Part shown: positions 1 through 64,000 of the stretch, piece by piece
How positions within the stretch are numbered: position 1 is the first letter of the stretch
Layout: every line of letters starts with the position of its first letter
Source of the DNA: Candidatus Alistipes intestinipullorum
Lineage (GTDB): Bacteria > Bacteroidota > Bacteroidia > Bacteroidales > Rikenellaceae
Length of the DNA stretch: 64,000 bases
Direction: 5' to 3'
NCBI GenBank assembly: GCA_019113885.1
Contig: DXGO01000121.1
Span: 1 to 64,000 of the forward strand
Translations under genes and position numbers: made by a program
Notes under the pieces: model-generated
What the model was told of the DNA's origin: nothing
Database searches by the model: none
Seen by the model: only the letters and a program-made list of their open reading frames with translations

Positions 1-65
1 GATAAAAAAGAGACGGGTGCAACCTTGCAAAATTGCAACCGAATACATTCGACCTTGAGCCAAAC

Positions 66-100
66 GAAGCCGACCCCAAGAACGCCTTGGGGTCGGTTTC
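66..100. terminator. Inverted-repeat terminator-like hairpin
   Basis: gaagccgaccccaag-aacgc-cttggggtcggtttc: 15-bp stem with one G:T wobble, just past the stop of the M28 gene at 106. Confidence 0.75.
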
Positions 101-105
101 GTCGA

Positions 106-1122
106 TTAACTATTCTCCTGCAATTTGGGAAGTTGATCCGAGGTCAGCAGCGTATAGACATAGCGCATAATATAATTCACGGCTCGCTCCATGCCCTCCA
201 TATCGAGGCTCTCGGGCGTATCATCCACGGTGTGCAGCGTAGAAATATCCGTCGTGATGAAGAACGAGACGGGAATCATCTGCGAGGCGAAGGCGACATG
301 ATCCGAGGAACCTGCCGACCCCCTGGCCGATAACTCTATACGGAGCGAGTCCGGATTACCGACACACTCCACCACACGGCTCACGGGCGATAGTATCTCC
401 CCTTGCAGGCAGAGTGTATCGCCACGCATACGCCCAAACATCTCCAGGTTGACCATATGGCCTATCGTCACCGAGCTGTCGCGCAACATACGCTCCAGAT
501 GCCGCGACCCGGCCAATCCCATCTCCTCGGCGCCGAAGAGTGCAACTACCAGATCCCGCCTGAAATCGTCGGCATAGGGTTGCAGGCGGCGGGCGATCTC
601 GACCACGGCGGCCGTACCCGAGGCGTTGTCATTGGCTCCGAGCAACTGGTCTCCTGCCGAATATCTCCCGCCCTTGTCGGCCTTGAAGCGTCCCAGATGG
701 TCGTAATGCGCTCCGAGCAGCACCTTCTCCGCATCGGGATAGCGGCTCCGTATTGTCATCACCACATTGTACGAACTGTCGCGCCACTCACCGGCCAGCA
801 CCCGCTCCATGCCGCGACGCACGACTGCGCCATCTATACTGAATGGCACCAGCGCCTTACGCCACAGGGGCACACACCCGACCGTATTCAACTCCGACGC
901 AAGAAAACGCGCCGCACGCAGATCGTTGCCGCTGCCGGCACGGCGGCCTGCCAGGGAGTCGGAACAAAGGGTTTCGATCGTCGCATACATCGCCTTCGGA
1001 TCGCACGCCATCGAGGGTCGGGCCGAACGACTGCACCCCGTCGGAGCAACCATCCAAAGAACGGCCAACACCCCCGGAACGGCAAGCCTCCGACATGAGT
1101 TCAGCCAAAGTCTTAAAAGCAT
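106..1122 (-). CDS. M28 family metallopeptidase (lipoprotein)
   Basis: 338 aa; lipobox-like ..APTGC; GAHYDHLG, NDNASGTAAVVEIAR and FGAEEMGLAGS motifs of M28 aminopeptidases. Confidence 0.9.
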   Translation of the reverse strand: MLLRLWLNSCRRLAVPGVLAVLWMVAPTGCSRSARPSMACDPKAMYATIETLCSDSLAGRRAGSGNDLRAARFLASELNTVGCVPLWRKALVPFSIDGAVVRRGMERVLAGEWRDSSYNVVMTIRSRYPDAEKVLLGAHYDHLGRFKADKGGRYSAGDQLLGANDNASGTAAVVEIARRLQPYADDFRRDLVVALFGAEEMGLAGSRHLERMLRDSSVTIGHMVNLEMFGRMRGDTLCLQGEILSPVSRVVECVGNPDSLRIELSARGSAGSSDHVAFASQMIPVSFFITTDISTLHTVDDTPESLDMEGMERAVNYIMRYVYTLLTSDQLPKLQENS

Positions 1123-1180
1123 ATCCGAAATTTATACATTTTTATACATCCCCATTCTCAACCGCATCCTGTACGGACCG

Positions 1181-1726
1181 TTACCTCGACGCGACGAGCG
1201 ACGAGGGGGTGACACCCATGCAATTGCGGGCCCAGTCGCCGTGGGCGCGAAGCACCTGTTCGATGATGTCCCGCACGGCTCCTTCTCCGCCCCGGAATTC
1301 CGAGACGTACCGTGACGCTTCGATTACCTCCATCGCCGCGTCCGCCGGGCATACCGGAATCCCTACTTCGCGCATGCATTCCAGGTCGGGGATGTCGTCC
1401 CCCATGTAAATCGTATCCTGTGGATCGATCCCTTCCCGGGCAAAATACTCCCGCATCGCCGCAATCTTGTCCATGCAGTCCAGGTAGTAATCCTTCACTC
1501 CGAGCATCTGGAGCCGGTGTTCCAGCGTGCGGCCCCGGCCTCCCGAGATGATGCACACCTTGTACCCCGTCTTGATCGCATAGGCCAAGGCATATCCGTC
1601 CTTGGCATTGTAGCGGCGAATAAAGTCTCCGTCGACCGTCGGGATGATGCCCCCGTCGGTCATCACGCCGTCGACATCGAATATGAAGGCCCGGCAGCGT
1701 GCTATATCTTCCTTGAAGTTTCCCAT
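1181..1726 (-). CDS. KdsC-like HAD-family phosphatase
   Basis: FIFDVDGVMTDGGI, KDGYALAYAIKTGYKVCIISGG and YMGDDIPDLECM motifs; start at MGNFKED overlaps the upstream gene. Confidence 0.88.
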   Translation of the reverse strand: MGNFKEDIARCRAFIFDVDGVMTDGGIIPTVDGDFIRRYNAKDGYALAYAIKTGYKVCIISGGRGRTLEHRLQMLGVKDYYLDCMDKIAAMREYFAREGIDPQDTIYMGDDIPDLECMREVGIPVCPADAAMEVIEASRYVSEFRGGEGAVRDIIEQVLRAHGDWARNCMGVTPSSLVASR

Positions 1727-2490
1727 ATGTTTTTGCTGATTTGTTGGTAGAGTTCCAGTAATTCGGGATCGTCGGCCAGCAGTGCCGCATGGCGTTCTAT
1801 CGTCGTGGCGTCGTGCCGTGCGGCCGGGCCCGTCTGTACGTCGGCGGGCGATGTGGCGTCGCATGCTTTGGCGGCGGTTTCGGCCACGAGAGGTTTCAGA
1901 ATGTCGAAATCCAACCCTGCCGAGCGTACGATCCGCTCGCCGAGGGCGTACATGCGGTTGGCGAAGTTGCAGGCGAAGACGGCCGCCAGGTGCACCTTGG
2001 CGCGGCGGGCCGAGTCGGCCTGCAAGACTGTTTGCGAGAGGTGCCGGGCAAAGGCCTCCACGTCGGCCTGCAGGGCGGCATCCGCGGCCTCGACGAAGAT
2101 CGGGATCGCGCGGAAATCCACCGCGCGGCCCTTGGTGAAGGTTTGCATGGGGTAGAAGACCGCGCGGCGGGAGTATTGCTCCGGCAGGGCTTCGAGGGAC
2201 ACGCTTCCGGCGGTGTGGGCGACAACGGCCCCGGAGGGAATCGGCAGCGTGCGGGCCACTTCGCCGACGGCCGAGTCGCTGACGGCGATCAGGTAGAGGT
2301 CGGCCGTCGTGCAAAGTTCCTCGGGCCGGGAGGCGGTTTCGGTGCCGGTCAGTGCGGCGATGGCGCGGCCGCGGGCTTCGTTGCGGGCGTAAAGTTGCCG
2401 CAGTTCCAGGTCGCTGGCGGCGATGGCGCGGGCCAGGGCTTCGGCCAGGTTCCCGCTTCCGATGATGACGGCGCTTTTCAGTGCTTTCAT
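1702..2490 (-). CDS. Rossmann-like/DUF2520 domain protein
   Basis: MKALKSAVIIGSGNLAEALARAI N-terminal NAD-binding motif; DUF2520-like C-terminus (HLAAVFACNFANRMYALGE). Confidence 0.85.
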   Translation of the reverse strand: MKALKSAVIIGSGNLAEALARAIAASDLELRQLYARNEARGRAIAALTGTETASRPEELCTTADLYLIAVSDSAVGEVARTLPIPSGAVVAHTAGSVSLEALPEQYSRRAVFYPMQTFTKGRAVDFRAIPIFVEAADAALQADVEAFARHLSQTVLQADSARRAKVHLAAVFACNFANRMYALGERIVRSAGLDFDILKPLVAETAAKACDATSPADVQTGPAARHDATTIERHAALLADDPELLELYQQISKNIWETSRKI

Positions 2491-3869
2491 GCTTTTGACG
2501 TATCTTCCGTTTTGCGACGGCCGTGTGTGGGAGTACCGCCGTTTTTCTTTTCTGTCGGAGCTGTCCCCAGCAGGTCGGCCAGCGGGACGTTGTCGGGCGA
2601 CTGGCGGACGGCCTCTTTCAGCTGCTCCAGTTCCTGGTCGATACGTGCCAGATCGGGCGTGGCCTGCAGGTCGATGGTCGTCTGCCCGGTTTGCTCGACG
2701 GCCTCCAGAATGCCGTAGATAGTGATCGTCGAGGTGTCGTGGGCCGGGGCGAAGGCCACTTCGCGCTCCCCGTCGCCGTTGCGTACGGCGATGAGTTGCC
2801 GGGCGGTGACCAGTTGGAAGAGAATGTCGTTGACGATGCGTGTGGGGAGGTCCAGCTGTTGGCGGATGGCCTCGGAGGGCATGGCGCCGCCGCGTTCGCG
2901 GAACCATCGCACGACGATGAGCATGGCTGTGAGCAGCACCTTGCGGCGCTGGTCGTAGCTGATGCGCAGCGATTCGCGCTCCTCGTCGAAACGCGAGATG
3001 TTCTGATAGGCGAACGAGAGCTCCCCTCCGAAGAGGAGGATCTCCCAGGAGGTCTGCATCCAGATGAGGAAGAGCGGCAGGGCGGCAAAGCTGCCGTAGA
3101 TGGCGTTGTAGGAGGTCATCCACCGCTGCACGTAGACGTAGCCCCACTGGAAGAGGATGAAAATCGTGCCTGCAACGATCCCGGCCATCAGGGCGCTTCC
3201 GAACCGTACCTTGGCGTTGGGGATAATCAGGTAAAGGAGTGTGAACATGACCCAGATGATGACCATCGAGGCCAGCCCCGAGAGGAGGTTGAAGTACCAG
3301 CTTCCGTCGAATCCCAACTGGGATTCGATGTAATTGCCTACGGAACTGGCGGCGATCCAGAGGATCGGGACGATCATCACCACGGCGATATAGTCGGTCC
3401 ATTGCCGGGTGATGCTGCGTTCGACCTTGACTTCCCAGATGTTGTTGAAGGCGCTCTCGATCGACCCGAAGACGCGGATCACGGCCCAGAAGAGCATCAG
3501 CAGCGCAACGGTGGCAACGACGCCCCCACGTGTACGGGCCAAGGCATTTTCTGCAAAATCGACCAGGTAATCGATCACCTGAGGTGCCTGGGGAAAGAGG
3601 TCGTGGAGATTCTGGATCAGTCCGTCGGCCAGCCCGAATCCCTTGACCACGGCGAAGACCACCGCTGCGATGGGCACCAGCGACATGAGCGTGTAGAAGG
3701 TCAGGGCCGCCGAGCGCACGATGGTGCCGTGTTCGAGCAGCCCGCGGGCCGTGTAGAAGAGCAGTTTGTATTGCTGCACAAGCCACCGCACAACGGGATT
3801 GCGCCATTCGTGGGTGTCGCGCTGGAAAATCGTGTCGGTGAAGTACGTGAGAATTTCGCTGAATTTCAT
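2487..3869 (-). CDS. YihY/virulence factor BrkB family membrane protein
   Basis: 460 aa; multiple TM segments; ALTFYTLMSLVPIAAVVFAVVKGFG typical of YihY/BrkB. Confidence 0.88.
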   Translation of the reverse strand: MKFSEILTYFTDTIFQRDTHEWRNPVVRWLVQQYKLLFYTARGLLEHGTIVRSAALTFYTLMSLVPIAAVVFAVVKGFGLADGLIQNLHDLFPQAPQVIDYLVDFAENALARTRGGVVATVALLMLFWAVIRVFGSIESAFNNIWEVKVERSITRQWTDYIAVVMIVPILWIAASSVGNYIESQLGFDGSWYFNLLSGLASMVIIWVMFTLLYLIIPNAKVRFGSALMAGIVAGTIFILFQWGYVYVQRWMTSYNAIYGSFAALPLFLIWMQTSWEILLFGGELSFAYQNISRFDEERESLRISYDQRRKVLLTAMLIVVRWFRERGGAMPSEAIRQQLDLPTRIVNDILFQLVTARQLIAVRNGDGEREVAFAPAHDTSTITIYGILEAVEQTGQTTIDLQATPDLARIDQELEQLKEAVRQSPDNVPLADLLGTAPTEKKNGGTPTHGRRKTEDTSKA

Positions 3870-3900
3870 GGGTGCGGGGCGGGTATTCAGACAAATGTAG

Positions 3901-5094
3901 TCATTTTATGCGGATCACCCAAAAATTGCCCCCGATTTTCGTGAAAGCCAGCCGCTGTTCGGCTCCTGCATGGGCCCCCAGGCGTCGCATCAGCTCCTCG
4001 GCTGCGAGCGGGAAATCGCGTTTCAATAGTTCGATCCCGCATCCGCGCAGTTCGCGCCTGAGGCGCTTCGGGTCGTAGGGCTCGATCGCCTCGACGGGCA
4101 ATACGCGCCCGATGACCTGCTGTGGCTCCTCGGAGGCGAATCCGAAGCCGTTGTCGCTCCAGCAGTCGGCCACGCCGCGGAGGTGGAGCCGCGTGAGACG
4201 CGCTTTGCGCAGTGCGACATCGGGCACCACGAGCCAGCGGTAGCGTGTGGGGTCGAAGGCCGGGGGTGCCGGAAGCTCTGCACTCGGGGCGACTTCGGGC
4301 GCGACATCGGCCGACGCCTTCCCCGCGCCCTCGCCCGTCGCCTCGAACGAGCCGCGTCCGATTGCCGTGGCAATGATCCGGGGGCCCGAGCCGTCGTCGT
4401 AGACCATCACTTCCTTGCACTCGTCGCCGAGCGAGACGACCTCCACGCTGCTGCGGGGAAAGAGCCGCAGTGCCTCGTCGACATCGAACAGCGGGGAGTT
4501 TTTCACGCACAGTCGCGCCGAGGCACGCCGTATGAGCGGTCGCAGGGCAAGGATGTCGGGCGAGCAGGCTTCGAGCCGCAGTTGCTTGAGCCCCTTTTCG
4601 GACCGGCGATCGGGGTCGGCGTAGATCCAGTCGAAACGCAGCCCCTCGCGGCGGAGGTACTCCTCGGCCGCGATGTTCACCACCTCGATATTCGTAATCC
4701 CCATTCTGGAAAAGTTCTCTGCGGTGATGCGGGCCAGCATCGGGTCGCGCTCGAGGGCTATCACGCGGCGGAAGCGGCGGCTCAGCGCCAGGGCGTCGAC
4801 CCCCAGTCCGCAGGTGAGGTCCAGTACCGTGTCGCCCCCGATGCGCTTGTGTGCGGCGCATGCCTCGCTTGACGCCTGCTCGAAGGCCCGCGGCGGGAGG
4901 ATGCATTCCGCCGCCGCGTAGGTCGGGAGCTTCTCCGCAGCGCGCGCGAGGTATTTGACTTGCGTGGCCACGAGGCGTGCGTGCGGCACATGGCGGTCCA
5001 TTGCCACGGAGAGCGGATCGCGCCCGCGGCAGGCGTGGATCGCCTCCCGTACCTCGGGAAGGCACAGCAGCTCGTATTCTTCGGCAGTGATCAC
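3901..5094 (-). CDS. Class I SAM-dependent methyltransferase with THUMP-like domain
   Basis: VLDLTCGLGVDALALSRRF and DWIYADPDRR motifs; GTG start at 5094 overlaps the stop of comEC (GTGA). Confidence 0.82.
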   Translation of the reverse strand: MITAEEYELLCLPEVREAIHACRGRDPLSVAMDRHVPHARLVATQVKYLARAAEKLPTYAAAECILPPRAFEQASSEACAAHKRIGGDTVLDLTCGLGVDALALSRRFRRVIALERDPMLARITAENFSRMGITNIEVVNIAAEEYLRREGLRFDWIYADPDRRSEKGLKQLRLEACSPDILALRPLIRRASARLCVKNSPLFDVDEALRLFPRSSVEVVSLGDECKEVMVYDDGSGPRIIATAIGRGSFEATGEGAGKASADVAPEVAPSAELPAPPAFDPTRYRWLVVPDVALRKARLTRLHLRGVADCWSDNGFGFASEEPQQVIGRVLPVEAIEPYDPKRLRRELRGCGIELLKRDFPLAAEELMRRLGAHAGAEQRLAFTKIGGNFWVIRIK

Positions 5095-6569
5095 GTCGGC
5101 AAAGGTACGCTTTTTTTCGCTTCGCGGCTCCACGCCGCGAGGGTTGCGAACAGGTAAAGCGCATAAATGACGACCGTATGCGGAGCCGAAAGGGCGTAGT
5201 CGACGGCGCCGCCGGGCAGTGCGGCGGTCGCGCGGGCCAGGAAGTTGATCCCTTCGGCGGCGTGTCCCGCCACGAAGGCGAAGAGGGGTGCCAGCGGCTC
5301 GATCGGAAGCAGCATCCACAACGTACCTGCAAAGACCACGACTCCGCCCAACAGAATGGCCAGCGGGTTGATCAGCAGTCCGGCGAGCGGGATGCTTCCG
5401 AAGGTGTGGGCGATGAGCGGGACGGTTGCGAGGCTGGCGACCAACCCGATCAGGTAGGCGTCGATAACGGCATTGACGAGTCTCCACCGGGTACGGCAGC
5501 GGCGGCAGAGCGGCACGCCCCAGGCAAGGATTCCGGCCACGGCGACGAACGAGAGTTGAAAGCTGATGTCGCCGAGCCAGTTGGGATTCCACAGCAGCAT
5601 GAGGAAGGCAGCCGTGGCGAGGGCGTTCATCCCGACGTACTCCGATCCCGACGCCAGTGCGGTCTGGAGCACCGTGCACATGATGGCGGCCCGCACGGCG
5701 CTGGGTGGATAACCTGCAGCCGCGACGAACAGCCATACGGCCCCGATGGCCAGGAGGTTCTTGACGAGGTGCCCGCGGCGGAGTAGCGGCAACCACCACA
5801 ACAGCGCGTTGATCAGTACGAAGACGATGCCCGTGTGCAGTCCGGAGACGGCCAGCAGATGGGCCAGCCCGCTGCGCGAATAGGCGTCACGCAATTCGGA
5901 GGAGAGTGCGCGGCGCTCCCCGGCGGCCATGCTCTCGACCACGGCGGCCGCTTCAGGACCCATTTCGAGACGCTCGAGCCGTTCAACAGCCCTCCGGTGC
6001 AGGTCCGACGCCGCAGGAGCCAGCCGCTCGAGAATCGCCCGTTCATCGACCCACAATGTCCCGGCGTATCCGCGCCGTTGCATCAGGCGGCGGTAGCTCT
6101 CCGCGCCTCCCCGGAACGGACGCACCGTGCCGCGGCAGCGGAGCCGATCTCCGGGGTGCAGTTTCGTGAGGGAGTCGGTATAGAGTCGTACCCGGGCGTC
6201 GGAGGCTCTCCACGTGCCGTCCGAAGGGTCGCGCCATGCCGTTACCAGGGCGTCGGCCGTGGTGTAGCCTCCCCGGTCGGAAGGGAATCCTTCGAGGGCG
6301 ATTTCATAGGCGGTGACGATCCCTCGGGGTACCGATGGGGCGGGTGTGCGGAGTTGTGCTGCGGCGAATCCGGCCACGAACAGCATGCCGATCGTGGCGG
6401 ACGACGAACGCATCAGCAGTGCGGCGAGCCCTGTCGTGACAAATGCCGCTGCGAGGAACCACAGCGGCAGCGTGTACCAGACGCTCAGTGCGATCCCGGC
6501 GGCAAACGGTGCCAGGAGCTTGAGCATCGGCATGCGGTCGAGACGTTCTGTGAGGCGGCGTATTCCCAT
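5091..6569 (-). CDS. ComEC/Rec2 family competence protein (N-terminal and competence domains)
   Basis: Hydrophobic; LAHLLAVSGLHTGIVFVLINALLWWLPLL, PPSAVRAAIMCTVLQTALA; no C-terminal metallo-beta-lactamase domain evident; exact start uncertain (ORF open to 6590). Confidence 0.82.
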   Translation of the reverse strand: MGIRRLTERLDRMPMLKLLAPFAAGIALSVWYTLPLWFLAAAFVTTGLAALLMRSSSATIGMLFVAGFAAAQLRTPAPSVPRGIVTAYEIALEGFPSDRGGYTTADALVTAWRDPSDGTWRASDARVRLYTDSLTKLHPGDRLRCRGTVRPFRGGAESYRRLMQRRGYAGTLWVDERAILERLAPAASDLHRRAVERLERLEMGPEAAAVVESMAAGERRALSSELRDAYSRSGLAHLLAVSGLHTGIVFVLINALLWWLPLLRRGHLVKNLLAIGAVWLFVAAAGYPPSAVRAAIMCTVLQTALASGSEYVGMNALATAAFLMLLWNPNWLGDISFQLSFVAVAGILAWGVPLCRRCRTRWRLVNAVIDAYLIGLVASLATVPLIAHTFGSIPLAGLLINPLAILLGGVVVFAGTLWMLLPIEPLAPLFAFVAGHAAEGINFLARATAALPGGAVDYALSAPHTVVIYALYLFATLAAWSREAKKSVPLPT

Positions 6570-6590
6570 GCAGGAGGGGGCTCGGAACAA

Positions 6591-7634
6591 CTATTCGATG
6601 TTTTCGCGGATCAGAATCTCGATCGGCGTGTGTTTGATGATCTGGTCGTGTTGTCCGTAGAGGATGTATTCCAGCACATACTTGATGCTCTGGTATCCCT
6701 GGAGGTCGGGGCGCTCGGAGAGCAGGAACGAAAGGTAGCCTTTCTTGAGGTATTCGATGTTCTTTTGTGTGACGCCGCAACCGATCACCTTGACGCCCGT
6801 AATGCCGTGGTGTTCGAGGTAGCTGGCGAAGATGTATGACCGGGAGTTAAACACTACGGCGCCGCCGATCTCGTTCTCTTCCGCGAAAAGCCGGTCGAAC
6901 TCCCGCCAGCTTCGCTCGATGTCCTGCGTGTAGTAGTTGGCGTAAAGGAAGCGGTTCTTGCTCGAAATAGTGTCGAAGTATTCGAAGAAACCCTCCTTGC
7001 GCACGACCGTCTGCAGCGAGCTCTCGTTGCCCGAGCGCACGGCGTGGAGGATGGCGATGTCCTTCTCCTCGCCGATGACGTCCGACAGGAGCTTGGCCTC
7101 GATGTATCCGAGTTTCCGGGAGTCGGGGCCGAAAAACGCCCGCTGGTTGCACGTCGGAATCAGCGTGTCGATAAAGACGTAGGGCGTGCCCTGCTCGTCG
7201 AGCCGGCGTGAGAACTGCACGGTCTCCTCGCGGAACGTCGGGCCGATGATCATCGCATCGCACGGGTATTCCAGCGCTTCGCTGTAAGCCTTCCGGCAGG
7301 AGTAGAGGTCGAACTGGTCGTAGTAGAAGATTTTGGTCTCGGTTTGGATTTTCGAGAAGTCGTAGAGCGCCTGGCGGATTCCCTTCTCGATCTGTTCCCA
7401 ATACTCTCCCGGCTGATAGCTCGGGAGCACGATCGCAAGGGTGATTTTGCGTTTTACGCCGATGGACGAAACCAGCAGATTGGGCCGGTAGAGGATTTTT
7501 TCGAGCACCTGCTCGACCTTCTGCCGGCTCTTTTCCGAGACGTCGCCGCGGTTGTGCAGGACGCGGTCGACCGTGCCGACCGACACCCCGGCCATGGCGG
7601 CGATGTCCTTGATCTTATAGCTTTTGCGATCCAT
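6591..7634 (-). CDS. LacI-family transcriptional regulator with periplasmic-binding-like sensor domain
   Basis: N-terminal HTH YKIKDIAAMAGVSVGTVDRVLHNRGDVS; Peripla_BP-like remainder. Confidence 0.92.
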   Translation of the reverse strand: MDRKSYKIKDIAAMAGVSVGTVDRVLHNRGDVSEKSRQKVEQVLEKILYRPNLLVSSIGVKRKITLAIVLPSYQPGEYWEQIEKGIRQALYDFSKIQTETKIFYYDQFDLYSCRKAYSEALEYPCDAMIIGPTFREETVQFSRRLDEQGTPYVFIDTLIPTCNQRAFFGPDSRKLGYIEAKLLSDVIGEEKDIAILHAVRSGNESSLQTVVRKEGFFEYFDTISSKNRFLYANYYTQDIERSWREFDRLFAEENEIGGAVVFNSRSYIFASYLEHHGITGVKVIGCGVTQKNIEYLKKGYLSFLLSERPDLQGYQSIKYVLEYILYGQHDQIIKHTPIEILIRENIE

Positions 7635-7678
7635 ACGGCGAAAATACTAAATATTTCCGATTCGCGGCGTATGTTTTA

Positions 7679-8455
7679 TCAAATTCTCAGCGCCGAAGCG
7701 GCTCCCAGGTCGAGAAAAAGGGTGGCGTCGTTGTGTGTGCGGAGAATCGATGCCGGGCATTGTTCCGTGATGGGGCCATAGAGCGTGTCGTGTACCGCTT
7801 TGGCCTTGCGCGCAAGAGGCACGATCCCCACTACGCAACGGCAGGACATCAGCGTCGGGATGGTCAGCGTCATTGCCTGTCGGGGCACGAGCGAGATGTC
7901 GGCAAATTCCCCGTCGTTGACCTGCTGCTGGCGGCACTGTTCGTCGAGGGTCGTGATCTTCACGATCTCGGGGTCGTCGAACCGTGCCTCATGGGGATCG
8001 TTGAAGGCGATATGGCCGTTTTCGCCGATGCCCAGCGAGACGATGTCCAGCGGGGCGGACTCGATCAGTTTCCCGTAGCGGAGGCACTCCTGCCGTCCCT
8101 CCTGGCCGCCCGAGTCCATCAGGTGCACCGCCTTGAAAGGTGCACGGTTGAAAATGGCATTCGACAGGAAGTTGCCGAATCGCTGGGGGGCGTCGGCCGG
8201 CAGCCCGATGTATTCGTCCATGTGGAACGCCTCCACGCGGCCGAATATCTCTTTCCCGGCGTTGCGGATACCTTCCAGAAACTCATCCTGCGAATGAGCC
8301 GCGGCGAACACGGCGCGTGCGGTGGGTTGTCGGTCGAGTATGGTCTTCAGCCGTTGCAGATAGTAGGATGAAGCGGCTTGCCCCATCTGTTGTCTGGTTT
8401 CGTAAATCAGTACGTGCAATTTGTCGACGTAGAAATCCTTGATCAGTCCATCCAT
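7679..8455 (-). CDS. nagB: Glucosamine-6-phosphate deaminase
   Basis: VEAFHMDEYIGLP, DIVSLGIGENGHIAFNDP; start chosen at MDGLIKDFYVDKLHV. Confidence 0.92.
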   Translation of the reverse strand: MDGLIKDFYVDKLHVLIYETRQQMGQAASSYYLQRLKTILDRQPTARAVFAAAHSQDEFLEGIRNAGKEIFGRVEAFHMDEYIGLPADAPQRFGNFLSNAIFNRAPFKAVHLMDSGGQEGRQECLRYGKLIESAPLDIVSLGIGENGHIAFNDPHEARFDDPEIVKITTLDEQCRQQQVNDGEFADISLVPRQAMTLTIPTLMSCRCVVGIVPLARKAKAVHDTLYGPITEQCPASILRTHNDATLFLDLGAASALRI

Positions 8456-8720
8456 AGTTCTAAACGGGTCGGTAATGTCTATTTCCGTGTTCGAGCACAA
8501 AAATATGGATTTTGGTTCTTTTTTCAAAAGAAAATCGAAACTATTTTTTAATATAAAGTAAATCAGTATTTTACAGTTTTAATGTCTTATGGCGAATTCT
8601 TTTGTCTGTTATTTTTTTGTCCATATCTGTTGCGCGAAATGATTTTTTTACTACCTTAGCGACTGGACAATCTGTGATCGAGCACGGAATTTTGTCCGAA
8701 TTTGTGCTTCGCGAGAACCT
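8456..8720. promoter_or_regulatory. AT-rich divergent regulatory region between nagB and the sugar MFS gene
   Basis: Strikingly AT-rich compared with the window; lies between divergent GlcNAc genes; probable target of the adjacent LacI-type regulator (inference). Confidence 0.5.
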
Positions 8721-10055
8721 TTGACTGAAACAAAAACCGATATGAACCCGTCCCTTTCCAAAAGGCAGTATTTTGTCTCCATGGCGATCATGGGGACGCT
8801 GTTCTTCTTCTTTGGCATGATCTCCTGGGTCAACTCCGTGTTGATTCCCTATTTTAAGGTGACGTGCGAATTGTCGCTCGCGCAGGCGTATCTGGTGGGT
8901 TTCGTATTCTATATCGCTTACCTGGTGATGGCGATCCCTTCGTCGATGATGCTCGATGCGGTCGGCTATAAGAAAGGTATCGGCTACGGGCTGTTCATCA
9001 TGGCGCTTGGGGCCCTCTGCTTCGTCCCGGCGGCATTGATTCGCTGCTATGCACTCTTCCTGACGGGGCTGTTCCTGCTCGGCATCGGACTGGCCGTGTT
9101 GCAGACCGCCGGAAATCCCTTTGTGACGATCATCGGCCCCATCGATGCCGCGGCCAAACGGATGTCGGTCATGGGCGTCTGCAACAAGTTGGCTGGAATC
9201 ATTGCCCCGCTGGCGCTTGGCTACCTGATCATTCGGCCGGGCGATGCCGCGCTGTTCGAGCAGGCCGAGGCCGGCGTTCAACTGATCGGCGGACAGGCCC
9301 GGGAGGTCGTGCTCGACGAGATGGCCCGGCGCGTCATCCTGCCCTATTCGGTGCTGGCACTCGTGCTGATCGCCTTCGGATTCTATGTAAGGCGCTCTCC
9401 GCTGCCCGACATCGTCGGGAAGGCAAAAACGACTTCCGGGGAGGATGGCCGCAAGAGCATCCTGAGTTATCCCTATCTGATTCTGGGTGTCGTGGCTATG
9501 GTTTGCCACCTGGGGACGCAGGCGCTTTGCATCAATACGCTGGTGACGTCGTCCGTGTCGCTCGGCACCGAGATCGCGCAGGCCAAATTGCTGCCCTCGC
9601 TGATCCTCTTCTCGACGTTCGTGGGGTTCGCCCTCGGCGCCCTGCTCATCCCCCGCGTGCTGTCGCAGCGTACGGCGTTGAAAATTGCCGCGGCGTTGAA
9701 TCTTGCGGCGTCGGTACTGGTGCTCTGTGTCGGCGGCAACCTCTCCCTCTTTGGGGTCGAGACCCACGCTGCGATGTGGGTGCTGATTTTCATGGGCATT
9801 CCCAATGCCTTCCTCTATTCGGGCATTTGGCCATTGGCGATTCACGACCTGGGCCGCCATACGGGGCTCGGGTCGGCGTGGTTGGTCATGGCCTTGGCGT
9901 CGAGCGGCCTCTTCCCGCTGATCTATGCCGGGGAGGTCTCCCGCCTGGGAAGCGTCCAGTCGGCCTATTGGTTCATGATCCCCTGTTTCGTATTCATTCT
10001 CTATTATGCGTTCCGGGGGTATAAGGTGGAATATTGGACCCGTCGGGGTCGGTAA
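8721..10055 (+). CDS. Sugar MFS transporter, FucP/NagP-like
   Basis: 444 aa, about 12 TM; FFFFGMISWVNSVLIPYFK, LQTAGNPFVTIIGP; next to nagA/nagB. Confidence 0.88.
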   Translation: MTETKTDMNPSLSKRQYFVSMAIMGTLFFFFGMISWVNSVLIPYFKVTCELSLAQAYLVGFVFYIAYLVMAIPSSMMLDAVGYKKGIGYGLFIMALGALCFVPAALIRCYALFLTGLFLLGIGLAVLQTAGNPFVTIIGPIDAAAKRMSVMGVCNKLAGIIAPLALGYLIIRPGDAALFEQAEAGVQLIGGQAREVVLDEMARRVILPYSVLALVLIAFGFYVRRSPLPDIVGKAKTTSGEDGRKSILSYPYLILGVVAMVCHLGTQALCINTLVTSSVSLGTEIAQAKLLPSLILFSTFVGFALGALLIPRVLSQRTALKIAAALNLAASVLVLCVGGNLSLFGVETHAAMWVLIFMGIPNAFLYSGIWPLAIHDLGRHTGLGSAWLVMALASSGLFPLIYAGEVSRLGSVQSAYWFMIPCFVFILYYAFRGYKVEYWTRRGR

Positions 10056-11237
10056 ATGGTTGCAACGATGAAACAGGCTATTGTGAACGGGCGAATCATC
10101 GCCCCCGGGAAAACCGGTTGCGGATATGTAGAATGGGACGGCGGTGTCATCACCGATGTCGGCTTCGGCGCGTACCGCGGCGAGGCGAAGTCGGTGGTGG
10201 ATGCCGGCGGCGAGTGGGTATCGCCCGGGTTTATCGACATCCACTTGCACGGTGCCGGCGGATACGATTTCATGGATTGCACGGTCGAAGCCTTCTTGGG
10301 GGCGGCGGAGATGGCCGCCCGCCACGGCGCCACGACGATCTTCCCCACGACGCTCGCCAGTACGAACGAAAACCTGTTCGAGGCATTCGATACCTTCCGG
10401 CAGGCCAAACTGCTCAACGAACGGGGTGCCGACATGCCCGGCCTGCACCTCGAAGGCCCCTATTTCGCCTACAACCAGCGCGGGGCACAGGACCCGCGCT
10501 ACCTGCGCGATCCTCGCCCCGAGGAGTACCTGGCCATTCTGGCGGCCAGCGACGATATCCGGCGCATGTCGCTTGCCCCGGAGCTCGACGGGGCGCTTGA
10601 GTTGGGGCGGGTATTGCGTGATCGGGGAATCCTGGCGTCAATCGCCCACTCCGATGCGCTGTTCGAGGAGGCCGTCGAGGCGTTCCGCAACGGATATACC
10701 CATGTGACGCATTTTTATTCATGCACGTCGTCAGTCGTGCGCCGCAATGCCTTCCGCTATGCCGGGATCGTCGAGGCGGCCTATTGGCTTGACGACATGA
10801 CGGTTGAGATCATCGCCGACGGCGTCCACCTGCCGAAGAGCCTGCTGCAGCTGGTCTACAAACTCAAAGGTGCCGACCGAACGGTACTTATCACCGATTC
10901 GATGCGTGCCGCCGGCATGCCCGAGGGCAATTACATCCTTGGGGCACGGGATGCCGGGATGCCGGTCGTCGTGGAGGATGGCGTGGCCAAACTGCCCGAC
11001 CGCAGTGCCTTTGCCGGCAGTGTGGCGACGGCCGACCGGGCCGTGCGGACGATGGCGCGCCTGGCGGAAATCCCGATTCCCGAGGCGGTGCGGATGATGA
11101 CGGCAACGCCGGCGCGCGTGATGCGCGTCGAGGACCGGAAGGGATCGCTTGCCGTCGGGAAAGATGCCGATATATTGATTTTCAATGATAACGTGGAGCT
11201 CCAATGCGTGATTCTCCGCGGCGAAAAACGTTTTTAA
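10056..11237 (+). CDS. nagA: N-acetylglucosamine-6-phosphate deacetylase
   Basis: PGFIDIHLHGAGGYDFMD, GLHLEGPYF, HVTHFYSC, LITDSMRAAGMPEG motifs. Confidence 0.93.
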   Translation: MVATMKQAIVNGRIIAPGKTGCGYVEWDGGVITDVGFGAYRGEAKSVVDAGGEWVSPGFIDIHLHGAGGYDFMDCTVEAFLGAAEMAARHGATTIFPTTLASTNENLFEAFDTFRQAKLLNERGADMPGLHLEGPYFAYNQRGAQDPRYLRDPRPEEYLAILAASDDIRRMSLAPELDGALELGRVLRDRGILASIAHSDALFEEAVEAFRNGYTHVTHFYSCTSSVVRRNAFRYAGIVEAAYWLDDMTVEIIADGVHLPKSLLQLVYKLKGADRTVLITDSMRAAGMPEGNYILGARDAGMPVVVEDGVAKLPDRSAFAGSVATADRAVRTMARLAEIPIPEAVRMMTATPARVMRVEDRKGSLAVGKDADILIFNDNVELQCVILRGEKRF

Positions 11238-11238
11238 G

Positions 11239-12468
11239 ATGTTACCGATGCATTCATTCGTCCGTATGTTGGCGGTATCTTTGCTCATGACCGGCTTCGG
11301 TTCTCCGACGTCGGCATGGGGCGGGGAGGTGCCGTCTTTGTCGTCGGGAGGGGAGGAAGCTGTTCCCGTCAATGTTTCTGTGCTCGATAACGGTTTCCCG
11401 ATTCGGGCCTTTTCGGTGTCGTTGCCTCCTGTGGATCAGGCGGATGTGTTTATGGACTTCGTGGCGAACGACCTGGCTCCCGCGGGGATCAATACGCTGG
11501 TGATCCGGGTGAACTGGGATTACGATTTCGAGTCGCATCCCGAATTGGCCAATCCAAACGGGTGGAACCGCCGTCAGGCGGCGAAACTGGCCGCACTCTG
11601 CCGCGAAAAGGGGATTACGCTCGTGCCGCTGATCAACCTGCTGGGACACCAGTCCTGGGCGGGCAAGGCCGGCAAGTTGCTGCAGGTCTATCCGCAGTTC
11701 GACGAGAAACCCCATGTGAAACTTCCGCAGGAGTATGTCTGGCCCAATCCCGACCGTCTTTACTGCAAGAGTTACTGCCCGAACCATCCGGATGTGCATG
11801 CGGTGGTTTTCGACTGTGTGGATGAAGTCGTTGCAGCGTTCGAGGCGAAGAACTTCCATGCCGGACTCGACGAGGTGTTCGACCTGGCCGATATCAATTG
11901 CCCGCGTTGCGGCGGGCTCGACCCCGCACGGGTCTTTGCCGACGAGGTGAACCGTATTGTCGCCCATCTCCGCCCGCAGGGCGTACGTCTGTGGATGTGG
12001 GCCGACCGCCTGCTCGACGGCCGTCCCGATGCCAGCGGGTTCGGCGAGTGGTCGGCGAGCCTGACCAATACGCATCGTGCGATCGACTGGATCGACCGCT
12101 CGGTCATGATGTGCGACTGGCACTACCGCGATGCGGAGCCCTCGGCCGTCTATTTCGCGATCAAGGGCTTCGACGTCGTTACGTGCGGCTGGGAGCGTCC
12201 CGATATTACGCAGCTGCAGCTCGACGACATGCTCCGTTTCCGGCAACATTCGTCGAAGCATCTGTCGAAACGTTTCAAGGGCTACATGCAGACAGTCTGG
12301 TCGAGCTTCGGACAGTTCCTGGACGAATACCGCAACGGCTCGGACAAGGAGCATTGTGCCGCCGGGAACTACCGCTATTTCAAATCCTATCTGCAGCGCT
12401 TCTCGGCATCCGGAGCGGAGACGTCCGGAGCCCCGGCGTCGGAATCGGCTCCGGAATTCGGAATCTGA
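11239..12468 (+). CDS. Secreted GH20-like glycoside hydrolase (TIM barrel)
   Basis: Signal peptide; HAGLDEVF resembles the HxGxDE catalytic motif of GH20; VPLINLLGHQSW. Confidence 0.72.
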   Translation: MLPMHSFVRMLAVSLLMTGFGSPTSAWGGEVPSLSSGGEEAVPVNVSVLDNGFPIRAFSVSLPPVDQADVFMDFVANDLAPAGINTLVIRVNWDYDFESHPELANPNGWNRRQAAKLAALCREKGITLVPLINLLGHQSWAGKAGKLLQVYPQFDEKPHVKLPQEYVWPNPDRLYCKSYCPNHPDVHAVVFDCVDEVVAAFEAKNFHAGLDEVFDLADINCPRCGGLDPARVFADEVNRIVAHLRPQGVRLWMWADRLLDGRPDASGFGEWSASLTNTHRAIDWIDRSVMMCDWHYRDAEPSAVYFAIKGFDVVTCGWERPDITQLQLDDMLRFRQHSSKHLSKRFKGYMQTVWSSFGQFLDEYRNGSDKEHCAAGNYRYFKSYLQRFSASGAETSGAPASESAPEFGI

Positions 12469-12498
12469 TGAACAACCAACTTACTTAATTCCAATGAT

Positions 12499-15400
12499 AT
12501 GCTGAAACTATTACAATCGAAGATTTGCGGCAGATCGGTGCGCTTGCTGTCCGTATTCGCTCTGTCCGCCCTCTGCTGTTTCACGGCAATGGCACAGCAG
12601 AATGTCACCGTTACGGGTGTCGTGATGAATGAGACGAAGCAACCGATCGTCGGCGCATCGGTCATCCAGGAGGGGACCACCCGCGGTACGACTACGGACT
12701 CGAAAGGCCGTTTCTCGTTGAGCGTGACGAATCCGAATGCCACCTTGCAGGTATCGTTCATCGGAATGAAGTCCGAAAACGTGCCGTTGGCCGGGAAGAC
12801 ATCCGTGGATGTCGTGCTCACGGAGGAGAACGTGGCGGTCGAAGAGGTGGTGGTGACGGCTCTCGGCATCAAGCGCGAGGCCAAGGCGCTCGGTTATGCC
12901 GTCTCGTCGGTCGAGGCCGACGACCTGACTGCCGGCCGGGAGGCGAACATCATGCAGGCCATGATCGGAAAGGTGGCCGGTGTCGACATCTCCACGACCA
13001 CGGCCGGCCCGACGGGTTCTTCGCGCGTGCTGATCCGCGGTAACTCCCAACTCTCGGGCTCGAACCTCCCGCTCTACGTCATCGACGGCATGCCGGTCGA
13101 CAACTCGCAGCTGCAGGGCGCCGATGGCAAATGGGGCGGTTCGGGATACGACTTCGGCGACGTCATGTCGTCGATCAACCCCGAGGACATCGAAAACGTC
13201 TCGGTGCTCAAAGGCCCTTCGGCTTCGGCCCTCTATGGCTCGATGGCCTCGAACGGCGTGGTCATGATTACCACCAAATCCGGGTCGGCCCGCAAGAAGG
13301 GGCTCGGCATCGAGGTATCGTCGAACATCAGCTTTACGACCCTGCTCTCGAAGTTCGACGACTACCAGCGTGTCTACGGCCAGGGCCGCAACGGCTCCAT
13401 TCCTCTGACCGACTCCGACGGCCGCGGTACGACGCAGGTCGCATGGGGTGGTAAGCTCGATCCCAACATTATGATCCAGATCTACAACGGTGAGTGGAAA
13501 CCCTACGGCAACGTGAACAACAACGTGCTGTCGTTCTTCGATACGGGCTTCACGGCACAGAATTCAGTCTCGGTCTCCAATGCCACCGAAAAGACCTCGT
13601 TCCGTTTTGCCGTGACCGACATGCGCAACAAGGATATCGTCCCCAAGTCGGAATTCAACCGTACGAACATCACCATGCGCGGTTCGACGAAACTGGGTAA
13701 GACGGTCTCGGTCGAGGCGTCGGCCTCGTACATCTATGAGGATGTGAAGAACCGTCCGGCCCTGACCGATAACGCCAGCAACATCGGCAATGCGCTGATC
13801 GGTATTGCGCCGAACTTCGACCAGCGCTGGCTGGCCGACTCCTACAAGGATGAGAACGGCAACTACTATCAGTGGAACGGCAGCGACTACCGTTTCAACC
13901 CCTATTGGGTTATCAACGAGATGCGCAACGAGTCGAACCGGTCGCGTCTGATGGGTACGGCCCGCATCTCGTGGGACATCACGCCGTGGCTGAAGCTGGC
14001 CGGGCGCGGCGGACTGGATACCTACAATTTCCGGGCAACGACCTTTTCCCCGATTTCGACGCCCCGGCAGGTGGAGGGCGCCATCAACGAACGGGTGATG
14101 AACGTAACGCAAACCAACCTCGAAGCGACGTTGACCTTCGCGAAGAAATTCGGCGATTTCGACATTAACGCCTTTGTGGGCGCGAGCCTTTTGCGCAACA
14201 AGAACGAGCAGTTTACGACCGAGGGCCTGAAGCAGGTGCTGCCCGGTGTCGACGACATCAACGCCTTCGAGCGTATCTCCACCACCCACGGACTCTACAA
14301 CAAGGAGGTACGGTCGATGTTCGGTTCCGTGAGCTTCGGCTACAAGGGCCTCGCCTACATCGACGCGACGATCCGCAACGACGTCTCCTCGACGCTCAGC
14401 CCCGAGAACCGTTCCTACTGGTATCCGTCGGTTTCGGGCAGCCTGATCTTTTCGGACCTGTTCGACCACGGCGACTGGTTCTCGTTCGGTAAGGTGCGTG
14501 CGTCGTGGGCCAATGTCGGCGGCGATACGGATCCCTACCAGTTGTACCTCGATTTCGGAACCAAAACCTACAAGCTCAACGGCCAGTCGCTCGGCGAGGT
14601 GGCAAGCACCGTGGTCCCCTATTACGACCTCAAGCCTACAGCCAGCTATTCGATGGAGGTGGGTCTCGATGTACGCTTCTTCCAGAGCCGTCTGGGAATC
14701 GACCTGACGCTCTATCAGCAGACGACGAAGGATCAGATCATGAGCTTGCCAATCTCCTCCGGGTCGGGATTCTCCCGCGCCCTGATCAACGCCGGCAAGA
14801 TCCGCAACCGCGGTATCGAGTTGGCCGTCTCGGGCACCCCGATCAAGACGCGTTCGTTCCAGTGGGAGACGACGTTCACCTATGCGACCAACGAAAACGA
14901 GGTGCTTGAGTTGCATCCCGACGTTCCGTCGTACGAGCTGACCGCGGCGCGTTGGGCCAACGCCTATATCTATGCCATGGAGGGCGAGCCCTATGGTGTG
15001 ATCGTGGGCCAGGCAATCGCCCGGACGCCCGAGGGGCGCGTGATCGTCAACGATCAAGGCCTTCCGACCTTCGATACCGATGTCTCCGTGCTGGGCAAGG
15101 GCACCTATGACCATACGCTCGGATGGTCGCACAACATTACCTGGAAGAACCTGAACCTGCGGCTGTTGTTCGATGCCAAATTCGGCGCCGACATGTATTC
15201 GATGTCAATGATGCAGTCGTACTACAACGGTACGGCTACCGAGACCCTCAAGGGCCGTGACGCCTGGTACCGTTCGGAACAGGCGAAGGTGGCGGCTGGC
15301 TCTCCGGCCGACTGGAAAGCCACGGGCGGCTACCTTGTCGACGGCGTCCGCAAGGTGGATGACGGGCAGGGTGGCGTGACCTATGTCGAGAACGATATCT

Positions 15401-15708
15401 ATGTCAATCCGCAGGCCTACTGGCAGTCGTTCCAGGACGTTTCGCCCGAACCGTTCATCATCGACGCCTCCTACATCAAGTTCCGCGAATTGGCCTTCTC
15501 GTTCGACTTCCCGCAGCAGTGGCTGCGCAAGACCCCGCTGGCCGGCGTTTCGCTCACGGCTTTTGCGCGCAATCTCTGCATCCTCTACACCAATGTGAAG
15601 AATATCGATCCCGAGTCGTCCTATTACAACGGAAACGGACAGGGGTTCGAATACGGATCGTTGCCTTCGCGCCGCACCTTCGGCTTCGGTGTCAAAGTTA
15701 AATTCTAA
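12499..15708 (+). CDS. SusC-like TonB-linked outer membrane transporter
   Basis: 1069 aa; CarboxypepD_reg-like domain, plug LYVIDGMPVDNSQL, SVLKGPSASALYGSMASNGVVMITTK. Confidence 0.95.
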   Translation: MLKLLQSKICGRSVRLLSVFALSALCCFTAMAQQNVTVTGVVMNETKQPIVGASVIQEGTTRGTTTDSKGRFSLSVTNPNATLQVSFIGMKSENVPLAGKTSVDVVLTEENVAVEEVVVTALGIKREAKALGYAVSSVEADDLTAGREANIMQAMIGKVAGVDISTTTAGPTGSSRVLIRGNSQLSGSNLPLYVIDGMPVDNSQLQGADGKWGGSGYDFGDVMSSINPEDIENVSVLKGPSASALYGSMASNGVVMITTKSGSARKKGLGIEVSSNISFTTLLSKFDDYQRVYGQGRNGSIPLTDSDGRGTTQVAWGGKLDPNIMIQIYNGEWKPYGNVNNNVLSFFDTGFTAQNSVSVSNATEKTSFRFAVTDMRNKDIVPKSEFNRTNITMRGSTKLGKTVSVEASASYIYEDVKNRPALTDNASNIGNALIGIAPNFDQRWLADSYKDENGNYYQWNGSDYRFNPYWVINEMRNESNRSRLMGTARISWDITPWLKLAGRGGLDTYNFRATTFSPISTPRQVEGAINERVMNVTQTNLEATLTFAKKFGDFDINAFVGASLLRNKNEQFTTEGLKQVLPGVDDINAFERISTTHGLYNKEVRSMFGSVSFGYKGLAYIDATIRNDVSSTLSPENRSYWYPSVSGSLIFSDLFDHGDWFSFGKVRASWANVGGDTDPYQLYLDFGTKTYKLNGQSLGEVASTVVPYYDLKPTASYSMEVGLDVRFFQSRLGIDLTLYQQTTKDQIMSLPISSGSGFSRALINAGKIRNRGIELAVSGTPIKTRSFQWETTFTYATNENEVLELHPDVPSYELTAARWANAYIYAMEGEPYGVIVGQAIARTPEGRVIVNDQGLPTFDTDVSVLGKGTYDHTLGWSHNITWKNLNLRLLFDAKFGADMYSMSMMQSYYNGTATETLKGRDAWYRSEQAKVAAGSPADWKATGGYLVDGVRKVDDGQGGVTYVENDIYVNPQAYWQSFQDVSPEPFIIDASYIKFRELAFSFDFPQQWLRKTPLAGVSLTAFARNLCILYTNVKNIDPESSYYNGNGQGFEYGSLPSRRTFGFGVKVKF

Positions 15709-15716
15709 AGATTTGA

Positions 15717-17591
15717 ATGGTTATGAAACGAATTTCGATATATCTTGCGTCGCTTGCCGCACTTGCGGTCTGCGGATGCAGCGATTTGACAGAGTTGAAC
15801 ATCAATCCGACCAAGGCCAATGGCTCCATCGATCCGTCGTTGCTGGTTCCCACGATCCAGATGTCCCATTCGCTGGGGCGTCAGAATGCCGCGCGTTTCT
15901 TCTCTTTCCCCGGGGCATGGGTCAACCACTGGAGCGGCTCGTGGGGCAACGTGGAGTATGGCGGCAAGGGTATCCGCAACAATGCCTACAGCGCCCGTTT
16001 GTGGCAGGACCTGTTCTACCCCGAGGCGGTGAAGAACATCGTGGCACTCGAGAATATCTCGGACAACGATCCCGAACTGGTCAATTACAGCGCGATCGCC
16101 AAGGTGCTGCGCGTGGAGACTTTCCTCAAATTGACCGACTGTTACGGTGACGTTCCCTATTTCGAAGGGGGACAGGGATACTACCAGTCGATCTTCTCGC
16201 CGCGCTATGACAGGCAGGAGGATATCTACAATGACTTTTTCAAGCGGCTGGACGAGGCTCTCGCCCAGTTCGACGCCTCGAAACCCTCGCCCACGACGGA
16301 CTGCTATTTTGGCGGCGATGTGGAGAAGTGGCGCCGTTTTGCGGCCTCGCTCAAGCTGCGTGTGGCGATGCGCCTGATCAAGGTGAAACCCGAATTGGCC
16401 CAGGAGAAGGCGAAGGAGGCCTTTTTGTCGGGCGTGATGACGTCGAATGCCGACATCGCGGCCGTGAAACATGCCGAGGATTACGAGACGCTCGGCGCCG
16501 GTAACGGATATGCCGACATCATGTTGCAGGTGACCAGCACCCCCGGACTCGGCATCACGCAGTACAAGATGACCACGGAGTTCTTCAAGGCGCTCTGTGC
16601 GATGGACCCCCAGCAGTATGCAACGCCTCCCTATCGGCGTTATCTGGCACTCGACCCCCGTTTGCTGCTGATTGCGGGCGTGTATGTGACCACTTCGAAT
16701 GCCGGTCTTCCGGCCTGGGCCGATGCGGTCGACGTGACGGAGCTGATGCGTAAGTTCAATGCCGGCTATGTAAGCAACCAGGGTCCGGCCGATCTGGCCA
16801 AGGAGGTCGACGGATACATCAACATCGGTGGTTACCTCACCATTCCGGCGCAGGATTTCAACTATGGCGGCGGTATCCAGTATCCTGGAGAGAATGGCTA
16901 CGAGGGCGAACCGAAGAACCGGAGCGTCTGGGCTCAGGGAATCACCTCCACGATGGTCGACGGTGCTACGTGGATGACCGAAGAGGAGCGTGAAGAGTTG
17001 AAGAAGGCGATCGGCAGCTACACGGTGCCGCATGCCATGTACCGTCTTGCCCCCTCGCGGACGATTATGGCCGTGGACACTCCGTGGATACACATGAGCT
17101 ATGCCGAGACCCAGTTCCTGCTGGCCGAAACCACGGTCCGCGGATGGGGCATCGACTCCGAGACGGCCGCCACGCGTTTTGCAAAGGGGTATGAAGCCGC
17201 AGTGAAGCAGTTCTCGCTCTTCGGCGTGAGCGATGCCGACATGCCTACCGATGCCGAGATTCAGGAGTACCTGAACACCTACCTGCTTCCCGAAATCGAG
17301 GCGGGTGGCACGCGGGCCCTCGAGGAGATCAACAAGCAGATATGGATTCTGCATTTCATGGACCCGATCGAGGCGTGGTCGAACCTGCGCCGTACGAACG
17401 GCATGCCGACGGCCTATTGCAAATGGTACAACCGTTATCCTGCGGAGAACCAGTCCAATGGCTTGTGCCCGATGCGTTTGACCTATCCGGTCGAGGAGCA
17501 GACCAAGAATGCGGCCAACTGGAAAGAGGCTGTCGACCGCATGGGTGGTGCGGATGATTGGACGACGCCCGTATGGTGGGATGTGCAGTAA
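15717..17591 (+). CDS. SusD/RagB-like nutrient-binding outer membrane lipoprotein
   Basis: Lipobox LAVCGCSD; starts 9 bp after susC; LTELNINPTKAN start typical of SusD-like families. Confidence 0.9.
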   Translation: MVMKRISIYLASLAALAVCGCSDLTELNINPTKANGSIDPSLLVPTIQMSHSLGRQNAARFFSFPGAWVNHWSGSWGNVEYGGKGIRNNAYSARLWQDLFYPEAVKNIVALENISDNDPELVNYSAIAKVLRVETFLKLTDCYGDVPYFEGGQGYYQSIFSPRYDRQEDIYNDFFKRLDEALAQFDASKPSPTTDCYFGGDVEKWRRFAASLKLRVAMRLIKVKPELAQEKAKEAFLSGVMTSNADIAAVKHAEDYETLGAGNGYADIMLQVTSTPGLGITQYKMTTEFFKALCAMDPQQYATPPYRRYLALDPRLLLIAGVYVTTSNAGLPAWADAVDVTELMRKFNAGYVSNQGPADLAKEVDGYINIGGYLTIPAQDFNYGGGIQYPGENGYEGEPKNRSVWAQGITSTMVDGATWMTEEEREELKKAIGSYTVPHAMYRLAPSRTIMAVDTPWIHMSYAETQFLLAETTVRGWGIDSETAATRFAKGYEAAVKQFSLFGVSDADMPTDAEIQEYLNTYLLPEIEAGGTRALEEINKQIWILHFMDPIEAWSNLRRTNGMPTAYCKWYNRYPAENQSNGLCPMRLTYPVEEQTKNAANWKEAVDRMGGADDWTTPVWWDVQ

Positions 17592-17969
17592 ATGTCGAAT
17601 TTCAAAAAACGTACGAGAATGAAAATGTTGAAATATATATTGATCCTGATGGTTGGCGTAATGAGCTGCGCATGTAGCGAGGAGGCGGGGAACCCCGAAT
17701 TTGCGGATGACGAACTCTATATCTACGACCAGACGGCCTCGACGCTGACGACCATGGTCGGTGAGGAGTTCAAGATGAGCCTCATCGTATCGCCGAACGA
17801 CGGCTCCGTCGAGTGCTGCTGGCTGCTCGACGAACGTCCGATCAGCTATTCGAAGGATTTGGTATACGTCTTTACCGACCCCGGGACCTATTCGTTGCGC
17901 TTCGAGGCGATTCGCGGCGAACGGGCCATATCGACTCAGTATACGCTTACCGTAACCCCTCGCATCTGA
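17592..17969 (+). CDS. PKD-like domain lipoprotein
   Basis: Lipobox MSCACSEE; single Ig/PKD-like module; probable start at an internal Met (MKMLKYILILM). Confidence 0.65.
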   Translation: MSNFKKRTRMKMLKYILILMVGVMSCACSEEAGNPEFADDELYIYDQTASTLTTMVGEEFKMSLIVSPNDGSVECCWLLDERPISYSKDLVYVFTDPGTYSLRFEAIRGERAISTQYTLTVTPRI

Positions 17970-18029
17970 CCTTAGCGTTCCGTCGTCCGGGATTCCCGGA
18001 CGGCGGAATCCTGTAACGCTCCGACGACC

Positions 18030-19178
18030 ATGAAACAAGAACGATTGTTGTCCCTCGATGTCATGCGCGGCATGACGATCGCCGCCATGATTCTGGTGAA
18101 CAACCCCGCCGTGTGGGGCAAGGCCTACGCGCCGTTGCAGCATGCCTTCTGGCATGGCATGACCCCGACGGACCTGATCTATCCGTTTTTCGTCTTCATC
18201 ATGGGCGTTTCGGCCTGGTTCTCGCTTTCGTCCCGTTGCAAGGGGCCCGATTCGGGCGTTTCACGTCACATCGTGCGGCGGAGCGCGGTGATCTTTGCTC
18301 TGGGCCTGCTGTTGCAGGAGATCAGCTATTTCGGATACGGTACGGCGAACTACCTGTCGGGTGCCGTTGCCGAGGGTACGACATGGGCCGAGGCGGTGTT
18401 CCCGTGGCGGACGTTCCGGATCCTCGGGGTGTTGCAGGGGTTGGCGTTGGCCTATCTGCTGGGGGCCTTGTTGTTGGTACGGTTGCGCTTTCGGCACATG
18501 ACCCTGGCGGCCGCCGTGCTGTTGCTGGTGTACCTGGCCGTGCTGCAGTGGGGAAATGGCTATGCCCTCTCGGCGGACAACATCATCGCGCGGGTCGATC
18601 GGGCGGTGCTGGGCGAAGCCCATCTTTACCGGGAGTGGCTGCCCGACGGCTCCCGCCTGGCCTTCGAGCCCGAAGGGTTGCTGAGCACGTTGCCCCGCGT
18701 GGCGCAATTCCTGCTGGGATGCGCCGCAGGCCGGCTCCTGCGCCTGCAGACGGAGGTCCCGCAACGGGTTGCCAGGTTGTTCGTCTTCGGCTCGATCCTG
18801 CTCTTTGCCGGGCTGTTGCTGCAGTACGGCGATCCGCTCAACAAGAAGATCTGGAGCAGCTCCTTCGCGTTGACCACGTCGGGATTTGCCTCACTGCTCC
18901 TGGGCGTGCTGTGCTGGGGAATCGACTGGCGGAAGAAAACACGCTGGACGGGATTTTTCAGGGTCTTCGGGGTCAACCCGCTCTTCCTCTACATGGCCGC
19001 CTGGATACTCTCGGTTATCCTGGGTGTCTTTTCGGTCAAACAATGGTTTTACGGGACGCTGATCGACCCCTGGTTGGGCGATGCCTCGGGATCGCTGGTC
19101 TATTCGCTGTGCTTCGTGCTGCTTGTCTGGGGGCTCGGAGTCGTGCTGTATCGTCGGAAAATATATGTCAAAATCTGA
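18030..19178 (+). CDS. HGSNAT/NagX-like transmembrane acyltransferase
   Basis: SLDVMRGMTIAAMILVNNPAVWG and QHAFWHGMTPTDLIYPFFVFIMGVS; multi-TM. Confidence 0.85.
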   Translation: MKQERLLSLDVMRGMTIAAMILVNNPAVWGKAYAPLQHAFWHGMTPTDLIYPFFVFIMGVSAWFSLSSRCKGPDSGVSRHIVRRSAVIFALGLLLQEISYFGYGTANYLSGAVAEGTTWAEAVFPWRTFRILGVLQGLALAYLLGALLLVRLRFRHMTLAAAVLLLVYLAVLQWGNGYALSADNIIARVDRAVLGEAHLYREWLPDGSRLAFEPEGLLSTLPRVAQFLLGCAAGRLLRLQTEVPQRVARLFVFGSILLFAGLLLQYGDPLNKKIWSSSFALTTSGFASLLLGVLCWGIDWRKKTRWTGFFRVFGVNPLFLYMAAWILSVILGVFSVKQWFYGTLIDPWLGDASGSLVYSLCFVLLVWGLGVVLYRRKIYVKI

Positions 19179-19185
19179 ACCTGTC

Positions 19186-20742
19186 ATGAAAAAACTTTTC
19201 CTGAATGTGGCCCTCGTCCTTCTGGCGGTCGTTGCCGACGGACGCTGCTGTGCGGCCCGGACGAAAGAGTTTCCCGTCAGGGCCTTCCACCTCGATTTCC
19301 GCACCGAGGTGATGACCCTCGATGCCATGCGGTCGCTGGTTGACCGCCTCTCCGCACGGGGAATCAACACCCTGGTTATGGAGTGGGAGGCATCGTTCCC
19401 GTTCGACCGGCATGCGGTCCTGTCGAAGAATTCGGCCTTCACGCGCGAGGAGGTGTCCGCGTTCATCGATTATTGCGGGCAACGCGGCATCGAGGTCATC
19501 CCGTTGCAGAACTGTTTCGGCCATTGCGAATACATCCTGCGAAACGAACGTTACCGAAATCTGCGCGAGAGTGTCAAGGACCCTTCGCAGGTCTGCCCTT
19601 CGAAGATCGGGGAGGCGGTGGCGTGCTTCTCGGAGATTTTCGCCGAGGTCGCGGCGCTCCATCCTTCGGACTATTTCCACATCGGGGCCGATGAAACGTA
19701 CCTGCTCGGAGAGTGTGCGGCGTGCCGTGCGAAAGCCGACCGTGAAGGGAAGTCCCGGTTGTTTGTCGATTATGTCAAGGCGATGTGCGACATTGTCCGC
19801 GATCTGGGCAAGACGCCGATGATCTGGGCCGACATCATCCTCAAACACCCCGAGGCGCTCGACGAATTGCCCGATGACCTGATCGTCGTGGACTGGAACT
19901 ATGGCTGGGAGCCGGATCGTTTCGGCAACCTGTCCAATCTGCTATCCCGGGACGTGAAGTTGTGGGGGGCCTCGGCCATGCGGTCGGCACCGGATAACAT
20001 CTATCTCACGCAGTGGAAAAAACATTTCGACAATCTGGCGGTTTATGTGGAGTTTGCCCGCGAGCATGACTATGCGGGAATGATCGAGACCTCCTGGTCG
20101 ACAAGCGGAACATATGGCTACCTGCTCGACGACGGATACGAAATCCTTGAGATGCAGCCGATCCGTCTGGTTTATCCCATGTCGGCCTTCGAGGTGCTCG
20201 AAGCGGCCTGTTGCGAGGCCTTTACGGTAGACGCGCCGTTCGATCCCGAGCCTTTTGTCCGGCGTTATGCCTGCGAGGAACTGGGGCTCGACGATGCCGG
20301 GGCCGACGTCCTGTGGCGCTATTTCACCATGCCGCAGGAGCGTGTGACGGTGACCGCCGCCGGGGCGAAGGATGCTCTCGGCAGGGAGTTGTCCGAAGTG
20401 CTCGACGAGTGCCTGCGCATGCGCGGGGAGTTGTCCCGAATCCACCCGCGCAAACATGCGGATCAGGTGGCGCACTACCTGCTGATGCTGGACCTGCGGA
20501 TCGAGCACCTGCGTTTCCGGGAGATTGAATCCCGCTGTCAGGCCGCGGATTTCGACCGTTCACGGGCTGCGGGCCTGGCTGCGGAGTTGCGCGATCTGCT
20601 TGGGGCCTCCGAGGCGTTGGACCGCAGGTTCTGCCGGCTCAACGAAGGGTACCTGAAACCGCAGGAGATCGAGTACATCAATACGATGCGTACGATGAAG
20701 ATGAAAGCGCTCCATGACCGGTTGACCTCCATTGCGCGGTGA
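19186..20742 (+). CDS. GH20-like beta-N-acetylhexosaminidase
   Basis: Signal peptide MKKLFLNVALVLLAVVA; YFHIGADETYLLG GH20 catalytic D-E motif; VEWEASFPFDRH/PLQNCFGH. Confidence 0.83.
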   Translation: MKKLFLNVALVLLAVVADGRCCAARTKEFPVRAFHLDFRTEVMTLDAMRSLVDRLSARGINTLVMEWEASFPFDRHAVLSKNSAFTREEVSAFIDYCGQRGIEVIPLQNCFGHCEYILRNERYRNLRESVKDPSQVCPSKIGEAVACFSEIFAEVAALHPSDYFHIGADETYLLGECAACRAKADREGKSRLFVDYVKAMCDIVRDLGKTPMIWADIILKHPEALDELPDDLIVVDWNYGWEPDRFGNLSNLLSRDVKLWGASAMRSAPDNIYLTQWKKHFDNLAVYVEFAREHDYAGMIETSWSTSGTYGYLLDDGYEILEMQPIRLVYPMSAFEVLEAACCEAFTVDAPFDPEPFVRRYACEELGLDDAGADVLWRYFTMPQERVTVTAAGAKDALGRELSEVLDECLRMRGELSRIHPRKHADQVAHYLLMLDLRIEHLRFREIESRCQAADFDRSRAAGLAAELRDLLGASEALDRRFCRLNEGYLKPQEIEYINTMRTMKMKALHDRLTSIAR

Positions 20743-20819
20743 CGGCGGCGCCTGGGCGCTTTCGAAAATATATGTCAGAAAGAATATGGAAATCAAATAA
20801 TTATTTAAATTTACGGATT

Positions 20820-22208
20820 ATGAAACAAGTTTTGATGCAAACCCGAATGTTGTTGCTTGGGATGCTCCTCTTCTCGCTGGGCAGTTGCAGTGAGGACAAA
20901 ACGGAGGAGGTCGCCGCCCCGAAGGTGGAATTTACCGTGCCGGACGACACGATAACGGTGACGGTCGATGAACAGGTGACGTTCGGCGCCGTTGTCGAAA
21001 ATGACGTGGAGGCTCAGTATATCTGGTATGTGAACGGCGTGCAGATATCGTCGGAGGCCACGGTGACCCATACGTTCTCCCAAGTGGGGTATTACACGGT
21101 GCGTTGCGAGGTTTATAACGATGGCGGCCGTGTCGCCCGGGTCTACAAAGTGCAGGTTAACGGCATTCCTCTCGCCGTCGAATTCTCCGTGCCGGGCGAG
21201 ACGATCTCGTGCGATCAGGGCGACGAGGTGCGTGTTTCGGTGACGGTCACCGGCGGTGACAAGGCGGTACAGCACTCCTGGAGCATTGACGGTACGGTGG
21301 TTTCGGAGGGCGCCGAATTTGTCCACACCTTCATGGATGCAGGAAGCTTTACACTTACCTATTCGGGCGTGAATGCCGATAAGATGACGGCTACGAAGAG
21401 CTGGGAAGTACAGGTTGCCGAGGTCGAGCTGCCGCTGACCATCGAGTTCACGCCGGCTCCCGGTGCGATCGACTGCCATAGCGGCGACGAGGTGGTGATC
21501 GCCACTTCGGTGCTGGGCGGTGCCGACGGATTGGTTCACGAGTGGAAGGTCGATGGAAACGTCGTTTCGGATGCGGCCGAATTCCGGCAGACCTTCTCCG
21601 ATCTGGGCGAGTATGTGATCTCCTACGTGGGTGTGAACGCCAAGCAGGAGCGTGTCGAGAAAAGCTGGTCGCTGCTGGTGAGCCACCTGGTCGAGGACCT
21701 GGAGGATGCCGTCGATCTGCCGTCGATCCTGCTTGACCAGAATGCGTCGCTCTTCGTGGTGGAAAACCCCCATGTGACTGCGGTCAACGGCAGTGCCAAG
21801 GTGCTTAAGAGCGACATGTCCTCGTCGAGCCACTCCACGTCCGGACGTTTCTTCCTCGACCTGTCCGGTATGACCGACCTCGCATCGTACAGTGCCGTAC
21901 GTGTGAAGGTATGGATCGGCACGAACAGCTATGTGCCCTATCTGCAACTCCTGGATCTTGCAATCAACCGCCGCCCGACGACGCTCAATGGCCAGACCTA
22001 CTCCACGGAGGAAGAATGGCGTCAGATCGTGCGGACGAACGAGTGGAACATCCTCGTTTACGACCTTCCGGAGAGCTACGGCAGGGAGAACCTCGACGGG
22101 GTTGTAACGCTCGACTTCCGCCCGATGTCGGACTTCGTCGGAAACAATGCCGCGGTTGAGAATAACGACCGGATTCTGTACTATGACGATTTCGAATTCC
22201 TGAAATAA
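20820..22208 (+). CDS. Multi-PKD-domain surface lipoprotein
   Basis: Lipobox SLGSCSED; three tandem PKD-like modules, then a jelly-roll-like C-terminal domain (YYDDFEFLK). Confidence 0.75.
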   Translation: MKQVLMQTRMLLLGMLLFSLGSCSEDKTEEVAAPKVEFTVPDDTITVTVDEQVTFGAVVENDVEAQYIWYVNGVQISSEATVTHTFSQVGYYTVRCEVYNDGGRVARVYKVQVNGIPLAVEFSVPGETISCDQGDEVRVSVTVTGGDKAVQHSWSIDGTVVSEGAEFVHTFMDAGSFTLTYSGVNADKMTATKSWEVQVAEVELPLTIEFTPAPGAIDCHSGDEVVIATSVLGGADGLVHEWKVDGNVVSDAAEFRQTFSDLGEYVISYVGVNAKQERVEKSWSLLVSHLVEDLEDAVDLPSILLDQNASLFVVENPHVTAVNGSAKVLKSDMSSSSHSTSGRFFLDLSGMTDLASYSAVRVKVWIGTNSYVPYLQLLDLAINRRPTTLNGQTYSTEEEWRQIVRTNEWNILVYDLPESYGRENLDGVVTLDFRPMSDFVGNNAAVENNDRILYYDDFEFLK

Positions 22209-22218
22209 CCGACCGACT

Positions 22219-23262
22219 ATGAAAAGACCGTTTTTTACCGGGGTGTTGCTCCCCATGACCATGATGATGCTTGCATCGTGCTCCTCATGCTCCACGTCGG
22301 ACGATGACCCGACTCCGGCGCCGCCCAAATCCAAATGTATCGTGGCCGGTTACTCCAATGCCGGGGCCCTTTCGTCGGTTTCTCCGGCCGACTACCCGGA
22401 CATGAAGTACCCGACGCGGGTCTACTGTTTCGGTATTTCGCCCGATACCGAGGGCGCCTGGTTTGTCGACACCCAGCGGGAGCAGCGTCAGAATGCTGTC
22501 CGGGCGGCGATGAACTCCTCGCAGGAGGCCTTCCTGGTGGTCGGGGGCGGAGCCACGGCCGGGAACATGTACCGTATGGGAACGGACCCGGCCAAGCGTG
22601 CGGCTTTCGCCGAGGCGCTGGTCAAATACGCGCATGAGCGGGATTTCGACGGTATCGACGTCGACTGGGAGACTGACTGGTCGGAGGAGCCTTTCCTGCA
22701 CGTCCCGGAGGACGACATGGTGGCCCTGCTGAGTGAGATCCGCGAGCGGATGTCCGAACTCCCGGCCGGCACGAAGCTCCGGCAACTGACGGCGGCGCTT
22801 TCGTCCGGGACGCTCGGACAGTCGATGGGCGGCCGGATCGTCGACTACGTCGATCACATCAACGTGATGATCTACGACACCTACGGAACCGAGGAGGAGG
22901 GCTATCCGCATGCTCCGATGCGCATTGTGGAGTCTACGCTGGCAGGGTATGCTGCGGAAGGGGTTCCCAACTCGAAAATCATCGTCGGGGTTCCCTTCTA
23001 CGGCGGGAACAAACAGGCGACGCCCGTAGCGACGCAGTCTTACCGTACGCTTTGTGCAATGGCCGGCGGAGCGATTACCGCGTCGTCGAACTCCTACGCC
23101 GGGTATGCGTTCAACGGAGTCGACCTGATGAAGGAGAAGACGCAATACGTGCTGGATCACGGGTATGCCGGCATCGTCATCTGGGAACTCTCGCAGGACC
23201 TTCCGTATAAGGAACCGCTGTCGCTGTTGCGGGCGATTAAAAGCGTGGCCGACGAACAATAA
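22219..23262 (+). CDS. GH18 family glycoside hydrolase (lipoprotein)
   Basis: Lipobox MLASCSSC; FDGIDVDWETDW contains the GH18 DxxDxDxE motif; VGVPFYG. Confidence 0.9.
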   Translation: MKRPFFTGVLLPMTMMMLASCSSCSTSDDDPTPAPPKSKCIVAGYSNAGALSSVSPADYPDMKYPTRVYCFGISPDTEGAWFVDTQREQRQNAVRAAMNSSQEAFLVVGGGATAGNMYRMGTDPAKRAAFAEALVKYAHERDFDGIDVDWETDWSEEPFLHVPEDDMVALLSEIRERMSELPAGTKLRQLTAALSSGTLGQSMGGRIVDYVDHINVMIYDTYGTEEEGYPHAPMRIVESTLAGYAAEGVPNSKIIVGVPFYGGNKQATPVATQSYRTLCAMAGGAITASSNSYAGYAFNGVDLMKEKTQYVLDHGYAGIVIWELSQDLPYKEPLSLLRAIKSVADEQ

Positions 23263-23273
23263 AATCCAGGACC

Positions 23274-24452
23274 ATGACCGAACGGCGCAACAGAATCGAA
23301 TCCATCGATATCTTCCGGGGCCTGACCATGTTTTTCATGCTGTGGGTCAACTCGTTCTGGAGCCTGAGCGAGGTTCCTCACTGGCTGCGGCATGCTGCGC
23401 GTGACGAGGACATGCTGGGCTTCTCCGATACGATCTTCCCGGCCTTTCTCTTCATCATGGGAGCTTCGATCCCGATGGCGATCGAAAATCGCCGGGCAAA
23501 GGGGGATTCCACCGTCGGAATCGTGTGGCATATCCTTACGCGGGCGTTGGCATTGGTCGTGATGGGCCTGCTGACGGTCAATTTCGGCGATGCCTATTCG
23601 GCGGCTGCGACGGGGCTCTCCCGCGGGCTGTATGCCGTATTGATGGTCGTAGGCTTTTTCCTGGTCTGGAATGCCTATCCGAAGGCTGGGAGCGGCTGGA
23701 AAAGAACTGTTTTCCTGTTGTTGCGGGTTGCGGGAGCGGCGTTGCTCATATGGCTGGCCGTGATCTTCCGCGGAAACGACGGGTCCGGGTTCTCGATCCG
23801 CTGGTGGGGTATTCTTGGACGCATCGGCTGGACCTATCTCTTCTGTGCACTGGTGTTCCTGCTGATCGGCAGGCGGCTTGCCCTTCATGTCGGGCTGCTC
23901 GTGGCGCTGGTCGTCGGCGCAATGCTCCAGTCATCGGGACTGCTCCCCGGGAATCTGTTGCCGAACCACCTGACGATCTTTGCGTTCGGGAGCACAGGGA
24001 TGCTCCTGTCGCTGTTGGTCGAGCGTTATGCGGTGGGACGGTCGATCGTACGGTTCTCCTGGATATCCGTCTTGATCGGGGTCGGCATGCTCCTGGCCGG
24101 GATTGTCGCCCATAGGTTCTGGATCATCTCCAAGATCGCCGCCACACCGACCTGGTATTTTTACTGTTGTGCGCTGTTTTTCCCGCTCTTTGCGCTGCTC
24201 TACTACCTGACCGACGTGCGCCGCCACGCTTCGTGGTTCGCATGGGTCAGGCCGGCCGGCATGGCGGCCCTGACCTGCTACGTCGTGGCCTATGCCTGGA
24301 ACCCGTTGAAAAACCTGATCTTTTCCGATCCTCTGTTGCGGCCCGAATTTTCGGTAGGGGTCCCGGGATTGGTCAATTCATTCCTCTATGCGCTGTTGTT
24401 GATCTGGGCCGTGTGGTTGCTTGGGCGCGGAGGCGTGAAGTTGAAGGTTTAG
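23274..24452 (+). CDS. HGSNAT/NagX-like transmembrane acyltransferase (DUF5009-like), second copy
   Basis: [20 protein letters not shown] and [29 protein letters not shown]; multi-TM. Confidence 0.85.
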   Translation: [392 protein letters not shown]

Positions 24453-24467
24453 TTTCCGCACATGTGG

Positions 24468-24499
24468 AATGTCCCCGGAGCGATCGCTCCGGGGACATT
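24468..24499. terminator. Perfect 32-bp palindrome, bidirectional terminator
   Basis: AATGTCCCCGGAGCGATCGCTCCGGGGACATT, then TTT, between convergent CDSs. Confidence 0.85.
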
Positions 24500-24501
24500 T
24501 T

Positions 24502-24903
24502 TCAGGATACGAAGAGTTCCCACCCTTTTGTGACCTCACGGAAGTCGGCCGCCACGCCGTTCTCGACCCGCGAGATGGCTGCCGCCACGGGAATCATCGT
24601 CCGTGCGTCGCGCGTGTCGAGCGCCTCGTCGGGGTCGATGCCCGTGTCGGAGGCCACGGCGCGGATGTAGTTGTCGGTGTGGTTTTCCGAGGGAGGCGCC
24701 CAGCGCGAGATCATGCCGCGCAGGGTGTCGAGCCCGTAGCGCCGCCGGTAGGTGTCCAGCAGCACGAAGATCGCCCGGTAACCCCACGCCAGGGTCTCGA
24801 ACTGCTTGAAGGCGGGGTCGCGTGACGGACGCACCTCGCCGCGGTAGCGGACCTTGGCCCGGCGGATGTTGCCGGGGTTGTTGTTCGACAGGCCCCTACT
24901 CAT
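24502..24903 (-). CDS. Phage structural protein P5/lysozyme-like protein
   Basis: 133 aa; MSRGLSNNNPGNIRRAKVRYRGE and FKQFETLAWGYRAIFVLLDTYRRRYG match the P5-like family start. Confidence 0.8.
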   Translation of the reverse strand: MSRGLSNNNPGNIRRAKVRYRGEVRPSRDPAFKQFETLAWGYRAIFVLLDTYRRRYGLDTLRGMISRWAPPSENHTDNYIRAVASDTGIDPDEALDTRDARTMIPVAAAISRVENGVAADFREVTKGWELFVS

Positions 24904-25321
24904 TGCCCACCTCCTTTCGGATGCGGCGGTGGACGAAACGTCGCATCCACCGGAAGAGCGGGGCGTCGGAGAGCTGTGCGGCGTTCTCGAGGAATGACCA
25001 CAACTCCACGCCGCAGGTGAATCCCGCGAGCAGCCGTGCGAGGTTGAGGTGCATGAAGTCGAGGATACAGGCGTCGATGAGCCAGGCCATGGCGATGGCC
25101 GTTACCGCGAGGGCAAGCTTGAGCACCGTGCGCCAGGCTTTGCAACTTTCGAAATACCAGGGTCTTCCGTCATGTCGTGCGGCGGCACGGTCAGCGGCGA
25201 CCCCCGAGAGGAAGTCGACGGCGATGAAGAGCATCGTCGTGATGACCAGCGGCCCGATCGGGGCAAACAGCGCGGCGACACCCGCCGCCGCGCCGCTAAC
25301 GAATCTGTACAAAGCCTCCAT
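24896..25321 (-). CDS. Phage holin-like protein
   Basis: 2-3 TM helices plus FIAVDFLSGVAADRAA pattern of phage holin family; start MEALYRF. Confidence 0.7.
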   Translation of the reverse strand: MEALYRFVSGAAAGVAALFAPIGPLVITTMLFIAVDFLSGVAADRAAARHDGRPWYFESCKAWRTVLKLALAVTAIAMAWLIDACILDFMHLNLARLLAGFTCGVELWSFLENAAQLSDAPLFRWMRRFVHRRIRKEVGNE

Positions 25322-25769
25322 CGGTCGTACAGCGGTTGAGGATGTCACGGGCGGGGTCGTATTCGGGGTATTCGCTCCGGTGGGTGCGAAGATGGAGGGC
25401 GGCGCGGCGCAGCAGGGCCCGGGCTTCGGCCCGCAGCGTGCGCAGGAGGTCGCGGCGGGCATCGTCGCCGGCCGGCTGTCCCGAGTCGGATTTCGGGGCC
25501 GTCGTGCCGCATTGGCCCGTGCGGAGGTCGAGCCGCGGCTGGAGCGACAGCCGAGTGAAGAGGGCTGCGGGGGCGGCGAGGTAGTCGGCGCGGAAGTCGT
25601 CGTATGCGCCGCCGAGGAGTTTTTCGTAGAGTGCCGTTCCGATGACCGGGACGATGTACCGTTGTTCGGCGGCGGCGATGTCGGCCTCGGTGACGGTGTC
25701 GGTCGGAAGGTAGGCGCCTTCGGCGAAGGCGAGTTTGAGAACTTGGAGGGGTGTGACGAGGGTATTCAT
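25296..25769 (-). CDS. DUF6712-like phage protein (probable head-tail connector)
   Basis: 157 aa; TEADIAAAEQRYIVPVIGTALYEKLL; position downstream of portal. Confidence 0.65.
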   Translation of the reverse strand: MNTLVTPLQVLKLAFAEGAYLPTDTVTEADIAAAEQRYIVPVIGTALYEKLLGGAYDDFRADYLAAPAALFTRLSLQPRLDLRTGQCGTTAPKSDSGQPAGDDARRDLLRTLRAEARALLRRAALHLRTHRSEYPEYDPARDILNRCTTDGGFVQIR

Positions 25770-25829
25770 AAGCGAAGGGAGTGGAAGAGGAATGATTGGA
25801 ATGCGATGGACGGTAGCGGTTTGTCGGGA

Positions 25830-27056
25830 TTACCCGATGCTCTGGATGTTGTACTTGGTGATCTCCGAGAGGAATGCCTGCTGCCGCGGGTCTTCCGGGT
25901 CGTAGTCGAGTCCGTCGGCCTTGCGGGCCTCCCAGACCTTCATGTAGATGGGTTTCGAACGGGTTGGCGGGCGGTTGACGATCTGCAGCGACGAGGCGTC
26001 GAGGTGAAGAATCGAGGCGATGACGTTGCGGATCGGCTCGGTGAGTTCGGCCTGTTCGGCGAGGATCACGGTATTGAGTGCCACCTCGTATTCATGCAGG
26101 ATGCGTTCAGCGCTGAAACCTCCGGAGTATTCGAGCCCGCTGAGCGTGCGGAACCACGAATGCGCGACGACGATGTCGCCCACGGCCTGTTCGTGGAGCG
26201 TGTGCCAGTCGCCCTCGTTCTTCGCCTCGATGGGGATGAAGCGGGAGTTGTCGTCGTCGGCGCCGTCGCGGATGACGAACATCACCTGCCCGGGGCTTCC
26301 GGCGAACTTCTGCTCGGCGAGGCGCGCGATGCGTTCGGCGTCGGCCTCGTTGTCGACCGACGAGTCGAGCATCATCACCCCCGAGGGCTGGAACGAATTG
26401 TCCAGCCGCGAGATGTTCCAGCGGTCGGTCTTGTAGGCGATGGCCGAGACGCCGAATCCGGCGATGTAGGGCGGTACGCCGTAGTGCTCGAACATCGGCT
26501 CGTAGTCCTTGTAATGGATCATCGACCGCAGGGTGCCGTCGGGCTGCTCCTCGAACAGCGGGTAGAGCGGCAGGGTCACGGACTCTTCGATTTTGAACGC
26601 CGTCCAGTCGTGGTGCAGCAGAATGTGCTGCGCATCGCGGCTTACGCGGCATCGCGAGGCATCCTGGTGGTAGAGCGAGAGGAAGGCATGGTCGGGGGCA
26701 GTGATGATTTCGAGGAAGGCATTCCCGAAGAGGGCCTTATCAAGAGCCAGTTTGTTGAGTACCTGGCGCAGGCTCTCGCCCTCTCCGTTTACCCGGCGCA
26801 GGAAGGCCGCCAAAGCTGGGTTTCCGGCTTCGTCGCACGTACACCCTTTGCCCGAGATGTAGTCGGCCTTGTCGTTGATGATGCGCCGGTGTGTGGTCGA
26901 GCGCCGTGCCATGAGCGCCAGGGCGGCCGGGAAGAGGTTGTCGTCGCCCCAGCGCCAGAAGCGGTCGTCCTCGACCCGCCGGGTGCCGAGCTGGATGTAA
27001 GGGTCCGTGCGGTCGGAGACCCTGACGGCGGGTTTGAATTTCGGAATCTTCTCCAT
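25830..27056 (-). CDS. Phage portal protein
   Basis: 409 aa; WGDDNLFPAALALMARRSTTHRRIINDKADYISGKG, LNKLALDKALFGNAFLEII, portal-like. Confidence 0.78.
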   Translation of the reverse strand: MEKIPKFKPAVRVSDRTDPYIQLGTRRVEDDRFWRWGDDNLFPAALALMARRSTTHRRIINDKADYISGKGCTCDEAGNPALAAFLRRVNGEGESLRQVLNKLALDKALFGNAFLEIITAPDHAFLSLYHQDASRCRVSRDAQHILLHHDWTAFKIEESVTLPLYPLFEEQPDGTLRSMIHYKDYEPMFEHYGVPPYIAGFGVSAIAYKTDRWNISRLDNSFQPSGVMMLDSSVDNEADAERIARLAEQKFAGSPGQVMFVIRDGADDDNSRFIPIEAKNEGDWHTLHEQAVGDIVVAHSWFRTLSGLEYSGGFSAERILHEYEVALNTVILAEQAELTEPIRNVIASILHLDASSLQIVNRPPTRSKPIYMKVWEARKADGLDYDPEDPRQQAFLSEITKYNIQSIG

Positions 27057-27121
27057 TTTCGGTTGCGTGGTTTTGGCGGAGGCCGCTTCTCGAGGGAGCG
27101 GCCTCCGGGGTTGTACGATGG

Positions 27122-28102
27122 TTAGACGGTTTTGTAGGCGTATGCAATCAGCAGCGGATCGAGCAGCTCGCATCCGGCCATGAAGACGGCCCGCTGGCGG
27201 TTCTCCATCTCGTCGGGGTTGTACCACATGCGAACCTCGTTGCCGGGCATGTCGGCGGTATTGACCGCGAGGATGAGGTTGCGGCGGTCGGTGAGGAAAC
27301 AGAACGTCTGGTGATAGGAGGTGGTGGTGAGGTAGTTCTCGAGGTGCAGGTCGATGACCGGGATGCCGTGGTAGGCGAGTTGCTGACGGCCGTTCATCGC
27401 TTCGGAGTATGCCGAATCGACGCCTTTTGAGTCGAGGTACTTCTCGTAGAGCCGATAGATGTCCGAGGAGACGAAATAGGCCAGCTGTCCCTGCGACTTG
27501 TTGTCGTGCACCCGAGGGTTGGAGTTCTCCCAGAGGTGGTCGAAGAGTGTGGCGACGTAGGCCGGGTCTTCGAGGTCGGTGCCCTGGAAGGAGGTGTTGT
27601 ACAGCCGTTCGTTGTCGGCGCCGTCCTCGATGAGCTTGAGGAACCCGTCGAAGGTGTTGTATCCCGATTCCGATGCGGAGTCTCCGATCCACATCGTCAC
27701 ACGGATGTTTTCGGCCAGCGCCTGACGGAAGAGTGTCGTCTCGGCCTGTTCGAGTTCGGTTCCCGTCAGGTCGTCCATGTTTGCGCCGATCAGCGCTGCG
27801 ACCTTTTCGTAGACCATCGAGAAATAGTCGGCTGCCGAGAAGCCTATTTCGGCTTTTACGCGGCTGAGCTGAATGGCCTTTTCGGTCTTGGTGGCGGCTT
27901 TCCCGCCGGTCCATCCCGAGGCGGTGTATTTCTGCAGCAGGTTGCGGCCTCCGTCCCAAAGCTGGACGTAGGTGGGCTGCGGCATGTTGTAGAGGACGCG
28001 TACGCCGAGTTCGCGGGCCGATTCGCCCGTGAGCATGGGACGGAAGAAGATGTTTTCCAGGTCGGAGCCGGTGTACTGTTTGGCTTGTTCGATGTAGTTC
28101 AT
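27122..28102 (-). CDS. Phage major capsid protein (probable)
   Basis: 326 aa; typical length and position between prohead protease and portal; no signal peptide; HK97-like fold not proven. Confidence 0.65.
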   Translation of the reverse strand: MNYIEQAKQYTGSDLENIFFRPMLTGESARELGVRVLYNMPQPTYVQLWDGGRNLLQKYTASGWTGGKAATKTEKAIQLSRVKAEIGFSAADYFSMVYEKVAALIGANMDDLTGTELEQAETTLFRQALAENIRVTMWIGDSASESGYNTFDGFLKLIEDGADNERLYNTSFQGTDLEDPAYVATLFDHLWENSNPRVHDNKSQGQLAYFVSSDIYRLYEKYLDSKGVDSAYSEAMNGRQQLAYHGIPVIDLHLENYLTTTSYHQTFCFLTDRRNLILAVNTADMPGNEVRMWYNPDEMENRQRAVFMAGCELLDPLLIAYAYKTV

Positions 28103-28178
28103 GGTGTTTGTGTTTGATAAGGGGTGAATGGAATGGTGGGAGCAGTCCCGGGGAGCAGCCTTTCGGCCGTTTCGGCAC

Positions 28179-29057
28179 TTACTCGGATTTTCGGAAATGT
28201 TTGACGTCTTCGGCGTAGGCGCGTTCGTTGGCCGAACGGATCGTGTCGCCGTAGGAGGGGTCCTCGCAGGGCTTCGTCCGCGAGGGGAGCACCCGGCATC
28301 GGGCCTCTTCGGCGGCCAGGGCCGAACGCCACAGCGATTGCGGCAGGTCGCTGTCGAAATGGAGGATATTGCGGTCGGGTTCCTGGGGGCACGCTTTTTT
28401 CAGCCCCATGCGGGCCAGCAGGCGGCTCCATCCGTTCGCGAGGTTCCGGGTCGGGATGCCGTTGCGTCCCTCGGCGCGGTCGATGATGCGGTCGGCAAGT
28501 CCTGCGGCGAGGGCCTCTTCGGGCGAGAGCCATCGTCCGTTGCCGTTGTTCTCGGCCATCAGGGCTTCGAACTCCCCGACGGGGCGTCCCGACCGGGCGG
28601 CATAGACGCCTGCGATGCGTGCGTCGGTCTGGCGCAGGAGTTCGATCTTCGAGGCCATTTCGGAGGCGTTGCCTTCGGCTGCGCAGATGGCGTTGTGAAT
28701 CAGGTAGAGGGCGTTTGCCGAGATTTCGCGGCAACCCTCGCTCGCGGCCTGGGCGATGATCGTCGCTGCCGAGGCCGTGTACCCGTAACAGCGGGTCGTG
28801 ATGCGGGCCGGCAGTTGCCGCAGGGCGTCGTGAATCAACAAGGCGTCGTTGACGTCGCCGCCCGTCGAGCGGATGTTGACGACGATCTCTTCGGCGTCGA
28901 TTTCGGCGATGCGGCGCAGCGTGTCGCGGAATCTCTCGTAGGTGGCCACGCGTGCGTCGGGGTCGTCGAACTGCCACTCCTCGGGGATGCCGATGGTCCC
29001 TTCGATGTCGATCTGGCAGCGGCCGTCCGCATGGTCGATTAGAATGTCTGATTTCAT
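28179..29057 (-). CDS. ClpP-like (S14/S49) phage head maturation protease
   Basis: EIVVNIRSTGGDVNDALLIHDAL, GYTASAATIIAQAA (Ser nucleophile), NALYLIHNAICAAEGNASEM. Confidence 0.87.
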   Translation of the reverse strand: MKSDILIDHADGRCQIDIEGTIGIPEEWQFDDPDARVATYERFRDTLRRIAEIDAEEIVVNIRSTGGDVNDALLIHDALRQLPARITTRCYGYTASAATIIAQAASEGCREISANALYLIHNAICAAEGNASEMASKIELLRQTDARIAGVYAARSGRPVGEFEALMAENNGNGRWLSPEEALAAGLADRIIDRAEGRNGIPTRNLANGWSRLLARMGLKKACPQEPDRNILHFDSDLPQSLWRSALAAEEARCRVLPSRTKPCEDPSYGDTIRSANERAYAEDVKHFRKSE

Positions 29058-29082
29058 GGTTTTGGGTGTGTGGTGGGTGGGA

Positions 29083-29340
29083 TCAGTTTGTTTTTTCGTA
29101 AAAAGCGTTGCGGGCCTTTTCGTAGGAGCAGCAGTACGTGAGGGCGGCAGCCTCGAATGCCTCGCAGCGGGGGATGCCCTGTCGTTGGAGCCGTTCGATT
29201 TCGTGGCGGATGGCCGACCGTTCGCACCGGCGGCGGTCGATGAATCCGACCTCGAACAGCTTCCGGACGGCCTCCTCGGGCGTAAGTCCGTGGATTTCGC
29301 GGAGCGCTGTCTCCGCGAGCAGTTCGTCGAGACGGGTCAT
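29083..29340 (-). CDS. Small hypothetical protein of the phage-like operon
   Basis: 85 aa; charged and helical; tightly packed between neighbouring operon genes. Confidence 0.55.
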   Translation of the reverse strand: MTRLDELLAETALREIHGLTPEEAVRKLFEVGFIDRRRCERSAIRHEIERLQRQGIPRCEAFEAAALTYCCSYEKARNAFYEKTN

Positions 29341-29344
29341 GGGG

Positions 29345-31708
29345 CTAATCTTCGATCAGTCGGTTGAACGTACAGCGCACGGTTCCCTTCCGGGGATCGT
29401 AATCGTCGATGCTCTCGAGCGTGGCGCGTACCACGCCGGCGCCGGTGTCGATGCGGAACCGGGAGCGGATGTCGGGAACCCCGGTGCCGGGGGAGAAGAG
29501 CGCCTCGAATTCGTGCGGCGCGATGCGCAGCGAGAGGGTGATGCGTTGCCGTGTGGCGTCGCGCCGGGCGTCGCGGTCGTGGAAGCGGTGAAGCCCCTGT
29601 GCGGCGTCACGATCCTCGAAACAAAGCGTGAACGGCTCCATGTCGCTGTCCCCGGCGAAATGGAACGCTGCGAGCGGATAGGAGGCCTGTCCCCAGGGAT
29701 ACCCCCAGCGCTGTCCGTCGGGCAGCGGGTGCAGCCCGGCATAGCGGACGATGCGGGGTGTGAAATTGGTCCCGTCCTCCTCGGCGTTGTCCCGGTCTCC
29801 GACCTGGGGAATGAGGGCCGCCGGGGCGTTGAGATAGCGGCCTGCGGCGTTGAGTGTCGGGCGGAAGAGCGGGTTGCGGAGGGTCTCCTCGCCCATCAGG
29901 GAGGCGTAGGAGTCCGCCGTGAAACTCCACGCTCCGAAGGGCTCCTCGGACTCGGCGTCGAGCCGTGCCACGGGACCGTCCCCCTCCTGGTAACACCACG
30001 TACGCACCTCGTGGGTCTGGGTGACGAGTTCCAGCCGCTCGACCGGCTGCGAGAAGTCCGTGCGGTCGCTCCAGTCGGCATCGACTCCGGCGCCGAAGAA
30101 TGTCTCTGCGGGCTCGATCCAGACGGTCCGCGTGGCCTCCTCGGTAAAGATGCGGAGGTTGAACAGGTGGATCAGCGCTTCCAGTACCTCGGCCTGCCGG
30201 ATGCTGTGGCGGGCGACATCCTCGAAGACGATGTTCGACCCGAACCCCGGGCCCGAGAGGAACCGCGGCCGCAGTGAACACTCCTTGTGGAGGGTCAGCG
30301 TCATTCCCTCTTCGGCGCCTCCGAAATAGATGAGGTTGAAGTATTTGGGCGATGTCGGGGTGATGATCTCCGCGACTGTCCGCAGCCGTACCTCGACGGT
30401 TGTCTGCCCGGTTTCGGCGATGTAGCCGTTGTAGAGGGCCCAGTCCCCGGCGTAGGCGGTCCACTGCCCGGCGGTGTAGACCTGCAACTGCGGAGCCGCG
30501 ACAGTTCCGTCGGAAGGGGTCGTCACCTGGGCCGAGCGTGCCGCAAACGAGCTCCAGACCGTATTCGCCACTCCGTTGCGGGTGTATACCAGCCGGTATT
30601 GCGCCCCCTCCGCATGGTCGAACACGATGACCCGATAGATGAAGTTCGGGACGATTTCGTCGCGCAGGTCCTGGTAGCGGTTCGCCAGTTCGAATCGGAA
30701 CTCCGACCCCGGGCCGAGGTAGATCGTGTCGAAACCCCGGAGGCGGGTGCGGGAGAGGATGCGGTGCTGGGTGGTGTACTTCAGGTAGTATTCGAACCCG
30801 GCGCTCACCTCGGTCGGCGGCGTGAAGAGAATCCTGCCGTAGCTGTCCGTCGAGAAGCAGTTCCCGTTGTTGTAGAGCCCGCTGACAGCCACGCCGTCCT
30901 CGTCGATGCTCCCGGAGGTCGCCGTGTCGACGATGTTTCCCACGGTGTTGGCCACGGCGTTGGGGTTCGCCGAGACGCGTCCCACCTCGTTGGCTGCGGC
31001 TGTGGCGGATTCCAGGCGGCGGGCTGAGAATCCCATGCGGTTGACGGCCGCCGTGGTGTCGCGCGAGGCGTAGGCGCCGCTCATGTAGAGCGAACGGAAG
31101 AACTCCGACTGGAGGAATTCGCTGCGGATGCGGTATCCGGCCTCGTCGAACATGGTCTCGAGCAGCGTGGCGAGGTGCAGGAAAGGGTGGTAGTCGTCCA
31201 CCGAGAGCAGCCGTTCGGCCGGCAGCAGGTCCGTCGAGCTGTTCTGCTGTTCGTACTCGTCGCGCAGGATCGGGAAGAACTTCACCGGCTCGTCGTTGGT
31301 CCAGCTTTCGACGATCGTCGTCGGGGTCAGCGTCCCGCTCCATGCTACGCCGAGCGTGTTGAGCATCCTCCGGGCGATGTTTTCGGCCCACCCGGCCCCG
31401 CCGTCACGTATTTCGATCCGATATCCCTCGTCGGTCGAGGCGAGCAGGCGGACCGTCCCTTCGAGGAGTGTGGCTCCGTCGTCCGACAGTGTGGCCGTGT
31501 GGAGCGAGTCGTTGAAGCGCACGGCGGCCTGGGAATCGGCCGCGTCGTTCAATACCAGATCGTTGCGCGGCGTGCAGGGGATGGTGATTCGGAGCGAACG
31601 GCCTTCGCGGCAGGCATCCGGATCGGAGAGCTTCGCGGCGTCGTAGCCGGGGACGGCGCAATGCTCCGTGCCGAGGTCGCACGGCATTCGGTCGATCGTC
31701 AGTTCCAT
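29345..31708 (-). CDS. Large phage tail-hub/minor structural-like protein
   Basis: 787 aa; no signal peptide; ..FLHLATLLETMFDEAGYRIRSEFL resembles Bacteroidetes siphophage tail-tip proteins; overlaps upstream gene. Confidence 0.55.
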   Translation of the reverse strand: MELTIDRMPCDLGTEHCAVPGYDAAKLSDPDACREGRSLRITIPCTPRNDLVLNDAADSQAAVRFNDSLHTATLSDDGATLLEGTVRLLASTDEGYRIEIRDGGAGWAENIARRMLNTLGVAWSGTLTPTTIVESWTNDEPVKFFPILRDEYEQQNSSTDLLPAERLLSVDDYHPFLHLATLLETMFDEAGYRIRSEFLQSEFFRSLYMSGAYASRDTTAAVNRMGFSARRLESATAAANEVGRVSANPNAVANTVGNIVDTATSGSIDEDGVAVSGLYNNGNCFSTDSYGRILFTPPTEVSAGFEYYLKYTTQHRILSRTRLRGFDTIYLGPGSEFRFELANRYQDLRDEIVPNFIYRVIVFDHAEGAQYRLVYTRNGVANTVWSSFAARSAQVTTPSDGTVAAPQLQVYTAGQWTAYAGDWALYNGYIAETGQTTVEVRLRTVAEIITPTSPKYFNLIYFGGAEEGMTLTLHKECSLRPRFLSGPGFGSNIVFEDVARHSIRQAEVLEALIHLFNLRIFTEEATRTVWIEPAETFFGAGVDADWSDRTDFSQPVERLELVTQTHEVRTWCYQEGDGPVARLDAESEEPFGAWSFTADSYASLMGEETLRNPLFRPTLNAAGRYLNAPAALIPQVGDRDNAEEDGTNFTPRIVRYAGLHPLPDGQRWGYPWGQASYPLAAFHFAGDSDMEPFTLCFEDRDAAQGLHRFHDRDARRDATRQRITLSLRIAPHEFEALFSPGTGVPDIRSRFRIDTGAGVVRATLESIDDYDPRKGTVRCTFNRLIED

Positions 31709-32670
31709 GAGGCGGATGTTTTACGGGTGGAACGGAAGGCAATCTCCAGGCAGCACATCGCTCCGTGACGCAGGATCGTCGCCTCGTCGGTCGTAATGTC
31801 GACCGGTGTGTAGCCCTCCTCTTCGACGAGCCACACTTCGGGGGCGGCGATCACCCCGGCGAGCGCCTCCAGTACGCTGGTGGACTCGTAGGCCGACACA
31901 AGATGCGTTTCCCGTTCGGAGAGCCACGCGGTGACGACCGGGCCGTCGGCTCCGTAACCGCGGGTTTTGTCGACGCGCAACGTTGTTTCACGCACGACCG
32001 GGAAGGAGTAGTGTTCGATCGACCCGACGTGGCTGCGCCAGGCGAGCCGGACCGCCTCTTCACGGGCCGGGACGAGCGTGTAGACCACCTGCCCGCACAC
32101 GCCGGCATCGACGGTGATCGTCTCGGCGCCGGGGAAATCGCGCGTATCGAGGCGGAAAGGCTGAAGGCCGCTGTTCGACGACCTGTAGTGCTGCGCCGAG
32201 GTCGAATCCGGGCCGACGGCCGTGACGGTTACCGCGAAGGCGGCCTCGGAGAAGATCGTCAGTTCATCGCAGGCTCCTTCGGGGATGAGCCGTTCGCGGG
32301 GCATGGTGGTGAGCAGCGAGGGGCTGCTTGCCGGGGAGTCTCCGGGTAGAAATACCCGGGATGAGGAGGTTGCGACGACGGCTTCGTCGTCGGAAAGGAA
32401 GGCCTTGACCTGAGCTGTTGCACAGCGGCCTGCGGAGTCGACGAATCCCGTGCCGCCTTGCCGCGGTTCGAACCGGAGTCCTCTGCGCAGTGCGGGAGCG
32501 ATGTCGAACGAAGCCTCGGCGACGGAGGCGAAACGCTTGGCTGCCAATACGGAACTGTCCGAGGGGTCGATGACCCGTACCTCGATGTCGGCAGCTGCCG
32601 TGTGCTTTACGGTGTAGAGGAGGGCGTCGCCGAGCGGGGAGTAATGTTGAGGGATTTGGGTAAACTGCAT
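31699..32670 (-). CDS. Hypothetical phage-like structural protein, first gene of operon
   Basis: 324 aa from MQFTQIPQHYSPLGDALLYTV; stop overlaps the start of the 787-aa gene by 10 nt. Confidence 0.55.
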   Translation of the reverse strand: MQFTQIPQHYSPLGDALLYTVKHTAAADIEVRVIDPSDSSVLAAKRFASVAEASFDIAPALRRGLRFEPRQGGTGFVDSAGRCATAQVKAFLSDDEAVVATSSSRVFLPGDSPASSPSLLTTMPRERLIPEGACDELTIFSEAAFAVTVTAVGPDSTSAQHYRSSNSGLQPFRLDTRDFPGAETITVDAGVCGQVVYTLVPAREEAVRLAWRSHVGSIEHYSFPVVRETTLRVDKTRGYGADGPVVTAWLSERETHLVSAYESTSVLEALAGVIAAPEVWLVEEEGYTPVDITTDEATILRHGAMCCLEIAFRSTRKTSASWN

Positions 32671-32730
32671 GATGTTTGGAGGGTTGAGAATGGGAGAAGT
32701 GTTTGCCGATGGGCTGTTGTTTGTAGGGCA

Positions 32731-32869
32731 GCTGTCTGCCGAAGTCGCCGTTTGTCGGACCGTCGCTTGCCGGGCCCCCGGTGGTTGGGACTGCTGCTTG
32801 TTGGAGTTTCCGTTTGCCGGCCCCTTCCGGTGGTCGGGGCTGCTGTTCGCCGAAGTCCCCGGTTGCCGG
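32731..32869. repeat. Degenerate 28-nt GC-rich direct repeats (3 copies)
   Basis: GCTGTCTGCCGAAGTCGCCGTTTGTCGG (32731), GCTGCTTGTTGGAGTTTCCGTTTGCCGG (32793), GCTGTTCGCCGAAGTCCCCGGTTGCCGG (32842). Confidence 0.65.
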
Positions 32870-32952
32870 AGCAGCCGGAGGCGGAAACGGGAAGGAGAAG
32901 AAATCGGATTTTCAACGGCGGATGCCGTGCGGAGCCCGATCGGGCGACGGTC

Positions 32953-33071
32953 TGTTGATAACAGGATGAAAATTTGTTGAAAAGCGTTGATAACAATCCA
33001 CAAACTAATGGTTTTCAGATGCTACCATGTGTTGATAAATTGCGTGACCGGCGCCGGCCCGCTGTGGATTG
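32953..33071. promoter_or_regulatory. Cluster of DnaA-box-like motifs
   Basis: TGTTGATAA (32953), CGTTGATAA (32985), CAATCCACA (32994), TGTTGATAA (33030), TGTGGATTG (33063); 1-2 mismatches to TGTGNATAA/TTATNCACA. Confidence 0.45.
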
Positions 33072-33159
33072 CACGACAAATATACGTCGGCGACACCCCC
33101 TTTGTCAAGAGGTTGGTGCACTTTTTCCAGATTTTATGGAAAAACTTCGGGATTTTTCG

Positions 33160-33167
33160 TACCTTTG
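33160..33167 (+). promoter_or_regulatory. Bacteroidetes -7 promoter element
   Basis: TACCTTTG upstream of the MqnA-like CDS. Confidence 0.6.
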
Positions 33168-33198
33168 TTTCGCAAAACCAACAGTTATACCTTTATGG

Positions 33199-33756
33199 AT
33201 GATGGTCATAGTTCCGCGTATAGCCGTCGTGTCGTGCCTCAGCGCGACGCCATTCATTTATGGTATCCGGCAGGAAGATAGCTTCTCTGCCGAACTCTTG
33301 TTGTTGGATATCCAGGAGACCGTCCGAGCCTTTTCCGAACGCCGCGCCGACATCGCTTTGTTGCCTGCGGGGGCTGTTCCGCACCTTGCCGACGCACGCA
33401 TCGTCACCGAATATTGCATCGGGGGCGTCGCCGCGGAGCTGAAGTCCCTGCTCGAAAGCACTGATCCGCTGGTTGAGGCGTGGAAACCCTACGGCAAGCT
33501 TCCGTGTGCCTTCGCCCTGTGGGTGGCACATCCCGAAGTCTCCTCCGAGACGGTCGAGTCGTTGCGCTCGGCCCTCATCCGCGGGCTCGAACGCCCCTAC
33601 GAGGCGTTGCTCGAATCGCCGTGGGCCGCAGACCCGGGCGAAGCCTACGCGGAACTGTCGCGTTTCGACTACATTTTCGACACTCAGAAAGACAAAGCGC
33701 TCAAAAAGTTCTGGGATTCGGGGCTCAAGGTGGCCCCGAGGACCAATCCCGGCTGA
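33199..33756 (+). CDS. MqnA/MqnD-like menaquinone-biosynthesis family protein, short form
   Basis: PRIAVVSCLSATPFIYGI, ADIALLPAGAVPHL, YCIGG, LPCAFALWVAHPE; about 185 aa, shorter than expected. Confidence 0.68.
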   Translation: MMVIVPRIAVVSCLSATPFIYGIRQEDSFSAELLLLDIQETVRAFSERRADIALLPAGAVPHLADARIVTEYCIGGVAAELKSLLESTDPLVEAWKPYGKLPCAFALWVAHPEVSSETVESLRSALIRGLERPYEALLESPWAADPGEAYAELSRFDYIFDTQKDKALKKFWDSGLKVAPRTNPG

Positions 33757-33830
33757 AGGGATTAGCGGGCTGCCGTCCCGCCTCTCTTCGGATGGATTCA
33801 CGGATTCAAAGAACTTTCAGAGAGCGACTT

Positions 33831-34814
33831 ATGATTACAATTTACCTCAAGCAGTACAACAAGATCATCCGGAATGCCGACACGCGGCTCTTCGACGAGC
33901 TGGGTTACGACGACATCCTGTGGATCGACATGTTGCTGCCGACGATCAAGGAGCAGAAGGCTGTCGAGAATTTCATGGAGATCAGCCTGCAGACCAAGCA
34001 GCAGGTCGAGGAGATCGAGTCGACGTCGAAATACTCCGAGAACGAGAACGCCATTATCTCCAACGCGAACTTTTTCGTTCCTACGGGCGATTCGTTCATC
34101 GTCGAGCCGGTGTCGTTCATCATCTCGAACGAGGGTGTGCTGGTCTCGGTGCGGAATACCGAGTTCCGGACCTTCCGCGAGACGGAGAAGCGGCTTCAGA
34201 TGAACTACCGGAGCTATTCGACGGGTTACCACCTCTTCATCTCGCTGTTGGAGGTGCGGATCGACTTCGACGCTGACCTTGTGGAGCTGATCGCCAAGCA
34301 GGTGGCGGCGTTGTCACGGGCCATCAACTCCGAGGACTCGATCGACCGCGACGTTCTGCATCGCATCAGCGCCCTGCAGGAGAGTACGATGTCGTTGCGC
34401 GAGAACATTTTCGACCGGCAGCGTGTCCTGTCGGGCATTCTGCGTTCGGAGCGTTTCCCGAACGACATCTATCCGCGCCTGCAGCTGATGATCAAGGACG
34501 TCAACTCACTGATCAACCATGCCGACTTCAGCTTCCAGCGTTTGGACTACATCCAGGACGCGGCGCTGGGTCTGATCAACATCGAGCAGAACGGTATCGT
34601 GAAGATCTTCTCGGTGGCGGCGGTGATCTTCATGCCCGCGACGCTCATCGCGTCGATCTACGGCATGAATTTCAAGGCGATGCCCGAGCTGGAGTGGACG
34701 CTGACACTCGCCAGCGGGCGGGTGATTCCCGTGGGTTACATCTTCGCCATCGTGATGATGATCGTATGCTCGATCCTCACGATCTGGTTTTTCCGTTACA
34801 AGAAGTGGCTGTGA
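33831..34814 (+). CDS. corA: CorA-family magnesium/cobalt transporter
   Basis: C-terminal IASIYGMNF followed by two TM helices. Confidence 0.92.
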   Translation: MITIYLKQYNKIIRNADTRLFDELGYDDILWIDMLLPTIKEQKAVENFMEISLQTKQQVEEIESTSKYSENENAIISNANFFVPTGDSFIVEPVSFIISNEGVLVSVRNTEFRTFRETEKRLQMNYRSYSTGYHLFISLLEVRIDFDADLVELIAKQVAALSRAINSEDSIDRDVLHRISALQESTMSLRENIFDRQRVLSGILRSERFPNDIYPRLQLMIKDVNSLINHADFSFQRLDYIQDAALGLINIEQNGIVKIFSVAAVIFMPATLIASIYGMNFKAMPELEWTLTLASGRVIPVGYIFAIVMMIVCSILTIWFFRYKKWL

Positions 34815-34860
34815 TACCGGAGCGTGCGGCCTGTGCGGCCGGGGTCCTGCCACATGGGGA

Positions 34861-34892
34861 AAGCCTCCGTCTCCCGACGGGGGCTTCTTTCT
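34861..34892 (+). terminator. Rho-independent terminator after corA
   Basis: aagcctccgtc-tccc-gacgggggctt followed by ctttcttt. Confidence 0.75.
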
Positions 34893-34937
34893 TTGAAAGA
34901 AGAGGCCCGGGACGCGGCATTTTCCGGCGAAATTAGT

Positions 34938-34945
34938 ATCTTTGC
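34938..34945 (+). promoter_or_regulatory. Bacteroidetes -7 promoter element
   Basis: TATCTTTG, 18 nt before ATG of the flippase. Confidence 0.65.
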
Positions 34946-34963
34946 ACGTTATAAACCCGTATC

Positions 34964-36433
34964 ATGCTCGAAAAACTGGCCAAACAGACCGCCATCTATG
35001 GCATCAGCACCATTGTGGTGCGGTTCCTGAGCTACCTGCTCACGCCTTACTACACGCGTATTTTCGGCCAGGAGGCGTACGGCATCGTCACCGACGTTTA
35101 TGCCCTGATCCCGCTGGCGCTGACGCTGTTGACCATGGGCATGGAGTCGAGCTATTTCCGTTTTTCGGCCAAGGCCGAGGAGGCGGGCGGCGATGTCCGG
35201 GCGGCCAAACGGCGTCTCTTTGCCACGACCTGGGGCATCACGTCGCTTGCCGCAGGGGTGTTCTTCGTCCTTGTGGTGCTTTTCCGCAACGGGCTCGCCC
35301 GGGCGATGGGTGAGGCGTATGTCGCCCATCCCGAATACATCGTCTGGGTGGGGGCGATCATCCTTTTCGATGTCTGGACGTGCATTCCCTTCGCCCGGTT
35401 GCGTGAACAGGGGCGGGCGCTGACCTTTGTGGGATTCAAGGCGTTGAGCGTGGTTCTGAACGTGGTGCTGGCGGTGGCGTTCGGCGCTGCGGGCCTCTTT
35501 GCCTCGGAGTTCGGCGTGGGATGGGTCTTCGTGGCGAACCTGGCGGCGAGCGCCGTGACGTGGCTGCTGATCCTCGTGACCGTCGACCGCACGGTGCCGC
35601 GCATCGATTGGGTGTTGCTCGGAGCGGTCTTCGTCTACTCGCTGCCGCTGCTCGTGGGTGGACTGACCGGTACGGCCAACGAGTTCATCGACAGGCAGTT
35701 GATCAAGTACCTCGTTCCCGAGGGCGCGATGGCGCAACTGGGTATCTACGGGGCCATTACGAAGATCGCCGTGGTAATGATGCTCTTCTACCAGATGTAC
35801 CGCCTGGCTGCCGAGCCCTTCTTCCTGTCGAACTTCAAGAAGTCGGATTTCGTGGCGATGAATGCCGCGGCACTGAAGTACTACGTGATGGCCTCGATGG
35901 TGATTTTCCTGGTCATCGCCCTGTTCCGCGACCTCTTCGCCCTGATTGTGGGTCGGGACTTCCGCGAGGGCATCTTTATCCTTCCGGTGGTGCTGGGCGC
36001 CAACGTGCTGACGGGCGTCTGGCTCAACCTCTCGTTCTGGTACAAGCGCGAGGAGCGGACCTCGCTGGCCATTGTGGTCACGGGCGCGGGGCTGATAGCC
36101 ATGCTGCTGTTCGGTTTCTGGCTCATTCCGCTGTGGGGTTACTACGGTGCCGCCTGGGCGCGTCTGGCCAGCGAGTCGGCGATGGTGGCCGTCAGCTGGT
36201 GGCTCAACCGGCGGTTCTTCCCCACGCCCTATCCGTGGCGCCGCATCGGCGAGTATGTCGTCACGGCGCTGGCGGTCTTTGCGCTTTGCGAGGGCGTGCT
36301 GCGGTGGACGGACAATAGATGGATCAGTTATGCGTTTAATATAGTGGCCTTTGCGATGTATGCGGCCTACCTGGTCCGCCGCGAGCGGATCGACGTGGGG
36401 GCGATGCTTCGCTCGGTGCTCAAACGGGGATAA
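34964..36433 (+). CDS. Lipopolysaccharide/oligosaccharide flippase (Wzx/MurJ-like MATE fold)
   Basis: 489 aa multi-TM; YGISTIVVRFLSYLLTPYYTRIFGQEAYGIVT. Confidence 0.88.
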   Translation: MLEKLAKQTAIYGISTIVVRFLSYLLTPYYTRIFGQEAYGIVTDVYALIPLALTLLTMGMESSYFRFSAKAEEAGGDVRAAKRRLFATTWGITSLAAGVFFVLVVLFRNGLARAMGEAYVAHPEYIVWVGAIILFDVWTCIPFARLREQGRALTFVGFKALSVVLNVVLAVAFGAAGLFASEFGVGWVFVANLAASAVTWLLILVTVDRTVPRIDWVLLGAVFVYSLPLLVGGLTGTANEFIDRQLIKYLVPEGAMAQLGIYGAITKIAVVMMLFYQMYRLAAEPFFLSNFKKSDFVAMNAAALKYYVMASMVIFLVIALFRDLFALIVGRDFREGIFILPVVLGANVLTGVWLNLSFWYKREERTSLAIVVTGAGLIAMLLFGFWLIPLWGYYGAAWARLASESAMVAVSWWLNRRFFPTPYPWRRIGEYVVTALAVFALCEGVLRWTDNRWISYAFNIVAFAMYAAYLVRRERIDVGAMLRSVLKRG

Positions 36434-36435
36434 CG

Positions 36436-36642
36436 ATGGGACGCGCAACGGGAGACAAACTGTGGGTTCTGGCGGTCGCCGCGGGTTTCTTCGCCGCGGG
36501 AGTGATCGCCGTGTCGATGGAGCACGGCCCGTGGCGTTCGGCGCTTCTGACCCTGGCGTTCGCCGGGTTGCTGGCGATCGCCCTCCGGCAAACGATGCGC
36601 CGGATGCGAGAAAACGGGAACGACGAAAACGAAAAAAAGTAA
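36436..36642 (+). CDS. Small membrane protein, hypothetical
   Basis: 68 aa, two TM segments, packed between neighbours. Confidence 0.6.
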   Translation: MGRATGDKLWVLAVAAGFFAAGVIAVSMEHGPWRSALLTLAFAGLLAIALRQTMRRMRENGNDENEKK

Positions 36643-36646
36643 AGCG

Positions 36647-37792
36647 ATGCGTTTTGCCGATATAACGGGACAGGAGGAGCTGAAACGGCACCTGGTGCGT
36701 TCGGTGGATACCGGACGGGTAAGCCATGCGCAGCTCTTTACGGGACAGGCCGGTTACGGGGCGTTGCCTCTGGCGGTTGCCTACGTGCAGTACCTCTGTT
36801 GCCGCCACCGCCACGACGGGGACTCGTGCGGCGAGTGCCCCGACTGCCGGCAGATCGCCTCGTTGACGCATCCCGACCTGCACCTGGTCTTCCCGGTGAA
36901 CAAGCAGGGCAAGAAGTCGGGCGAGGTGGTCCGTAGCGACGAGTTCCTGACGCCGTTCCGGGAGCTGTTCGCCGAACGCGGGGGATACTTCACGCCGCAG
37001 GAGTGGTACGACCGGCTCGATTTGGGCAAGACGCTCAAGGGTATGATCTCGGCGCGCGAGGCCGACGAGATCATCCGCAAACTGTCGTTCAAGAGCTTCG
37101 AGGCGGACTACAAGACGATGCTCGTGTGGCTGCCGGAGACGATGAACGAGGAGGCGGCGAACAAGATACTGAAAATTCTGGAGGAGCCGTGGGAGCGTAC
37201 GCTCTTTATCCTGGTCTCGGAGCAGCCCGAGCGGCTGTTGCCGACGATCCTCTCGCGCACGCAGGAGGTGACGGTCCCGCGGCTTGCGCCGCAGACGCTC
37301 GAACGGGTCGCAGCCGAACGGGGAGTCGCCGATCCGCTGCAGGCCCGCGACATGGCGCGTCTGGCGGGCGGGGACCTGTTGGAGTTGGAACGGCTGACAT
37401 CCGGGGAGAATGATGCGCTGCGCAAGGAGGACTTTGATCTTTTCTGCCGCCTGATGCGGTTGAGTTATAACGACAAGCATCTCGAACTGATCGGCTGGGC
37501 CGAGGATGCCGCGCAGCTTACGCGCGAGCAGCAGCGAGCCTTCCTGCGCGATGCGGCGCGTCTTTTGCGGGAGAGTTATATGCTTCATGCCGGAATCCGG
37601 TCGGTTTGCTACCTGTGGGGCGAGGAACTGGCTTTCTGTACGAAATTCGCGCCGTTTGTCGACTCGCGCAACATCGAGCCGTTGATCGACGAGATCGAAC
37701 GGGCTTCGGCGCAGCTGGCCCAGAACGGCAATCCGACGATCGTATTCACTCATTTTGCCTTAAGTGTGAGCAAAATGATAAAACATTTGTAG
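36647..37792 (+). CDS. DNA polymerase III subunit delta' (HolB-like)
   Basis: FADITGQEELKRHLVRSVDTGRVSHAQLFTG, Zn-finger Cys set CCRH..CGECPDCR, NKILKILEEPWERTLFILVSEQPERLLPTILSR. Confidence 0.9.
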   Translation: MRFADITGQEELKRHLVRSVDTGRVSHAQLFTGQAGYGALPLAVAYVQYLCCRHRHDGDSCGECPDCRQIASLTHPDLHLVFPVNKQGKKSGEVVRSDEFLTPFRELFAERGGYFTPQEWYDRLDLGKTLKGMISAREADEIIRKLSFKSFEADYKTMLVWLPETMNEEAANKILKILEEPWERTLFILVSEQPERLLPTILSRTQEVTVPRLAPQTLERVAAERGVADPLQARDMARLAGGDLLELERLTSGENDALRKEDFDLFCRLMRLSYNDKHLELIGWAEDAAQLTREQQRAFLRDAARLLRESYMLHAGIRSVCYLWGEELAFCTKFAPFVDSRNIEPLIDEIERASAQLAQNGNPTIVFTHFALSVSKMIKHL

Positions 37793-37797
37793 CTTTG
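37790..37797 (+). promoter_or_regulatory. Bacteroidetes -7 promoter element
   Basis: TAGCTTTG, only 7 nt between box and ATG of folK. Confidence 0.5.
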
Positions 37798-37804
37798 TAA
37801 CGAT

Positions 37805-38305
37805 ATGGCACGTGTGACCTTGTTATTGGGAGGAAATCTGGGGGATGTGAAGCGCACCCTGCAAACGGCGCAGCAGCTGATCAATGCGCGCGTCGGAGCG
37901 GTGCTTCGCTGTTCGCACCGTTACGAGAGCGAGGCCTGGGGATTCCCGGCTGCCGAGCGCTTCTCGAACCAGGCGCTGGAGGTTTCGACGGACCTTTCGC
38001 CCTACGAGGTACTCGACGAGTGCCAGGAGATCGAAAGGGTGTTGGGCCGCAACCGGGCTGCCGAGGCGGTGGCGAAAGCCTCTTCGGGCATGGCCTACGT
38101 GTCGCGTCCGATCGACATCGACGTGATCTTCTACGACGACCTGGTGCTCGACGACGAGCGGTTGACGATTCCTCACCCGCTGCTTGCCGAACGGGAGTTC
38201 GCCCTGGTCCCGCTGAACGAGATCATGCGCCGTTACCGCCATCCGGTGACAGGGGTCACGGTAGGGGAGATGCTCGCAACGTTGCGTAAAACCGAAACCG
38301 AATGA
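37805..38305 (+). CDS. folK: 2-amino-4-hydroxy-6-hydroxymethyldihydropteridine diphosphokinase
   Basis: LLLGGNLGDVKRTLQTA, RPIDIDVIFYDDLVLDDERLTIPHP. Confidence 0.94.
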   Translation: MARVTLLLGGNLGDVKRTLQTAQQLINARVGAVLRCSHRYESEAWGFPAAERFSNQALEVSTDLSPYEVLDECQEIERVLGRNRAAEAVAKASSGMAYVSRPIDIDVIFYDDLVLDDERLTIPHPLLAEREFALVPLNEIMRRYRHPVTGVTVGEMLATLRKTETE

Positions 38306-39249
38306 AAGGGATGCGATTCCTATACGCTTTGACGGCCGCCATGCTGCTTGCGGGATGCTTCAAGAAGGTGTCCTTGGAGACGGCGTATGTCCTCAAACCG
38401 CAGGTTCAGGAGTTGTCGGGTGATCCCACGCAGGCCGTCACGGGGGTGAAGACCTACGCTTTTGCCGCCGATACGAGCCGCTATACGGTTGCCTCCTACG
38501 AGGACGCCCTGAACGGGATCATCACCCTTCGGGAGAATCCCTCGGAGAAGATTTCGACGCCGTCGGCAACGGGGGAGGCCTATGAGACGGAGGGCGCCGA
38601 GGGATGGTTGCGGATGATGCTCACGCACCCTTCGCAGATGATCGTGGCGGTGGATCCTTCGCGCCGCCTGTATGCCTATACGCAGCAGGAGATCTCCGAA
38701 ACATTGCCGACGCTCTACGTGGCGCTGGTCTTCAAACCGTGGAAGGAGGGGAACTACTACTCGGAGGGTAAATGGCAGTTCTACAATGAGTTCTATACTC
38801 CTCCGGCCAGTGTCGACTGTTTCATTGATCCGAAGATCGAACTCTCCGAAGGGGCCGCTCCGTCTGACATCGAAACGGTGAAGGTCTATGCCTATGCGGT
38901 CGATACGACGTCGTGGTACCTGGCTTCGTACGACGATGCCGTGGCTGGGGTGCTGACCTCGAAGACAGACCCGGAGGTCACGCGCTCGAACCCCAACTTC
39001 CAGGCCTACCTGGATTCGGAATCGGGCCTCTACAAGATGGAGGTTACCGCGGAGCAGCTGATGCTCGTGGTGGCCGACCGTACCGATCGGCTTTACGCCT
39101 ACTCGCAACGTACGGTCGACCTTTCGGGCAACTCTCCGACCTATTCGCTGCTTTTCCGGCCATGGAAACAGGTGTGGGTCGAGAAAGACCCGACCGACGA
39201 TTGGGTGATCGTCAATCCGGCATACGCTCCCGAGACGACCGAACCTTAA
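38302..39249 (+). CDS. Hypothetical lipoprotein with two tandem related domains
   Basis: Lipobox MLLAGCFK; repeated VKxYAFAADTSRYTVASYEDALNGI / VKVYAYAVDTTSWYLASYDDAVAGV. Confidence 0.75.
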   Translation: MKGMRFLYALTAAMLLAGCFKKVSLETAYVLKPQVQELSGDPTQAVTGVKTYAFAADTSRYTVASYEDALNGIITLRENPSEKISTPSATGEAYETEGAEGWLRMMLTHPSQMIVAVDPSRRLYAYTQQEISETLPTLYVALVFKPWKEGNYYSEGKWQFYNEFYTPPASVDCFIDPKIELSEGAAPSDIETVKVYAYAVDTTSWYLASYDDAVAGVLTSKTDPEVTRSNPNFQAYLDSESGLYKMEVTAEQLMLVVADRTDRLYAYSQRTVDLSGNSPTYSLLFRPWKQVWVEKDPTDDWVIVNPAYAPETTEP

Positions 39250-39267
39250 CCAGCAGACCGTACACTG

Positions 39268-41307
39268 ATGAAAATCACTCGACGACATACGCTCCGGATG
39301 CTGCGGTTCATGGCCGCATTGCTCTTTGTGCCGGGATTTCTGATCCGCTGTGCGAGCATGATGACCCCGACGGGGGGGCCCCGCGACTCGTTGCCGCCGG
39401 TCATCGTGTCGATGGTGCCCGACAATTTCGTCACCAATTGCCCGACGACGAACTTCGGAAAGATATATATCGAGTTCGACGAATTCGTGCAGCTGAAGGA
39501 TCAGCAGAAGGAGTTCTTCACCTCGCCGCAGATGAAGAAGAAGCCGACGCTGACGCTTCGGGGCCGTGGGGTGGTGATCCAGGTCCGCGACACGCTGGCG
39601 CCGAATACGACCTATGCGCTCAACTTCGGAAGCACGATCTGCGACAACAACGAGGGCAATCCGCTCCATTCGATGCGATACGTCTTTTCGACGGGCCCTA
39701 CGATCGATTCGATGCTCATGTCGGGGTATACGGCCGACAGTTACAAGGCCGATTCGGCCTCAAAGAGTTTCATCTGGTTCTTCCCGGCCGATTCGGTCGA
39801 GGATGTTGCGGAGTACGACTCCACGATCTTCAAGTACCAGCCGGCGGTGATCGCGCGCGCCGAAAACAACGGCATCTTCATCGCGCAGAATCTCAAGCCG
39901 ATCGCCTATCGGGTCTATGCCGTGCAGGACAAGAACGACAACCAGATGTACGAGCCGGAAACCGACCAGGTCGGCTTCATCGAAGGAACGTACAACCCTG
40001 CCGATATGCCCGATTTCGCCCTGTGGTACGACTCCCTGCGCCACTATGTGACGGCCGAGCCGCAGCTCTATTTCCGGATGTTCACCGACCGGGCATTCCG
40101 GCGTCAGCTTCTCTCCCAGAGCGAGCGCCCGGCGCAGCACAAGGCGATGCTCTACTTCGGTGCCGCGAACCCCCGCATCACGCGGCTGCAGTTCGACAGC
40201 ATCCCTTCGGATCGGGTGATCGTCGACCCGCAGACCTCGGGACGCGATACGATCGCGCTGTGGTTCAATGTGCCGTCGGATATGCTTCCCGATACGATCA
40301 AGGGAGAAATCAGTTATTTCAAACACGATACGCTGAACCGGCTGCAGGAGGTTACCGAGCCGCTGAAACTGTCGTGGAAGTTCGTCGAGACGAAGGAGCA
40401 GGAGCGCGAGCGGGAGAAGCTCGAACGCGAGCGGCGCAAGGCCGAGGCGGCGGGCGAGGAGTGGAAGGAGCCCAAGAAGGAGAATCCCTTCAAGTATTCC
40501 GGCCTGAGCGCTACGGGGGAGGTGAATCCGGAGAACCATCTGGTTGTCGATTTCGACTATCCGCTGACGCGCCTCGACTCGTCGCAGCTGTTGCTGACGC
40601 ATACGCTCGAGGACCAGACGATCGTGGATGTCCCGGTGCGCATGGTGCGCGATACGGGCATGTTGCGACGCTGGCACATCCGGGCCGACTGGCAGAAGGG
40701 CGGGCAGTATACGCTGACGATCCCCGAGGGGGCGATTACCGATGTTGCGGGCCAGTCGAACGATTCGATCATCTGCAAGTACACGGTGCTCGATCCGGAG
40801 AAGTTCGCCACGGTGCTGATCCATGTCAAGGGCCGGGACCAGACGAAATACATTGTCCAGCTGCTCGATGGCAGCGGAGCGCTCAAGCAGGAGAAACGCG
40901 ATGTGACCTCGGGTGACCTCCGGTTCAACTATGTTCCCGCGGGAGATATCCGTTTCCGCGTGATCGAGGATGTGAACGGCAACGGCCGATGGGATACGGG
41001 CGACCTTGTGGCGCGGCGGCAGCCGGAGCGTGCGGAGATGTTCGTCAATGACCAGGGCGAGGACACCTTCGCGACAAAGGCGAACTGGGAGGTCGAGTTT
41101 ACGATGGACATGTCGCGGATTTTCGCTCCGGTGACGATGAAGTCTTTGTCGCAGCTGCTCGACAAGCGGGAGATGCAGCGGATACAACGTGAGATGGAGA
41201 AGCGCGCCCAGGAGAAACCGAACCAGAACCGGAACAACCAGTCACAGCAACAGAATACGGGCAGCATGTTCAACTCCGCGGGCAACATGTTCAATACATT
41301 CAGGTAG
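39268..41307 (+). CDS. Ig-like (Big_5-type) domain surface lipoprotein
   Basis: 679 aa; CASMMTPTGGPRDSLPPVIVSMVPDNFVTNCPTTNFGKIYIEFDEFVQL typical of Bacteroidetes Big_5 proteins. Confidence 0.85.
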   Translation: MKITRRHTLRMLRFMAALLFVPGFLIRCASMMTPTGGPRDSLPPVIVSMVPDNFVTNCPTTNFGKIYIEFDEFVQLKDQQKEFFTSPQMKKKPTLTLRGRGVVIQVRDTLAPNTTYALNFGSTICDNNEGNPLHSMRYVFSTGPTIDSMLMSGYTADSYKADSASKSFIWFFPADSVEDVAEYDSTIFKYQPAVIARAENNGIFIAQNLKPIAYRVYAVQDKNDNQMYEPETDQVGFIEGTYNPADMPDFALWYDSLRHYVTAEPQLYFRMFTDRAFRRQLLSQSERPAQHKAMLYFGAANPRITRLQFDSIPSDRVIVDPQTSGRDTIALWFNVPSDMLPDTIKGEISYFKHDTLNRLQEVTEPLKLSWKFVETKEQEREREKLERERRKAEAAGEEWKEPKKENPFKYSGLSATGEVNPENHLVVDFDYPLTRLDSSQLLLTHTLEDQTIVDVPVRMVRDTGMLRRWHIRADWQKGGQYTLTIPEGAITDVAGQSNDSIICKYTVLDPEKFATVLIHVKGRDQTKYIVQLLDGSGALKQEKRDVTSGDLRFNYVPAGDIRFRVIEDVNGNGRWDTGDLVARRQPERAEMFVNDQGEDTFATKANWEVEFTMDMSRIFAPVTMKSLSQLLDKREMQRIQREMEKRAQEKPNQNRNNQSQQQNTGSMFNSAGNMFNTFR

Positions 41308-41309
41308 TT

Positions 41310-42122
41310 ATGGCATTGAAACGACATACTGCGGCCGTCGTGCTGCTCATGCTGGGGATGTTGGCCCTGCTTCCGGTGCATGCACAGCACACGCTGGGAT
41401 TCACGGTGGGCACCGGCATGGGCACGGGCCGTTTCCAACCCAAACAGGAGATGCGGACGATGTGGGGTCTCTACAGCGGAGGCCTGACATGGCGTTACTA
41501 CGGTTCCCAGCGGATCGTGGGGGCGTTCGGCCTCGATCTGGAGTTCATCCAGCAGGGCTTTTCGTACGCCATGAACACCTCGCAGGTCGAGGAGCGGAAG
41601 GATTACATCTACTATACGCGGAACATCAATTCTGTGATGCTTCCGGTGGTATGGGCTCCGCATTTCTACATGTTCCGCAACCACGTGCGGGTATACCTCG
41701 AAGCCGCGGCGACCTTCACCTACAACATCTCGTCGACCTACGAGAATGCGCAGGCCAAGGCGTCGGGAAGTACGGACTGGCGTGGCGACTACGTCTTCAA
41801 GGCGCCGCGTGACAACCGCTGGGGGTATGGACTGGCGGGCGGCGGCGGCATTGCCTTTCTGATCGGGCGCTTCGAGCTGAATTTCCGGGCCCGGTATTAC
41901 TATGGGTTGTCGGACATCGTCCGCAACCGGAACCGTTATGCCGACAATGCGGACGACGGGCCGGAGAATCCCTTTTGGTCGACCCCGATGCGCTCGCCGC
42001 TCGACAATATCATGATTTCGGTAGGCTTGAACTACCGGTTCAACAAACAGGGCTTCGAAACCTGGAAACCGCGGCCGAAGCGGGAGAAGAAGGGTCGTGA
42101 AGTCTTTAAATTCGGATTGTAA
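41310..42122 (+). CDS. Outer membrane beta-barrel (porin-like) protein
   Basis: Signal peptide ..LLPVHAQ; alternating aromatic beta-strand pattern. Confidence 0.75.
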   Translation: MALKRHTAAVVLLMLGMLALLPVHAQHTLGFTVGTGMGTGRFQPKQEMRTMWGLYSGGLTWRYYGSQRIVGAFGLDLEFIQQGFSYAMNTSQVEERKDYIYYTRNINSVMLPVVWAPHFYMFRNHVRVYLEAAATFTYNISSTYENAQAKASGSTDWRGDYVFKAPRDNRWGYGLAGGGGIAFLIGRFELNFRARYYYGLSDIVRNRNRYADNADDGPENPFWSTPMRSPLDNIMISVGLNYRFNKQGFETWKPRPKREKKGREVFKFGL

Positions 42123-42133
42123 AACGCAGAGCT

Positions 42134-42475
42134 ATGGAAACTACCCGGCAACAGAAGATCGCCAAACAGATTCAGAAGGATATTTCGGAAATTTTTCAGA
42201 AGGAGGGTGCGTCGATCGTTCGCGGGACGCTCGTGACGGTCACGGCCGTTCGCGTGTCTCCTGATTTCAGTTATGCGAAGGTCTATGTGAGTGTCTTCCC
42301 CTTTGAACAGAGCGGCGCGATGATGGAGCGCCTGGAGCATCAGAACCGCTTTATCCGGGGCGCATTGGGCCAGCGTATGCGCAACCAGCTGAAGAACATT
42401 CCGGAGATTCAGTTCTTCCTCGACGATTCGCTCGAATATATCGAGCATATCGAGAAGGCGCTCAAGGAGGAGTAA
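42134..42475 (+). CDS. rbfA: Ribosome-binding factor A
   Basis: RQQKIAKQIQKDISEIFQKE, VSPDFSYAKVYVSVFP. Confidence 0.93.
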   Translation: METTRQQKIAKQIQKDISEIFQKEGASIVRGTLVTVTAVRVSPDFSYAKVYVSVFPFEQSGAMMERLEHQNRFIRGALGQRMRNQLKNIPEIQFFLDDSLEYIEHIEKALKEE

Positions 42476-42503
42476 CCCGGGAAGCAGAACCTCGTTTTCC
42501 CGT

Positions 42504-43730
42504 TTGAACCGCCGCGCCGTGCTTGCCCGCTACTTTGCCCGCCGATACCTGTTCTCCCCGCAGTCGAGGTCCGTCGTAAACCTGATTTCGGGGCTGAGCG
42601 TCGTGTCCGTAGCGGTACCCGTCGCGGCGATGATCATTCTGTTGTCGGTGTTCAACGGTTTCGAATCGCTGGTCAAGTCGATGTACTCGGCTTTCGATGC
42701 CGATCTGACCGTCATGCCCCGGCGGGGCCGGACGTTCCTTCAGGAGTCCGTCGACACGGCGGCCCTGCGCCGCGTGGAGGGCGTTGCGGCGATCTCGTTC
42801 CTGCTCGAGCAGAGTGCGTTGCTCGAACACGGCGACCGCCAGGCTACGGCAACGGTCCGCGGGGTCGACGATGCCTACGGGTCGGTTTTCCCGCTCGGCG
42901 AGGCTGTCTCGTCGGGAGAGTGGCGGGTGCGCCTGGGCGATCTCGAACGGCTGGTTATCGGACAGAGTATGGCCTGGTCGCTGAACATCCGGTCGTTGGC
43001 CGATGCCGACGTGACGCTGTACGCCGTGCGTCGGGGTTCGTTCTCCACGCTGTTGCCGATCGACAACTATACGCGGCGCACGGAGCCCGTCGGGGGAGTC
43101 TATACGCTCGATCTCGACACGGAACGCACCTATGTGCTGTCGTCGTTGCGGCTGGCGCAGGAGCTTTTCGGCTATCCGGGACGCGCCTCGTCCCTCGTGC
43201 TGCGACTGACCCCCGGGGCCGATGCCTCCGATGTGCGGCGTGCCGTGGCTGCCGTGACGGGAGAGGAGTTTACGGTACGGACGCGCGATGAGCTGCGGGC
43301 TTCCTACTATCGGATCATGACCTACGAGAAGTGGGGCATCTTCTTCATCGCGTTGCTGGTTCTGCTGGTCGCGTCGTTCTCGGTCGTGGGGGCCTTGTCG
43401 ATGCTGATCGTCGAGAAGCAGGACGACATCCTGACATTGCGTGCTCTGGGCGCCGACACGGACTTTCTCCGTTCGGTTTTCCGTGCCGAAGGATACCTGA
43501 TTTGTGCCCTGGGAGGAGCGATCGGTCTCCTGTTGGGTGTTGGCGCCAGCCTCATCCAGCAGCATTTCGGGCTGATCGAGATTCCCGCGGAGACCTTTCT
43601 CACGAAGAGCTATCCGGTCGAGTTCCGCTTTGCGGACCTGCTGGCTGTCGTTGCGGCCTTTTCCGCCGTTGCCGTGTTCCTGTCGCACGTTACCGTGCGC
43701 AGTATGATTAAAAATCCCGCACGAAAATGA
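42504..43730 (+). CDS. LolE/FtsX-type ABC transporter permease
   Basis: ARRYLFSPQSRSVVNLISGLSVVSVAVPVAAMIILLSVFNGFE; four TM. Confidence 0.88.
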   Translation: MNRRAVLARYFARRYLFSPQSRSVVNLISGLSVVSVAVPVAAMIILLSVFNGFESLVKSMYSAFDADLTVMPRRGRTFLQESVDTAALRRVEGVAAISFLLEQSALLEHGDRQATATVRGVDDAYGSVFPLGEAVSSGEWRVRLGDLERLVIGQSMAWSLNIRSLADADVTLYAVRRGSFSTLLPIDNYTRRTEPVGGVYTLDLDTERTYVLSSLRLAQELFGYPGRASSLVLRLTPGADASDVRRAVAAVTGEEFTVRTRDELRASYYRIMTYEKWGIFFIALLVLLVASFSVVGALSMLIVEKQDDILTLRALGADTDFLRSVFRAEGYLICALGGAIGLLLGVGASLIQQHFGLIEIPAETFLTKSYPVEFRFADLLAVVAAFSAVAVFLSHVTVRSMIKNPARK

Positions 43731-44554
43731 AAAAGACCTTATTGCTGGCGTTGACCCTGCTGTTGTTTGCGGGCTCGTGCACGCGCCACAAGATTATTCC
43801 CGACGGGGAGTTGGCGCAGATTTTCCACGATGCGTTTCTGACCAATGCCTACCTCAATAGCGAACGGGTTTCGACCGATTCGTTGCGGTTGTATGAGCCG
43901 ATTTTTGCCCGTTACGGCTATACTACCGAGGATGTTTACTATACGATCGGCAACTTCTCGAAGCGCAAGAGTGCCCGGTTGGGCGATGTTGTCGAGCGGG
44001 CGATCGACATGCTGGAGGAGGAGGGCAAACGATATAGCCGCGAGGTGGCGATTCTCGACACGATCGACCATGTGGCACAGCGCACCTTTACGCGTACGGT
44101 GATGTCGGATTCGCTGATCCGGGTGGGGACGTTGCGCGATACGTCCCTGTTGAATTTTACGTTCGATGTCGAGCCGGGGGAGTATGCGCTGTCGCTGGAT
44201 TATGAGATCGACTCGCTCGACCGTAACGACCGGGGCATCAAGGGAAGCATGTGGCTCGAACGGACCGACGGCTCGCGGGCGAACATCTATACGACGACCC
44301 TGCGCCGTCATCGTTCGGAGCACCTTTCGCGGCGTTTTACGGTCGATACGACCCATCGTCGGCTGCATATTTCGCTGCTGAACTTCAATGACCGGCCGCA
44401 ACGGCCTTCAGTTACGGTCTCCGACCTCGAGGTCGAATACATCCCGCCGAAGGAGGCTGCCGTGGAGCAACTCTACGAGAAGCAACTCTCCATCCGTATC
44501 TTTGCCGATGAATTCTTCCGAGCAGCCGCCCGTCCGGCGGATAGCCTCCAATAG
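43727..44554 (+). CDS. DUF4296-domain lipoprotein
   Basis: FAGSCTRHKIIPDGELAQIFHDAFLTNAYL; YGYTTEDVYYTIGNFSKRK. Confidence 0.82.
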   Translation: MKKTLLLALTLLLFAGSCTRHKIIPDGELAQIFHDAFLTNAYLNSERVSTDSLRLYEPIFARYGYTTEDVYYTIGNFSKRKSARLGDVVERAIDMLEEEGKRYSREVAILDTIDHVAQRTFTRTVMSDSLIRVGTLRDTSLLNFTFDVEPGEYALSLDYEIDSLDRNDRGIKGSMWLERTDGSRANIYTTTLRRHRSEHLSRRFTVDTTHRRLHISLLNFNDRPQRPSVTVSDLEVEYIPPKEAAVEQLYEKQLSIRIFADEFFRAAARPADSLQ

Positions 44555-44867
44555 GCTTTGGACGCCGCAGGGCGTGGTGCGGTGGCCGCTGGTGACCCTG
44601 TCGGCCGAAGGGCGCATGCTGTCGGTTGAGGAGTGCTCCGATCCCGACCGGCGGGCCGGTACGGAGTTCTATGCCGGACTGCTGGTCTTCGGGTTTCCGG
44701 CCGATTACCGGAGGGCCTTTGCCGAGTTGATTTCCCGTTCCGAGGAACCGCTTATGATAACGCTACCCTTAGTGGTTCTCCCCGAGGGTGGTATCCCTGT
44801 CGTCCTTTCGGGCCTTGATTACGCGACGCTGCGCCTGACGCCCCATGCGCAGGTCCGACCGCTCTGA
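44508..44867 (+). CDS. Conserved hypothetical small protein
   Basis: 119 aa from MNSSEQPPVRRIASNRLWTPQG; overlaps 3' end of the DUF4296 gene. Confidence 0.6.
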   Translation: MNSSEQPPVRRIASNRLWTPQGVVRWPLVTLSAEGRMLSVEECSDPDRRAGTEFYAGLLVFGFPADYRRAFAELISRSEEPLMITLPLVVLPEGGIPVVLSGLDYATLRLTPHAQVRPL

Positions 44868-44934
44868 TTCCGCCCCGTCGTTTTGTTTTTTGCGGCGGCA
44901 GCCCGATACGGCAACCCGCTCTTCCGGAAACAAG

Positions 44935-44964
44935 CCGAGCCCCGAAGTCGACTTCGGGGCTCGG
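44935..44964. terminator. Perfect 30-bp palindrome between convergent genes
   Basis: CCGAGCCCCGAAGTCGACTTCGGGGCTCGG. Confidence 0.7.
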
Positions 44965-44989
44965 TGCATCGAGGGTAGGTCACCCCGGC

Positions 44990-46135
44990 CTATTCAACCG
45001 AGAAACGGTAGGTGCAGTGGCTCGTGTAGACCTCGCCGGGGCGCAATACGACCGACGGCCATTGGGGTTTGTTGGGCGAGTCGGGGTAGTGTTGGGTCTC
45101 CAGGCATACCGATGCACGGTGGGGATAGGCGATCCCCTGCTTCCCCTTCATGGAGCCATCGAGGAAATTGCCCGTGTAGAGCTGTACGCCGGGTTCGTCG
45201 GTGAAGAGCTCCAGCACGATTCCCGAGGTGGGCGACAGGAGCCGTGCGGCGCATGCCGTACGGTCGCCTGCGGTGTTCAGCACCCAGTTGTGGTCGTATC
45301 CGTGTCCGTTGACGAGCTGCGCGAACGGCTCGTCGATCCGCTTCCCTATGACCGTGGGGGTACGGAAATCCATCGGAGTCCCCTCTACCGGGAGGATTTC
45401 ACCCGTGGTCATAAAGGTTGAGTCCACGGGGGTGTAGCCGTCGGCGTTGATCCACAGCACGTCCTGCATCGACCCCTGGGCCGGTTCTCCCGAGAGGCAG
45501 AAGTAGGAGTGGTTGGTCATGTTGATGATTGTCGGGGCGTCGGTCTCGGCTTCGTAGTCGATCTGCAGGGCGTTGTCGTCGGTGAGCGTATAGGTCACCG
45601 ATGCCGTGACGTTCCCGGGGAAATTCATCTCGCCGTCGGGCGACTCGACGACCATCCGGATGCTGTTCGGCGTCACCTGTTCCACCTCGAAGACCTTGTA
45701 CTGCCATCCTTCGGGCCCTCCGTGCAGACAGTGCCCGTAGTTGTTCTTTGGGAGATCGTAGACCTTTCCGTCCAGTTCGAACCGGCCCTGCCCGATACGG
45801 TTGGCGTAGCGGCCGATCGAAGCGCCGAAGTCGTTCGGATTGTTGCGGTAGTCGTCGATGTTGTCGAATCCGAGCACCACGTCGCGCATCGTACCTTCGC
45901 GGTCGGGGACCATTAACGAAACCAGCCGGCCTCCGAAGTTGGTGATGCAGGCTTCGACGCCGTTGGAATTTTTCAGCACGTAGAGCCCTGTTTCATGTCC
46001 GTCGATCGAGGCCTGGAATGCTGTGGGGTCAAGTCCCGAGAGTGTCTTCTCGGGGGTTGTGGCGCAGGCTCCGGTGAGGAGCGCTGCGACCAGTATCGGA
46101 AAGCGTTTCATGGTATGGAGATGTTTAGTTGTCAT
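44990..46135 (-). CDS. Aldose 1-epimerase (galactose mutarotase, lipoprotein)
   Basis: NFGGRLVSLMVPDREG, YANRIGQGRFELDGK, NNYGHCLHGGPEGW, MTNHSYFCLSG; true start may be the internal MKRFPIL. Confidence 0.92.
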   Translation of the reverse strand: MTTKHLHTMKRFPILVAALLTGACATTPEKTLSGLDPTAFQASIDGHETGLYVLKNSNGVEACITNFGGRLVSLMVPDREGTMRDVVLGFDNIDDYRNNPNDFGASIGRYANRIGQGRFELDGKVYDLPKNNYGHCLHGGPEGWQYKVFEVEQVTPNSIRMVVESPDGEMNFPGNVTASVTYTLTDDNALQIDYEAETDAPTIINMTNHSYFCLSGEPAQGSMQDVLWINADGYTPVDSTFMTTGEILPVEGTPMDFRTPTVIGKRIDEPFAQLVNGHGYDHNWVLNTAGDRTACAARLLSPTSGIVLELFTDEPGVQLYTGNFLDGSMKGKQGIAYPHRASVCLETQHYPDSPNKPQWPSVVLRPGEVYTSHCTYRFSVE

Positions 46136-47933
46136 TGAGCGACTGTATGATCCGTTCGTTGACCGTCCGGATGCGGTCGGGCTCGACCTTCATCACCTTG
46201 CGGTCGTAGGTCATCAACCCGTTCACTTCGATTTCGACGTCGGTCGTCTGTGTGTATACCGCTGCGGCGAATCCGCGACGGATCAGCTTCTCCAGCATCC
46301 CGGCATATTCGACATATTGGTCTGTGACCTCCTTCGGGGTGTTGAAGCGTACGTATCCCCAGTTTCTGTCGGGCTCCCAGAGGTGGTCGGGAACGACCAT
46401 CCCGATGCCTCCGTATTCGCCCAGCACTGTGGCGCGGTTGGTGTCCAGGAGAGCCATCGTGGGATGCGGGTAGTGGTGCAGGTCGAGGATGTCGCCCGTG
46501 AGGTAGTGGTTTCCGCCGCTGGCGGGGTTCACCAACCGCGAGGGGTCGTATGCCTGAGTCCATTCTGCGATTTCGCGGGTTTTGAATTGTCCCCACGCTT
46601 CGTTGAAGGGGACCCATACGCCGATCGAGGGGTGTGAACCGAGGGCGTCGATAATCTCTTTCCACTCTTTGCGGAAATTGGCCTCCGAGACGGCCGAACG
46701 GTGCCACTCTTCGCCGGAGAAGTACTGTTCCATCTGCCATTGCGGGCTGCCGTCCCCGTTGGGCATGTCCTGCCAAACGATCATGCCGAGACGGTCGCAA
46801 TGGTAGTACCAGCGGTCGGGCTCGACCTTGACGTGCTTTCGGATCATGTTGAATCCCAAATCCTTGGTTTTTTCGATGTCGTAGCGCAACGCTTCATCCG
46901 ACGGCGCCGTGTAGAGTCCGTCGGGCCACCAGCCCTGATCCAGCGGTCCGAACTGGAAGAGCGGTTCGTTGTTGAGCGTCAGGCGCACGATGCCCTCCTT
47001 GTCGCGGGCGGTGGAGAATTTGCGCATGGCGGTGTAGGAGGCGACCTCGTCGATTTTTCGGCCGTTGCGCAGCAGTGTGATTTTCACGTCGTAAAGGAAG
47101 GGTGAGTCGGGGCTCCAGCATTTGGGACTTTCGACCGCGATCTCCACGGGAACGCCGGCCAGCGCGCGCCCGGTCCCCACCTGGCGATCCCCGTCATAGA
47201 GGCTTACCTCGATCATCTCCCCGCCTGTCGAGTCATTGAGTGACACTTCGGTCCGAAATGTGTTGCGATCCAGGTCGGGGATGATCTTCACCCGGCGGAT
47301 GTACTGTTGCGGCACGGCTTCGAGCCATACGGTTTGCCAGATGCCGCTCACGGGGGTGTACCAGATGCCTCCGGGCCGCTCAACCTGCTTGCCGCGCGGC
47401 TGGTACCCGGCGTCGGTCGGGTCCCAGACACGTACGCGGAGGGAGTTTTCGCCCTTTTTCAGTGCCGGGGTAATGTCGAATTCGAAGGGGGAGTATCCGC
47501 CGGTGTGGTTGCCGACGGCGATGCCGTTAACCCATACGTCGGCTTTCCAGTCGACGGCTCCGAAGTGCAGCAGCACGCGCTGCCCGTTCCAGGCGGACGG
47601 TATATCGAACATCCGTTCGTACCAGAGCTCGTGCTCTTTTCCGAGTCGTTTCCCGACGCCCGAGAGCGACGCTTCCACGGCAAACGGCACGAGGATCTCG
47701 CCGTCGAACTCCTCGGGGGACTCTCCAACCGGCCGGATGGCATAGTTCCACAAACCGTTGAGGTTTTGCCAGGTTTCGCGCACCATCTGCGGTCGCGGAT
47801 ACTCGGGCAGGACGTTCCGGGGATCGAGACGTTCTCCCCATTCCGTGCGGATGCGGTCTTCGGATGGGGCCCATTGGGCCGTGGCGCCGACGGTCATCGT
47901 CAGGGCGAGCAGTACGAGCAAGAGTCTTTTCAT
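46125..47933 (-). CDS. Glycoside hydrolase family 2 (beta-galactosidase/glucuronidase-like)
   Basis: ETWQNLNGLWNYAI, VDWKADVWVNGIAVGNHTGGYSPF, GFNMIRKHVKVEP, WVPFNEAWGQF. Confidence 0.9.
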   Translation of the reverse strand: MKRLLLVLLALTMTVGATAQWAPSEDRIRTEWGERLDPRNVLPEYPRPQMVRETWQNLNGLWNYAIRPVGESPEEFDGEILVPFAVEASLSGVGKRLGKEHELWYERMFDIPSAWNGQRVLLHFGAVDWKADVWVNGIAVGNHTGGYSPFEFDITPALKKGENSLRVRVWDPTDAGYQPRGKQVERPGGIWYTPVSGIWQTVWLEAVPQQYIRRVKIIPDLDRNTFRTEVSLNDSTGGEMIEVSLYDGDRQVGTGRALAGVPVEIAVESPKCWSPDSPFLYDVKITLLRNGRKIDEVASYTAMRKFSTARDKEGIVRLTLNNEPLFQFGPLDQGWWPDGLYTAPSDEALRYDIEKTKDLGFNMIRKHVKVEPDRWYYHCDRLGMIVWQDMPNGDGSPQWQMEQYFSGEEWHRSAVSEANFRKEWKEIIDALGSHPSIGVWVPFNEAWGQFKTREIAEWTQAYDPSRLVNPASGGNHYLTGDILDLHHYPHPTMALLDTNRATVLGEYGGIGMVVPDHLWEPDRNWGYVRFNTPKEVTDQYVEYAGMLEKLIRRGFAAAVYTQTTDVEIEVNGLMTYDRKVMKVEPDRIRTVNERIIQSLNDN

Positions 47934-47958
47934 TTCGGGAAGTTTCAGGTTTTCACTA

Positions 47959-47966
47959 CAAAGATA
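47959..47966 (-). promoter_or_regulatory. Bacteroidetes -7 promoter element
   Basis: caaagata on + = TATCTTTG on -, upstream of the GH2 gene. Confidence 0.6.
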
Positions 47967-48085
47967 GCGACAATTCCGCTGTCAGAAAGGAGAAAATCCG
48001 GTCACAAATCGCTCCGAATGCGTCAAATTCCCCTTCACCTCTTCCTCCAGCTTCCATTTCCGCAATTCGCCCGGGAGGCGCGGAT

Positions 48086-48982
48086 TCAGATCGGGAGGTG
48101 TTCTTCGACGGTACGTCGCAGGTGACTGCTGTCGAGGTGGGTATAGATTTCGGTGGTCAGGATGCTTTCGTGTCCGAGCATCTCCTGCACCTGGCGGATC
48201 GAGGCTCCCCCTTCGAGCAGGTGGGTGGCGAACGAGTGTCGGAAGGTATGGGGGCTGATGCTCTTTTCGATGCCAGCCTGCCGCACGGCCTGTTTCAGTA
48301 CCGTGAAGACCATCACGCGCGTGAGTTGTTTCCCCCGGTTGTTGAGGAAGAGCACCTCCTCTCCGGCGCGGCTGCTTCGTCGGACCTCGAGGTATTGTTG
48401 GATGCGGTCTCGGGCCGTCGCGCTGATGGGCACGAGACGCTGTTTGTCCCCCTTCCCCACCACACGGACGTAGCCTTCTCCGAAGAAGAGGTCCTGCATG
48501 CGCAGCGAGATGAGCTCCGAGACCCGCAGTCCGCACGAATACAGCACCTCGAGCATGGCCCTGTCGCGCAGCCCCTTGGGGGTCGAGTCGTCGACGGAGG
48601 CGATGATGCGGTCGATCTCCTCGGTGGTCAGGACGTCGGGCAGGTGCCTTCCGAACTTTGGCATCTGGATGAATTCTGCCGGCGACGATTCGACTTTGTC
48701 GTTGAGCACCAGGTAGGCGAAGAAACTCCTCACTCCGCTCAGGGCACGGGCCTGGGAGCTCTTTTCGCGGCCCCGTTCAAAGAGCCAGTCGAGGTATCGC
48801 TGAATCATTTCGGGCTCGACGTGTGCGGGTGCGACGTCGTAACGTCGGAGAATGAAGTGGGCGAACTGCCGCAGGTCGCGCATGTAGGATTCAACGGTGT
48901 TCTGCGCCAACCGTTTTTCGAGTTGGAGGTAGATCCGGTACCGTCGTCCGACCTCGTTCCATTTTTTCGTGTTTTCTGCCAT
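48086..48982 (-). CDS. xerD: Tyrosine recombinase XerC/XerD
   Basis: LYSCGLRVSELISLRMQDL, SPHTFRHSFATHLLEGGASIRQVQEMLGHESILTTEIYTH. Confidence 0.93.
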   Translation of the reverse strand: MAENTKKWNEVGRRYRIYLQLEKRLAQNTVESYMRDLRQFAHFILRRYDVAPAHVEPEMIQRYLDWLFERGREKSSQARALSGVRSFFAYLVLNDKVESSPAEFIQMPKFGRHLPDVLTTEEIDRIIASVDDSTPKGLRDRAMLEVLYSCGLRVSELISLRMQDLFFGEGYVRVVGKGDKQRLVPISATARDRIQQYLEVRRSSRAGEEVLFLNNRGKQLTRVMVFTVLKQAVRQAGIEKSISPHTFRHSFATHLLEGGASIRQVQEMLGHESILTTEIYTHLDSSHLRRTVEEHLPI

Positions 48983-49010
48983 GCGCGACTGTTCGATTCG
49001 AAAGAAATCG

Positions 49011-49018
49011 TACCTTTG
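49011..49018 (+). promoter_or_regulatory. Bacteroidetes -7 promoter element
   Basis: TACCTTTG upstream of prmA. Confidence 0.6.
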
Positions 49019-49051
49019 TGAAGGCGAAGATACGAAAAAAAATATTCGATC

Positions 49052-49879
49052 ATGGATTATATCGTACTCAATGTCGCAGTCGCGGACGCCGCGTACTCCG
49101 AGATTCTCATGGCCGAACTTGCGGACTATCCTTTCGAGAGCTTCGAAAGCGAGTCCGGGCAGCTGAAGGCCTATATCCCTCATGACCGTCTGGCCGACTG
49201 CAAGGCGGAAGTCGATGCCTTGCTGGCACGTTACGGGGTCGAAGGCCGCTATGTGGCCATCGAAACCCAGAACTGGAATGCCTTGTGGGAGAGCAATTTT
49301 CCCGAGGTGGATGTCGAAGGGCGCCTGCGCATTCGGGCGCCGTTTCACGCCCCGGCCCCCGAAGGAGAACCGGAGGTGGTCATCATGCCCCGCATGGCCT
49401 TCGGCACGGGCCATCATGCCACGACGTGGCTTGTTTCGCGGGCATTGCTCGATCTTGACGTCGCGGGGCGCAGCGGACTCGACATGGGCAGCGGTACGGG
49501 GATCCTTTCGATCGTGGCGGTGCTGTGCGGTGCGACGCACGTCGATGCCGTCGACATCGACGATTGGGCCGATGTGAACTGCCGCGAGAATATCGCCGCC
49601 AATGGCGTTGCCGACCGGATCACGCCGCTGCTGGGCGACGTGCGCCGGATCGCCGGACGCCGTTACGATTTCATCGTGGCCAACATCAACCGCAACATCC
49701 TGCTCTCCGACCTTCCGGCCTATGCCGCGGCGCTTTCTGCGGGCGGGGACCTGCTGATGAGCGGTTTCCTCGAGGCAGATGTCCCGGTCCTCGTCGCGGC
49801 GGCCGCGGCCCAGGGCCTCGGACATGTCGCTACGGCGTCGCGTGAGGGGTGGTGCATGATTCATGTGCGTAAATCGTAG
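49052..49879 (+). CDS. prmA: Ribosomal protein L11 methyltransferase
   Basis: PRMAFGTGHHATTWL, GLDMGSGTGILSIVAVLCGA, VANINRNILLSDLP. Confidence 0.93.
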   Translation: MDYIVLNVAVADAAYSEILMAELADYPFESFESESGQLKAYIPHDRLADCKAEVDALLARYGVEGRYVAIETQNWNALWESNFPEVDVEGRLRIRAPFHAPAPEGEPEVVIMPRMAFGTGHHATTWLVSRALLDLDVAGRSGLDMGSGTGILSIVAVLCGATHVDAVDIDDWADVNCRENIAANGVADRITPLLGDVRRIAGRRYDFIVANINRNILLSDLPAYAAALSAGGDLLMSGFLEADVPVLVAAAAAQGLGHVATASREGWCMIHVRKS

Positions 49880-50605
49880 GTGAAGAGTTACAAGGGGCGT
49901 GGCATCGTGCTGCACACGCTCAAATACGGCGACTCGTCGATGGTGGCCTACCTGCTGACCGATGTCGGGGGGCGCCGCAGCTACATGGTGCAGGGGGTCC
50001 GGAGCCACAGCGGCCGGGGCTCGAAACTGGCGCTGTTCCAGCCGATGTTCCCGCTGGAGTTCGAGGGGCTGACGTCGGCCCGGCAACAAATGGACCGTTT
50101 CCGGGAGGTGCGGGCGGGATTTGTCCTGCAGAGCATCCCGTTTGATGTGCGCAAGTCGACCATGGCACTCTTTATGGCCGAGGTGCTCTATCGCCTGGTG
50201 CGCGAGAACGAGCCGAACGAGGCGCTTTTCGATTTCGCCTGGAACTCCGCCGCGGCGCTCGATGCGCTTGACGAGGGGGTTGCGAATTTTCACCTGTGGT
50301 TCCTCTCGCAGCTGAGCTGCCTGCTGGGGTTCCGTCCGGGCAACGAGTACCGCCCGGGGTGGTGGTTCGACATCCGCGAAGGGTTGTATACCTCGACCTG
50401 TCCGCTGCATCCGGGGGTCATGAGCCGGGAGTGCTCCGAACTGCTCGACCGCCTGCTTGCCTGCGAGGTGCGGGAGTTGGGTGGCATCCGTCTTAACCGC
50501 ATGCAGCGCACGGAGTTTCTCAATGCGCTGCTGGCCTATTTCGGTTATCACCTCGATGCGGTAAGTTCGGTACAATCCGTGCACATACTAAAAGAGGTTT
50601 TCTGA
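49880..50605 (+). CDS. recO: DNA repair protein RecO
   Basis: GTG start; KSYKGRGIVLHTLKYGDSSMVAYLLTDVGGRRSYMVQGVRS. Confidence 0.9.
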   Translation: MKSYKGRGIVLHTLKYGDSSMVAYLLTDVGGRRSYMVQGVRSHSGRGSKLALFQPMFPLEFEGLTSARQQMDRFREVRAGFVLQSIPFDVRKSTMALFMAEVLYRLVRENEPNEALFDFAWNSAAALDALDEGVANFHLWFLSQLSCLLGFRPGNEYRPGWWFDIREGLYTSTCPLHPGVMSRECSELLDRLLACEVRELGGIRLNRMQRTEFLNALLAYFGYHLDAVSSVQSVHILKEVF

Positions 50606-50629
50606 CGTTTTTTCGAAAAGGAGAGACCT

Positions 50630-51013
50630 ATGAGACGCATTTTGTATGTTGCGGCGTTTATCACGACGCTGTCGGTTGCGGGCCAGGAGCCGACGATCCC
50701 ATCGCGTCGGAGTTTGCGGCCCGATTCGTTGCGCACGGCGACGCTTCCGTTGCCCGATACGATGGAGCAGATGATACCATGGCAATCCGATTATCGGTAC
50801 ATGGAGCCGCTTGAGACGCATCCGGTCGTATCGATGTCCTCGTTGCTGACGGTCATCGAGGAGCACCTTCCGGCGCAGGTGACGGTGCTTGACAACAACA
50901 TGCTGCGTTTGAACCGGCGGTTCCTGCTCTCCAACGGTCAGGCGTGGAACCACGGGCCGTTCCCTGACTCCTTCCTCGACGCGCGGACGATTTCGATGCC
51001 CCTGCCGCGTTGA
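50630..51013 (+). CDS. Hypothetical secreted protein
   Basis: 127 aa with signal-peptide-like N-terminus MRRILYVAAFITTLSVAGQE. Confidence 0.6.
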   Translation: MRRILYVAAFITTLSVAGQEPTIPSRRSLRPDSLRTATLPLPDTMEQMIPWQSDYRYMEPLETHPVVSMSSLLTVIEEHLPAQVTVLDNNMLRLNRRFLLSNGQAWNHGPFPDSFLDARTISMPLPR

Positions 51014-51141
51014 CCGCCGGGCGGTGTATTGCCTGCCGCCTGAGATATTTCCCTGTCGCAGCGTATTTTTTAGGTATTTTCGCGTATTGCTCGTGCGCGG
51101 CGAAATTCGCATTTTTGCATCGGAAAAATTGCGAACCGCCT

Positions 51142-52215
51142 ATGAAACGGATTTTTACGCTTCTGATGTTGTTGTCTGCATTGGGAACCCGTGCCGGTGT
51201 GCCGACAGATCATCCGACGGGGGATTGCGATGTACAGTTTGCACGCCTGGATTCGGAGGTCGACTCGCTGAAGGCCCGGGCTTCGGGATGGGACCGTTTC
51301 CAGGCGGCGCTTCCCGCCATTTCGGGCTATGTGCAGATGGGCTACGAATGGTCCGAGGATGCGTCGACATTCTTCATCAAGCGGGTACGCCTGACGCTGG
51401 CGGGCGAGATCACGCCCAAACTTGACTACCGCGTACAACTCGAGTTCGCCTCTCCGAAGGTGGTCGATGCGGTGTTGCGCTACCGGCCGCTCGAGGCGCT
51501 CAATTTCCAGCTGGGCGAATACAAGATTCCCTTCTCGATCGAGAACACTGTCTATGTTCCGTTGAAGTATGAATTCATCGAGTATCCGCTGGCGCTGCGC
51601 CGGCTGATGGGTTTCAACGACGTCTGCGGCCTTTCGGCTACGGGGCGCGACATGGGTGTGATGGCTTACGGAAGCTTCCTGCGCCACGACGGCGAGCACG
51701 TCGTCAACTACAACATCGGCGTTTTCAACGGCGAGGGAATCAACTCCCGCGACCGGAACCGTTCGAAGGATTTGGTTGCCCGGCTGACGCTGTGTCCCGT
51801 GGCGGGGCTTCAGATCGCCGGGTCGGGATACTGGGGCGAATATGGCCCCGACTACCTCGAGCGGGTCCGCTACGGTGCGGGCATCTGTTACGATCGCGGT
51901 CCCGTGGTGCTGCGCTACGAATATATCTATGGTACGACGGGCCTTCCCGATAATGGCGGGACGCTGGAGAGCGATGGCTGGTATGCCGTCGGAGGCTGGC
52001 GGGTGACGCCGGAGGTGATGCCCGTAGTGCGTTACGATACCTTCTGCGAGAACCGCGACGTGCGTGCGACGCGCCAGACCAACTATACGGCGGGCGTGCT
52101 GTGGGTTCCCGTGCGGCGTCTCCGCTGTCAGCTCAACTATACCTATGAGGATTATGCGTCGGCGTCGGTTGCGAACCGCAACGTCGTGTGCCTGATGCTC
52201 ACGGGCATTTTCTAA
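51142..52215 (+). CDS. Phosphate-selective porin O/P-like outer membrane protein
   Basis: Signal peptide; RVRLTLAGEITPKLDYRVQLEF, YKIPFSIEN, RDMGVMAYG. Confidence 0.87.
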   Translation: MKRIFTLLMLLSALGTRAGVPTDHPTGDCDVQFARLDSEVDSLKARASGWDRFQAALPAISGYVQMGYEWSEDASTFFIKRVRLTLAGEITPKLDYRVQLEFASPKVVDAVLRYRPLEALNFQLGEYKIPFSIENTVYVPLKYEFIEYPLALRRLMGFNDVCGLSATGRDMGVMAYGSFLRHDGEHVVNYNIGVFNGEGINSRDRNRSKDLVARLTLCPVAGLQIAGSGYWGEYGPDYLERVRYGAGICYDRGPVVLRYEYIYGTTGLPDNGGTLESDGWYAVGGWRVTPEVMPVVRYDTFCENRDVRATRQTNYTAGVLWVPVRRLRCQLNYTYEDYASASVANRNVVCLMLTGIF

Positions 52216-52233
52216 TCAACTGTTGATTAACCT

Positions 52234-53520
52234 ATGAAACAATTTCTCGAAAAACTCCGCGTCGAGGACTGGGTGGTGGTCTGGGTCTCGATTCCGCTGC
52301 TGGTGGCTGCGGCATTGGTGCCCGCCGCGATGCCGCGTGTGCCGTCCACGTTGATCGGCGAGGTGGCCTGGTACAACATTGCGCTGCTCTTCGTGATTGT
52401 CCTGGCGGTGCTTTACGTGGGCAGCCTGCTCCTGCGCCGTCCGCTCAAGGGCATGTTGCCGTCGCTGGTCGTGGTCTTCGCCGTGTCGCTGCTGGCGCAG
52501 CTTGTCGCCAAGATTCCCGTCGTGGCCTACTACGGTTTCGAGTCGGTCTTCTTCTCGGTACTCTTCGGATTGCTGATCCGCAACGTGTGGCATGTCCCCG
52601 CGTGGATGAAGCCGGCCATCCAGGGCGAGTTCTTCATCAAGATCGGCGTCGTATGCCTCGGAGCCACGATCCTCTTCAGCGACGTCATGAAGTCGGGCAT
52701 CTTTGGATTGTTGCAGGCCATCCTGGTGGTTGCCGTCGTATGGTTTTTCGCGTTCCGTGTTTCGCGGCGGCTGAAGGTCGACGAGCGTTCGGCGATGATC
52801 CTTTCGAGCGGTGTCTCGATTTGCGGTGTTTCGGCCTGCATCACGGCGGCGCGCGTGGCGGGTGGTGACGACCGCAAGCTCTCCTACATCGTCTCGCTGG
52901 TGCTGATCGTCGTCGTGCCGATGATCTACCTCATGCCGTGGCTGGCGGATTGGATTCTTCCGCACCTTTTCGCTCCCGAGGTGGCCGAGGAGGTTGCCGG
53001 GGCGTGGATCGGCGGAACGATCGACACGACGTCGGGCGTTGCCGCGTCGAGCATGATTGTCGGGGAGGTCGCCAACCAGCATGCCGTCATCATCAAGGCG
53101 GCGCAGAACGTTCTGATCGGCGTCGTGGCCTTTTTCATTGCGCTCTACCTCTCCGCGCGGCGCGGTACGGGTGCGGGCCGGCAGCTTCCTTCGCTGGGCA
53201 TCGTCTGGGAAAAGTTCCCGAAATTTATCTTGGGGTTTGTTGCGGCCTCGTTGGTCTTCAGTCTGTTGCAGTCGGGCGGATTCTTCGTTCCCGACGCCCG
53301 GGGGAAACTGGTCGAACCGGGTGTGGCGAAGATGTTCTCGACGGTCTTCTTTTCGCTGGCCTTCGTCTGCATCGGGCTCGACACGCGGCTGAAGGAGATC
53401 GTCTCGCGCGAGAACCGCAACATCCTCTGGTCGTTCCTCACGGCCCAGACGTTCAATATCGTCGTGACGTTCGTGATTGCCTGCCTGCTGTTCGGCATTT
53501 TGAAGCCGATGTGGGCGTAG
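52234..53520 (+). CDS. YeiH/UPF0324 family putative sulfate exporter
   Basis: 428 aa multi-TM; SSGVSICGVSACITAARVAGGDDRKLSYIVSLVLIVV. Confidence 0.88.
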   Translation: MKQFLEKLRVEDWVVVWVSIPLLVAAALVPAAMPRVPSTLIGEVAWYNIALLFVIVLAVLYVGSLLLRRPLKGMLPSLVVVFAVSLLAQLVAKIPVVAYYGFESVFFSVLFGLLIRNVWHVPAWMKPAIQGEFFIKIGVVCLGATILFSDVMKSGIFGLLQAILVVAVVWFFAFRVSRRLKVDERSAMILSSGVSICGVSACITAARVAGGDDRKLSYIVSLVLIVVVPMIYLMPWLADWILPHLFAPEVAEEVAGAWIGGTIDTTSGVAASSMIVGEVANQHAVIIKAAQNVLIGVVAFFIALYLSARRGTGAGRQLPSLGIVWEKFPKFILGFVAASLVFSLLQSGGFFVPDARGKLVEPGVAKMFSTVFFSLAFVCIGLDTRLKEIVSRENRNILWSFLTAQTFNIVVTFVIACLLFGILKPMWA

Positions 53521-53536
53521 GGCCCGACTACGGGTT

Positions 53537-53575
53537 AAAAAGGGCTGATTCTCGAAACAGAATCAGCCCTTTTTT
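53537..53575. terminator. Bidirectional rho-independent terminator
   Basis: aaaaagggctgattct-cgaaac-agaatcagcccttttt. Confidence 0.9.
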
Positions 53576-55440
53576 GTCGCAGGCCCTTTGGGGCGGTTTT
53601 TCCCATTTTGCGGAACAGGTCCTTTTGCCGTTCGGCCCGCCGCCGGATTCGCGGTAAATCCCTTGTTGCGGGTTGTCGTTCGTGTCCCGTTTCCCGCACG
53701 CGGGCGGTTTTGCCCCGGAGCTCCGTTCCTCGCCGCTCCTCGATTCGCAAAGAAATAGCTCTTCTGCCGCCGCTTCTCCTCCTGCGAGCGTGCTACATAG
53801 ACCTTCTCGTGGGTATAGGGGTTCTCGCCCGTGCAGAACATCACCGACGAGAGGGTCATCGGCGTGGGTGTCAGGTCCTGCACCTGCTCCAGGGTGAAGT
53901 GCAGATGCCCCAATACCTTGTCGGAGAGTGCCTTCATGTCGTGCTCCGTACAGCCGGGGTGCGACGAGATGAAGTAGGGGATCAGCTGATAGGGCAGGTT
54001 CTCCTGCCGGCAGATGCGTTGGAAGTCGGCGTTCAACTGTTCGAAGAGTGCGAACGGCGGTTTGCGCATCAGTTGCAGGACATGCTCTTCGGTGTGCTCG
54101 GGGGCAACCTTAAGCCGTCCCGAGGTGTGGTGGCGGATGACGGTTTCGAGGTAGGGCGAGGCATCGAAGAGGTCGTAGCGGATGCCGCTTCCGACGAAGG
54201 CCTTCTTGATCCCCTTCACGGCCCTGATCTTCTCGTAGAGCGCGAGCAGGGGCCGATGGTCGTTGTCGAGGTTCGGACAGCGTTTCGGGTGGAGGCACGA
54301 CGCCCGGCGGCACTTGGCGCAGAGCGCCCGGTCGCGACCTCCCATGCGGTACATGTTGGCCGACGGGGCCCCGATGTCCGAGAGATAGCCCTTGAACCCG
54401 GGCATTTTTGTGATACGCTCCACCTCTTCGAGGATCGACCGTTCGCTGCGCGAGTGGATGAACTTTCCCTGGTGGGCCGAGATGGTGCAGAACGAGCACC
54501 CTCCGAAACAGCCGCGGTGGATGTTGACCGAGAATTTGATCATCTCCCAGGCGGGGATGTCCCCCTTGCCGCGGTAGCGCGGGTGGGGCGCCCGCTCGTA
54601 GGGGAGGTCGAACGAATGGTCGAGCTCTTCGGTCGTAAGGGTGGCGTGCGGCGGTGTCACGACGACATAGCGGTCGCCCACGGCCTCGACCAGCGTTGCG
54701 ACGGGCTCCATGAGGTTGCTTTGGGTCTCGATGACGGTGAAGTTCTCGCCGAAGGCCTTCGGGTCGCGTACGCACTCCTCATAGGGGTGCAACTGGATCG
54801 TCGTCGCGGGATCGAGGCGCTCGACATAGGTCCGGTCGGCGAGGAAGGCCACCTGGCGGATTTTGCGCAGCAACTTGGCGTTGTACCCGTTGCGCATGGC
54901 CCGCGCGACCTCCTGTACGACCCCTTCGCCCATGCCGTAGATAAGCAGGTCGGCCCCTGAGTCGACGAGCACCGAGGGGAGAATCCGGTCACTCCAGTAG
55001 TCGTAGTGGGTGAAGCGCCGCAATGAGGCCTCGATGCCTCCGACGACTACCGGGATGTGGGGATACAACCGTTTGAGAATCTGCGTATAGACGGTCACTG
55101 CGCGGTCGGGGCGGAATCCTGCCTTCCCGCCGGGCGTGTAGGCGTCGTCGTGGCGCAGCCGGAGGTTGGCGGTGTAATGGTTGACCATCGAGTCCATGGC
55201 CCCGGCCGAGACGCCGAAGAAGAGACGCGGGGCGCCGAGCTTGGTGAAGTCGCGCAGGTCGTCCCTCCAGTTGGGCTGCGGGACGATGGCCACGCGATAC
55301 CCTTCGGCCTCGAGCAGCCGTCCCACCACCGCGGCGCCGAAGGCGGGGTGGTCGATGTAGGCGTCGCCCGAAAAGAGGATGACGTCCAACTGCTCCCATC
55401 CGCGTTCGCGGACCTCCTTGACGGTTGTCGGCAGAAACAT
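53563..55440 (-). CDS. YgiQ family radical SAM protein
   Basis: SVNIHRGCFGGCSFCTISAHQGK; FLPTTVKEVRERGWEQLDVILFSGDAYIDHPAFG. Confidence 0.94.
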   Translation of the reverse strand: MFLPTTVKEVRERGWEQLDVILFSGDAYIDHPAFGAAVVGRLLEAEGYRVAIVPQPNWRDDLRDFTKLGAPRLFFGVSAGAMDSMVNHYTANLRLRHDDAYTPGGKAGFRPDRAVTVYTQILKRLYPHIPVVVGGIEASLRRFTHYDYWSDRILPSVLVDSGADLLIYGMGEGVVQEVARAMRNGYNAKLLRKIRQVAFLADRTYVERLDPATTIQLHPYEECVRDPKAFGENFTVIETQSNLMEPVATLVEAVGDRYVVVTPPHATLTTEELDHSFDLPYERAPHPRYRGKGDIPAWEMIKFSVNIHRGCFGGCSFCTISAHQGKFIHSRSERSILEEVERITKMPGFKGYLSDIGAPSANMYRMGGRDRALCAKCRRASCLHPKRCPNLDNDHRPLLALYEKIRAVKGIKKAFVGSGIRYDLFDASPYLETVIRHHTSGRLKVAPEHTEEHVLQLMRKPPFALFEQLNADFQRICRQENLPYQLIPYFISSHPGCTEHDMKALSDKVLGHLHFTLEQVQDLTPTPMTLSSVMFCTGENPYTHEKVYVARSQEEKRRQKSYFFANRGAARNGAPGQNRPRAGNGTRTTTRNKGFTANPAAGRTAKGPVPQNGKNRPKGPATKKG

Positions 55441-55447
55441 GACGGTA

Positions 55448-56743
55448 TTATTTGGGTGATTTTTCGGATGCCCCGACGGGTGCGTCGCCACCGGAGTGCT
55501 CCTGCCCGAGTGCGGCCACGGCGTCGCGCAGCTGGCAGAGTGCGCGTCGGATTACGGCGCGCGGGGCCGCGACGTTCAGGCGCATGAATCCCTCGCCCTG
55601 GGGGCCGAACATGGCCCCGTCGTTGAGGGCCAGGCGTGCGCCGTCGACAAAGAGCCGTACCAGCGCGTCGTGGGGCAATCCGAGCCTGCGGCAGTCGAGC
55701 CATACGAGGAACGACGCCTGCGGGCGCAGGGGGCGGATGGCGGGAATCTCCCGGGCGCAGAATCCGATCACCTCCTCGACGTTGCCCTCGACGTAGCGGA
55801 GCATCTGCTGCCGCCACGCCTCGCCGTGGCGGAAGGCCGCGACGGTGGCAATGGGGGCGAAGAGGTTCGGGCTTTCGAACTCATTGGCCTCGAGCCAGGA
55901 GAAGAACTTCCGGCGCAGCGTCTCGTCGGGGACGATGGCGTAGGAGCTGACGATCCCGGCGATGTTGAACGTTTTGGTCGGGGCGCCGAAGGTGATGCTG
56001 CAGCGAGCGGCGGTCTCCGAGACCGAGGCGAAGGGAATGTGGCGGTTTCCCCAGAGGGCCATGTCGCAGTGTATTTCGTCGGAGATGACGATTAGGTTGC
56101 GGGCGGCGCAGAAGTCTGCCAGGCGGCTGAGCGTCGCACGGTCCCAGACGATGCCGCCGGGGTTGTGGGGATTCGAGAGGATGAGCATCCGGCACTTGGC
56201 GTCGACGACGCGCTCGAGGTTTTCGAAATCCATCTCGTAGGAGCCGTCTTCGCGTTCGCGCAACGGGTTGAAGACCACTTGGCGGCCGTTCCCCTGGGGC
56301 ACGAGGCGGAAGGGGTGGTAGATCGGCGGCTGGATGACGACCTTCTCGTCCTCGGCGACGAACCGGTTGACGGCCAGCCCGATCCCCTTGACGATGCCCG
56401 GGATGTAGGCGATCCACTCGGGCCGCACCTCCCAGCCGTGGTGCGAACGGATCCAGTCGATGATGGCCGGACGGTAGTCCGCGGGTTCGAACGTATACCC
56501 GAATACCGGGTGCTCCAGTCGTTTGCGGAGTGCCTCTACGATGAAATCGGGGGTTTCGAAATCCATGTCAGCGACCCACATCGGCAACAGGTCCGTGCGG
56601 CCGAAGGGCTCCTTCAGGGCGTCGAATTTGACGCTGTCGGAGCCGTGGCGGTCGATGATGCGGTCGAAGTCGTAGCGAGTCGTTCCTTCCGATGCCGGTG
56701 CGGCGGCCGGGGAGCCCGAGGTGTTGCAGACGGTTTTTTCCAT
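55448..56743 (-). CDS. MalY/PatB-type pyridoxal-phosphate aminotransferase/cystathionine beta-lyase
   Basis: YDFDRIIDRHGSDSVKFD, LPMWVADMDFETPDFI, SNPHNPGG, SDEIHCDMALWGNRHIPFAS, FGAPTKTFNIAGI. Confidence 0.93.
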   Translation of the reverse strand: MEKTVCNTSGSPAAAPASEGTTRYDFDRIIDRHGSDSVKFDALKEPFGRTDLLPMWVADMDFETPDFIVEALRKRLEHPVFGYTFEPADYRPAIIDWIRSHHGWEVRPEWIAYIPGIVKGIGLAVNRFVAEDEKVVIQPPIYHPFRLVPQGNGRQVVFNPLREREDGSYEMDFENLERVVDAKCRMLILSNPHNPGGIVWDRATLSRLADFCAARNLIVISDEIHCDMALWGNRHIPFASVSETAARCSITFGAPTKTFNIAGIVSSYAIVPDETLRRKFFSWLEANEFESPNLFAPIATVAAFRHGEAWRQQMLRYVEGNVEEVIGFCAREIPAIRPLRPQASFLVWLDCRRLGLPHDALVRLFVDGARLALNDGAMFGPQGEGFMRLNVAAPRAVIRRALCQLRDAVAALGQEHSGGDAPVGASEKSPK

Positions 56744-56781
56744 GGCGGTATGCGGTTTCTGCCGGACGCGTTGCCCGGATT

Positions 56782-57933
56782 TCATTCTTCTTCCCGAATG
56801 GTGTAGGCCTCCCATTTGGCCAGCAGGGCCTTGAAATCGGCGGGCAGGTCGCTTTCGAAAAGCATCTGACGGTGCGTGGCGGGGTGCTCGAAGCCCAGCA
56901 GCCGGGCGTGCAACGCGTGGCGGGGCATCAGGGCGAAGCAGTTCTCGATGAACTGCCGGTATTTGGCGAAGGTCGTGCCCTTGAGGATGCGGTCTCCGCC
57001 GTAGCGCTCGTCGTTGAAGAGCGGGTGGCCGATCCAGGCCATGTGAACGCGGATCTGGTGTGTGCGGCCGGTCTCGAGACGGCACTCCACGAGGGTCACG
57101 TATCCGTAGCGGCGCAACACCTTCCAGTGCGTTACGGCGTGCTTGCCGTCCGAGCCGTCTGCAAAGACATACATCTTTTGTCGTTCGCGGGGGCTGCGGC
57201 CGATGTTTCCGGTGATAGTTCCCTCGTCCTGGTCGAAGTTGCCCCACACGAGGGCCACATAGCGGCGCTGGATCGTGTGGTCGAAGAACTGCTTGGCCAG
57301 CCGCGCATGGGTCACCTCGTCCTTGGCGATGACGAGCAGCCCCGAGGTGTTTTTGTCGATGCGGTGTACCAGCCCCGCGCGATTCTGCTCCTCGGCCAGA
57401 ATCCCCTGCCGGTTGAGGTGGAAGGCCAAGGCGTTGACCAGCGTGCCGCTGTAATTCCCCACACCGGGGTGTACGACCATCCCGGCGGGTTTGTCGACCA
57501 GCAGCAGGTGCTCGTCCTCATAGGGAATCACCAGCGGGATATCCTCGGGAATGAGTTCCGTTTCGCGCCGCGGGTATGGCAGCACGATCTGGATGCGGTC
57601 GAGGGGTTTGACCTTGTAACTCGATTTGGCGGCTTTTCCGTTGACGAGGATGTTGCCGCTGTCGGCTGCCGCCTGAATCCGGTTTCGCGAACAGTGCTCC
57701 ATTCTTACGGTCAGGAACTTGTCCAGCCGCATGGGGGTCTGTCCCTTGTCGGCCGTCACGGCGAAGTGCTCGTAGAGCCCGGCCTCCTCGTCCTCTTCGC
57801 CTTCGGCAGCCTCCTCCAGATCGGGGTCGGCCGGCACCTGCGGACCTTCGTGCAGTCTCTTCCGCAACTCCTGTCCGGGATCCTGTGCCGCCTCCTGCAT
57901 TCCGGGCGTATCGTTATGTCGCGGATCGTACAT
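56782..57933 (-). CDS. RluA-family pseudouridine synthase (RluD-like)
   Basis: S4-like domain; GLVHRIDKNTSGLLVIAKDEVTH; LETGRTHQIRVHMAWIGHP. Confidence 0.93.
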   Translation of the reverse strand: MYDPRHNDTPGMQEAAQDPGQELRKRLHEGPQVPADPDLEEAAEGEEDEEAGLYEHFAVTADKGQTPMRLDKFLTVRMEHCSRNRIQAAADSGNILVNGKAAKSSYKVKPLDRIQIVLPYPRRETELIPEDIPLVIPYEDEHLLLVDKPAGMVVHPGVGNYSGTLVNALAFHLNRQGILAEEQNRAGLVHRIDKNTSGLLVIAKDEVTHARLAKQFFDHTIQRRYVALVWGNFDQDEGTITGNIGRSPRERQKMYVFADGSDGKHAVTHWKVLRRYGYVTLVECRLETGRTHQIRVHMAWIGHPLFNDERYGGDRILKGTTFAKYRQFIENCFALMPRHALHARLLGFEHPATHRQMLFESDLPADFKALLAKWEAYTIREEE

Positions 57934-58901
57934 CAGTCGAAAAAGTCGTCTTCGGTTTGACGCCGTGGGTTCTCGGAAGCCTCCTCGCGCGGCGCGGCGA
58001 GCGTGTCGTCGAACGACAGCTCCGCCAGCGAATCGGCCCGTTGCTGTTCTTCGATTTTACGCTCTTCGGCTGCTGCCGCGGCCTGCTTCTCGGCTTCGGT
58101 GCGGTGCTTGTCCAATTTGTCTTCGTCGAGTGTGAGCCGCAGGGAGACTTTCGATCCCAATCCTGCACTGCGTTCGGCTCCGGGGGTCTGGAGGTAGACG
58201 CGCGCATCCTTTTGGTTGAGGAGGTTGATCCCTTCATCGAAGTCGATGCGCCCGATGTTGAGCCCCAGTTCCCAGAGGCGGCTCTTCGCCTGGGCGAGGG
58301 GGTATCCCACGACCTGGGGCACGATCGTCGTCCCGGCGCCCTCCTCGACGCCGACATAGAGCGTCACGCCCGACCCCATTTCGGCTTCGATGCGGCTTTT
58401 CGGGGTGACGGGACGTCCGTCGAAGTACTCTTCGAGGACGTAGTTGGTGGCCATGTCGGGGCGGTATATGAGTTCCGCGATCTCGAGTCCGGCGATTTCG
58501 AGCATGTTCTTGGCCTGACGCAGCGAGCGGTCGGCCACATAGGGAATCTGGACCATCTTTTGCCGGAAGGAGTTGATCGTGACGTAGATCGTCCGTCCGG
58601 GCTTCACCTCCACGCCTCCTTCGGGCAGTTGGTCGAGGATGATGCCGCCCTCGTAGGCCGGTACGAACAGCGAATCGTTGATATGGATCCGGAGGTCGTA
58701 TTTGCGGGCGATCTCGCAGGCCTTTTCGAGCGGGAATCCCGAAAAATCGGGAACGTTCCGTCGGGCTCCGTGGCGGGTGCCGATCTGCATGAGGAGATGC
58801 GCGGCGATGGCCATGGCGAGGATAATGGCTGCGATCAGGACGATGTTCCAGAGCAACGGGCGTTGCCTGAGCCGGGAGATGAAGGTTTCACGCTTTTTCA
58901 T
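57933..58901 (-). CDS. PASTA-domain membrane protein
   Basis: N-terminal TM, about 3 PASTA repeats (VPDFSGFPLEKACEIARKYDL.., VPQVVGYPLAQAKSRLWELGL..), Glu/Lys-rich C-tail; stop/start overlap with RluD-like gene. Confidence 0.88.
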   Translation of the reverse strand: MKKRETFISRLRQRPLLWNIVLIAAIILAMAIAAHLLMQIGTRHGARRNVPDFSGFPLEKACEIARKYDLRIHINDSLFVPAYEGGIILDQLPEGGVEVKPGRTIYVTINSFRQKMVQIPYVADRSLRQAKNMLEIAGLEIAELIYRPDMATNYVLEEYFDGRPVTPKSRIEAEMGSGVTLYVGVEEGAGTTIVPQVVGYPLAQAKSRLWELGLNIGRIDFDEGINLLNQKDARVYLQTPGAERSAGLGSKVSLRLTLDEDKLDKHRTEAEKQAAAAAEERKIEEQQRADSLAELSFDDTLAAPREEASENPRRQTEDDFFD

Positions 58902-58912
58902 GGTCGGGGATG

Positions 58913-60016
58913 TTATTTCGGGGCCTTGCGGTAGAGGTATATGGCGATGCCGAGGTAGATGATGTTCGGGAGCCATACGGCCAGACCGGGGGGCAGGGAG
59001 CCGCTTTTGGCGAACTCCTCGAAGAAACGGTTGAAGAGGATGTACGAGAAACAGAGTCCCGTACCGATTCCGATGTGGAGACCGGTGCCGCCGCGGACCT
59101 TACGCGACGAGAGCGAGACGCCGATCAGGGTGAGGATGAATGTCGAGAGCGGGTAGGCATACCGGGCGTGCTGCTCGACCTTGATGATGTTGACCGAGTC
59201 GGAACCTTTGGCCTGTTGTTGGTGGAGGAACTCGTTCAGCTCGGAGATGTTCATGGTCTGGATCAGGTCGTTGATTTCGCCCAGTTCGGAGATGTCGAGG
59301 TTGATGAGGGTGTCGAGGTTCCGGTACTGTTCGAAGGTCTCCATGCCGAGTGAGTCGAATTGCCGTTTGATGTATCGCGAGGCAGTCCAACGCCGGGTTT
59401 CGGGGTTGAATTTGGCGTCGGAGGCTTCGAGTGAATGGGTCATGGTGCCGCCGACATACCGTTCGAGGGCGAAGAACGAAGCCTGGTGTCCGCCGTCGTT
59501 GTACCCTCGGACATAGGCGAAGGTGCCGGGTTCGATCTGGCGGTAGATGTGGTAGTTGTATTTGGTATTCTGCTTGCGCTTGATGTACTGTTGCTCGAAG
59601 GCGACGATGTGGCGTTGCGAGAGGGGTATGAGCCAGAGGTTGAGGGTCAGCGAGAGAGACCCGATGATGAGCGCTCCGAGGAAGTAGGGCCACATGAGCC
59701 TTCGGAACGACATGCCGCCGGAGAGCATGGCGACGATTTCGGTCTGATAGGCCATCTTCGAGGTGAAGAAGATGCAGGCGATAAAGGTGAACAGACCGCT
59801 GAACTGGTTGATGAAGAAGGGGATGAAGTTGAGGTAATACTCGAAGATCACCTCCTTGAACGGGGCGTGCAGTTCGGTGAAGTCGTCGACCTTCTCGACA
59901 TAGTCGAAGACCACGACGATGACGATGATCATCGAGATGGCGAAGAAGTAGGTCATCAGGAACTTCCCGAGTATGTAGCGGTCCAGGATTTTGAATCCGG
60001 GGAATTTCAGTCTCAT
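58913..60016 (-). CDS. LptF/LptG (YjgP/YjgQ) family permease
   Basis: FKILDRYILGKFLMTYFFAISMIIVIVVVFDYVEKVDDF; SLSSRKVRGGTGLHIGIGTGLCFSYI. Confidence 0.9.
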   Translation of the reverse strand: MRLKFPGFKILDRYILGKFLMTYFFAISMIIVIVVVFDYVEKVDDFTELHAPFKEVIFEYYLNFIPFFINQFSGLFTFIACIFFTSKMAYQTEIVAMLSGGMSFRRLMWPYFLGALIIGSLSLTLNLWLIPLSQRHIVAFEQQYIKRKQNTKYNYHIYRQIEPGTFAYVRGYNDGGHQASFFALERYVGGTMTHSLEASDAKFNPETRRWTASRYIKRQFDSLGMETFEQYRNLDTLINLDISELGEINDLIQTMNISELNEFLHQQQAKGSDSVNIIKVEQHARYAYPLSTFILTLIGVSLSSRKVRGGTGLHIGIGTGLCFSYILFNRFFEEFAKSGSLPPGLAVWLPNIIYLGIAIYLYRKAPK

Positions 60017-60022
60017 AGCCCA

Positions 60023-60030
60023 CAAATGTA
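60023..60030 (-). promoter_or_regulatory. Bacteroidetes -7 promoter element
   Basis: caaatgta on + = TACATTTG on -, 6 nt upstream of the LptF/G ATG. Confidence 0.5.
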
Positions 60031-60185
60031 CGACATTTCGCGCGAATTTCGCGCGCTTTCCCTCAAATAATGAGCGGATGCGGCGCCTCGGGCTTTTTCC
60101 TGCCGCGGGTATGCCTCCGGGAAAGGCCGTCTCCGGAACTTCAGGAAGCGACCTACCCGGCGCAGTTTCCGTCTCCGGATGTGGC

Positions 60186-61316
60186 TCAGAGCCTGCGGGT
60201 GAGGCGTGGGACGATCGCCTCCTTCCAGGGCTTGAAATCCCCGGCGAGGATGTGCTCGCGGGCCATCGTCACGAGGCGCAGGTAGAAGGCGATGTTGTGC
60301 AGTGAGGCGATCTGCGCAGCGAGCATCTCGCCGCAGGTGCAGAGGTGGTGCAGGTAGGCCTTCGAGTAGAGCGTGTCGACGAAGGCCGTGCCCTCGGGGT
60401 CGATGGGCGAGAAGTCGTCCTCCCACTTCTTGTTGCGGATGTTGATGATCCCCTCGGCGGTGAATAGCTGCCCGTTGCGGCCGTTGCGCGTGGGCATCAC
60501 GCAGTCGAACATGTCGACGCCGCGCTCGATCGCCTCGAGGATGTTCACCGGAGTTCCGACGCCCATCAGGTAGCGGGGCCGGTCTTCGGGCAGGATGGCG
60601 TTGACCACCTCGATCATCTCGTACATCACCTTGGTGGGCTCGCCGACGGCCAGGCCGCCGATGGCATACCCGTCGGCGTCGTACTGTTTGACGTTTTCGG
60701 CGGCATGGGCGCGGAGGTCGGGGTAGGTGCATCCCTGTACGATGGGGAACAGGGCCTGGTAATGGCCGTATCTGGGAGCCGTCTGGCGGTATCGGTTGAA
60801 GCAACGGTCGAGCCACCGTTCGGTCAGGGCGAGCGACTTGGCGGCGTATTCGCGCGGGGCATCGCCCGGGGGGCACTCGTCGAAGGCCATCATGATGTCG
60901 GCACCGATCGTGCGCTCGGTATCGATCACGCTCTCGGGGGTGAAGAGGTGCTTCGATCCGTCGATGTGCGAGCGGAAGTGGCATCCCTCTTCGGTGAGCT
61001 TGCGGCACGCGGCGAGCGAGAAGACCTGAAAGCCTCCGCTGTCGGTGAGCATCGGGCCGTCCCAGGTCGAGAAGCGGTGTACGCCTCCGGCGCGTTCGAG
61101 AATCTCCATGCCTGGGCGGAGGTAGAGGTGGTAGGTGTTCGCGAGGATGATTTGGGCATGTGCTTCGTCCCGCACGTCGCGGTGGAAGATACCCTTGACG
61201 GTGGCTGCCGTGCCTACGGGCATGAAGATCGGGGTGCGGATGACGCCGTGGTCGGTAGTCAGCTCTCCGGCCCGTGCGCGGGAGGCTGCGTCTTTTTTCT
61301 GAAGGGTGAATTTCAT
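60186..61316 (-). CDS. tgt: tRNA-guanine(34) transglycosylase
   Basis: TPIFMPVGTAATVKG, MLTDSGGFQVFSLA, YAIGGLAVGEP, RYLMGVGTPVNILEAIERGVDMFDCVMPTRNGRNG. Confidence 0.96.
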   Translation of the reverse strand: MKFTLQKKDAASRARAGELTTDHGVIRTPIFMPVGTAATVKGIFHRDVRDEAHAQIILANTYHLYLRPGMEILERAGGVHRFSTWDGPMLTDSGGFQVFSLAACRKLTEEGCHFRSHIDGSKHLFTPESVIDTERTIGADIMMAFDECPPGDAPREYAAKSLALTERWLDRCFNRYRQTAPRYGHYQALFPIVQGCTYPDLRAHAAENVKQYDADGYAIGGLAVGEPTKVMYEMIEVVNAILPEDRPRYLMGVGTPVNILEAIERGVDMFDCVMPTRNGRNGQLFTAEGIINIRNKKWEDDFSPIDPEGTAFVDTLYSKAYLHHLCTCGEMLAAQIASLHNIAFYLRLVTMAREHILAGDFKPWKEAIVPRLTRRL

Positions 61317-61330
61317 AGTCTGCTGTTGGG

Positions 61331-61338
61331 CAAAAATA
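61331..61338 (-). promoter_or_regulatory. Bacteroidetes -7 promoter element for tgt
   Basis: caaaaata on + = TATTTTTG on -. Confidence 0.45.
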
Positions 61339-61351
61339 CGCAAAATATTTC

Positions 61352-61359
61352 TATCTTTG
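61352..61359 (+). promoter_or_regulatory. Bacteroidetes -7 promoter element
   Basis: TATCTTTG, 16 nt upstream of the glycosyltransferase ATG. Confidence 0.65.
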
Positions 61360-61375
61360 CACATATTTTGTCAAT

Positions 61376-62530
61376 ATGCAATTTGTCGATTCATTTCTGG
61401 CGTCTTACGGCTGGGAGGGAGCGGCGCTCGGCGGGGCGATGCTCCTGATGTTCGGCCTGCAGCTCTACTACTATATTTTCATCTATGGCCGTATTCCCGG
61501 CTACAAGAACAACCGGCGGGAGGTGACGTTGCCGACCGAACCTCCGGTATCGGTCATCGTGCCGCTCTTTTCGGAGGACTACTCGTTTGTCGAGGAGCGC
61601 CTGCCGCTGATCCTGGCGCAGAGTTATCCCGATTTCGAGGTGGTGATCGTCTATGTGGGCCACGATACTGACTTCTACGAGGACCTCACCCTGCTCAAGG
61701 CGTCGTTCCCGCAGATCGTGACGACGAAAATCCACCTTGACCCGCGGTTCCCGATCTCCCGCAAGATGGCGCTCAACGTGGGTATCAAGTCGGCGCATTA
61801 CGAGCACCTGATCTTCACGTCGACCGATGCCGTGCCGCAGACCGACCGGTGGCTGTCGCTCATGGCCAAGGGGTTCATGCGCGGGGAGATCGTGGTGGGG
61901 TACTGCGGATTCGAACGTGCGAAGGGATTCACGAACTACCTGATGCGTACGTGGCGGATGATGCACGCCGTGGACTGGATCGCTCGGGCGGTGCGCCGCC
62001 GGCCCTACCGGGGTACGCTCCACAACTTCGGTTTTACCAAACGGCTCTATTTCGGGGCCAACGGATTCAGCCACCTGAACATGAACATCGGCGAGGATGA
62101 CCTCTTTCTGCAACGGGTCATGACGCGCGACAACGTCAGTGTCATCCTTTCGCCGCGGGCCATGCTGCGTGAAAAGGTGTGGGGCGGCATGAAATGGTGG
62201 ATCGGGCAACTGCGCTATTACGGGTCGTCGTTCCGCTTCTATCCGCGCGGTGTGAAGTGTTATGTCCGCTGGGAGCTGATCTCGCGGGTGCTCTTCTTCG
62301 TTGCGGTGATCGTCGCGCTGGTGGCGATGCCGCTGGAGTACAAACTCGTTGCGGCGGGTTTGCTGCTGTTGCGATATGTTGCTGTTGCCGTCGAAGTCCG
62401 CCGGATCGCACGGCGTCTGGGTGAAGGAGGTATGGTGTTGCGTTATTTTCTGTATGACCTTCTGAGCCCGCTGTGGGCGGCAGTACTGGGTGTGCTGCTG
62501 CTGCGCCGCGACGACCGCGTATGGAGATAG
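61376..62530 (+). CDS. Family 2 glycosyltransferase, membrane-associated
   Basis: PPVSVIVPLFSEDYSFVEERLPLILAQSYPDFEVVIVYVGHD; C-terminal TM segments. Confidence 0.87.
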   Translation: MQFVDSFLASYGWEGAALGGAMLLMFGLQLYYYIFIYGRIPGYKNNRREVTLPTEPPVSVIVPLFSEDYSFVEERLPLILAQSYPDFEVVIVYVGHDTDFYEDLTLLKASFPQIVTTKIHLDPRFPISRKMALNVGIKSAHYEHLIFTSTDAVPQTDRWLSLMAKGFMRGEIVVGYCGFERAKGFTNYLMRTWRMMHAVDWIARAVRRRPYRGTLHNFGFTKRLYFGANGFSHLNMNIGEDDLFLQRVMTRDNVSVILSPRAMLREKVWGGMKWWIGQLRYYGSSFRFYPRGVKCYVRWELISRVLFFVAVIVALVAMPLEYKLVAAGLLLLRYVAVAVEVRRIARRLGEGGMVLRYFLYDLLSPLWAAVLGVLLLRRDDRVWR

Positions 62531-63084
62531 CTGACTATATCGTTGCCGATGACCATGAGCTGGTCCGTCGGGCGCTCGATGGTGACGATACGGCTTTCGA
62601 GTATCTGTTCAATCGCTATCGGGATGCGATCCACAGCCTGTTCGTGCAGCGGTTGGGCGGGACGAACGACGCTGACGACCTGTTGCAGGAGACCTTCATC
62701 AAGGTCTACATCAACCTCCACCGCTACAGTGCCGACTATACCTTCGGACAGTGGGTCTATACCATCGCGCGCAATACGTTCATCGACTACGTGCGGCGCC
62801 GGCAGGAGGACCTTCCGATCGACGAGCGCTTCACGGCCCCGGCCTCGAATGCCCCGACGCCCGAGGAGAGTTTCATCAACCTGCAGCAGCGGACGCAGAT
62901 CGAGCACTATCTCGAACGGCTGACGCCGCGTTACCGTCAGTTGATCGTCATGCGCTTTTTCGAGGAGTACTCCTACGAGGAGATCGCCGCGAAACTGTCG
63001 TTGCCGCTGGGGACGGTGAAGACGCAGATACACCGGGCCCGTGAGCAGATGTGCCGCATGATCGTTGAGGGTGAGAAGCATTGA
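62521..63084 (+). CDS. ECF-type RNA polymerase sigma factor
   Basis: sigma-70 region 2 DADDLLQETFIKVYINLHRY and region 4 YSYEEIAAKLSLPLGTVKTQIHRAREQM. Confidence 0.92.
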   Translation: MEIADYIVADDHELVRRALDGDDTAFEYLFNRYRDAIHSLFVQRLGGTNDADDLLQETFIKVYINLHRYSADYTFGQWVYTIARNTFIDYVRRRQEDLPIDERFTAPASNAPTPEESFINLQQRTQIEHYLERLTPRYRQLIVMRFFEEYSYEEIAAKLSLPLGTVKTQIHRAREQMCRMIVEGEKH

Positions 63085-63167
63085 GCCGCCTCCTGTGCGG
63101 GGCGTGTTCGGAAATCTCCGCTACCCGTCTTTTCCGACTTTGTGCTGCCCGCCGTAATACAACGTTT

Positions 63168-63791
63168 ATGGAATTGATAGAAAAATACTTCCCCGACTTG
63201 ACGCCGCTCCAGCGGGAGCGGTTCGCCGCCTTGTGGGACCTTTACGCCGACTGGAATGCCAAGATCAACGTCGTCTCGCGCAAGGACTTCGACCAGCTCT
63301 ACTTGCGGCATGTGCTCCACTCGCTGGCCATCGCCAAGGTGTGCCGGTTCGATGCCGGGGCCCGTGTGTTGGACGTTGGTTGCGGCGGGGGATTCCCGTC
63401 GGTGCCGCTGGCCATTCTCTTTCCGGAGACGCGCTTCACGGCGGCTGATTCGATCCGCAAGAAGATCACCGTAGTCGAAGGGGTTGCGGCGAGCCTCGGA
63501 TTGACGAACCTCACCCCGCGGTGCGTGCGGGTCGAGACCCTTGCCGAACGGTACGACTATGTGGTTTCGCGGGCTGTCACGGCGATGCCGGAATTTGTGA
63601 AGTGGGTGTGGACGAAGCTCGAGCGGGGACAGCACGGGACGCTGCCCAACGGGATTCTCTACCTCAAGGGCGGAGACCTTGCCGAGGAGTTGGCCCGCAC
63701 AGGCCTACGGTGGGATATTTACGACATCCCGGCCTTCTTCGACGAGGAGTTCTTCGAGACGAAGAAGGTGGTTTATACCCCTAAAAAATAG
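63168..63791 (+). CDS. rsmG: 16S rRNA (guanine527-N7)-methyltransferase
   Basis: WNAKINVVSRKDFDQLYLRHVLHSL, VLDVGCGGGFPSVPLAILFPET. Confidence 0.94.
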   Translation: MELIEKYFPDLTPLQRERFAALWDLYADWNAKINVVSRKDFDQLYLRHVLHSLAIAKVCRFDAGARVLDVGCGGGFPSVPLAILFPETRFTAADSIRKKITVVEGVAASLGLTNLTPRCVRVETLAERYDYVVSRAVTAMPEFVKWVWTKLERGQHGTLPNGILYLKGGDLAEELARTGLRWDIYDIPAFFDEEFFETKKVVYTPKK

Positions 63792-63799
63792 GCTTTGCC

Positions 63800-64000
63800 G
63801 TGTTGCCCGATCCGTTACTGTGGTTGCTGCCAGCGGTTTTCGTGCTTCACGAAGTCGAGGAGACCGTCTTTTTGCCGGCCTGGCTGCGACGTCACAGGTC
63901 GGAACTGATGTCTCGATTCCCGCGTTTGTCCGGCCGTCTGCTTCCCCGCCTTGACGGAATCTCCCGGAAGGAGTTTGCCATTATGGCCGTTGAAGAGTCC
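63800..64000 (+). CDS. HXXEE-domain membrane protein (partial, runs off window end)
   Basis: GTG start; VLPDPLLWLLPAVFVLHEVEETVFLPAWLRRHRSEL with HEVEE motif; open to the window edge, absent from the ORF track. Confidence 0.65.
   Translation, partial: MLPDPLLWLLPAVFVLHEVEETVFLPAWLRRHRSELMSRFPRLSGRLLPRLDGISRKEFAIMAVEES

Follow-up and report, generated by a model that had tools for sequence, protein, structure and literature searches.

Does a compact cluster of phage head genes on an Alistipes chromosome represent the remains of a prophage, or a particle system that its host has taken into service? The question bears on gene transfer agents (GTAs), of which few are known. The cluster lies on the minus strand of the window, a 64,000-nt stretch of contig DXGO01000121.1 from Candidatus Alistipes intestinipullorum (family Rikenellaceae), where the original prediction had pointed out a minimal phage-capsid operon with possible retained function. 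Here, we find that domestication of phage particle genes is well supported, and we give a probability of about two in three to an anciently domesticated, vertically inherited Rikenellaceae phage particle system, most likely GTA-like, that is encoded at two loci.

Architecture of the operon

All nine of the tightly packed same-strand genes that had been predicted are present with open frames, with three overlapping junctions (10, 26, and 8 nt) and short gaps at the remainder. Their products are a head-maturation protease, a capsid, a portal, a DUF6712 protein, a holin, an endolysin, a hub-like protein, and two further proteins, and the palindrome that had been noted at one end is a strong hairpin. 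The features are as follows (all on the minus strand):

24468..24499, minus: terminator-like hairpin at the operon 3′ end, between convergent genes (−28.3 kcal/mol, z −6.6, 14-bp stem)
24502..24903, minus: endolysin/phage lysozyme-like protein, 133 aa (phrog_873, 1.4e-46)
24896..25321, minus: holin, 141 aa, ATG at 25321 (PF05105, Phage_holin_4_1, 5.4e-11)
25296..25769, minus: DUF6712 protein, 157 aa (PF20459, 2.9e-9)
25830..27056, minus: portal, 408 aa, ATG at 27056 (PF04860, 2.1e-11; phrog_11226, 1.9e-23)
27122..28102, minus: capsid (major head), 326 aa (phrog_1623, 2.3e-8; phrog_212 "major head protein", 3.5e-4)
28179..29057, minus: ClpP-type head maturation protease, 292 aa (PF00574, 5.3e-27; phrog_94, 2.6e-41)
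29083..29340, minus: small protein, 85 aa (phrog_12118, 0.0045)
29345..31708, minus: tail-hub-like protein, 787 aa (model fold, weak matches to hubs)
31699..32670, minus: predicted phage structural protein, 323 aa, ATG at 32670 (model and BFVD matches)
32671..33108, minus: conserved 5′ leader (promoter-like motif and TTATCNACA boxes)
33122..33144, minus: palindrome TTTTTCCATAAAATCTGGAAAAA, candidate operator, just upstream of the promoter motif

The profile searches bear out the assignments made from the letters for the protease, capsid, portal, DUF6712 protein, and holin, and identify the protein that had been called P5-like as an endolysin. In about 105 full-length relatives of the protease, residues S96, H121, and D145 are conserved to at least 95%. 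The capsid gene occurs in 36 of 37 genus genomes (the window's genome counted in), and all 75 of 75 complete Alistipes loci contain the DUF6712 gene, a head–tail adaptor candidate by position only. For the 323- and 787-aa proteins, the Pfam/PHROG profile search gave no family match. The model of the former (pLDDT 93.6) gave only weak Ig-like matches in a fold search of the PDB, and matched BFVD entries with a TM of 0.84 and an E value of 1.1e-20, including proteins of Flavobacterium phage 23T, Nonlabens P12024S, and Polaribacter Leef_1; judged by its predicted fold, it is a phage structural protein of a kind found in Bacteroidota phages. The 787-aa model (pLDDT 91) resembles the hubs of MuSo2, Milano, and Mu gp44 and the lambda tail tip weakly, which hints at a tail-hub-like protein.

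The predicted lack of DNA-handling genes holds as well: the vicinity of the operon showed no terminase or tape measure gene, nor an integrase or repressor. Within the window, the operon and its immediate flanks are free of integrase, replication, and repressor genes, and the window has no tRNA. Inspection by eye of the flanking ORFs at the fetched loci of relatives likewise revealed no integrase, replication, or repressor gene beside the operon. A tailocin, i.e., a tail without a head, was rejected because the head genes are present and neither tail tube nor tape measure was found in or near the operon.

Distribution and synteny

Relatives of the portal were detected in 97 of 101 Alistipes genomes (38/38 of high quality), almost always as a single copy, and in 131 of 150 Rikenellaceae genomes (95/99 of high quality; 17 of 22 genera), while in the order's other families only 4/244 genomes had one, at 26–39% identity. 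The gene order is identical in the 75 Alistipes loci with full flanks when the small third gene is left aside; the profile for this 85-aa gene is unreliable (spurious frames), so its counts were not used. Since these genes recur genus-wide in a fixed order, the operon is far beyond chance. It mostly occupies one chromosomal site in Alistipes, with mqnA and corA flanking it on the opposite strand in about 55 of the 75 loci. Exceptions are few: G066 lacks the large terminase described below and has a stop within the portal alignment, and the portal is absent from G169 and G226. In IMG/VR, the operon is absent except for short contigs that carry operon genes alone. Two contigs from human faecal phage records (MT838736 and MT838805) contain pieces of the operon, one of them also mqnA. 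They may stem from a Mexican study in which purified particles were sequenced, and we give them little weight as bacterial carry-over is possible.

Two sister genera (g32 and g38) have no full-length hub gene genome-wide, near-complete genomes included, and keep terminase, protease, capsid, portal, and DUF6712 genes clustered together, accompanied in g38 by an S24 gene. The loss fits packaging without delivery, and with the retained cluster it speaks for a domesticated head that has a role inside the cell or in defense (storage, antiphage capsid interference, or vesicle-like export) instead of DNA transfer. We consider that reading unlikely, as the holin and endolysin genes, kept in 64/75 and 68/75 Alistipes loci, respectively, point to lytic release.

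A terminase at a second locus

The search for an unlinked terminase, which the original prediction had called for, was successful. A solitary large terminase gene (TerL; phrog_38, 3.7e-86), mostly single copy, is present at a separate locus in 96/101 Alistipes genomes and in 134/150 genomes of the family (95/99 of high quality). Its PPQHGKS motif and nuclease acids are invariant in 38 alignment rows. TerL and portal occur together in 128 of the 150 family genomes, both are missing from 13, and nine have one only (Fisher's exact test, 7e-12 for all genomes and 0.007 for those of high quality). The broad terminase profile phrog_2, in the genus search, mostly found a single-copy gene of ~330 aa per genome that was taken as an unrelated ATPase and set aside.

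The second locus also holds a conserved 96-aa protein, and TerL is usually adjoined by a divergent CI/LexA-like S24 repressor (HTH and Peptidase_S24 domains). One sister genus has a small terminase at this locus too; in Alistipes, none was identified. In sister genera, TerL can be found closer to the head genes: it adjoins protease, capsid, portal, and DUF6712 genes at L231–L233, stands together with capsid, portal, and DUF6712 genes at L230, and lies at most 15 kb from the capsid genes at L236 and L237. The proposal of a satellite that uses a helper terminase is disfavored by this own terminase, by the lack of a nearby integrase, and by vertical inheritance, and a capsid-forming phage satellite in general was rejected on the same grounds together with the conserved site.

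Descent and selection

Distances between the portal, hub, and TerL proteins follow those of rpoB (r = 0.85–0.90 across the family, 0.88–0.93 within Alistipes), with 0/2000 permutations reaching the observed value, and each genus with multiple genomes forms one clade in the TerL tree. In the pairs measured, dN/dS was mostly 0.06–0.4 and never near 1 (0.08–0.23 for the endolysin), so that the relaxed selection named as a refutation was not encountered; the hub-like protein has diverged more rapidly than the portal. The operon is neither a decaying nor a recent prophage. Chance retention of a decaying remnant is most improbable: several phage functions are missing, and in one genome (G206) a transposase-like ORF sits between the first gene and the hub, but the frames are open in many species under the selection just described, active sites are conserved, and the unlinked TerL is co-conserved. 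A complete or recent prophage was rejected because integrase, replication, packaging, and tail genes are absent around the operon and the distribution is near-universal rather than patchy.

A probable parent module

A siphovirus-type prophage in one genome (G006:C31) has homologues of the operon genes in the order 323-aa homologue, hub, small gene, protease, capsid, an extra gene, portal, DUF6712, and holin. In addition, a tape measure gene separates the hub and small genes, TerS and TerL lie upstream, and an integrase-like gene is present, as are other genes downstream. Its 82-aa gene next to the tape measure occupies the same place as the 85-aa gene of the window, and its hub homologue alone matched phrog_33698. 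The common gene order reveals the origin of the operon from a siphophage-type module, and the prophage probably represents the parent module, still equipped with its tape measure and terminase. Its capsid, portal, and TerL are 45–58% identical to those of the window's genome. It was found in a single genome among those fetched, and is a divergent second copy, as G006 has also kept the domesticated operon. A sister strain in which the operon is part of a complete prophage, which would make it a deletion remnant, was not found.

The existence of this prophage and the phage origin of the module could also suggest repeated acquisition of prophages, or of a capsid-forming satellite, that share the module by coincidence. 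We regard this as very improbable given the mostly single copy, the mqnA/corA site of most Alistipes loci, the distances that track rpoB, the lack of an adjacent integrase, the operon-only contigs in IMG/VR, and the own terminase.

Leader and regulation

The leader, which had been described as unusual, combines a conserved promoter-like motif (TTGACA at 33103–33108 and TATATTTG at 33077–33084) with an array of TTATCNACA boxes (33030–33038 and 32953–32961 in the window). The promoter pattern is present in 62/90 leaders, and the boxes number 108 in forward orientation, against 1.6 expected from shuffles, and 4 in reverse. A TTTCC-GGAAA palindrome precedes the operon in 17/90 leaders. The box array suggested a replication origin, but the leader was rejected as the origin itself because the GC skew flips ~110 kb (G206) and ~80 kb (G216) away. 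Inspected by eye, the two loci have no obvious operator motif in common, and the structural promoter showed no copy of the S24 operator motif, so that their joint control is hypothetical.

Proposed function

The combination of synteny, selection, and an unlinked terminase supports retained function as a GTA-like or capsid particle. Features by which GTAs are recognized are found here: nine chromosomal structural and lysis genes without replication or integration genes, an own TerL with intact active-site motifs, vertical inheritance under selection across the taxon (presence, rpoB correlation, and dN/dS), and lysis genes for release in the operon. We propose that some signal would cause a few cells to turn on both loci; SOS-type cleavage of the S24 repressor is one possibility. 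The operon would provide the head (protease, capsid, portal, and adaptor candidate), the hub-like tip, and the lysis proteins, and the second locus TerL and the 96-aa protein beside the divergent repressor. The terminase would then load pieces of host DNA into the heads, cell lysis by holin and endolysin would free the particles, and delivery to other cells may follow. Because the tape measure was lost, the particles are expected to be tailless or very short-tailed.

Retained particle and lysis genes, the loss of long-tail genes, and the faster divergence of the hub-like protein would also suit a domesticated particle of a killing or sacrificial type, in which host DNA is packed but not delivered, as in PBSX, which packs random 13-kb pieces of host DNA and acts like a bacteriocin without transfer (PMC7667829). 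This is an unlikely reading, if a conceivable one, as killing by injection normally depends on a tail tube, of which none was found, and mere killing requires no conserved terminase.

We lean slightly towards regarding the system as the first GTA system of the Bacteroidota: near-universal in Rikenellaceae, divided over two loci with terminase and phage-type repressor apart from the head genes, and forming tailless or very short-tailed particles derived from a siphophage by loss of the tape measure. No earlier report of such a system in this phylum was found in the literature searched. If true, a family-wide system that includes Alistipes, a genus common in the gut, adds a phylum to the GTAs, offers a possible explanation for gene flow within Rikenellaceae, and has living genera that show a domestication series (with a linked or a separate terminase, and with the hub and the extra capsid–portal gene each retained or lost). 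The listing of such operons as viral contigs in virus catalogues is a warning. Because cultured Alistipes strains carry the system, the claim is directly testable. One of them is Alistipes sp. An66, the source of operon L131, which agrees in contig and position with G022, a genome that has TerL as well.

Comparison with known systems

The alphaproteobacterial RcGTA and CcGTA have siphovirus tails and TerL in the main cluster, whereas the Alistipes set lacks a tape measure. Going by their descriptions, they resemble it in that phage-like structural genes are passed on vertically, kept by selection, and spread over more than one locus, that packaging machinery is present, and that replication and integration genes are missing. 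PBSX of Bacillus subtilis likewise consists of chromosomal particle genes without self-propagation, and the portal matched its NCBI portal model (TIGR01540) at 2e-13, below the model's cut-off; unlike the Alistipes operon, in which neither tail tube nor tape measure was found, PBSX is long-tailed and kills relatives.

In the portion of the faecal particle study drawn on here, GTA packaging is described in Ruminococcaceae, Oscillospiraceae, and Christensenellaceae, and no event is named for Rikenellaceae despite their abundance in the samples, which counts against the GTA-like reading (PMC12946183). The same portion presents FpGTA, a GTA-like element in every Faecalibacterium genome examined and called the first GTA in the human gut microbiome, of which particles and packaged DNA of 8–9 kb were observed (PMC12946183). 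As described there (PMC12946183), FpGTA belongs to the Bacillota and has TerS and TerL with the head genes and lysis and fibre genes apart, whereas the system predicted for Alistipes, from another phylum, has its terminase apart. By description (PMC12946183), the two are alike in being divided over two separate operons in a gut anaerobe and in combining head, portal, terminase, and lysis genes, with no long tail seen.

Operon content, conservation and leader

The original prediction described nine intact genes on a single strand bounded by a strong palindrome, and both elements are borne out in the window: every frame is open, and the 3′ end of the operon is marked by a strong hairpin resembling a terminator. 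The features are:

24502-32670, minus strand: operon of nine open genes
32953-33038: one-strand array of TTATCNACA boxes, spacing often 55 and 22 bp, also present in the leaders of loci L034-L052 and L120-L199

Six of the nine genes matched phage families (ClpP-type head maturation protease, capsid-like protein, portal, DUF6712, holin, and endolysin). The family search returned no match for the two largest proteins (323 and 787 aa), and their structures were therefore modelled. The 323-aa model (pLDDT 93.6) resembles the structures predicted for many proteins of tailed phages (TM up to 0.84, E 1e-20), and several of these come from Bacteroidota phages. The 787-aa model (pLDDT 91) matches the Mu and Milano hubs and the lambda tail tip weakly, so its designation as a putative hub is a lead only.

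By its named relatives, the window's genome belongs to Alistipes (Rikenellaceae). The portal was found in 97 of 101 Alistipes genomes, including all 38 of high quality, and in 131 of 150 Rikenellaceae genomes (95/99 high-quality; 17 of 22 genera); of 244 genomes from other families in the order, 4 carried it, at 26–39% identity. The capsid was present in 36 of 37 genus genomes, the window's own included, with a second copy in one of these. Synteny is preserved: gene order was kept in the 75 Alistipes loci whose flanks are complete, excepting the small third gene (85 aa), which was left out of the comparison because its profile placed the gene unreliably. The genes mqnA and corA lie beside the operon on the opposite strand in about 55 of these loci. 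Short contigs catalogued as viral (L306-L311 from IMG/VR; phage records L032 and L033) contain the bacterial operon, one together with its chromosomal flank.

A promoter-like TTGACA-TATATTTG pair lies upstream of the operon in 62 of 90 leaders, followed downstream by TTATCNACA boxes similar to DnaA boxes (108 forward versus 1.6 expected; 4 reverse). The operon leader holds the sole close pair of these boxes in genomes G022 and G216, and the array may represent replication-linked control. GC skew in two genomes places the origin roughly 80–110 kb away, so the leader lies near the origin and is ruled out as the skew switch itself.

An unlinked terminase

When the window's own genome was searched for terminase families, the single match was a large terminase (TerL) on another contig, solitary among chromosomal genes; looking for an unlinked terminase was a check that the original prediction had proposed. 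Relatives of this TerL occur in 96 of 101 Alistipes genomes and in 134 of 150 family genomes (95/99 high-quality), with a second, more distant copy in a few. Its surroundings are mostly conserved and include a divergent CI/LexA-type HTH-S24 regulator as well as a 96-aa protein that belongs to no known family. In the sister genus g33, a small-terminase-like gene (phrog_309, 1.4e-7) sits between the 96-aa gene and TerL; UmuC/UmuD-like and uracil-DNA glycosylase-like ORFs, judged by eye, adjoin the locus (L234, L235) and would fit DNA-damage control.

TerL and portal occur together in 128 genomes, neither in 13, and only one in 9. Since the two loci are linked in sister genera (TerL adjoins the capsid, portal, and DUF6712 genes in g38 and g32, and lies within 15 kb of operon genes in g44), the solitary TerL is tied to the operon more strongly than by co-occurrence alone.

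Selection and descent

Estimates of dN/dS, proposed earlier as a check, were mostly 0.06–0.4 (range 0.01–0.53; Nei-Gojobori, ten species pairs) and lowest for the portal, high dS making them rough in some pairs. Portal, hub, and TerL distances correlated with those of rpoB (r 0.85–0.90 across the family, 0.88–0.93 within Alistipes; none of 2000 permutations as high); the capsid correlation was weaker family-wide (0.70) than within Alistipes (0.82). Every multi-genome genus formed one clade in the TerL tree, and a quick-method portal tree placed Alistipes in two weakly supported pieces. Across 38 rows, TerL shows no variation in its Walker A and nuclease residues, and conservation of the serine, histidine, and aspartate of the protease extends over about 105 rows; in g33 the protease match is limited to ORFs of about 100 aa.

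Decay is possible in g31, where TerL in one genome (G130, L264) and the portal in another (G149, L246) are each divided between two ORFs. In G206, a transposase-like 359-aa ORF, judged by eye, separates the first gene from the hub (L243:15445-16524), a candidate for early decay.

Origin and interpretation

One Alistipes genome carrying the domesticated operon, G006, also holds an intact-looking siphovirus-type prophage (L054 to L055; contig C31, about 18.9–54 kb). This ~35 kb element contains a second, divergent copy alongside an integrase-like gene, TerS, and TerL, and a tape measure separates the hub from the small gene; the operon equals its module minus terminase and tape measure. The window's clade lacks an extra ~150-aa gene that lies between capsid and portal in the prophage and in many lineages of Alistipes and its sister groups.

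Portal, capsid, protease, terminase, holin, and endolysin are kept, propagation genes are gone, and selection is intact; operon and TerL are therefore best explained as a gene-transfer-agent-like system, in which putative particles would pack DNA and be released by cell lysis. A head with another task is a less likely alternative, favoured by g38 and g32, in which TerL, protease, capsid, portal, and DUF6712 form a single cluster (L232; L230, L231, L233) and the genomes searched yielded no full-length hub at any position; this cluster is a head-only version. A particle that packs DNA yet kills, as PBSX does (PMC7667829), is also a less likely alternative.

Among the open-access titles, abstracts, and passages covered, none describes a gene transfer agent in Alistipes, Rikenellaceae, or Bacteroidota. 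The gene-transfer-agent-like system proposed here seems to have lost the tape measure, and the window's clade also the extra gene, which points to particles with very short tails or none. Such particles are reported for a Faecalibacterium element (PMC12946183).
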